DNA of 64,000 bases. It comes from Mesaphorura yosii. Lineage: Eukaryota > Arthropoda > Collembola > Poduromorpha > Tullbergiidae. The notes under the pieces were generated by a model. That model was not told where the DNA came from. It saw nothing but the letters and a program-made list of their open reading frames with translations, and made no database searches. Below, one piece after another: positions 1 through 64,000 of the stretch. A program made the translations under genes and the position numbers. Position 1 is the stretch's first letter, and each line of letters starts with the position of its first letter. The stretch is from positions 62,001-126,000 of the forward strand of contig WIXG01000134.1 of assembly GCA_009869945.1 (NCBI GenBank). Direction: 5' to 3'.

Positions 1-3000
1 GCATGTCGTCAACGGATCTCGGCACATCGGAAGACACGGTGGTCAACACTACCTCGTCTTCAGCATCGGGCTCTCCATCCACCACACCGTCGGTCATCAC
101 CCTGAACCAGCCCTCGCCAACTTCTTCCAACGTAATTCAACTAACGGCTCTTACGACGGCTACAGCTACAGCCCGAACGGAGAATTGTAAGTGATATTAC
201 ATGGTATCAGTTTTATTTGAGCAACAGTGACTTGGAGTTCAATGCTTATAGAAGAGAATGAAATTAAGAAGAATCAAACCTGAAGTTGCTTAGGGGTAAA
301 TTAGAATTTGTTGATGAGGAACTTATCTAATGTTTGAAGTTTGCTTGATGGACCAGACGGCTTGTCTTTAATTTTTGATCCTATTTCTTGAACTTTTGGC
401 TTCTGGACGAGGTGAAGGCACGGGTAGTAGGCAAGATTTCCCTGATTGTGCTTCAGGTCGCATCCAGGGCGACAAAACAATGGCAAGTTTCTCTTAGCAG
501 CAGACTTGGCTATCTCGAACTCTTCCTTCTTCATTCCATGAATGCGCGCAGCAGACTCTTCATTTTTTTCATTGATTATTTGGAAGGATATTCGTTGTGA
601 AATGTAGTTGCGTATCCCAGGAAGCACTAGGAATCGAAATATATTTAAGTACTGATGCACCAAAAACATCATCCATGCTTCAAATTATTTTGCTCCTTAC
701 CTGAAACCAGCACTCTGCCAATTCTTGTGCTGCTCTGTTCTCCTCGTCGTTTCCATCGCTGAACAGTAGTTTATGCACACAGACCGGGGTTAGATTGTGC
801 TGCTGGCAGTACCTGGCAACTGTTGCATTTTGCTCCTTTTTGTGATGTGAAGCAACCCCAAAATAGCGATTCTTTCCCACATAAACTGGAATAGTTGCAG
901 GTGTGTCCCAGATCTTCTGCAGGTACTCCCACACATCACACAGTGATTCGTCTGGAAGCATCATTAGGAAGTACACCGTCCGCTTTGGTACAGATTCGTC
1001 TGGAACCGACATCAAAATTTCATAGTCAGCAGTTGCATCATCAATTGGCAGTGGTCCATCTTGCTGTGAGTTGAAGTGGACGATAGGTTCGGGGTTGAGC
1101 TTTCGTTCTTGCAGTATAACTACTTTTGGATAAACGGCAGTAGCTGCTTCTTATAACGGTCAGTGAAAATGTAACGTGGAAATAACATTTTGATTACTTA
1201 TCTGAAGAATTACTACTTGCACTACTCTAAGAATTGTGAAGATTCGCGAAGAATAAAAAAGAACCAGCACTTGAAAACAAAGCCTTTCTGCAATGGCTAT
1301 TGCAGTAGCTGTCAAATGGCTGTTAGTCATGAATTCCGTCTACAGTATTTATTTGGAAACCACATAACAGTCATGTAGTTCGGCTGATGAGATATCCTTA
1401 GAAACTACATAACTGTCACGTGGTCCGTCGGCTTAAGCACGACACGCGGAAACCATTCCGGACTTTGTTTTGTATTTTCAGGCATGTCGACTCCAGGCCC
1501 GCCCGAGTGGCGGCCATACGCGTACGAGCACCCACTCACAGCTGCAACCACAGCCATGCTCAACATCAACGGCGGAGGATCGGACGACCCAAGCTCGTCG
1601 GGATTCGGAATCCTGTACGACTATCACTACAGCAAATTGGAGTCTCTTGGATCAGCCTCGGCCTCGGATCTAATCAAGTCCGAGAATAAGCTGTCGGCCG
1701 ACATTTGGTCGTAAGTCGATCACTTACATTTTTCTACTTCGTCCTGTACTTTCTTCTTACTCACGCGCGGTTAGCTTTTATTGGCACAGATAATATTCAC
1801 GCATTATTAACACCACATTAGCACTTAGCACATATTTGCTTACCAATTTGTGATTTCCCATTTTGTGGGTTTTGGGGGGAAAATGCGTTTAAAACTCGTT
1901 TTTCTTTGGCTCAGTCACCGATCTCCGTCTACGCCGCTCAGGTATTGAGTAATCAAAAGAAGTTGAATGAAGAAATAAATAATAACAAAAGGTGGAAACG
2001 ACGGAATAACTTGTTTTCATTTCAACGCGTACTTTGTAACTAACTTAATGTAGTAAATGTATTAAAATCTCATCATCGTAGTGTTTATGAATGAACGAAA
2101 TAACTCAAAGCATTTACGACGCTGATGCTGAGTCATTGAGACTGCTTCGAATTCCGGTTTTCCCTTTTCTTGGCCATAAGAGAGGACGGACGAGCCGCCG
2201 ATGATGACTCAAAGGTCACGATCTTTGCGGAGATTTTGTTATTCATAATTTCTTGAAATATGTGAGACAAGACTCGCCAATACCTTACATAATTGGTAAT
2301 TGGTTCGAAGCTCACTCGCTCGCAATCCAAATCCCGTCCAGACAAGTTGCTCTTGTCCCGCGCGTAAGCTCTCACGCCAAGCCACGCGACCAGACTGGAC
2401 TCGGACAAGGGTTATGAACTGATAACCTTATAAAGCGTGTGGGAGAAGGTCGTGGTCGGGTCAGGTTCATTCATATTCAGTAATGAAGAAGAATTTCTAG
2501 TTTTTCTTTAAGGCTCTAATCCATACCACGCGGTATTTACATGGACCCAGATGGACCGCACCAACGCAATTTTCCGGTCTACCTAGATACCCTTCCCAGT
2601 CCAACCAGCAACCTGTACCATTACCATTACGGTGCGTAGCGTACGCGCGCGCGTAAAGAGAAAAAACCAGATCTTCAGGTTTTATTAAATAATTTTTGTC
2701 CAAAAAAGACTAGATTTCCGAGTTTCCAGTCTCACCTGTAATTCCTTCCTGGTTCATGTCTCATATCTCAAACTGCATCTGATTGCATGCATGCAACTAA
2801 CATGAACTTGACTTACTGGACTAGCCATGCAGGCCACTTGCTCGCTGTACTCCAGTTACGCAAGTTTTTCTAATGGGAACCAGAACGAGCATCTGTTGTT
2901 GAGGCATGCACGCCTGTTAGTTTATGGGCAATGCGTGGGATTCATTTGCTTAATCATCGTGATGGCCAATTGCGAGTGGTGAATGAATTTCCCGTTAATT

Positions 3001-6000
3001 TCATCCCGATGATCAACAAACTGCGATGCGATACAAGTTGGAATGGATTGGAATTCGGAATTTAACCGTAACTTCTTGAACATCTGCGAGCCTCACCTTT
3101 TGTCTGCATGATCGTAATCGTAATCACAAACGCAATCGCTGCACTGTGTCACGTTGTAATTTGTGGTTTGCGATAGCCTTAATTTGGTTTGTGCGAAATG
3201 CTCGTATGAAGACGCAGAACAAATTGCATGATTCAGACTCGTCCATCTCTGCCGTCCACTTGGCATGAGGCAGAGGCATGTCCTAAATCAAATTGTGTTT
3301 TATTGCATGAAGATTCCTGCGCTGTGCAAAATATATTGCCATTGCCGTGGAGTGTTCTCTGCTGCTTCGTTGCGCACATACAAATTACGACCGGCAGAGA
3401 TAACAATGGCGACTTATCCATAATTTAAATCTACGACCGTTTCATTTGTGATGGAGATGATTTAAGGCGACGGATAAGAAAAGGAGAGATAAAAAGAAAG
3501 TTTTATATTTACGACCGACCGTCATTCTGTTTTTGTATTCTGTGGTTCGTCTGGCATGGGCCACGGGCTGGGGTCAGACTTCATTCAATGCAGAGAATTT
3601 ATACTTTATACCTCAAATACGAACACCAATTTAAAACGTGCGACACGATTACAAAGTATCTTTTGAGCGATGATGTCAAGCACACAATACAAACATGCAC
3701 GCTTTAGAGGTAAGTCTGGGTCAGAATGAATTACGAGTTACGACAACGACAATAAAATTGTACGGCATAGGTTCAGAAAAGATTATTAAGAGATAATTCA
3801 AGATTTACAATTTGGAGACACAAAGACAGAGGAAAGTAATTAAATTACATTCACGCGCACGCACGCGGCCGCGGGATTGAGTCATGCCACGCCGCGCATG
3901 GGTTGCGGGGTGTTGACGCAGATTGCGAGTATGAATTCGAATTCGCATCTCGCACCTAAAGCAAATTACTTTATTGTTTTCGCATAATTCATCAATTCGT
4001 CACAGTCGAAGTCGTATTTTTTCACATTTTATTGCACATCCACGGTCACTCACCACGCCCAGTGTTCACATTTGCTCTGAACGCAATTCAAGATCAAGTG
4101 CAGCCAATTCTAGATTCGTTTCGCACCCGTGCCATGTCGTGCGTGCTACTTGAAGCCGAAGCCAAGGGGCAAGATGAGATTCAAAACACCCCATGCTCAA
4201 GGGGCAAAAGTTCCAGAGCTCAAAGTTCTAAGCAGTTCTTAATTATTTGGGTGTACCCGCGCTGCATTGCATTCGGAAATGACAATGACATTTAAATAAT
4301 GTGAAAATTATTATCCAGATGATATCATTATTTATGTGGACAGAAACAAAAGAGTTATTGCACAGTAAAAAGAACTCTGGCTCTGGATAACGAGTCATAC
4401 TTCTAAATCCAACAACACGCGGGTGAGGTGTATAGAAATTGGTAAAAGGTTGACTTGAACTTGAAGATCGAGAAGAGAATGCATCGTTCACATTTTATTA
4501 CAAACACCAACACAGAGTCCAGGGAGATCAGGCTCAGAAAATGGTACAGGCGATCCGCCGCCGCCGTCGTCGTCGCCGTTCGACCAATTATCTTCTACTC
4601 CATAATAATGCTCGTCTTTCATCATTCATCTTCTCCGTCTCGTCGTCTTGGTCGTGGAGAACGTAATTTAATAAAATATTCATATGTAGTGCATAGCGCA
4701 TGGATTTCAGTTTTCCTTATATAAACACTTTTTTCGTGATACTTCCCATTGATAAGGCCAGGTCAGACAAAGGTTGTGAATTCCATTCCAAGCGTGTGGA
4801 GTTGTGGGCTCAAGCTCATTATCCTTCCACGCTCAGCACGAACAACGACGACGACGACAACGCAGCGATGTAATGTATCTCCATCATTTACAACTCCAAT
4901 TTTTAAGCTCATGAATATGCAAATCAGTGTTCGCGTCCACTCAAAATTGTTAAAGATCACCTCATGTGTGCATGTGTGAGGAGTTTTTTGCAAATCAAAA
5001 TGTGTGAGTGTGCGAGTAGCGAGTAGCAGCCGCGACGCGGAGGTCGCATTGCACGAGAAATTCACCTGGGCTGACTTGGCTCGGCTTGGAGCTTTATTTC
5101 GCGATTACAATAATTATTGTTTTTTATAAGGTTATATAACGAGACAGCTCAAATTCACTTTATTTAAATTCAATGAAGCAAAAAAAAGTATTTGGTATGC
5201 TCGTTGTGTCTATTCGAACGCTAGTCGTACGATTACACTTTGCCAGTGCAGATTTATTGCACGCAGTTGTTCCTGTGAATTGTGAGAGTACATGCAAAGT
5301 AAAGAGAGTTTTCTGGAACTGGACTTGGAATTACCAACTACAACTCAAGTTTTTTTCCCTTTGTTTATATTGAAACGGACTGATGATTTGTCGCTACTGC
5401 GGGAAATGTGATCAATGATCATTTCACGCTGGTTAGAAGAAGCAGAACGCAGAATTGTTTTTGCAAGATGCGGGTACATAAATTACGCTTCACTAGAGCT
5501 GGTTAGATCTTCAGAGTTCATTCCAGTAAGCAATTAAAAGCAGTTAGCAGTCTATCGACCAGTTGCACATGAAGCCTTGCAATTTCTAAGAGAAATATGA
5601 AGAAATGCTTGACTGTATTTTGTTGACAAATTCATACGTGAAGACACTACTTGAATAATTCATGTTCGAAGATTATTAAATTATATCTCAAAACAAACAA
5701 AGCACAACAGTCGACTGCAAATACGAATTGTGTGGCATCTCATCAAAATTGGGAATTCTTCAGGTTGCATGCGATGACGAAGAAAATGGCATTGAATCCT
5801 GCTGTAATGCGAGAACTCAAATTGAAGATTTATTGTCGATTCGCCATTGCCATTGATCACTGCCCAAAGAATATGAATGTACCATCATAGCATGAAACCA
5901 AATTTCCAAAAACTTTAAGTGCCCTCTGAGTTTGTTCACGTTTTAGAGATCATTTTAACGACGCGCACCTCCGACTTGATGTGCAGAGTCGGTCAGCCGA

Positions 6001-9000
6001 AATTGAAAGACGAAGACTGAAAATAGATAAGGAACGGAATAAAAAGATTCTTCCGAATCGAGAAACTTCATCTTGATCTCGATAAGAATTTAATAAAATA
6101 CTGCGTGCGCAGGGCATAATTCTTAATCTTTAGTGCGCCTTTCTGACGGATGAAACAATGAATAGCGGGCTGAAAATAACGTACACAATGCATGAAGTGG
6201 AGATTATACACATTGTTATGCAATTACCATAGTGGGACTCGTGCAGAAGTTTTAATTCCCGACCCGGCTTGGCCGGGCCGAAGAAAAAATTGGTTAACAA
6301 GGGAAAGCTCTCTGAGAAGGAATTTTATGCCTTGTCTCGTGAAATAATGAGAATACTTTGAATAGACTAAAAACGTTTCTTTCCACAGATGTCAAATAAA
6401 ACGCGCTGCTCGCCTTCAACCTCTTCTTCTCTCTGCCTGCCTGTCTCTTACTCGCTTCAACCCTCTGCTATTCTGTAATTCTTTGGATCACGGCACCCAC
6501 ACATAAAAACTCACTATTCTGACTCACCGTCCTCTTTGTTTTGTAATGAATTTCAGGCCTGTCGTTGTCACAAACGTCTTATCTGGTGGAAATGGGAATT
6601 CATCATCCAAGCACACGAACGGCGAAATGACAGAAATCTTTGTTCCATCATCAACAATCCAATCATCCTCCGCCAAGCTCACTTCAGTGCTGCGTCGGGG
6701 CGCGGGAGCGGACTCTAAACTCGGAACCAAGTTGAATGGCCATCGCTACACAAATGGAGACTCTTCGTCACTCAGTCCACCCAGCGAGCATCACCAGCAC
6801 AATTCACACACTCATAATCACTCTCCGCTTTCAAACTCCAATGGCAATGGAGTCATAATCGTCAAAGAAGAAATTGCTCACTCGCCAGGTAAGAGGCTAG
6901 CGCCGGGAATGATGAACCCAGGAATCTGAAGGCGATTTTAACATACTTTCGCTCCTCAGATCACGACCAACACGCCCAGTATCGGTCGCCACAGCTCTTT
7001 GCCACGCTCTCCAACCCTTCTCACGGCGGCGGCGGATCCACATTTGATTTCGGAACCGGCGGCAACGGGACGAGTGTCGTCGTCTCCTCGGCGCAATTCA
7101 TCTCCAGCTTGCGAGGTGGTGCCCCCAATACAAACGGTGGAAGCATGACGAATATTTATCCAGTTGGAACTTCGCCGTCCGACCCGTACTACAGAGTGGA
7201 TTACTTTGCTAATGGTAAGATACGACTAACATAGTCCATTTGCACTAACAGCGAATATGGAGCATACACATATAAAGTGGACTCCAATTGGATCAGATTC
7301 AGAATCTCTGAATTTCAAATCTTGCGGCTGCGAAAATTACTTACCTGACACTCAACGTCGATTCTATTACATTAATAGAGTTATTATATCATTATACAGA
7401 ATTTGGTGCCAGTGGAGTGACTACAGCAAGTCGACAGCTCAGCCCGTACGATGGAGCCGGAACGGATGGGCCTTCCTTCGTAGATCGCTATGTGAGACCG
7501 GGCGGGCCGTACAAGCCTCATGGTGGACTCCCGGTTGACTTGCCGTCTCCGGATTCAGGAATTGGAACCGAAGCCATTACACCAAGAGATCATTCTAACA
7601 TACAACAGGTAACTGGCACCTCTGCAAACGCTCTTCTAACTTTGCAGGCTTTTGCGTTAATATTTCACATTCAGAAAATTGTTAATGGAACGAAGGTGAC
7701 AAGAAAGATGCAAAATAACCTCGTGAGAGCGGTGAGACTCATGACACAAATCGCATTGATCAGCCAAGTTGCCAAATATTACAATTTGCCAACCAAGCGC
7801 TTGTGTTTTCATAGCCACATTTGTTAACGTCATTTCATCGAAAGTCAGCGCGCATTGTCCGTGTACAACAATGACAAGATCGATAACACCTGCTAATTAT
7901 TCACTTACGGACATGAAGCACGATACACGACGCACTGCAGTTGTAATTTATTAGGTCATCACGCACACTTTCTGGCTTTGTGTCAATGATGTTACAATTA
8001 TAATTACAAATTTGAAAGTGCAGCATGCAACTGCATAACAGCGCATTGCTCATAATTCGTGTCTCGTCAATGATATTCATAATTCATCCTGCATTCGATC
8101 AGTTCGACTTCGATGAACGCGTGCGTACGTGAGTCTGACACAAAGGCAAAGGCGAAATATCGCAGCGTGAAAAATTGATATTCTCCAACATTCGATGTTA
8201 ATGAATGCTAATGACAACTTTTATTAAAGCAAGGCAATGAAAAACAGAAGTAAGTCAGACGCCCGCTCGACACGAGCGAGCCTTCCTACTCGGGATCTGT
8301 GCCTTATCTCTTTATCATTTCTCACTATCTTGAGTATTAATTGTGGCCGCATACCGGCAAATTAACGCTGAGTAAGAATGACATTGCAAAATTCAGCGTG
8401 CGCTGGTTCATTGTCTCAGATTCAAAACAGAAGGAATTCGAATTGCTTTAGTTTCGGGGTAGATTGAGACATTTCAAATTCGCAACTCGGACTCGGTTGC
8501 ACTGCACTCATTCCCCATTTTGGCACTGCATTTTCGCACAGCATTATTCATTACGCGGAGGATACATCGTTACTCATCACAAAACCACGGCGTAAACAAT
8601 GCAAAAACAGAATGCTCCACTGCTGCATAAAACCAGTTTATTAATAATGTGGTATGCTTTGGTCTTCAATCATAATTAATTAGCTAAGTGAGTGGGTTTT
8701 TAATATCATTTCTGGTTAGTTGATTTTGGTTCCCGTTCTTGTTTGGCTGGTATTTGTTCAAGTTTATTGTAATAATGCTACAGTAAACAATGCAGGCTGA
8801 TTATGATTTTATGTACTGGCTGGCTGGTTTGATTGTTGACTCTTCCCGCAACCAACAACCGACTTGTTAAGCTTTTGTTCTTCTGCCGTGCACCGGCTTA
8901 ATTGTAAGAATCGCGGAAAACCTGTGTAACCGGACCCATCGCCATCACCGCGTATTAAATCTCATCAAAGTTAAGGTCCTCATTAAGCCCAGGAACTCGT

Positions 9001-12000
9001 GTTGTCTCATTCGCATGGCATTGCATTGCGCTGTCCCACTCGCATTTCGTAAGTTGGTGCCAAGAAAAAGACAGCACGCAAAGCGCAGTGAAGGCACAAA
9101 TCGAAGAGCAATTTATTTTGCAAATTATACATGTTAATCCTTGCCGAAGTTTGACGGTGGCCCGTTATACAATGTCTTATTGACTTTTTGCTTGATTTGA
9201 TGCAGGGCTTCGACTACACGGATTTGTGTCATCCTGGTTTAATCAATGACATTGGGACGAATAGCAACAACACAGAAGGCCGGTTATCGCCAGGCGGAAC
9301 AACGCACCCAAATCTGAAGAGGCCGTGGCACGATTTCGGACGCCAAAACGAAACTGATAAAATACAAATTCCAAAATTGTAAGTTGACAGCTGAGCACCA
9401 ACAATTGCGGGCAGAGATAATGCGACGATTAGATTTTAATTGGGATATTTGCATTGTCGCGTCGCGTCCCTTGTTTGCTTTGTGGCCTCATTCAATTCAA
9501 TTACTACTGAATTGTCGAGTTGCTGATTATGATTATGACTTGGCTTTGTTTTGTTTTGTCTGCGATGTTATAATTGTAATGACACTTGACACAGATTTTC
9601 AAACTACGGTCTGCGTTATTACTTGGAATCACCGATCTCAACGAGTCAACGACGGGAAGATGATCGCATCACTTATATTAACAAGGGGCAGTTTTACGGC
9701 ATCACACTCGAGTACATTCCCGATCCAGAAAAACCAATCAAGTCCCAGACGGTCAAGGTAAGCTCAAAGCTACGCTCTCTCAGTCGCTTGTCAGTTGAAT
9801 GTGACCTAATAAGGCGAAATTCCTTCATAAAACAAACGCAAAGGCTCCATTTGGGCTTTAAAGTTGGTTCGTTCGTCTTAATTTATCAAGATCTCGTAAG
9901 AAATTGCTACTGTCATTTTTATTGATTGGTAATAGTCATTGAAGCCGACTTTGCAGTTTGTTCTTGTCACGTAATTAAACAAAGGCTAGGAAATGGATAG
10001 CAAAGAGTATTTTTCCATGTCGAACAAAACCACGAAAGACTCTGTCATGCTTCACTAGTCTGATAAAGCTGAAAAGAATATTGGAATTGTCAAAAATTTA
10101 TCTTAATGTCGTTTGTGAGCTATCAAAGACATTTACGGTGTTTTTGGTAATTATTTCTTAACTCAAAACCAAAAAAAAATCCAAGTTTGTCGTGCAAGAC
10201 TCCAGACATTTCAGAGTGTAGAAGATAACAACCACGAGACTAAAAGACTACGAAACACGCTGCTCTGCTCGTTAGCGTTCCTTCCTTCTTTCGTCGTGTG
10301 TGTGGAATAATTTTTATCAATCCTCGAATCTCCTTGTTTTCTTACGTTTCAAGACCTTTTTATTTTAAAGGATTTTATTACGTAAAATGGAAATAATAAT
10401 GCGAGGTATGTTATTTAATCTAATCCCAAGCCAAGCCGAGTCAGGTATGTTTCACTTTTCTCACGGTTTTCATTTTGCGGAGCATCGCTCATAAGTCATC
10501 TGCCGTGCCTTCTCGATTCTCGCCCTGCTCCTTTATTTTACCAACTTTTAACACACTCAGCTGCTTCTGTTGTGCCATGAGTGCGTGTGCGTGGTGGTGG
10601 TGGGACTCCTGCACGAGAGGCAGGCAGACAAGAAAGACATGCACCATAAGTCTCGGGTCGAACCAGGCAGGCTGGCTGAAGGAAGGATGTTAGTCTTTAA
10701 GAAAAGATGCTAACGCTAATAAAATGATGGGATGTATCCTTCTTTTTCTCCGATTCAAAGTGTTCACCAATCACTTATCGATATCATCAGGATGATAAAT
10801 GTACAACAATAGAAGTCGAGACGCGCAGCATAGCACTGTGCGCTAAGGAAGGGGCATCATTATTTCCATTATCCAATACAGACTCGGCTTCACCCTGCAA
10901 GACGAAACTCTAAAGTCGTCAAAGTAAAGGAGCTCAGGAGGCAAGTCAGGCAAGGGTTACGACCAGGACAAAAAAGCTTTTAATAATACTATAAGCAACT
11001 GCGCACTGCTGCAACAAAATGTGCCATGCAACACAGGTAGGACTGATTGACTTCTTGAAGAAGGTGCAAATGACGATGGTTAAATGTTTGGAGCTCATCG
11101 TTTGAACTTTTTGCTATCCACGAAAAAAATCATATTTATTTATGTGCACGAAACTTTTTTGAACATACGAAGTAACGAACAGAACAGAGTTCGCATGTAA
11201 CAAAACTGAGAATTATAATTGCCAGACTCTTGTAACAAAAACGCGAACGTAAACGCAATGATTCATTTCTTGTGATTGTTGTTCGTGTCTGAAGTCTAAC
11301 CAAGTCTGAGCCGAGTTCGAGAAATTAAAATGGGTGTGTGGTTCGTCGGAGTTATTCGATAGGGTGTCTTCTGTTGAATGAAACGAAACGAAGAAATGGA
11401 AGGCAATTATTTCCTCAACTTCTCACTCTTTTGTCTCAACCCTTGAATCCTGCCTTGTGGCGTGGATTTAAAGTGGAGATCGTTTACCGGGTTTAATTAT
11501 AGCTGGAGGCTTGAATGAATTGACGTTTGATCTTGTAATTTATCAAAGATGCTAACGTTGTCTCAGTCGCAGACGTTTCATTCATTAAACTTCGTTTTCG
11601 TGTGAAGTGCATGAGAAGGAAATATTGGGTGTCAATGAATACTAAACAGTGTACTTAAGAAGTGCATGATGCATAATATCCATTGTCTCAATTCGAAGTG
11701 TTTCATAATTCTCGGCAATTTAGACACAAACATATTTCTAAACAATCTTATAAATATTCAAATCCGTACACAAATAGAAGAGAAATTGCATAACATTCGG
11801 TACGGCATGGCACGGCTGTAAAATCCTTTTATGTGTATTTATGTTTTTATTGTCATTTCATCTTTTATGCCAAATTAATTGGGCCTCTCTTTTAGAAAGG
11901 GATTCATTCACAGCGCTGCAGTGCAGTACAGCAAAGAAAAGAAACAAAGTCTCCGCATGCAGAAATGCAAATGCAAATTCTAATCTGCATTTTGCATCTG

Positions 12001-15000
12001 CAATAAAACCTTTCATTCGTTGATGGAGTTCGATACAAGAGAAATGTGAATGCGACAATTGCGCAAAAAAGCGACGAAAATTACACGCGTGATTACTCAT
12101 CAAGGAAAGGAATGACAAACTTTCATTTTTGCCGAGTGTATTTTTGAAAAGCAATTCCGTGTACAGTGTCATGTCGATTGTAATTTATTCGCGTTATTAT
12201 TGTGTGACTCATTAAGAATTACGACTCACGACGCGAGACATCTTCAGGCCCAGAGTTTTGATGTTTTGTTTGTTTGGATTGCGATTGGGATAAGGTATTT
12301 GTACACTTCATCACGTGAATTAAATATTATCATAAAAAGCGAACCAACTTTTGCCTAAAAGCAGCGTAATTTGTGGGAATATTATGTCATGAAGGAGATT
12401 ATGCGCTTTTTTCATAAGATTACGATTATGATGTGTTAATCTCCTTGTTTATTGCGTTTATTTGCACAGACGGTCGTAATGCTCGTATTCCGTGAAGAAA
12501 AGAGTCCTGAAGATGAAATCAAAGCGTGGCAATTCTGGCATGGACGACAGCATAGCGTGAAGCAAAGAATCTTGGATGCAGGTAAGAACTTCAAGTCTTA
12601 CTTTACTTCAACAGTCGCGTAATGGTACAAAACAAAATTCAACTCGAGCCACACACGAAAAACACATGGGAAAATATTGCTGGCATTAACAGAGAGAAAA
12701 AATCACCGGCTGTGCTGCTGGTGTCTGATTGGGAGGAGTTTAAATACAAAACACTTTAATTGACATTTCATTTAGTTGAAAAAGAAATCAAATCATACGC
12801 AACAGATGATTAGTTGGAGTAGCAGTAATTTGTTGAGGAGACTTTGCTTTAAACGCCAGTTCATAATATTTTTCAGGAGGAAATTAAGCATTTTAAAACT
12901 TTATATCATTTGTAGTGTGTTGAAGGATGTCTTTAGAATAATTCTTCATCGAAAACTGTTGTGATCAGTTCGTGATGTTAATGTTGTGTTTAAATGCAAG
13001 TCAAAATAGCAATCTCGTCTCGTCTCCCAAATTGTACCACGCCTTTAAAATGATAGAAAATTCGAAGGGCTCACTGGGGACATATGGACGGACGGACATG
13101 AATCGTGCAGACTGCAGAGGAAGTCATAGTCATTCCATACAACGCGAGGTGCTGTATTAAATTAAAAGACGATACAATTTATTGTTCTATATAATTTCAC
13201 CATATTATTACGATGATGATTTAATAGCCAGAAGCAAGATGCACATAAAATTCCTTCGTACTGTCCAAATTACTGGTGTACTAAATTATACGGTAAAGAA
13301 GAACGAGCCAAGAATACGAACAATGAAACACATGTATCATTGCGATTGCGGGTGCCGTATCGTATTGCAGCATGGCACCGGCCGAAGTCGTTGCCGAAAA
13401 TGAAACCTTAAAGTATTTTAAGTGATATTAATAGCACTAATGAAAGACCCTTTTAGAGGGTTATTGATGGATGGGACGGACGGTTTTCCAGACGAAACTT
13501 CTTGAAGGGTTGATGTCCGACCCGACACGGCATGCCACAGCACGGCAACAAACAATAATGGGCGCTATTGTTGCATTATTTTAAAGTGTCACGGTGGTTA
13601 TTTTCGTAAGCCACACACCGTCGGCCTTTCCGTGGTGTGTGTTTTGCGTGGAAAACGGTTGACTTGAGACGGTATAAAGTTTATATTTTCGATTACCCGC
13701 AGAATTTAACAAACACATCGTCGTCGTCGTCTTCCATGTGGCCAGTATCTCACATAATTATGCACAATTTCATGAAATATGCCTTGAAACAAGTCCATTT
13801 GAGTTACAACGCATTATTATTCAGCGTCCGTTTTGCATACAATGCGAGCCAAGTCTCAGTAACGCATTTTTCGGCAAAATTTCAAAACGTCAACTTGGAC
13901 TCGACGCCTATAAACGCAAGACACATGACATCACGGCGCAGCGCAGCGCAGCACGGCAGACAGACCATTCAATTAACGGAGGACGCAGACTCTCCACGCA
14001 GTTGCAGTTGGTAAAGTGTGGACCCGAGCTCAAGTTATGAAATTTAAAGCAAGTTCGTTCACCTCGTGAACTTTTTCAGTAAAAAAAATAATGGACTCAA
14101 TATGGCATGGCATGGCACAAAGCAAGCCAGATGATGTGCATAGATTTTTTTCTAAATTTTATTACGCAGGTGATTGAAGGCCCCCAATGGTCATCTCTTC
14201 TTTCTTTCTGGCTTTCTTGCGTCGTGGTGCATTACATTGTATTTGTATTGCTCATATTACCAAGAAAGATTCCCTGACCCCTGAATAACCTCCAGCAATA
14301 ATAACGCAGCAGCAGCGTGTATGAGCCGAGCAATTTTCTCAACCCATTCCGTCCGTCCGTGCGTCCATCCACCAACAATGCAATGCAGCATGCGTACTGT
14401 TCTCCCAATAACGCAGTAAGATAACAGGCAGGCGATTCTTTTTCCTTCTTTTAAGAAACGCAAACGCTGCACTGAGTCTCATCTGTTCGACTGCCCATTA
14501 TCTATTAAATTATTCACTGCTGTTGCTGTCTTACATGCATTATTATTTTCTGGTCGCAGGATTTCGAGGATGGAATATCAATGAAGTTTACGTTTTCATA
14601 CAAATCTTTGAATTGCACCTTCGCACTTTGCGTTGGAGATGCTTCTTCTTTTCTTCTTCAATGCCTCGTGTGCGTGGCCATCGCGTATCTGCTTCTTCTA
14701 TTATTTATCTGGCTTCCTTTAATTATTTCGACCACAAGGCAGTTAAGAATTTCAGTTAGCATATCCACTTGGTTTGGCGTGTAATGTTCATCGTTCATTC
14801 GCTTCGTCCACTCGCCTCCACGTCTCCACGCTTGGGCTTGTCCGGAATAGATTGCTTTTGACGGGAAGATGCATGACTCTTACATATAATGCCTATTTAA
14901 TACGGAACTGCATCCACGCGTGGAATTGAATTCGGATGTAATACGTACAGAATTTCGACCTAAAAACAAACTCAACTTTCCACACAACCTACGCACACAT

Positions 15001-18000
15001 CATACCTATACTATGGATCTTATAATCGTAATACGTAACTCTTTAATTTAAGAATATTTCCAGCGACGTCTCTTTACACTCGTTCGCATTCGCATTGGTT
15101 CTTTCAGTCAACGTAATAAAAAAAAATGCGGTCAAGACACCAAGAGAGGACTAGACCTCGGCCGCCAGTGCTGAAACTGAAGCTGTCCCACCTTTGACGA
15201 ATCCTTAATCAAGCTGACAAAAGTCAGTCAATCGTGTCAAAATTTGGCTTCAATATCTTTCGTGAGTCTTGAGGTTTAGACAAAGCTTAGATTTTTAAAT
15301 TCACCGAAGCCTAAGGAAGTAACCAGCTTACTGTTTCCACGCAAAGTGTTCCGTGTTTTTGTCATGTGTAACCTAAGTCAATGCACAGGGCAAAGGGTTT
15401 TGAATTTCTGCGTCCTGCACGCCCTAAAGGGTAGAGTTCCTTATTAGTGGTGTGTATTGACAACCAGTCAAGGAGAATAATGTGACTGGAGCCACAATAA
15501 AACTGAAACATGCACAGGATGGATTGCGAGTAAATCTTCGTCCTGCATGTAAAGCGAGCATTAATTTCGATTCAATGACATAGCTTTCGTCTGACTCTGA
15601 CTTGGTCTCTTTGTTCTCTTACGCATCGCGAGGCTGGTATTCCTCAAGAAATAAGTGTATCAGAAGTAATCACATACAGCAGCAGTAAAATGGCCCGAGT
15701 ACAGCCAAAAGGCTAAAAAAGACTTTCTTATCACATTAACTCATCTGTATTTAACAAAAATACAACAAAAGAACCTTTTACGTTGAATTCATGCTATTAT
15801 TACACCTCCAAACAATCACACTACACTTACTGCACTTTCTGGCTCAAAGAAAAGGGAAAGGTACAGCAACAGAGATTTTATGCTCGAAACATGTACAATA
15901 TGCAATGTACGCAAAGGCACAAGACTTTTTATACTGACTGAGATTAGATCTCTTTGTTAATAATAAGATGACCACTCAATCTCACTGCAACACACGACTG
16001 AAATAAGATCATTATTCTCCAGCAAAAAGCGACGAGTTGGTGCTATGTGCGAACTGAGAACGGAAATGGCTGCGCTGTGCTGGCACTCCGTCCGTCGAGT
16101 CCACAGTCATCTTAATTATAGTTGCAACAATGTACACAAACTACATCGCTTCACATTTTATTGCATTCTCCATCTTGATAAATGAAAATCCTCCATAACA
16201 GAAGCTTAAGCAGCAGCAGTGAAATATTTTGCACGAACATAGCTTTATTTTGGCATTTCTTGCCAGAACCTCACAATATTTTATTCGCGTTGTCCGAAGG
16301 AAATCGTAATATTATTTATTATGACGTGAACATTTCCCTTTGCATTTCACAGAGAGGGAATAAAGTACGTCTTATGTCCCGAAATACCCAGGCGCATCAG
16401 ACAATGCGTCGGGCGGGCAGGAAGAGGCCTGTTCGATTGTGGGATAAATGCTTATGCCATAATTAATTCGAGTTCTTAATTAGTCGTCGCGTTGAGGTTA
16501 TAAATTGCGGTGGCACTCGCCCGTTTTTACGAGTTCATTCATCTGAACGCTCTGGCCTTTTTTCTATTCCAGATACCAAGAACAGCGTGGGACTGGTTGG
16601 CTGCATTGATGAGATTGCTCACAACGCAATTGCGGTGTACTGGAATCCTCACGAGAGCTCTGCCAAGGTAAGACTTCCTTTGCTGATTCCAGGATGAATT
16701 GATAATGGGCTTTAATAGTCAAAGGCAGTCAATGCGCTGCTCATTGCTCATTGCACTCGCTGCTCGCGTCCATGTCCGCGTCCCGGATAAGTAATTATCA
16801 GAATTAACTTACACTATTAAGGTAATTACATAGGGGAGAGGCTGTGCTTGACTTTTATAAACCATAACTTATGTTTCGACATAAAAGGCAAGGGAAGACA
16901 ATGAAAGCAGCAAATGTATTTGAATGCATTTAATTTTCCCGTCCCGTACTGACTTGACTCCGCTCGACTCGGCTCCTCGCCATCGCCACTATATTTCACA
17001 GTTTACCTGTCTCGCTATGGATGTTCTAACTTTTGACTCCTTCCCACAACCATCATCTCTTTTTCTCATCTAATGTTCTACCTGTTCACTGAAAATTGCA
17101 TATTATAAAATATTGCTGAGAAGGCAGGCAGGCAGCAGCGAAGGAGGAAGAACCAAAGGGTTAAGTCGTATCAAAAATTAATAATATATTACGGCAGGGA
17201 AATTAAAATGCCTTCATGCACCCAAGAAGCAGTACTTAATAATAACTTGTAGAGTCTGCGCTGCGCTTTAATGTCTGCAAGGGTTATGACAACATCGGCA
17301 AGGAGTCATCAGGTGCTACGAAAATTACATGGCGGACTTGGCAGCAGAAACTGTAAGACAAGAGAAGAGTGAAATCCCAGATTGTGTGGACAATATGGCG
17401 CTATTTTACTGCGTTAGTCGATTTGGCCCACTGAAATGATTTTTGACGACCAGGCAAACCTTAAAACCTAGTCGATTCAGCATGAAATGGTTTACTCATA
17501 GTGAGGCATCATTCAATGGCTGTCGTACTATTTTCAAGAGCCATGTGCTGTTCAGGAAGGACGCGCCGCGTGGTTCATCGAGTACTCCAGTTCCATTCTC
17601 AGTTGTTTTATGACAAGAGTGAAATTGCAATTTCACGGAACAAACAGAGCGGAGTGAGCCTTTTCGGAAGCATGCAAGGCAAGGCAATTGTCCCTCGCAC
17701 TTTAGTCTCGCCCTTCAGTTTAACAAGCCAAGTTCTACAGCGGGATAATGAGACTCGAATTATAAAATTAACCCTATTTTGGAGAGCAGTTTCGTTGCAA
17801 CCCAAGATGCACATGCTTATGCTAGTTTGATGAGAGGAAGTTGGTCGGGACGTGATCTGAATCTAAACACTTTACGTCTGCATGTGGCAAAGCACGGGGA
17901 GGTACTTAAAGTCAGCTACACCGACGACTTCTTATGCCATTCTTGCACCAAATGAAGACTTTTCTTAAATCCTGTCGGATGTCCAACAGACGCACAAAGA

Positions 18001-21000
18001 ATAAAATCCAGAAACAACAGTAACAGCTTTAACCGAGATAGAATGCATATCAGACAATTTTCATCGTAAAATGCATGACGTCTTGAAGGAACTGAAAACT
18101 GCAATAAACGAAAGATCTTCTCTTCTTTAACCGAACCATTGCATTACAAAAAATATACTTTTGGAGCCGAAATTAATTCCGGTTCTGAATTCGATTAGCC
18201 AAACCAAGTTTTTGCCAACTGCCAAATAGCTTCGTGTAAATTTAATAATCATTCTTCGTGACCGCTTACTACGAAACGCATGCATACGAAATTGAATTTA
18301 AAAAATTGTCTTAATTAAATGCAACAAATTTCAAGACCAAAAGTGTACATCATTTTTCATTTCTTGGTACTACTGCCTTGCCTTGCCTTACAGAGAAGAA
18401 GTCATGATTCATATTTTGTACATTAAATTAAAATTGTTCGCCAACAATAACCCACGTACCATGTTGCACTTGTGGAATATTAATTTTCCTGCTTCTTTTG
18501 CTGACTCCCTGCTGATTTCATCCTAACTCGATTTTTTGCGTGCATAATTTGTAAGCCATGCGATGCTGTAAATTGCAAGTGCAGAGAGCAGCGCAGAAGC
18601 ATGTATCTGAACTTGACTTTCTCCAAATGTCAAACTCAAATCTAATCACGCGTGTTAATTTCTTGCAGATCAACGTCGCTGTGCAATGTCTGAGCACGGA
18701 CTTCAGCAGTCAGAAGGGAGTGAAGGTAAGCTAGAGTCGAGAGAACGTACACTCAAGTCCTTATCTCTGATGAACGATTCTATAAGAGTAATTACGTCGT
18801 CAGCTCTTGTCACAGCTATCGAAAGCTGTCACTGTTCTCAGAAGCAGTCGATAATTTATTTGCGAATGCGAATGAATTCGCCAACAAGGACACAAGTCTT
18901 GGCTCAGAGTTCCCTCGTCGACAACGAAAAGCGTGACAATTAGCAAATTTTTTATGAGGCTGTAAATCCCAAGTGCCAAGTCGCGAATGTAAAACCATGC
19001 AGTGGTTTGAATTCTGAGCAACCGCGATGTGCAATTGCAGGCTTGCTTGTCTCCAGAACGGAGCGCAGCCTCGCTGGAGCCCGCAGCTCAGAATCATCTG
19101 ATGTCATCCAGTTCGTTCAATTAAATTGTGGTCAAACCACTTTTTTCTCTTAACCTTCTTTTTCTGCCAAGACTTGTAAACTATTTTTGTGGATTTTATG
19201 TTACTGTGATTGTTAAATTTACATTTTTACAATCTCCATGCGTTAGCATGGGAGTTACGAGAGTATTTGGAATGCTCTTTACTTCGCATGGTGTCGCAAT
19301 CACAATCGCGCAGCAGCGTCTTGATGATTGACATTGACTTAATTGGAAATTTACATAAACTTCACATTGTCATCTGATGATCACGCATCTGTGCTCAAGA
19401 CAAGCCTGGTCAATAAGGGCCTTTGTATTAAGAGCCTTTCAGCAATCACATTTCTTAGAGAATGAGAAACAGCAGAATTTTCATTTGGGCATGAGAATCG
19501 AAAATTTGAAGTGAAATTTCAATATTTTCAGTAATTTTATGATTGAATCATATTCTTCTGTCATTCAATCCAGCCCACCAGAAAACTTTCATTGCTCGTA
19601 TCAGAACTAGAAAATATCAATCCGCAGGCGAGAGTCCGGTTCGTTATTTCATTTTCAATAGAAATGTCTTAATGCAAGAATTTATGACACGTCGAGGCCT
19701 TCACAAATCAATGAGCACAGAGTCAAGCCTATTTTGCTTGAAATTGAAACGTGTTAGTTAAAGAAGTGTGGATACGAAGCACGTCCCCATAAAGTCAAAT
19801 GTTTATTCATCTTCGAGGAAGATTTAAGAACAAAGAGTGTGCACTCTTTACGCACAACTGGCCCTCAACTTAATTTAGAGCCCGCGTCCTGTGAACTGTG
19901 GGAACTAAGTGAATAACAATTTTTGATGATGAGTTCTCCGCACGTATTCTTTACGATTACGATTATCCTCTGCCAAGTAATATTTTCTCTCCACGTGTGC
20001 CTACCTCGACCTGTGCAGTGTCTGTTTCCCTGCGCATTTCGGAATATTCGAAACAAGACGCGCGGTTCAGAAAGGAAGAGCTCTTCGCAAAATGAATGAA
20101 GTGCTTTTGAGAGCCACAGCCGAGTCGGACGTTCTTGTTGAAAGTCCGTCCATTCCGAAGAAAGGAAGAAAGGGCCGGTTAACAAGCAGAGAACAAGTAG
20201 TGTTAATAAAATATAATGTGCTAAGGAAATAAATTGTCATAAGACGACATGCGTAATGCGTGCCAGTACACGCAGACACAGACAGTAATGCCATCCACAT
20301 CCACTGACCAGATGTGTTCCCACACGGAGCGCCAGTCCTGAGGAGAGCAACGCAACAAGAACACGAAAAATGCTCACTTTTTAAAGACATTTTTATAAAA
20401 ATAATTTCGTATCAAAAGGGTGAATTTTTATCTTAATGAAGAGGAGAATGGGACAGAGGAGCCGTAGTCCGTAATGTACTGCGCACAGCGAAGGGCGAAG
20501 GTAAGAGTGAGAAAGCCGGAGACCTGAATAGTCGCTGTCGCATTATTGCCATTGCAATCGGTTCGCTCCGAAAGGGGAACCTTTCCACATTTTATAAAAA
20601 TGAAGATCGCACTGCTGCTCTTCTCTTATGAAACTGCAAGTGTTTTGTGATTTAATCTACCAAGATAATACCGAATCTAGACTCCGAGGTCCGATTACGA
20701 TTACGGCCTTTGTCTTTTATCTTTGTGTACTTTAAAGAACCGTGAGACGAAATTTCCTGTCCGCATCGTCCTAATTCCTGGTTTTCTTTTAATTACAGGG
20801 ATTGCCGCTACACCTTCAGATCGACACGTACGAAGATCCGAGGGACCCCAACTGTCCAGTGTTTCATCGTGGTTACGGTCAAATTAAAGTCTTCTGTGAT
20901 AAAGTAAGTGTTTAAACCTGCTTACGCTTTCACTGGCGAGCCGGTGCCGACTTCCGGTTCACGAGATGTGATAGGGTTGATTAGAATCGGAAATTAGTCT

Positions 21001-24000
21001 TGTACACTTAATTTGCGGTTAATACCACGTTTTAGTACGGCTAATCGACAACTTAACCGGGTAATTGCACGAGGTTCGATTGCAGTGGAAAGCAAACACA
21101 TGGTGTCATATTTTTTGTGGAAAAGACTCTAGAAACAAGGAGTCGACTCTTGAAGGTAAAGAAGAGGAAATGGGCATTTAAGAGCACTATTAAGTCATGG
21201 CACAACATCTTGACTTGAAAATGATGAGCATCACAGAGGAAAAGCATTGCTCACTGCTTATGTTGTCCCATCCTTCCAATTTATTGCGTGAGAATAAGGT
21301 TGGAGCATTTGAGATGCAAATGGTAGGACTAATAACAATGATTCATCAGCAACAACTCTGTGATGGATGTACAAAGCGAGAAGGCGGGCACAAAGCCAAA
21401 GGCTGCCTGCACTGGAATGCATGCGCAGAAGAACATAAAATGAAAACGAGTGGAGCGATTTTACGACCAAGTCTTTACCCTAAATGAATTGTTTTTGTTT
21501 TGACTACAAAGATTTCCCTGTTGTCATTCTGACTGTTGTATTGCTTGGCTTTCCCACTTTCCTGAAATAAGTAAAAGGAGGTTTGCACGACTCGTTTGGG
21601 AAGGAGGGTGCGAGAATGTGGAGAATTAAATGATCCGAGTCAGTCCGCCGCGCCGAGTTTGCCCTCTCATTTTGTATGTTGTAAATTCGTTAAGGAAAGT
21701 GATTCTATCTTTATGTGAGAATAATGTACGTGTATCTTTACTGGAAATAACCTGCGCAAGAGGTTCTCATCATAAATTCTCGTTCCGTCTTGTAAATTAC
21801 TCGTGGACATCCATTCCTTCGTATTTTTACCCCCAAAACTAAACTACGAGCGGCTGGTTCTTGACTTCAACCCTTTCAGCGTTCCAGCACAGCTCAAGCG
21901 TTTTTTACCTAAAAAAAGTCATAATCGTAAACCATGTCAAACAAAATTACAACCTTTTCATGTGCGTATGTAACTTTATCTTTCTTACACGCTCAATTGG
22001 TTTCTCCGTCTCTGACTTGTTGACGGGCAAATAATAACAATAATAAAGGAATAATTTAAGCGTTTTGGCCTGACTTGGCTGGAAAAGCGCAAGAGTACAA
22101 GGGCAAGTTTTCATTGTGCAGACAATTTACAAGTAAATAGGTGGTTGTAAAAGTGTTGGGTGTTAAGTATGGTTTTCTTTGAACTGGCTCGTGCATTGTG
22201 AATCTTCAAGTAAAGCCGAAGCAGAAACGCATAAGTAAGACTTCATTTTGACTTTGCGTTGCAGTGAATGCGCTTAGAGTTTTGGCAAAGTCCGCGTTTC
22301 TTTCCCTTTCCCACTTAAAATGTCTTAACCTTAATAAAAATGTTAAAATATGAAATTTTTATGTTTGTACATATTTTCGCTCATAAATGTCATAATTTCC
22401 CCTCCTCCAGTGAGTAAAACTAACGATATGGCACGGCAGAAAGAAATGCTAAATATATTTGTTACTCTTTTGCCAGCCCTCTTGTCTTTGTTTTAGCCTG
22501 TAAACTTTTTACGAAAATATTCTTGGTAAATTATACAATTTTCGTTGCGTAGTTTCCTGCTTCTTCGCAACTTTCAGCCCTTAATTGGTCTGTGAGACTG
22601 CACTTCTCTTGGAAATTGGCTTTGTGGAATTTTTTCGCCTTTCTAACCTTTAATTCTGACTTGCACTGGCACTGGACGTCTTATTTCATAATTTTATGAC
22701 GCTCGTTATAAAATTGCGATGCGCTGCATTTTGTCGAAAGTGGGAAAGGTGGAAATCGTGATGGAATTTTATGTCTTGAAAATAATGCAACCATTTGGCG
22801 AACATATGAGACTCTGTCTTCGAAATTCGCTCCTTTGGCTGCATAGAATTCAAGACCTTGGGTCCCTGATAATAAATGAAACCGTCTAAGAATTCAGAAT
22901 CAGATGCCTTTTAATTACTCAATCGTCTTGATCATAAATCGAGTCGAATTAATTCAGATTCTCGCTCTGAGTTGCCCAATTATAAATTACAGTTCCTTAC
23001 TTTGCAGTAAATACGTTTATTATATAATTACACGCCATTGTCTTAAGTAATGAAAAGGTTAAAGAGTTTACTCGCCATCGCTCAGCAGCATCATCGAATT
23101 TAAGACTATTATCTTGATCTATGATCACGATGCCAAACAATGACATTGTGATTTGCATAAGTTTCACATTATTATCCGCAAAAAGGTAACCTTTTCTGGT
23201 AATGGTAGCCATTTTATGTATTATGCTAATTAGTGGACGAAATTGCCACTTGAATAATGCTGATGCTACGCACCTGCCAATTTTTAGTAATAAGCAATGC
23301 GCGGACTTTGCAATTGTGGCTTTTGATGGCTGTTGTGTGTGTCGCGCAAATACATCAAACGGTACGGCACATTTAATGAGTAAATATTGTCCCATTGAAA
23401 TCACTGCCTGATGATTTATTTAGTAAATCGTAACAACCATCCGCAGACCAAGCAAATCGTAAATTACGAACCGCAAAGCATTAATGAGAGAACTACAGCG
23501 CTGCTGATGGCGAAGTTGATTAATTTGCAAGTGGGACTTTGCTCGGCTTGGCATTCAGTTGACTGCCGGGTCCTTGCGTGTCTTTCGCTACTTCGCAGCA
23601 ACTAAATTCTTCGATTATTCAAAATTGCAAGCTGCTCTCATAATGCACATGAATAAAGTGGGCATTAAATCGGAGAAACTGACTTTGATTAAAGAGTCGA
23701 GACAAAACTGCTGAGAAATTGCTTACTGAACCTTAATTTTAAGTATAATGCAGGCATTTGAATGCAAAATTTTAATCATCATTTCAGTCACGAATAAAAT
23801 AAAATTAAAGGCGCCATAAAATGAAGAAGGAAGAAGGAATTTTCTGTAATCATGAAAATGATGTTTAGAATTTTTCACTGAATTTCGTGAGAGACTCAAA
23901 TAAGTATTTTTATTATTCATTAAAAAACTGATCATGATCTCTTCAACGTAACGTAAGTCAGGATACACACAGACACATGCGCTGCATCCGCTTTAATCCT

Positions 24001-27000
24001 GTGTTGAGATGATATAATGGCGGGACGCGAACGACAAGTCGAGACTGGCAGACGCGCAGACTACCCATCGTGATGATAATAAGTAGCTCACATGAGATAA
24101 TCAAACGGATACCTGAATTTATTCAAATTAAATTAAATTATGAACCTGATTCTGTTTCTTTGAGTTAAGAAAACCACAATTATACAGTTGACTGTCGACT
24201 GCTGAGTCAGCGACGACGAAAGCAAGCAGATGACAGGTTATAATTTTCTGCTGGGTCTTCTGATTAGTACAGCAAATAACGAGGAGCCGAATTATTAACT
24301 CGACGAACCAGTAACAGTAACGAGTTGGCATTTTAATTTTTTCAGGTGAAAATTCATTTTAAAATGCCGAAGTTTATGACTTATTTTTACTGCCTGTGAT
24401 TTGTATGTAACCTAATTGCCAGCTTTGTGGACTGCTTTCGAGGCTTAATTAATTTCAAGACCTGAATTAATGATATGCGCATTGATATTTACTTCCTACG
24501 TCCTGTTGCTTTCAGATAAAATTTAATTGCACGCAGTGCAGCAAAGTGTTCGCTTTGCAATCCACTTTGCTTGCCTTTTTATTGACTTTTGGCTGATGAG
24601 CTGATAGGATTATTCAAAACTCGTTTTAACAGTAAATGCTCGCATGATTGACTGATTTAGATATCAGAATGCAAAACCATTCTATCAAGTTACAGTTTCA
24701 TGTCAGACGTCCGAAAGTTTGATGAATTTCGTGCATAATTATGCCTATGTCCACCTTGCATTGATATTGAGATCGATTTCCGTACAGTTTGATTTACATT
24801 TCAAAGAGGGCCGGTCATCTCATGCTCATAGTCTTAATGAGATCTGGTGATCCACAACCGTATTAAATTGTTTTCACGCCCTGAAAAACTGAAAACTTAA
24901 CGTAAACAAATTAAAGTAATTATGCGAAATTGAAGAAAGGCGAGAAAGAAAACGGGTTCATCAGAAATACGACACGGACACCAAAATTCGCAAGGCTCAG
25001 CCGCAAAAACGGACAAGTTTATGCCAACACGCGCGCATTGTAATTGTTACTCGTATTTTTCGGAGATGGGTCGTTTCTGGTGCAAGACGCACGATCGCAC
25101 GAATGAATGGAATGCGTGTGTGAATCCACGCAGCAGCAAAAAGTGTCGTGAACTCCAAGTCCGTCTAAATCATGATCACGCATCCTGAAGACAATCGCAA
25201 ATGCACAAGAATAGGAATACGGAAGAAACGAACTCATGCTAGCCAATCACAAGTTGAATAGGCAGACAACAAGTTGCTTCGGGCGCGGCGCAGTGCGCTT
25301 GCATTTGTGAATTCTGAAAGTCAACATCAAAGTGTTAATTTTCATGTCGTGCGCTATTCTTTCTGGGTATAATGGTCTTTACGATTTGACAGTTCATTGT
25401 TAGTTGGTGTAATTTCCATGTTAGTTCATCAACAATTATGACCATCACCGTCACCGCTGTGCTGCGGCACGGCATGGCAAACGACTACGACGGTGAGCAG
25501 GCAGGACAAAGGAACAATGGCGCAATGGCAATGTACTGTTACTTCTTCGCCTTTGATCGTCAGACTTCACTTGTTAAATTTTATTTACGAATCTCATTAA
25601 CACTTGCCTTAAAATCAGACCATCATGCCGTCATCATCACCGCCGCCGCCTGAATCGTCCCATCCTTCACTTTCGAAATACATAAAATGACATCGCCGCA
25701 GTCGTAATCCTAGCAAAATCGTAAAATTCAATGAAAGAGAGATAAGACACGAGACGTAAAGCCCAATCAGCCTCGATTTGCGATTTGTACTACGCAACAT
25801 AATAATCATTAAAAACAAAAACAAAAGAGCGAGTCGAGGAGAGCATTTTAAGTGGATTCGCTACATCGCTATTCGCCAATCGCATTGGAAAAATTAATAT
25901 GCTTTCGTTGTAATTAGGAATTGCGCCTATTGAGCAATGGCAGAGAGTGGACTCCTTCATTTTATTACATATCCATAATAATTATATCCAATAAAATCCT
26001 TTTGCATTATTCAAATAAGCTTAATAAAATTGCAGTTTCGAACTTAATTGTTACTCGGCCAGATTAACAGTTGATGATGACGACGACTTTGGGTCTGCGT
26101 TTGCGCAACTCGACCGGCAGATTAGAACTTTGTTAATATGAGGGGCACATGCATATGTGCCCCACTTTCAAGTCAGGCTCGGTTCAGATCTTTCAGTCGC
26201 TGACGGCTTCAGCGTCAGCAAGAATTTTACAAAATGCAAAACAAACTAGTAGTAGAATTGTTGTATAGTTTCGTCCAGATCGTCGGCACAAAGCAAAAGA
26301 ATATGGTTGACCCCTATGAGCAAACACTCGCGAGATGAGAACTCGTAAAGTGTGAAATTTCCCCACTAATTTCTGACGCAGCCAATAATAAAACATCTCG
26401 TACACACATCTCATATGCTGGTGTGTGGTTCGTCTAAGACTTTTGTCATGTCATTATTGTTGCAAAGGAAAATGAATTTTTATGCTCCTTCTCCGTGTCC
26501 CAACCGCCAATGAGGGCTCACGCTCGGCTTTTGTTATGCTTCTCTTTCGAGAAAACCTCCGTGCCGTGCCGAGCTTGTTTCTCTCCTGGATCTGAGCTAA
26601 TTTTCCTGTTTCAAATGTGGCTGTCGGGTTTTATAGTTTGGGAGCAAACAAAGCACAAAGCCTGAGTGCACGGCATTGAATTGCAATGGAGCACCGAGAC
26701 GGAAATTGGCCAATTAGAAACATTTAAGCAGGCATTACGTAACAGCTTAGGCATCTTATACAATGGACAGTCTGGAAGTGAGGACGAGGAACATGTGCGC
26801 TGTACAGGAACTGTTGGCCGTAATTACTGTTAAAGGTGTCAAATAAAAATACGGTGAGCAGATTAGCTCCGGAAACGAAACCCTTTTGAGCCTAAGCTTT
26901 TATACATCCGTCGCAGCGCAGAGGCAATGGCAATTTAATAAATTTTTATGTCGAGATACTATGTGTGTACGGAACTCACATCACGTTGGGCTGGAAGTAG

Positions 27001-30000
27001 ATTTCTTTGTTTTTTCCATTCCATTAACAATTTCTGGGCATTTCTTCTTTCAACCCGTCTCGATCTTTATTGTGCGCTGCATTATGTAAGGAAGGGCAAA
27101 CTGCGTGGCGCGACGCAAACGGGAAGTTACTTGTCACACAAGCCCACTTGTCCATCATTTATTGGAATCCATGAAAATTTATTCTTTTCGGAGAGCACGA
27201 AGGTACCGCTTGATGTGACACTGCAGGGGTTTCCTCCACGCTGTTCTGCTAAAGCTGATGCTTCATTGTAACAATTTTTCTTAGACAAGGAAATTCATAT
27301 TTTTAATATTCTCTACATTACATTCGATCGCTGCGCAGAACCAACACAACAATCGCCTGATTTTTCTTGACTTGACTCATCCTATCATCTTGTAATAATG
27401 AACTTTTGTACCCATTGTGCGCCGAAATACGAAATTCCCATTCTCATTCGTTTCACAGCACAATTACGAAACGGGGAACCCACTCGGCTTTTCGATTTTA
27501 ACTCCAGAGTTTGGTGTAAAGTGTCAATCATTGTTGGCAGCTTAATTTGAGACCTTATGCATTGTGTGTGATGTAGGTACATAAGACACAGCACATGAGA
27601 TGCGCTGCAGAATTCAGGAACAGAAAATGCTTACTTGCTTGCTTGAGACTCGAGACTCTGGTAAATTACTTTGATGAATTCGAAATAAAAAATGCAGTAA
27701 AAATTATGAATTTCGTGAAAGGGTCCTAAATTAGATCCTAAATTCTCATTTCAAGCCGTTTAATTATGAAAATGATTTTCTCTCGTCTTGAACAAAAGTA
27801 AGAAGCAAACGTTTCGGAGGAGGTTCAGCTCGAGCAATAAACTCACATTATTAAGTTTTCCTCGTACAAAATTGCATACATACAAAAGTAGCAATTACTT
27901 CTTCGATCATGCTGGCAAGGTAAAACAGCGGCCAAACTCTTGGACTTAATGAGTTTTTAATTCAAGAAAAAATAATTCATGGGCTTTCGTATTTTTGATT
28001 GCGGGAGTTATTGTTATTACGAATACGAAGCAGCGCCGTAATGTTCCTTCCTCCGTGCGTAAGCTTTGGCCCATTATGATTCCTCTTTCATCACCATAAT
28101 CTTCACGTTCCTCTATTAATTAGCTCCAATTTCAGTCCGAAAGTCGTGATCTTGCGTTTTTGATTACAGTACGCTCAATCGCAAGAAACGTGCAAGATGC
28201 GAGAAGGTTTTTCGAATCTTATGTGCCATAAAATATCCGAGAAGAAGGTTTTGGTACAAAGTACGAGCAATTTTTTGTCTTACTGATGGTTATTACCATC
28301 ACTGTGCTTCGTAGTTAACAACACATCATCACGGCCTATAAACCAATTCAAGCCGTGTGCCTCATTTTTTCTAAACATGAAACTTTCGAGTGTGATTTCG
28401 TCTTCGCCTTGACTTGACTCGGTCTTGGCCCCAGCCAAAATTGATACAAGATAGTTCGAAATTTCTGCGTGTCAAGTTTCATTAAGAAATGTGGGTCTTG
28501 AAAGCGATTGCATTGTGAACTGACTTCTCGCCTCCAGAGATCAAATTTAAGAAGATTAGTCCTCAGAATCCTAAATTTTCCAAGCCCACAATATTTTTCT
28601 CATGATTGCACTTTGAAAGTGCTGTCACATGCCATTATGTGTTTGCTTGCGCAACGAACCGAAATTAAAACCCAAACCACGATACTAATCAACCCCGCTG
28701 ACGCGCTGTGCTGACTGGCTGTATTTAATTCTTACATCTATTTTTCTCTACTCAAATTGAAGGGTGCTGAACGAAAGACGCGAGACGAGGAAAGGCGTGC
28801 AGCGAAAAGAAAGTTGACAGCCACCGGTCGCAAGAAGCTCGACGAAATGTATCACTCTTCATGCGACCGCTCAGAATTCTATACAATGAGCGACACGAGC
28901 AAACCACCAGTTTTATTCACACCTGCTGAGGATCTTGACAAGGTAAGATTAGCGACACGATGCGATCGCCATTAGCCATTGCCATTAGCTGCATTTGCAC
29001 ACTCACATTTTTCCATTCACCCATCCACTTACGCAGTTAATAAGTTAATTATGCGTTTTTTCTGAATGCGAAATGAATCCGCACAATTACTGCAATGCGA
29101 AACTGTCAAGCGTCGGTAATCAGCAACAGCGTAATTATAAAAACTCAATTTGAGCTCACGCAAAGCAAAGTCATCGCGTTCAGTCAATCAAACTGTCAAG
29201 AATTCATAACGTAACGTCATCATTTTCAAAACATAATTTAATTTAACGAAATTGGGTTAATTCAGATACGAAGAATTTGCTAATCACATCGCAAGTCACA
29301 ACAATTCGCGAGGCCAATCATTTGCGTCTGCTGCTCTGCGAATTTATGCGTTCGCTTGTGAAATAAAAGCAAATAAATTAAAGTTTATCAAGCATAGATA
29401 AAGAATAAAATCTTGATCGTGGTCGCTTATTATTATTTTCGTGGCCATTCATTGAGCGCGTGATAAGCTCCTCGTAGGCAAGCATGAATTACGAAGCGTA
29501 ATTGATAATGGTCAATAAATTCGTAAGTGAATGTCGTGCAGTTCGAATCGAATCTGTCGCAAGATTGAATGATTCGAATTTCGTATCTGCCCAACGAATT
29601 TTGCACCCAATCATTTACTCGTCACTTTATACAAAGTTTGCAAATTCTCGCAACCTTGAGCGAGTCAAAGCTGAGCCGAAATGATGGCTGACTGAACCAA
29701 TGTTTAAGACTCGAACACAAATCTGAATCGATGGGGATTTCACGCTTTAACAATTTTTAATAAACTTATACACCTTTTAATGAGTCCAAGTAGTAATTAT
29801 AACGATTAAGAAACCGATTCCGAACGATTCCCTTCTTAATTACTATCCAGCCGTGATTTTCAAGTAATCAGTAATAAACCGCACTTTTTCTTGAACAGCT
29901 GACATCGCTGGAACTGCACGGATTTTACAACACGAACAGTGAGGGATCCGACCATACTGGGTGAGTTAATTTGTCAATTATTGTCATAAGTAGAGATAAA

Positions 30001-33000
30001 GACCAGACAAAAGACATGTAAAGTAAGAAGTGTCTGCATTAGGAAGTGATTTCGCGAGAGAAAGAAGCTGTACTCCCCAAAAGGCATATTTATGTAAATA
30101 ATTCGACACCGACAGGCGCTAGGCGCTAGACAGGGATGCTGCTGCAGTTTCTTCTGCAGGCAAAGCGGCAGTACCTCGAAGGAAATGAAGATGATTATTA
30201 ACTTGTTGTTTTTTGAATTTCTGAAAACAATAACAACAATTTTTCACTTGTAGAAACTCGTTTCTTGGTACACTTTACCAAATATTGTTACAGAAATTCT
30301 TCAGGGCATCAATCATCTGATAAGTGTAATTAATACGAGTAGTAAAGCAGTAGGCCTATCATTATAATTAGTGTCATTCTTGTGGTTTCTCCTTTACAAC
30401 TGTAATTTGAGCCGTAGCGGCCGAGCCACAATTACGCGCATCATTATCATGCACCGATCGATCGCCGCCACAGCCGCTGCTTCTTCAACTTTTTCACCTG
30501 TGCTGTGCTGTCTTGCCTTCTTATCTTGTCTCCTGCCTGGGCTGTGTTTCCAATGATTACAGCAAAACACATTAATGATTTCGTTTAATCAGTCTCTGAA
30601 TTTATTCTTCTCACATTCACACCTTTCGCTCTGCTGTTTTCTTCATCGACTGTCATTTGCAACGGCTGTCTTCTTTCTCTCTCGCTATCGCTTCGAATCT
30701 ATGCCACTTTAATTTAGAACCATTTCCTCATTTTTTGAGAACAGCGAATAGACGAAGTTGAAGCTGACGAGCAGCCTGGGAATGTGATGATGATGATGAT
30801 CACAGTTCGGCCGCAGCGTTTAATACTGCAAATAGTCCTTTGACCTCTCCGTCGACGTTGTTGCTTTGTGCCGCTGTTTCTGAATCCGAGCTCATTTAGA
30901 TCGGCAAAATTTAGTTCATGCGCCCTGAAGTTCAGACCAGCAGTATTATTTTAAAGATTAAGGTCGCAAAAAAGCGAGCTCAGGTAATAATATTTCATTG
31001 ATTGCCTGAGAACATTTGCGAAAAATATTACAAGTCATTTTCTGCTGCTGGGAGAGAAAAACAGCGCAGTGCGGGGCAGCGTTAGTATTAGCCCACATAC
31101 CAAACGCACATTTATTTTAAAGACAGGGCTGACATAATGAGATCAAGCGAAATGGTCGGTTGTCAGTCAGTCAGTCGCTGGTAGACGAATTAGCGATTTA
31201 TCATCGCCATTGAGGCGAAGCCGCTTCTCCGCATCTCACGAGCTTGTAAAAGTCCCGTTTTGAACACTTTTTGCAATTACTCCCGATGCGTTAGCGTAGC
31301 AATGCCAGACTTTGCAGCCCTTCTTGACTTTACTGTATTTATTCTTGTACTGTTGAAATTATGCCCGGCACATTCACAACAAAAAATATCTTTTGGCCTT
31401 GTATAGTGTAAATAATAATGGCGGATCTGAAAGCAATAACAATAATACAACAATCACGCTTCTTCATGGTTCGGCAGAGTCGCCTCAATCTATTGCTGAA
31501 AGTTGTGGTTCTGCTGGAAGTGGCGTGTGCGGCTCGGGATCCAGCACACCCGCTCATCACTCTCAACACCCAATCCATCATCATCACCAACACCATCACC
31601 ACCACTCGCACCATCAAACGAATCCGCCGTCAGTGCTTAATATTCATCATCCGCCATCTACTATCCTCAAATTCCACCACTCTTTTCCGCCCGAATCCCC
31701 TCCTGCGCCGTACGCAACAAATATCATGCGTGCTGCCGAACTTTCGTCACCATCGCCCGTTCCAACACCATCTCCTCAACCACAATCATCATCACATTCA
31801 CAGTCTGCCAGAACAAAGTAAGCCCATCCTCAGTTAGCTCGCAATTTATGAACAATTCGCCAATTCATATGCCGACTGCTTAATCGTCGCCGTCGTAAAC
31901 TTCCTTTATTCTGTCCGCTTCAATTCGCAAATCACAATTCACATTCGCCCTTGTCTTGTCGCTGACCTCTCAATTCAAATCAACTTCTTATTTTCTGTCT
32001 GTCTGTCATCTTTTCGTCATCTCATAAAATTCACATTCGCACAATAAAACAATAAAAATGTCGCTCCATAATTTCCTGATTCTGCCAATATAAATATTTG
32101 TGGTTCGTGTGCGTCCGTCGTGACACAGGCGAGCCACTAAGGCTGAGAGCCAACAGCCAATTTTCTGTTATAAAGTAGCAATTATAATTTTATTCGCCCA
32201 ATGTTATGTGAGTTATTTAATTCCCAAGGCCGGCGTTTTTTCTTACTCTATACTTTAATCTTCTTTACTCTTTACGTCGTCTTTTATATGATTTCGTTCG
32301 CTATTGACAAAATAACCATACTTCGACGCGTCGAGAGAGCGACCTTCGCGATCGCGAAAATGCGAAGACCTATTAAATAGCTGACGTTCAGCGTTCCAGC
32401 GTTTGTACGTCTGTCAGAGTTTATTACGACGTACGTTTGTCCATCACAGATTGCAATTACGAAATTAATTAATACTGTTAGTTCAAGTCCTTGCGTACTC
32501 AAAAAATAAGCTCGGCTCGGTTCCAATATTTATGCCGTGTTGATTTGTTGGGAGACCCACAGAACGCCCTTCGATTCACGATCCAAGTCAAGACGTGAAT
32601 AGTGAATAGATTGATTGATTGTTTTTACGAAGTGCGTCTTCGTCCACCATCATGACTTCGTGCTCTGAAGGAGGAGTATTAGAATCCGTAACTAAATATA
32701 ATCCCAATCCCAAAGCTACGAACAAACAATGTAAACGAACTGAAAGAGAGTACGGCGAGTCAGGCCGGTCAATACGAGCGTTTACGGCATGAGTTTGCAT
32801 TTATTCACTCCATGTCTGAGCGTTGAGCGCCGATTGCGAGGGATGTGTTTATGCACTGTGCTGTATTGTAATGTCAAAGGGATGATTTATGATCATTTAT
32901 TTTGATTCTTTCTTTTCTCTCGAACAATAGCGAGAAGAAGTCGGAGCATCATCAGCATGGGGGAGTTTTAGTTATCGGAAGCGGACTCGACCCAGCAGCC

Positions 33001-33614
33001 CTATCAACGAATAATAGCAACTCTGTGCCAACTCCGAATGGTGGAAGCATCGTGTCCAATGATAACAGCAACGTCTACGGTTCATCGTCTTCGTCGTCTT
33101 CAGTAGATACACCCATCATCAAGCGCATGAGGCTCCCGCAGCCAACGTCAGAGCGACTTATGCTGTACGCGAGGCAGGAGTCGGAAGACACGTTCACTCC
33201 ATTGCACCTTGTCCCACCAACCACCATGGGACTTCTCTCTGCTGTATGTGGACGTAAATGCCTATTAAATAATTCTCTAATATAAACACAGAAGCGATTG
33301 AAATTTTGAGATGTTTTCTTTCCTGGTTGCAGTTGGAGGAGAAATACAAGATCTCGATGAGTTCGGTCAAGAATCTTTACAGACGCAATTCCAAGGGGTA
33401 AGACAATTTGCACGTCAGCTCGTCTTCTGGCATTTTCTTTAATCATGGCACTTCATATTGCAGAATTGTGGCCAAAATTGATGACGATATGTTGAGACAC
33501 TACTGCCACGAAGACAGCTTCCTGCTTGACGTGAAGCCTTCCGAAAATGAAGACGCTTTCGACGTGACACTCACGGAACTCGCCGATTTCCCCATTCAGA
33601 TTCAATCAACGTGA
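1..33614 (+). CDS. grh: Grainyhead transcription factor (5' end outside window)
   Basis: Grainyhead is a nuclear transcription factor of the CP2/grh family that controls epidermal and epithelial genes. I chained 17 exons whose phases all close: 1-186, 1482-1710, 6557-6888, 6960-7214, 7400-7608, 9206-9378, 9595-9757, 12470-12581, 16573-16667, 18669-18725, 20799-20903, 28763-28942, 29899-29960, 31407-31817, 32931-33243, 33333-33397, 33464-33614. From the ATG at 3 this gives 1,031 residues. The N-terminal half is low-complexity Ser/Asn/Gly/His sequence, as expected for the activation region. The conserved DNA-binding domain runs from exon 6 ([10 protein letters not shown]) through exon 12 ([17 protein letters not shown]). 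The C-terminal dimerisation part is in exons 15-17 ([25 protein letters not shown]). Whether the ATG at 3 is the true start or the exon continues an upstream one cannot be told. Exon 14 carries an unusual His-rich insert. Confidence 0.97.
301..1012 (-). CDS. Unrecognised small protein nested antisense in a grh intron
   Basis: I do not recognise this protein. Two exons, 701-1012 and 301-651, join across a 49-nt intron with donor CAG|GTAAGG and acceptor GCATCAG, keeping phase 0. Starting at the ATG at 1012 gives 220 residues. The frame is open further upstream to about 1152. An ATG at 1188 reads [15 protein letters not shown] in a frame that would continue straight into this protein if one base were added in the A-run near 1121, giving about 279 residues. 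That points to a true frameshift or a homopolymer error. The C-terminal half has a Cys-rich piece (FCRPGCDL...YYPCLH). No signal peptide or membrane segment is seen. It lies entirely inside the grh intron 187-1481 on the opposite strand. Confidence 0.5.
1711..6556. other. Large grh intron
   Basis: This 4.8-kb intron lies between grh exons 2 and 3. No open frame in it has splice signals or family likeness. It holds only short simple repeats, such as CCG/GTC near 4557 and GAC near 4846. Confidence 0.6.
4845..4860. repeat. (ACG)n microsatellite
   Basis: Short perfect run of ACG triplets inside a grh intron; a similar CCG/GTC-rich run lies near 4557-4576. Confidence 0.7.
7609..16572. other. grh introns 5-8, mostly non-coding
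   Basis: Apart from exons 9206-9378, 9595-9757 and 12470-12581 I see nothing gene-like here. The open frames are short, have no good splice sites and resemble no family I know. Confidence 0.5.
20904..28762. other. Longest grh intron (7.9 kb), inside the DNA-binding domain
   Basis: This intron splits the grainyhead DNA-binding domain between FCDK and [12 protein letters not shown] saw no coding exon, RNA gene or mobile element in it. An intron of this size could hold enhancers, but nothing in the sequence identifies one. Confidence 0.5.
30785..30800. repeat. (GAT)n microsatellite
   Basis: Short perfect GAT run in the intron between grh exons 13 and 14. Confidence 0.7.
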
Positions 33615-35590
33615 GCCCGATGGTTCATTCTTCACTACGAATTCACCGAACGAAAACCGCTTACCACCGGAATCAATGCTAATACTACTTAAAGTTTTGT
33701 TTAACCATGTGACTTCTATGCAATCTTGTTAGTAATTAATGGCCGTGAATTGTGCTGCTGGTCGATGAATGGCAGGACCATGAAACCGAAAACGAATCTT
33801 CCAATCTTCCCTTCCCATACATAGAAATCTCTTTCTCGCCGTCCATCTCTCCATTTTCCGTACTCCGAGATTTAGTTACGAAATAAATGCAATTAGCTAT
33901 AAAGTAGTGGTCAGGTCTCTAATTAACTGTACCTTGTAGAAGCTAGATTAGATTGTTATTCCGAGTAGTGCCTTGATGATGATCGATGACCAGCATAAAA
34001 TCTGTGCCAATGCCAATTCTACGCACACATGTTGTAAAATAGTGTCTTTGTGAATATTACTCTACTCTTTGTTAACTAATATATAGGAATAGCGTTTAAG
34101 AGAAACAACTTGTTACAAAGAAACGCCTAAATGCTCAAACTAAGTGTACTTAAATTGTGTATAACTATTTTTACTGTAAGTTAAGATTTCTACAGGGCCA
34201 AGAAAGTTTACATATCATTGTTGTTTAGTATGTATTTAGGAACCTTTCTTAAAATGCAGAAACTCATGCTATGGCAGGATTAGAGATTGCGGTTTAGAGT
34301 AAATATCTGTGATCCACTCCTACAATAATGAAATAATGATATTACTAGAATTCTTTCATAAACAATGAGCTTTTATCGATTATTACTTCCCTATCATTAA
34401 GTACAGCAAAGCATTGCGTTTTGGATGGTTTTTGACATTATGATATTATTAATCAGTCGAGCTTCCGTAATTACGCGTTTAGTTCATTTACTTTACTGGC
34501 TCTTTATAAATGCCCATTGAGAATGCCACAAAATTGTAAATTTAGTTAATCGTATTTAGAATTGAAAGGAGAAAGGCGATGGTGGAGTGAAACTGAGCAT
34601 ATACTCAAAAAGAATCAAAGAGCCATGAAGCATAAACATGAATGAAATCTTACAGATCCAGATTCCAATTTATTATTGTTTTACTGCTTTGGGCTCTCTG
34701 ATTTTTTTGTAAAAACCTTTTTTAAAGTAAGCACACTTATTTAGCAAGGCACGCTTCGTGAGCTAGTTTAGTCAATCATGTTTATAAATTCGATTTTGGA
34801 GATTTACGAAATCACGCTTTAATTAGCCCGTAAGATTTTAGGTCGCTAGGATTCCTCGCCCAATTGGTTGTGACAACAATATGCTCTCTTTCATGCGTCT
34901 TAATGCCACAGTATTTGAATGATATTAAACCCAAGTCCTCCTTTGCATTTTAGGAATTAATTACGATTCTGTTATTTATCAAGTTGATAAATAGTTTTAG
35001 CATGTATTTTGATAGATTATTCGAGTACTCTACAGCAGCGAGCAGCAAGCCAAAAGGCTAATCTGCCGTTTACCTATTGATATTATGAGATTGTACATAA
35101 ACGCTTAATTCAGGCTAGAATTTTAGAAGATTTTACTAAACATTTTACTGTCGGTTGGCGAGTCTCTCTATCCCATAACTTTAGATTACATGACATGGCA
35201 TAATGTAAGTCATTCCGAAACGAAACCTCTCTACAACGCGTCCAAGTCCAAGTGCCATAGCATGCAAGCATTTGAACTAACATAACAGCAAGTTAATTTA
35301 TCGCATGTTTGTCTCGAATTCACCAAAGTGCCTGCCCTCAACTTCATCCATTTTTCAACTCCTGTTATGTTCTAGCTGTAGCGAAATATACATACGAATT
35401 TACTTGAACATGTTTGCATTCCATGACGGTTGAATGATTGAAATGATTATCCATTCCAAATTAGATGATGTGCTTTAGTGTAATGGTTTAGACTGTAGAC
35501 TTTGTAAATTACTTAGTTTTGGCCCTTCTGTGGAATTCATTGTAAAATATGAACCTGCCAACTTAATAAGATAATAAAACAAAACTGCAA
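33615..35590 (+). other. grh 3' untranslated region
   Basis: About 2 kb of AT-rich sequence without a supported reading frame follows the grh stop and runs to the first clear polyadenylation signal. The end of the transcript is inferred from that signal. Confidence 0.6.
35573..35578 (+). terminator. Candidate poly(A) signal of grh
   Basis: AATAAA about 1.96 kb after the grh stop, just before the opposite-strand signal of NEURL2. Confidence 0.55.
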
Positions 35591-35617
35591 ACTCAATTTG
35601 CTTGCCTCAAATTCATT

Positions 35618-35623
35618 TTTATT
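35618..35623 (-). terminator. Candidate poly(A) signal of NEURL2
   Basis: AATAAA on the minus strand, about 660 nt after the NEURL2 stop. It faces the grh signal, so the two transcripts end within tens of bases of each other. Confidence 0.45.
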
Positions 35624-36280
35624 TCTTGGTGGAAAGTCATACATAATCAAAAATTGAAATTGGAGTACAAGGTGCAGTCGTTCAGTGACTGAATCTAACT
35701 AACTGAATAGGTTACGATTTGCAGATTCGTCTTACTTAGTAATACGATAAATGCGTTAGGTTAATTACAATTAAGGCATGACTCTGTCATGAGGGCAATC
35801 TTAAACATTTTAGGATACTTTAAGCTACAACGACGTGCATTTCCTGCATGTTTCGGACATAGAACAATTAGATTACCCTGAAAGCCAGGTATTTCAGTTA
35901 TGACTAACGACAAGACTACGCACATGGTTGACAGTAGCATTACAGTTGGATTTTGAAGGGAACGTTGATGTCGACAAAGTGTCAGGTCTCTACTTTGCAA
36001 GTGGTAGCACCTTTCTACCGCTGTATAATAACTGAAATAATAATAAGTTATATGGCTTGCTTTCTTAATTTCATTCAGTCATTCAGTCATAATTTTCTGC
36101 AACTTGACGCACCACTGGGGTCACGAACAATACAAATACAAATGCTAATACTAGTAGGACAATAATTATAACTGCCTGCGCCTTACAGTGATTGTACATT
36201 GCGATTCACGACTCACCGAGTATTGTAATAGGCGATGCGTACACATGTCATGTGAGCAGTAATCCGTTTCTCTGCTACGG

Positions 36281-37837
36281 CTACGAGCTCAAATAATTTT
36301 GCAAGGGTCCAGGCAGCGGCAGTTTCTTGACACTTGATGACTGAATCGATTCCAGGATGACCTCTCGGCACATTGATTGCAAGGATTCAACTTTAAGAAA
36401 AAATTCACGCTATCTCGTCTTTGCATACAGTTTTGTAAAAATTACATGAGTTTAACCTTACCTCCATATAGTTGAATAATTTTGACACGTTTAGTAGAAC
36501 CGTAGACATCAACCACAGCGTATAATGGCTGCAAGCAAGAAAAATGAAGCAAACGTTAATGAGGTGCCACAATAAAGGCAAGGTGAAAAAAAGCCAAAGG
36601 AACGGGATAACTACCTTATCAAGAGGGATATCCGTAGCACATGGCCCGTTGTCTATTCCGTTGATAATAAAGTGCCTAAAATGCAAAATAAAATGTATAT
36701 GAACGTTACTGTCAAGTAATCGCTAAGCTAAGTATTTCTGCATTGGAGCACGATCACTTACATCTCCGCTTGATTCTCTCCAATCACTTCATACATTACT
36801 CCTATTCGGCTGCCTACATCTGGAGAAAAGGGAAGATCATATATCAATCTTTCATTAGTGTGCATCATAATCTTAATTTGTCATTTGCCTACCAGTCGGT
36901 AGCAAGTCTTCTGCGCTCCTTTTCTCCGTTAAATGAGGCATTAATAATTTCGACTGAGTTCGAGTTGAGAAGCCGTTTCCTATTTCACAAAGCATCAAAA
37001 ATATACACAACTCGTTTTGAGTTTCGGAAGTTTGTTTCTGTTAAATGTGGTAGGAAGTGGTACTTACTTTGAAATCCAACTCGACTATTGTCTGAATTGC
37101 TTGGCGGCGTACTTGGCCTTGAATTTGACTGAGGAAGAACCCACGCTCCCGGCGCTTCACTTTCTTCAAGACCAACATGCGCTGGTGATGCATTAGAAGA
37201 CGAGGACAGGCTAGAACTAGAGTCAGTGCTAGACGCTCCCTCTGGGTCATCTTCCTCTGGAGCAGGTACGTTTTGATCTGTCAATCAGAAGTCAAAACTC
37301 AAAATTAACTCCTACTATCGAATTGGAGTTTGTAATTGTAATACATGCCTTCATGTGGCAGATCTTGGTTTTGTGGTCGAGTCCGCCCTTCTTCAGAGCC
37401 TCCAGCCGCGGGTGGCGTCTGTTGGGCTCCGAACTCTCCTATTGATGGTTGGTTATGAGTTTTCGTAATGGCGAATAGCCAAGACGGTCCCATCGACACC
37501 AAGTCTGGCAAAGCGTACAGCGGCAAACTGAATCGGTCATTGGGATCTAATTGCGTCAGTCCAATTCTCATGTGTCCTAATACAAACGTGGATTACATTA
37601 ATACCGCACACACAAGTTTGGAAAAGACGAGTGACATAGTTTCTTACCACTCCATCCTGTTTCATTTTCTTCAATTTCAATTAGAAATATTTCTCCAGGG
37701 CTCAGAGGCCTTTCTGAGAAAGTCAGCGCATTTGCAAAACTTGAGCTTCTCTTGGCTGTTGTCTGATTGTGGTACAACACAATATTGGACCCGTGGTGCG
37801 GGTGAAACTTTGCATAATTTGAAGCCATGATCGACAT
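36281..37837 (-). CDS. NEURL2: Neuralized-like protein 2 (NHR domain plus SOCS box)
   Basis: NEURL2 (Ozz) is the substrate-binding subunit of a cullin-5 type ubiquitin ligase. Seven exons chain with closing phases: 37648-37837, 37349-37576, 37068-37277, 36762-36819, 36615-36675, 36462-36528, 36281-36390, giving 307 residues. The human protein is about 285. The NHR domain begins at once ([14 protein letters not shown], then [16 protein letters not shown] and [14 protein letters not shown]) and ends with [13 protein letters not shown] and KIIQLYG. A Ser-rich acidic linker encoded by exon 3 interrupts it, which looks longer than usual. The tail MCREVIL...[11 protein letters not shown] is a SOCS box. 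Intron 2 seems to use a GC donor (AAG|GCATGT), because every GT alternative there breaks the frame. The gene ends tail to tail with grh. Confidence 0.93.
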
Positions 37838-40099
37838 GGCTTAAGCTCACAATTTGACGACAACGACGGAACCAGATAGAGATGAATTGCGGCTCCTGCT
37901 ACTGATCACTAAGTCTGACGGGAAGGACGAGGATTCTGCAACAAATGATAAACGAATAAACTATAACATCAAGGAAGCAGACCAGGGCAGGGTCATAATT
38001 TCGTAATTCTGCATCAATATCTGAACTCAATCCATAAGTTCGCATTAACCAAGATGTGCCTGTAAGAGGCCCAAATGTCCAGTGATCAGAAAGGAAAACA
38101 TGATTTCGAAATAACTCTATCAAGATGACTTGACTATTGACTTTATGTATGCACATAACGATATAACACTAGCTAGCAAGCTAATGTACTTTGCTTTGCT
38201 TTGTGCTTTGACCTCCGGTGTCCTGACCGGTGCCAGTTAAATAACACCACATTCGCCAGCTCCAAACACTTCCAAGAACCATCACAAATTCCGTTCAAGT
38301 TAGAAAGGCGGCGACAAACGTACAACCTTGTTGTCAAACAGATCTCCTGTCTCGTTCGCGAAATCGCAATTGGTGATCGGACGGGTCACGTTGACATTTA
38401 AGACCGTGAATACTTCCCCACAGCTTATTGCAGGTGATGTCAGTTAATACATGTCTCAGAAAGATTACCCTACTGACTAATAGCACAAACACGAACTAGA
38501 ACGACTTCAATACCACGATTCGCCTCCATGAAAGTGATCTTTTAATCGCTATCAATGTCAAGTTAGCACTTTACTTTGACTTTGCAAACTATGTCATTTA
38601 AAACTCGGCCGCACAAAGTCCTTAGTGCTGCAGAGCCGCTGAGCTGAGTATACAGAGTTAACTTTAACAACGTTCCTTAATGCATGTACCATTTCATGTA
38701 ATATACTCACCGTATCACCCGCCGCACTGACTGTCAAGTCAGAAAATTCTTGAATCGAGCCGCAAGTCCAGTCAGTCCAGGCGTGTAATTTAGCAAGAAA
38801 TTATCGGTTAAACACTGAACTTTACCCTGAACTGAAAGAATTCATAATGCCCACCGTACAATTCAACCGAAATCCCCAAAATAACTTTGTCCTTATTACA
38901 CAGAAAGTAACATGTTGCTTCAAAACGCAAAACGTGTCGTTGACAATTTAGAAAGTACACGAAAGAAGCACAGACAATCGTTTTTGAAGTTTATAAATAA
39001 ATTCCATACATTGGTATTCCTAGCACTTGGAGTGGAGCATTTGAAGTACGGATTGGTGAAACCGAGTACGGAGCACTCGTGTTTAACTGGTAATGTGTTA
39101 TGATGCAATAGGGCTAGTTAGGAGCGTATGGAAAATGAGATGCAGGAAGGAAGAGATGCAGATAAATGAAACTCATACATAATCATCATTTCTTGACTAT
39201 CGTCATCGAATGTTTGGTGCATGCAATTTGTTTGCACTGTAAACTGCGGACGTAGACTGGTTTTGCGTGCTTTAGTCATCTTAGTCTACATACTCGCGCG
39301 CATTACGTATTCGTGATGTGTCCACGAAATATACGATTAAGCATTTTCGACCATGTACCAGAATTGAGAATTTTACAGCGCAGCGATTTCGTGCGAATTC
39401 TGCGAATCTAATGACCCAGCAGCGAGTTGTGGAGATGAGTCAGAGGTCAGTGAGGTTGCGAAATTAGATTTCATGTCATGCCCACCAAGCCAAGTGAAAA
39501 TACAAAGTCCATTACCACTGGTTATTGACTGTTCGCAAATAAACCCAAAATAAGATTCAGATTCATGATTCTGCTCCCGATTTGCAGGTTTATTGAGAAA
39601 AGAAAGGTGTGCACACATTTTCTTCCTTCCTTCTGTAGAAGATGCCCAATGTAAACAATTTAACATGTACACGTATGGCACGGGTTGCTTGCTTTCCTTT
39701 CGATCCTGTTTTCTATTACAGAGCCAGCAGCAGAGTTTCCAGATCCAGATACACTGGCTACACCAACCAGCTTACTTTTACCCGGAGTATCTCGCCGAGC
39801 GTGTCCGACATTTTCTTTTTACAGAAAAATGCATACCCGTAAAGTAAAACGAGCCAGGAGCTAAAAATCCTCGTATGCATTGGATTCTAATGCTTGCACT
39901 GGTTTTAGGCTGCACCTGGCAGTCAACTACAAAGCTTGACTGATGTGACATGTCGATTAGGTGAAATTGACGGGCAATAAAATGTAGTTGCTGTTGCTAT
40001 TTATTACCCCAATTTACGAAATTATGGGCGTGCCACATTTACGATAGTCTAGTTATAGTTGCAATTAAAATCCTTTTGGCTTTGACCAATTGACTCAAG
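37838..40099. other. Intergenic region between divergent NEURL2 and NALCN
   Basis: NEURL2 and NALCN are divergently transcribed, so this 2.26-kb stretch should hold both 5' UTRs and promoters. I found no convincing coding exon. A minus-strand open frame at 37899-38156 has no recognisable similarity. No core promoter element can be assigned with confidence. Confidence 0.5.
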
Positions 40100-47254
<7,155 letters not shown>

Positions 47255-47306
47255 AACGAGATTGCATTTTAACTGGTTGTTAATTATTGTCGTTTAATGA
47301 AGGTAC

Positions 47307-47312
47307 AATAAA
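47307..47312 (+). terminator. Candidate poly(A) signal of NALCN
   Basis: AATAAA 53 nt after the NALCN stop. Confidence 0.45.
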
Positions 47313-47344
47313 GGAACTAGAATTCCATGAAATGGGAAAGCCTT

Positions 47345-47480
47345 CTATGAAAATTGCTCCACGAGAAATGCCCCCAGGAATTGCTCCAGGAGAAATGTTT
47401 CCAGACAATTGCTCCAAGACAATTGTTTCCGAACAAATGGTCCCAAATAATTGTTCCAGGACAATTGTTCTGGAGGAACT
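47345..47480. repeat. Degenerate short tandem repeat after NALCN
   Basis: An imperfect unit alternates between forms like CCAGGAGAAATG and CCAGGACAATTGTTCC, several copies in a row, between the ends of NALCN and the convergent minus-strand gene. No protein can be assigned to it. It may belong to a 3' UTR. Confidence 0.65.
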
Positions 47481-47519
47481 GCTCTTCTTCAAACGCGTGG
47501 TAACATTTCAATACGATTT

Positions 47520-47525
47520 TTTATT
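47520..47525 (-). terminator. Candidate poly(A) signal of the SQ-cluster gene
   Basis: AATAAA on the minus strand, about 205 nt after the stop at 47731. Confidence 0.35.
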
Positions 47526-47730
47526 AAACATTTTGAAGTAGGACTCACTGGTATTACATACAATGAAGAAACTAACAAATAGTAAACGCAAGAAAGAAAC
47601 AACGAATTAAAATTAAAATTACAACGCATGAACAAAATGGAAAGAAATACGGATTTCAACAGAATTATTTTGATAAGAAGGATGAAGACGAAAACTTCAA
47701 GAATTGACGAAGTCGAGGAAGCGGTGGCAG

Positions 47731-48965
47731 TTAGATTAGGCGACGAAATGGGTCATGAAGGCGCTTTGTTGGTTTCGCCCGTTTTGAGAGTCCAAGTCTG
47801 AGAAAGATGCCGGAGTTAACATGCTCAGGATTCGGGATGTACATCTGCTTGTCCACATTTCCTGTATCAGTGCCAGAATCACACCCTGTGAATATGAAGC
47901 ATTACACTTATTTTTGGAATGGGCCGAATTGATCGCGTTTACATCTTGTAATGCTTTGTTTCGTTTACCTTTTTGAGTCGCATTTTCACAATTTTCAGGT
48001 GCGATGTTCTCCTTATTTTCATCCATCTCATCATAATATTCGTAAAAGCGAGAGACGCCTTTTGATTTATGGAGCATGTCTTCTCGGTCTTGAAAACTTG
48101 GCGAGTCTGATTCTGTGACAATAATCTTGGCCACCTTTCGCTGGTAGATTGATTCGTTTTGAATTTCATTCTTGGTTCTGCTCTCGCTTTTGTCATCGGG
48201 ATACTCCGGAACCAAATGATCGTCACGAATGGATTCAATCGCAGGACTATCTTGCTTTTGCTGTGTATCGGCATCATAAAATGCATGTTCTGTAAAACGG
48301 GTAAAATAAACAAATGAAAATCAGCAAAGCAAAGAAATGATCTCAGATTCAAATGGTAAAAGAACTTCCTAAATTGTCCTACCTTCATCCTTAGGTTGCA
48401 ATTCATTGAATGAGTCAGCCGGGACCACCTGCTCGAAGCTGAAGGGCGCCAGATCCTTGTTGTTGTCCATGTTTGTGCTGACGTCCACTGTCTGGTACAA
48501 ATCATCAGAAGTTGTAAAGGCGTCGGAACAATCGACCACCGGTGCATGTGATAAGAGAAATTCTTGGCTCATTGAAGTGATGGAGTCCTTGGTTTCAATT
48601 GCAGGACGTGCTTCTTCAATAATCTTCTCTAGCTCTTGACTCATCGCGGTGAAAGCATCTTTCGTCTCAACATGGGGGTGAAAGTTTGGTTCTTGGCTCA
48701 TGGTTGTGAAGGAGTCCTTCATGTCAATGCCAATCTGTGAAGGATGACAGCCTGGTGGATTTTCAGTTTCACCATGAGGCTCTTCAATTTGATTGTTGAT
48801 CGTCTCGTTTGCGTTGTCAGTGATTTCATCATGTTGGCGCACACAGATTGGTGAATCCTGGCTACAAGGACCACAACCAGAAGCAGCTAAACGTACGCTG
48901 GTCAGCAAGTAGGAGATGATATCTGCAATTTCTTCCGATTCACTCAACGCCGTGACTTGGTCCAT
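47731..48965 (-). CDS. Uncharacterised SQ-cluster protein with RAD51AP1-like C-terminus
   Basis: I cannot name this protein. Three exons, 48383-48965, 47969-48289 and 47731-47885, close in frame to 352 residues starting MDQVTALSES. Residues 81-135 hold a 12-residue repeat, three times ending MSQE plus a decayed copy at 145-155. In all there are SQ sites at 35, 76, 90, 109 and 133, the signature of an ATM/ATR SQ-cluster. A KEN box (ENKENIAPEN) sits at 287-289. The last exon encodes a basic tail with FLRLGLSKRAKPTKRLHDPF near 328-347, which resembles the LRLGLSR...KPLHP tail through which RAD51AP1 binds RAD51. The rest is acidic, Ser/Asn-rich and probably disordered. The middle-to-last intron is 83 nt with a strong donor (AAAAAG|GTAAACG). 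If it is retained, a different C-terminus is read, ending at 47736. The RAD51 link is inference from a short motif. Confidence 0.75.
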
Positions 48966-49715
48966 CTTGAAATTGTGGGTTTCCGGAGTATAGCAACTAA
49001 TGAGCACATTAAGATTAGAATAAATTTAGCGAAAAAATGAGAAGTGCGAAAATTCGCGTATGAAAAATGATATCAACAGTGAGGTGAAACAAAAGGCGTG
49101 AAAGTAAGAACGAATAAATGGCGGAATAATGAAATAACCAGAAGAAAATGTACGACTTCCACTGAAAATCAAACGCGAGAATACAAAGCAGTTTTTGAAT
49201 GAACATATGAGGAGAAAAGAAGCATAAAACGACAGAAACGACTCACTCGTTTATGAGTGAAGAAATTCGATTTTATTAACGGCAATGCAACCCTCAACAA
49301 GGTTTGAATCAAGGACCGTAAACGCTATTAGCTAATTGTGTATTTATTTATGCATACTCATTTAACTAACAATGCGAAGCTCTGTGCAGTATTTACGGTC
49401 CTTGGTTTGAATGATTTCCAATATTATTGCCACCACCACTTGTCTCATAACATTGTGCAGTCTAGATCAAGATTACATTTGCGACTTTTTATTGGAGCTT
49501 GCCATTTCTCCTCGGAGCGGAGAAACTAACAAGACCGCCCCATTGTTACTTGATGATTACGAACCGCGTTTATTACTGAAAAAGAAAAATTGCACTTAAT
49601 TATTATGCTTAACATAAACACGTCAGAGGAAAATTCCTTCAACACTTCCTTATCAGCTAAGCGTAGGAGCTGCACGTTGCAGCCGTAACGACAAGAAGCT
49701 GGCTTTTCAAGTACT
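48966..49715. other. Intergenic spacer between kinesin and SQ-cluster gene
   Basis: This 750-bp spacer holds the probable kinesin 3' UTR (minus-strand AATAAA near 49569-49574) and the promoter side of the next gene. It contains an imperfect inverted repeat (49310-49322 with 49392-49404). No coding exon is supported. Confidence 0.5.
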
Positions 49716-52700
49716 CTATTTCATCCCCAACATTCGTTCTATTTCATCCGCGAAATCATCAGGCGACGTTTCCACCACAGGTTTTTCGGCCTTTGTCGGT
49801 GCCTTCACTGTCGCTGGTTTGCTAAGCTCGTCTAACGGCGGGAGTATTGTCTTGGACATATCTTGAAAACATAATGGCGATGACGACGCTTGATTTTCAG
49901 AAATCTCTCGAAAGATTTCGATTGATTCCCTGTGCAATTTTGGTGGAACTTCTATCACTGTCTCATGTCCTGGTGCTGGACTTATAAACTTTGATAGCGC
50001 AGGAGATTCTTTGACCGATCTTGAACTTTCGACGTTCTCGGATACTCCGCTCTGATTCGTGTGATACGGCATTTTGATCGAATCCGTTTTGGAACTTGAG
50101 TTTGATTCATTCTGTTTGAAGTCTCGTCCTTCACGTGAATTCGAATTGGAGCTGGAATGTTTGGTTGGGAAAACAGAATGGATAACTGAAGGAGTTCGGC
50201 GGTGAACGATGAGATTGTCGACTTTTGTAGGCAACTTGTTTTCAAACATAGGGTGGGTCTGAGATGGTGGCTGTTTCATCCAATCCATGTTGAATTTGTT
50301 TCTGTTCAGAACACCAACACAATATTCTTAGGAATTAGAAAAAAGTTTAAAACTGTTCAAAGCTATTTGATAATTACTTATTCTGGGCGACGGGTGCGGT
50401 TTCAGGGTCACGATTTAACTTCGCATTCTTTGCTTTGAGTAAAAACACTTCCTGCGTGAGGCGTTTATTTTCCTCCGTCATTTTACTGATATCAGGGAAG
50501 TCGGGCGGAAGGAGCCCGTGCTCACCAGAACGAGCTCGTTCGATTTGTTCAGCCATGTAATTGCACTGTACTTCTGTCGTGGCCTATTAACACATGAGAG
50601 AAAAATTGAGTTTTTCTAAGCTTCTAAGCTTTTCTAGGCTTCCACTGTAATTTCGCTTACACAATTTTTCGGCAGCCGATTTCGTTCTTGCTCGGTTTTC
50701 AAAGCTGAATTGCGATCCTTCAGCCGATTTATCTGCATGAGAAGCCAACCAAATACATTTAAAAAGTCAAAAGCGAGAAGGAAAGCTTTTCAAACTTTTA
50801 GAAATTCACAAACCTCGTCATCCTTCAATGCAACAGTTGTCTTCAGTTCCATCATTAAGCCTTCATACTTTTTGATTTCTTGAGAAAGGCCTTCGCGTTC
50901 TTTTTGAGTCCGATTTTCTTGAGTCTTATATTTTATGAGTAAATCTCGATAGCGAGCTTTAAAATAAACAAAATGATAATTGTATTACATTTTCAAGGCG
51001 AAAATCTTAGCGTCATGTTGTCCTTACATGTAATGTCCAGGCCCGGATCCGTTTGAGCACTCCGGTTCAACTTACGTCTTGGCGTGCCCGTTCCGTTGCC
51101 GTTATTTTGGCTATTATCTCCATCCTGTGTGCCTCTGGGAAGCTCATCAGTTTGTACGGACTGCTCTACACGCACTACTGACATTACAACAACGGGCGAA
51201 ACGTCCTCGGTTGTTTGGCTCCACTGTTCGTGAAGCGCAGCCTTCGCTATATCGTCGGTTTGGACATCCTGATTAGAACGAAGTACATCAATAGTTTGAG
51301 TAACTTGGTCGGAAACGAGGTGAATAATTTCGTCTGTCTGAACAACTCGGTTAGAAACTGGAGTTTTCGGTGGATCGTCAGTTTGCATAAATTGATGTAC
51401 AAGTGATACTGTGATCTGTTCCGTTTGCAGGCATTGGTCAGCGATAAGTACTTTCGGTTCTTCCTCTGTTTGTAGGCTTTGGTCAGCCAGAAGCACTTTC
51501 GGTTCTTCCTCTGTTTGTAGGCTTTGGTCAGCCAGAAGCACTTTCGGTTCTTCCTCTGTTTGTAGGCTTTGGTCAGCCAGAAGTACTCTTGGCTCTTCCT
51601 CCGTTTGAGCATCTTGATGAGCTTGCGAAATTGCTTCGGTTTGACTGTGCACATCAGCAAGCAAAGCCACTTGAATATCGTCAGTCTGAATGTTCTGATT
51701 GCAAGGTACAATTTTCAGTTGATCTTCCGTCTGAATCTCCTGATCACTCTGGAAGATAACATCAGTTTGCATGTACTGATCGGAAACAGGTCGTACTTCA
51801 TCCTCAAAGACAATCTGAACATCACGATGTGCTGTCAAAACATCGTCCGTTTGGACAAACTGGTCAATTTGTTCCCGGTTCACTTCATCTGTTTGAGTGT
51901 CCTCCTCAGCTTGCGTTATTTGATCAGTTTGTACGATTTGATCAACCCCCACAAGTGGCTCCTCTTCCGTTTGATTTTCCTGATCAGTTTGCAGTATGTT
52001 GTCAGTTTGAATACATCGATCCTCAAGTGCATTTCTCAGCACATCATCAGTTTGGACACACAGATCAGTGGATCCTTTTTGGCATGATGTTTCTGTGATG
52101 AGATCGCACAAAACGGAGGCATCTAACGTCTCAACGGGCGCGAGAGCTTCCAGTGCTAGTAGATGTAGCCCTTTCTTCAATTGGGAGAGTTCGAAAAGTG
52201 TGTCTTCCTGTAGTATATTTTACTTGCAAATACAAAGACGTTAACATCTTCTGATATGAATTGCTGTAATGCTGTACCTGCATGACTTCCATATCCTCAA
52301 TTGTTGACAATTGCTCCGCGTTTGTGAGTTTCAATACTGTATTCTCTGAAATTAGTCGCGAATTTTCCTCCTCCAAATCAGCTATTTGTGAACTTTCAGA
52401 ATTCTGCAAAACATTTGAATTATTAGTACACTGCACATTCAATCATGTTGCCTTAAAAACTTTACCTTAAGCACATCTACTTCATTCTTTGCCCTGGTCA
52501 ACTCAGCTCTTAGAAGTTCAATTTTGTCTTCCATTTCTTTATTCCGAACAGGAGTTGCAGGAGCTTCGCTATTGCCCTGTCCATGGTTTACACGGGATGA
52601 CTCTACCTCCTTAAAATATTAAGATCACAATGAAGCAATCAGTGAATAAGAATCGGCACTTCAAAGCCTAATAATAGTCAATACCTCTAAAAGTCTCCTT

Positions 52701-55343
52701 TTGACTCGTATTAGCTCCGCATTTAGTCGCTCCAGTTCCTTGTACTCGTATTCCAGTGTCTCAAATTTTTTATTCAGTTCTACAACTTTCGCCTTTTCAA
52801 TCTCCTAAACAATTTCGTCGGAAAATTGAAATGTAATCCAGTACAATCTTGAACATATTTTGTGTTCATCAGTACCAGTTCGGAATTATGAAAAATCTTC
52901 AATGCTTCTGCATCTTGCGCCTGATCTATTAGAGCAACGCACAATTCTGCCCTTATCTTTCGTGAAACTGGTCCTGGCGTCCCGCGGATGTTAGTAGTGC
53001 AGGAGGTATTAAGAGAGTCAGTGTCCTCAAAGTATTTTGACTTCTTCGCCTTTGGCGGAGGCATTTCCGAATCAGAATCAGAGTTCCTGGAGAATTGATA
53101 AAGTCGTAGTCACTTGTGTGGCTGTGTAGTCCCTTAGTAGTTAGTTCTTTCACTTACTCAGCCTGAGCCACAGCAATTAAAACGTCAGCGTCAGTTTGAG
53201 TCTCTACGTCTTCCGTTGATTTCAGCTCGGCAGGGCAACGTTTTTGTTGCGTCTTCACGGGTGTTGATAATATATCGGACATCGGCTCGAAATTCCTTTG
53301 CTTTTCAAGTTCGCAGAAATGAATCAAGGCATCCGATGGCGACATGAAAACTTAAGGCAAACAAGACACAAGGCCTACATAAATCTGTTTTTACAACAGT
53401 CCATTGAAGATTAATATGTAACTTACAGTCAGTTCGTCGTCGTTTGATTTCGAGTTCTGGCTCACCACTTCTCAATTTCGAATCTGTGTTCACTTCTTTC
53501 TCATCAATAGTAGGAAATTCGGAATGAGGAAAACTGCGAGATCGCTTATTTTTTATTAAGTTGGCACACCAAGTTTTTCTCCGCTGAAATGAAGAGAATT
53601 TTTTAAGTTGGAATTTTCTCCGCAGTGATTCAGGATAGAGGAAATTCACTTACCTCCGACAATCCAGAAACAGGCATTTTGTCATTCTTAGGAGGAGTCT
53701 TGCAAATAGAGAATTTTTGGTATACACCCAATTGCTTTCTTAAGTAATCAACCTCCGATTGCTTCCTCTGCGTAGTTAAAATTTGACCAGTTAGTAAATG
53801 TGTAAATGGTTAAGGAGCACGACAGACAGCACAAATCCGCCCACTTACGTCAAGATCAAGCTGAAGCTCTCGAATCTTCTGCTTCGATTCTTCGTTATTA
53901 AGTAATTTGTGGTTCGGTTTGGGTGCTGTTTTTATAGTCTTAGCAGTTTTGGCAAACCTGAATTCATAAAGTATAAAGAAAAAGTGATGTATAGTCTCAA
54001 ACACAATGCAACCGGTTGTCTCACCTTAATGTTGAAAGAGTCTCCTCCAATGATAACAGGGCTGGAGTGACGTTGCAAATAATGGCAGTGAACGCGTTTC
54101 CACTTAATGAGTTTTTAAGAATATGTGTCAGTTTGCTATCTCGAAAGTTGATGTATCTTGAAGATTGTGCCCTTTTGGAAATTGCTGATGCACTCGCCGT
54201 AACATTCAAAACAGACATATTATGTAATGCAGCTTCGCCACCACCACCAGACGTTAGCTGCATAACAACTTGAGCCAGGACAGATAATGACTTATTGATA
54301 AATGTGGCCTCCCGAAACCTTTCTCCTTGAGCTCCCGTTTGCCCCGCTTTCTCTGACCCGGCCAAGTCAACAAAGTTGAGCAGAGCGTTCGTAACTTGTA
54401 TTTCCTCAGGAGCATCCAATTCGGTACTTTGAATTGGAATAATCTCAAGCTGGATTCTGAGGATGGTGTGAGATCTACTGCTTTCCTTATTCATCCTCGT
54501 TTCACCAATCTTTCTTTGGCTCTGTACTTTCTTCACATTTTCGAGAATATCTTGAGGACACAGAACCTGAACTTCTGACAGATTCTTCGGCACAACAATT
54601 CCACCGATTTCACTGATCGTGACTTCATTGCCACTAAGTAGGTCGGATACTTTTTCATTGTATATCTCAAGAAGTCCCACTCTGCAATTGGAAAATATTG
54701 GTTAGCTATTACCACAACACCAACTCCAACAGAGGTCCACACTCCACTGACCTGATGATGTAAGAGTTTGAGTTATCGTTAGATATTCTTTTGAACAAAT
54801 CTCGCGCAGCCAAAGAAATAATGCCCTCTTCCTGGTCATTTCCATACAACGTGAATGTTTTACCTATAAATTACAAACGAGGACTGGCTCAAGGGTGTGT
54901 ACTGGTGACAGTCATAGAAGTACACATTACCTGATGACGTCTGACCATAGCACAATACAGTGCCGTTAAACCCGTTAAATGCTTCATTAATAATTGGACT
55001 TATGACTTGGTTATAAACTTCCGTTGTTTTCTGCTCCACTCCGAAGACGTGGTCAAATGCATGCGGAAGAGCATTGGAGGAATTTCTTTTCGTATCGGGG
55101 TCAATCTGCTGGAGATATGTGGTGTTGCTTATCCAGGAATTTTGGGAACCTTGAAAAAACGTACGATACCATCATGATCAGAAACACAATGAATGCTTAC
55201 AATGGAAGGTGAAAGACCATCAATGATCGCTTACCTGCTTGTTCTTCTCGTTCAATCAAAGGTCGTATTCGTACTGCCACACGAACATTATCCCCGTTGG
55301 CATTGTTGACATCCGTAGATGATGACGATGTTGAGGGCAACAT
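49716..55343 (-). CDS. Kinesin-7-like (CENP-E type) motor with a QT-motif array
   Basis: This is an N-terminal motor kinesin. Seventeen exons close to 1,485 residues: 55235-55343, 54931-55149, 54752-54863, 54025-54681, 53849-53957, 53654-53767, 53427-53583, 53158-53350, 52876-53086, 52685-52804, 52466-52609, 52278-52403, 51028-52207, 50814-50956, 50661-50732, 50378-50583, 49716-50301. The motor (about 17-378) has P-loop GQTSSGKT (105-112), switch I NKESSRSH (211-218) and switch II VDLAGSE (251-257), so it should be an active ATPase. Motifs such as FRDSKLTHILKNSL and the neck after RFAKTAK fit kinesin-7/CENP-E best. Coiled coil follows (about 628-757). Exon 13 encodes 23 QT motifs (about 809-1142), typical LC8 dynein light chain sites. 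More coiled coil and a Ser-rich tail ending DEIERMLGMK complete it. It is shorter than CENP-E. The kinesin class is less certain than the motor itself. Confidence 0.94.
51050..52060 (-). other. Array of 23 QT motifs (predicted LC8-binding ladder)
   Basis: Within exon 13 of the kinesin, 13 QTD and 8 QTE motifs plus QTI and QTT occur at a regular spacing of mostly 12, 14 or 15 residues. The residue before Q is most often V, I, L, M, S or T. This matches the known LC8/DYNLL recognition core (T/V/I-Q-T-D/E). Binding itself is inferred. Confidence 0.7.
51424..51603 (-). repeat. 45-bp tandem repeat, four copies, coding
   Basis: Four near-identical 45-bp units start at 51424, 51469, 51514 and 51559, each encoding one 15-residue module of the form LLADQSLQTEEEPKV. 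The two central copies are almost identical; the outer ones carry a few changes. The unit matches the spacing of the wider QT array, so it looks like a recent local expansion of an older repeat. Confidence 0.95.
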
Positions 55344-55931
55344 AGTTTAGTTTAAAATTGTACAGGGTGAGAGTTCAAGAGCACAATGTACACTCGATAA
55401 ATATCGTGTGAACTTGAGTATATATGTACAAGTACTAATCAACTAATTTATCACTTTGGAGCAGGTAATTTGAGCATAATCTTAATTGGTCTATGATGAG
55501 TTAGTTAAAAATTAAGCAGGTGGTACCAAAGTATTTGAACTGTTTGCCCTAAGAGAGCACTAATAAAGTCTTTACCCACTTTGGGTGATACGGTGATCTT
55601 GCTATCTTCCAGTAGTTGATTCCCGGGTGCACAATTTGAGATTTGTTGTGCTAACGGCCAACTTCCCTCCAACAGCGCAACGTAACCCAAGAGATGAGAC
55701 CTTTTGTATGTGCATTTGCTTGATTAGCACGCGCACGCAGGTCTCGAATCTCAATACAGTGAGGGATCAGGGTGGATGAGACATTTTGAGGTCTCAGCGT
55801 ACCCCCACGCCTATGTTGCGCTATGATAAATGATATCCTTTATGCTACTTCGTCAAAAATGTAACAATAAGTGACAAAGGCATGAGTCCAACGTGCAATA
55901 ATTTACTAATTTTAATGATTTACACTTAAAT
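55344..55931. other. Spacer between acyltransferase and kinesin
   Basis: This 588-bp stretch holds the kinesin 5' side and the acyltransferase 3' UTR. A minus-strand open frame (55505 to about 55725) ends LGQTVQILWYHLLNF and looks protein-like, but I could not attach it to any gene. Confidence 0.45.
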
Positions 55932-57520
55932 TCATACACATTCTTGCTCCAAACTCCGAAATTCATTGATTATGCCTTCTACCAGGCTCATGGCACTCGT
56001 TTTCTTTACTGAGACAATGTTCTCGTCTATACGAATCGCTAATCTCAAGTTACCATTGTACGTGGAGGCGACACAACCAATTCCTACGTTCCCAGGCATT
56101 CCAACTGTTGGCCAGAAGTGTATCAGTGGTCTATCCGCCACATTGATCTCCTTTGGAGGTCCAGGTAGATTGGAAAGTGCGGCAGTGGCTTGGTTGGTGG
56201 CTTTGGCCCGGCGTATCATACACGGAAAGAGACAGCCAACTAGTTTGACCATAATGAATACGAAATCAGGGACCAAGGATGACTTCTGTGCTAGAATATT
56301 CTGCTCCACCATTTTCAGCCTCTCCAGAATCGGAATCGTAGCATCAAATCGTGAGATTCGAACGCAGCAACTTGTGCTGAAAGTAAAACATACACCAGAT
56401 TAAGGAATTTCAGGATTAATATTGACAAGGCTTACAAGTGGTTGCGTAATTTCGAAGGATGCTTGGATCTTGGAAGTGAAATCCCAATGTTAATCTTCGC
56501 TGGCATTTTGAACTGATTTTGGATCAAAAATTTGCGTAAAGCCTCTGCATAAGCTATCAAAATAAGACCGTACAAGCTGACGTCTTTCGTCTTCAACTGC
56601 TTTTGCAAATTGATCTTCAGCTGTTTCAGCTTGCGCAGCGAAATTGGAGGCGAGACGGCAGCGTTCGCTTCGAGACTCAGTTTTGTGAATGGCAGGTGAA
56701 ATTCGTTCAATTCGTCCGACTGGTCAATTGCAGCAGCAACAATGTCGTACGGGGCACGAGCTAATTTCCTTGCATTCTGCATAATTGTGTTCTTCGGCGA
56801 AGGCACCGACGAAGCAGCTGCATTTTGGCCAAGATCCATTACAAGCAATTTTAGAAGCGAGTATCCATCAAGCACGCAATGATGAATGTGGAGAGTCATT
56901 CCACACCAAGGGCCGGTCCTCTCATCCACTGATTCTGATTCCACATTGTTGAACAGAATAATTTCCCACGGACTCTTGCGCTCAGCAAATGGCTGACACA
57001 TTAACGACTCTCCAAACCCAGCCAAATCACTGGCACTAAACAACTTCTGTTCCTTCTGATTCTGCTTCTGCCCTGACTCTGAATCTGAATCATACATTTT
57101 GATGTGGTGCTTGATATCAAACTGTCTGTCCCATTTCCAGAAGAGGAATCCAAGCCATTGAGTAATGTATTGCTGAAGCTCCGGATTTTGTAGTTCATTC
57201 CTGTTGCTGCCGTTCTCGTCTGAGTTGGCCAGATTAATCACACGCTGCATGAAGAGCTCTCTAAATTGGTGCAGATTGAATTGTCCTTTGAAAATGCAGT
57301 GGGCAACGATGCTCTCGGATGGTTTACCATGATAAACATTGCCACTTGCAAAAATTGTGTTTGAGGCTGTCAGTATTTTGCCGAAATCTTGCTTGAATGT
57401 TGTGCCAATTTTAGAAACCGCGAAGCGCCATACGTAAATTGGAACCACGCCCAGAAACAAAAGCGGGGCAAATACGACAGTCACAAGGATCAGAACCACG
57501 TTCACAAGTATGATCAACAT
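55932..57520 (-). CDS. Wax ester synthase/diacylglycerol acyltransferase-like (WSD) protein
   Basis: This is a membrane-linked O-acyltransferase of the WSD (WS/DGAT) superfamily, which joins fatty acyl-CoA to fatty alcohol or diacylglycerol. Two exons, 56436-57520 and 55932-56376, close to 509 residues. Residues 1-32 form a hydrophobic segment that should anchor it in the ER. The catalytic HHxxxDG is at 213-219 (HHCVLDG), preceded by SPWEIILFNN as in the family. The C-terminal WSD domain is visible in exon 2 (LSNLPGPP, GIGCVASTYNGNLRLAI). Length is as expected (450-600). Neither the substrate nor whether it makes wax or triacylglycerol can be told from sequence. It sits between ATM and the kinesin on the same strand with normal-sized spacers, so it is an independent gene. 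Confidence 0.93.
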
Positions 57521-58196
57521 GGTAGACTCTTATTTCAACAGTGCAAGATGGAATCCAAGACTGACACAATTCAGAGAGAACAGAAATCAAAGTTTTGAAC
57601 CCATTTTGCCATCATCACGCATTTCACACAAAGCGACTTCTGCCTTAAGTACTACGAGATTGGAATGCCTTAAATGCAAGGCCAACGCCAAATGGTCAGT
57701 TAAGAGCATTTGCAAAGAGAATATACGAAGATTAAGCTGACGCTCCTTTCACATTTACACGTGAGTTTACGCGAACAATTTCCCATGCGTGTAAGCAATC
57801 GGCATTATCAGGGTCGGGAATCAAAAAGTCGTGGTAGTCATGATGGCGTGTCTCACTCAAATATTATCAATTAGAAGAGCGTTTTCAGGTTTCCATTCAG
57901 ATCAATGATAATATGAGCATGTGTGACAAAATACCATTAAAATTATGAAGCATAGATTTCGTGTGCATTTGTTGAATGTAAAACTGAGTTGAAATTGAAA
58001 CTGTCCTTAGTAATGCCCATTTTATTAAATTCGACGGTTTTCAACATGTGAAAATATTACGCGGTAAAACGAAATTAATAAGACACGAACGGTTTGGTAG
58101 TACACAGAATTATTTAACTCTGTATGTTTCATAATACTGGAAAGCAACTAAGTAAGAAGTAAGAACTGGTAACTTTGACTGGCCAATTTGTGAGAT
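57521..58196. other. Spacer between ATM and the acyltransferase
   Basis: This 676-bp stretch has no supported gene. A minus-strand AATAAA at 58021-58026, about 170 nt after the ATM stop, is the likely ATM polyadenylation signal. Confidence 0.5.

Positions 58197-64000
<5,804 letters not shown>

Follow-up and report, generated by a model that had tools for sequence, protein, structure and literature searches.

What does a long row of Q-T dipeptides do inside the predicted stalk of a Mesaphorura yosii kinesin? We addressed this question in a window of 64,000 nucleotides, meaning the whole stretch of DNA analysed, in which a gene model built by hand from splice signals places the row in exon 13 of 17. 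The array and its frame in this model are seen directly in the DNA. The parts of the gene on which the argument turns are as follows.

49716..55343, minus strand: CENP-E-like kinesin gene, 1485 aa in 17 predicted exons (splice model made by hand)
54025..55343, minus strand: exons 1-4, bulk of the kinesin motor domain (gene model, Pfam and solved-structure match)
51028..52207, minus strand: exon 13, 393 aa, LC8-type motif array with 23 QT anchors (gene model and motif count)
49716..50301, minus strand: exon 17, encoding the C-terminal tail (last residues ...EIERMLGMK, then a stop), without a CAAX box (gene model)

All 16 introns of the model are GT..AG, with lengths of 62-85 nt, and the frame is continuous across every junction. 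Exon 13 (1180 nt) begins in phase 0 and ends in phase 1; when it is skipped in the model, exon 14 falls out of frame and reaches a stop at its eighth codon, so that a kinesin mRNA lacking exon 13 would be truncated. The predicted gene model thereby agrees with the sequence-only reading, an earlier annotation of this DNA, in placing exon 13 within the kinesin message.

The motor matches Pfam Kinesin (PF00225) over residues 25-374 (E 6e-92, 308.5 bits). Among solved structures its best matches were two CENP-E sequences (227.7 and 226.5 bits), followed by KIF3B as the next kinesin class (208.7 bits), in line with the kinesin-7-like identity claimed earlier. Through an exon-by-exon genome search with human CENP-E, we observed that single exons at six other places (C314, C490, C174, C7 twice, and C75) outscored the best exon of this gene; where a best match was assigned, these exons pointed to KIF18A (C314), KIF13B (C490), KIF1A (C174) and KIF3B (C7). 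Because this reciprocal comparison, made by single exons, was not conclusive, we name the gene CENP-E-like and not a proven ortholog. Vertebrate CENP-E carries the C-terminal CAAX form of the farnesylation box, which we do not take as defining all kinesin-7 proteins. CENP-E is reported to be farnesylated, whereas a C-terminal CAAX box, looked for at the end of the protein described here, was absent.

Several other features lie near the kinesin gene. An open frame on the minus strand at 48369-49025 (218 aa from stop to stop, without a Pfam match) holds three clear copies and a looser fourth of a [DE][MT]KD[AS][FI]T[AST]MSQE-like motif, and probably represents a gene of its own, downstream of the kinesin. 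On the plus strand, 46421-47254 encodes the C-terminal portion of the sodium leak channel NALCN, of which frame residues 15-193 match solved NALCN (173.7 bits); earlier NALCN exons were noted upstream of 46421 by eye only. About 100 bp past the stop of this ion-channel gene, a 14-bp tandem repeat with the consensus AATTGTTCCAGGAC occupies 47352-47470. At 56432-57529 on the minus strand, there is a fragment resembling wax ester synthase/DGAT acyltransferases (PF03007, 23.3 bits against a curated cut-off of 23.6). Scans of the window for tRNA and Rfam families gave no matches.

Exon 13 contains 23 QT dipeptides, running from the Q codon that starts at 52054 to the one that starts at 51055 on the minus strand, and in 21 of them the next residue makes QTD or QTE, which confirms the count given in the sequence-only reading. 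The 22 spacings are 15 (nine times), 14 (four times), 12 (four times), 6 (twice), 21, 28 and 33 residues; the claimed predominance of 12, 14 and 15 is thus borne out (17/22). In 20,000 shuffles of the residues of exon 13, QT occurred 5.2 times on average and at most 14 times, and QT followed by D or E 1.06 times on average and at most seven times, so that a chance origin of the array is excluded. It had also been proposed that decayed copies stand where the rhythm would otherwise skip. Four decayed copies do exist (QA twice, QI and QS), but only QI fills a gap in the rhythm, the one of 28 residues. The QA, QS and QA copies instead sit at the midpoints (6+6) of three of the four 12-residue spacings. 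Such spacings with a decayed midpoint Q lie within 51605-52009 on the minus strand, and the two 6-residue spacings are found near the start of the array. Parts of the array resemble a hexapeptide, QTDQx[V/I/L], from which the array may have originated.

Three further features, one of them inside the array and two in exon 8, are listed below; the sequence-only reading had described neither the identical units of the first nor the exon 8 site.

51423..51607, minus strand: tandem duplication inside the array, 45-bp unit, 4.1 copies, 92% matches (tandem-repeat scan)
53158..53350, minus strand: exon 8, residues 493-556, with one further LC8-type site (gene model and motif scoring)
53190..53213, minus strand: the upstream LC8-type site EDVETQTD, Q544, in exon 8 (coordinates worked out from the exon table)

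The duplication comprises four near-identical 45-bp units, and the protein accordingly holds three identical 15-residue copies of LLADQSLQTEEEPKV. Because these three units are identical, recent growth of the array is suggested; it seems to be still growing, and its copy number may differ between individuals. When the exon 13 protein was used to query the 93.0 Mb assembly (1127 contigs), no second copy or other array was found; the query returned only itself and one match with an E of 1.33. A Pfam match of exon 13 to the T4 RNase H C-terminal family (E 0.024) fell under the cut-off and was taken as chance.

We then compared the units position by position, numbering from the anchor Q as 0. Position -4 is D, N, E or H in all 23 sites and position -3 is Q or R in 19, two regularities absent from the earlier annotation; position -2 is unconstrained, and position +2 is D or E in 21 of the 23. 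At position -1, the array has V six times, L five, I three, T, S, M and A twice each, and N once. The core (T/V/I)QT(D/E), on which the sequence-only reading relied, therefore fits 11 of the 23 sites at -1, while two carry S and ten carry L, M, A or N. With S included, 13 sites have a -1 residue with precedent in LC8 ligands. The natural LC8 consensus is given as D or S at -4, K at -3, any residue at -2, T, V or I at -1, Q at 0, T or V at +1, and D or E at +2 (PMC3078936), and the array agrees with it, the main exception being Q in place of K at -3. Q at this position occurs among verified binders (MAST1, RASGRP3 and dASCIZ QT6) and among non-binders (EIF3C, NFYC and DDX1). In motif pattern, the array fits a multivalent LC8 client, in which at least two 8-residue motifs have Q at 0, T, V or I at +1, a polar residue at -4, and D, E or P at +2.

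Constraint on these positions was likewise seen directly. Among the 21 non-identical units, pN/pS at -4, -3 and +2, positions that played no part in choosing the units, was 0.31 (bootstrap 95% 0.20-0.46; pS 0.93), compared with 0.96 (0.85-1.08; pS 0.70) in the linkers. Since QT itself defined the units, the pN of 0 at Q and T is a circular result that was left out of the evidence. The units are old at the DNA level, with synonymous differences near saturation, and -4, -3 and +2 have been held while the linkers changed their amino acids freely. A pure DNA repeat without function was thus rejected for most units.

To score the sites, we built an LC8 matrix from 45 binders and 28 non-binders, none of them viral, taken from the tables of PMC6607443, PMC5746249, PMC5963919 and PMC3789673, the rows from the last being that paper's own compilation. 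All viral and phage peptides, duplicates, solubility variants and a shifted Bassoon peptide were dropped, as were weak binders (GP1BA, TOGARAM1, ARAP3, ROR1 and the first WWC2 motif), non-Q or unusual anchors (three WWC TNT motifs, dASCIZ QT3, GCOM1, PAK1, RACK1 and TRPS1), and non-binders without a usably placed QT-like anchor; one non-binder, SCRN2, was mis-anchored in the scoring. With binders scored leave-one-out and non-binders from the full matrix, the separation was modest (AUC 0.72). On this scale, 17 of the 23 array sites lie above the lower quartile of verified binders, and 17 lie above the median non-binder. None exceeds the best-scoring non-binder, a level passed by the exon 8 site alone (EDVETQTD, 16.7, the top-scoring QT site of the kinesin). 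The mean array score of 9.97 is below the leave-one-out median of the binders, 12.4, and a strict rule set keeps 10 of the 23 sites. When the six flanking matrix columns were scrambled in all 720 ways, a test less open to the relatedness of the units, the true column order ranked third against a proteome background and fifth against an exon background.

Published measurements bear on how such anchors behave. In isothermal titration calorimetry (ITC), neither the PLK1 peptide (LQT) nor the IRS1 peptide (AQT) was reported to bind, and the same holds for the cellular IQT peptides of FMN2 and DAZL and for a viral IQT peptide outside our matrix set. By contrast, the VQT peptides of SON and MAST1 bind LC8, and a 2025 review describes VQT and IQT as structurally similar to TQT. 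In human ASCIZ, abolishing LC8 binding took the mutation of three SQT/VQT motifs in addition to 11 TQT motifs; since these three also had to be mutated, V and S anchors are favoured. For Drosophila ASCIZ, six single-motif peptides bind at 7-20 uM and the seventh was too weak to measure, and multivalent constructs bind at 1-4 uM. Separately, LC8 binding of dimeric peptides has been measured at the method's limit (below 0.01 uM; PMC3078936). Because multivalent and dimerised peptides bind tighter, sites that are weak singly could still bind in a dimeric stalk.

The putative ligand is present in the same genome, where we directly observed an LC8 gene of two exons on C9, whose product, 89 residues long, shares 86 of its residues with a solved LC8 chain (86/89). 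Two further Dynein_light (PF01221) matches, L002 and L004 (46.7 and 35.2 bits), lie besides this canonical gene; these may be LC8 paralogs and, as such, further candidate ligands of the array. Motif positions, constraint and matrix column order together uphold the prediction, already made in the sequence-only reading, that LC8 is the likeliest ligand, and we consider it very probable that the array binds LC8.

The segments that flank the array suggest how two chains might be arranged.

52278..52804, minus strand: exons 10-12 with introns, heptad-like segments before the array (residues 624-671, 688-727 and 747-775)
50378..50956, minus strand: exons 14-16 with introns, heptad-like segments after the array (residues 1148-1212 and 1253-1281)

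The heptad scan was home-made and also flags part of the motor (190-217) and of the array interior (1041-1068). The segment at 747-775 extends into exon 13, and a low-confidence AlphaFold2 model places helices at both ends of this exon. The segments that flank the array cover 211 residues, within spans of 152 and 134 residues, corresponding to roughly 30-45 nm at a coiled-coil rise of 0.15 nm. Between them, the first and last anchors are 333 residues apart, a contour length of ~110 nm at 0.33 nm per residue. A review gives the extent of CENP-E in rotary shadowing as up to 230 nm, and describes the length and flexibility of its stalk as important for activity, for reasons it calls unclear.

Given that one anchor lies 6 residues from both of its neighbours, at most 22 of the 23 sites could be filled together. 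Taking the linker as the spacing minus 8, this 22-site set has 21 linkers, 13 of them of 6-7 residues, five of 4 residues, and one each of 13, 20 and 25. In Drosophila ASCIZ, linkers of 6 and 9 residues gave homogeneous complexes and those of 3, 30 and 41 heterogeneous ones. The expectation that linker lengths would resemble those of multivalent LC8 clients is therefore supported by the 13 of 21 linkers at 6-7 residues, and the five linkers of 4 residues and the gaps of 13, 20 and 25 count against it.

From these observations we infer dimerisation, binding, duplex formation, occupancy and a role in the stalk. With moderate likelihood, exon 13 encodes a part of the CENP-E-like kinesin stalk that docks LC8 (DYNLL) multivalently and would form a parallel duplex. 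Each unit, approximately [D/N]-[Q/R]-x-[V/I/L/..]-Q-T-[D/E], would dock as an added beta strand in one groove of the LC8 dimer, and the other groove would take the same site of the sister chain, as expected from the dimeric nature of kinesins of this class and from the coiled-coil-like segments on either side. Up to 22 LC8 dimers in register would yield a ladder of ~110 nm contour length, keeping both chains parallel between two coiled coils. Where vertebrate CENP-E relies on discontinuous coiled coil for stalk length, such a ladder would provide much of that length in an LC8-dependent manner. We do not expect 22 filled rungs, because ASCIZ, which also has many sites, is reported to be rarely fully occupied. 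The parts of this model carry different weight: it is fairly likely that an LC8 duplex with several rungs forms on the array, and the chances are about even that the LC8-bound array has a role in the kinesin stalk. We put forward tentatively, at well under even chances, that in this lineage an LC8 ladder replaces coiled coil in the CENP-E stalk, with the number of the ~22 LC8 dimers that are bound setting reach, stiffness and possibly autoinhibition.

The array might alternatively act as an LC8 buffer or sensor, loosely and variably occupied, such that stalk stiffness, autoinhibition or motor activity would follow the level of LC8 without any rigid rod. The many weak-looking sites, the mixed spacings of 6 to 33 residues and the ten anchors without precedent are consistent with this, as are the dynamic, partly filled complexes reported for ASCIZ. 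However, the predominance of linkers near the lengths that give homogeneous complexes speaks for a more ordered assembly, and coiled coil would pre-dimerise the chains and raise affinity, as the dimeric peptides cited above illustrate (PMC3078936); we regard such a loose buffer as rather unlikely. It is less probable still that the DQx[VIL]QT[DE] motif is recognised by some protein other than LC8, or that exon 13 is an acidic disordered spacer without a ligand. Fourteen of the 23 sites have V, I or L and not T at -1, -3 is mostly Q and not K or R, and the composition of the exon is strongly acidic (81 D+E versus 23 K+R), all of which would suit these alternatives. A spacer, however, would not keep -4, -3 and +2 beside QT while third codon positions are saturated, and the order of the matrix columns fits LC8. 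As for a folded repeat, AlphaFold2 run on the single sequence of exon 13 without an alignment returned no confident fold (mean pLDDT 32.8; 0/393 residues at or above 70), and we rejected one on this evidence, which is weak because of the single-sequence input.

The sequence-only reading had further proposed that the array would link a plus-end motor to the dynein light chain hub. In one form of this idea, LC8 on the array would join the kinesin to cytoplasmic dynein, for example at the kinetochore corona, and RZZ-Spindly and CENP-E have been reported as one dynein-recruiting platform. The claim was not supported, because the symmetric LC8 dimer is reported to take two copies of one client in its grooves and not to bridge different clients (PMC12057147), and both grooves of a dimer bound in register to the array would be taken; we judge a link to dynein through LC8 to be very improbable. 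In the RZZ context, a genome search for the Zw10 N-domain gave no match, which is itself no evidence of absence. Least credible is an artefact in which exon 13 lies outside the kinesin mRNA or its copy number is an assembly error: although the gene model is predicted from splice signals and near-identical 45-bp units could be mis-assembled, the exon phases fit, skipping the exon breaks the frame, and 21 of the 23 units, diverged at the DNA level, are left after removal of the two extra identical copies.

How does the LC8 docking region that we favour compare with known systems? Astrin/SPAG5 is a spindle and kinetochore protein and not a kinesin. Its peptide binds LC8, and the SKAP-Astrin complex may include LC8, but the source's table lists one Astrin peptide tested. 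ASCIZ/ATMIN resembles the array in having many LC8 motifs in one long region, which is disordered in ASCIZ and putatively so here. Human ASCIZ has 11 verified LC8 sites and 16 predicted by LC8Pred, and Drosophila ASCIZ has seven. ASCIZ is, however, a transcription factor of the zinc-finger type whose anchors are for the most part TQT and whose sites fall into groups separated by long linkers, whereas the array belongs to a motor stalk, its linkers are fairly even, and most of its 23 anchors have V, L or I at -1. In yeast nuclear pore Nup159-Dyn2, a row of LC8 sites likewise adjoins a predicted coiled coil, and Nup159 stacks five LC8 dimers; it differs in having five sites instead of 23 and in being a nuclear pore protein without a motor. 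Kinesin-7 CENP-E, the best solved match of the motor, shares the N-terminal motor followed by interrupted coiled-coil-like segments, but human CENP-E has 2701 aa as against 1485 here, where a motif array lies inside the stalk.

Human ASCIZ was also the largest LC8 partner met in the literature examined, so that the earlier statement that no LC8 partner has this many sites stands within that scope. Similarly, the statement that no kinesin has such an array was not contradicted: no kinesin or CENP-E with an array of LC8 motifs appeared in the open-access literature among the matches listed, which consisted mostly of titles and the start of abstracts, and in which KIF1C papers mention DYNLL. These comparisons further draw on PMC10046861, PMC4843017, PMC12017986, PMC3995210, PMC10711656, PMC7475649, PMC2674883, PMC10042829 and PMC13335463.

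Collectively, a multivalent LC8 client is of a known kind, and a kinesin stalk with an array this large appears to be new. If the proposed docking region is real, it would exceed every known LC8 array in size and be the first example in a kinesin. With approximately twice as many anchors as human ASCIZ has verified sites, it would offer a natural test of long LC8 ladders that have coiled coil at both ends, and it supplies short peptides open to direct testing. If LC8 rungs do build a large part of the stalk, its length and stiffness would be tunable by one abundant protein and by the gain and loss of motifs.
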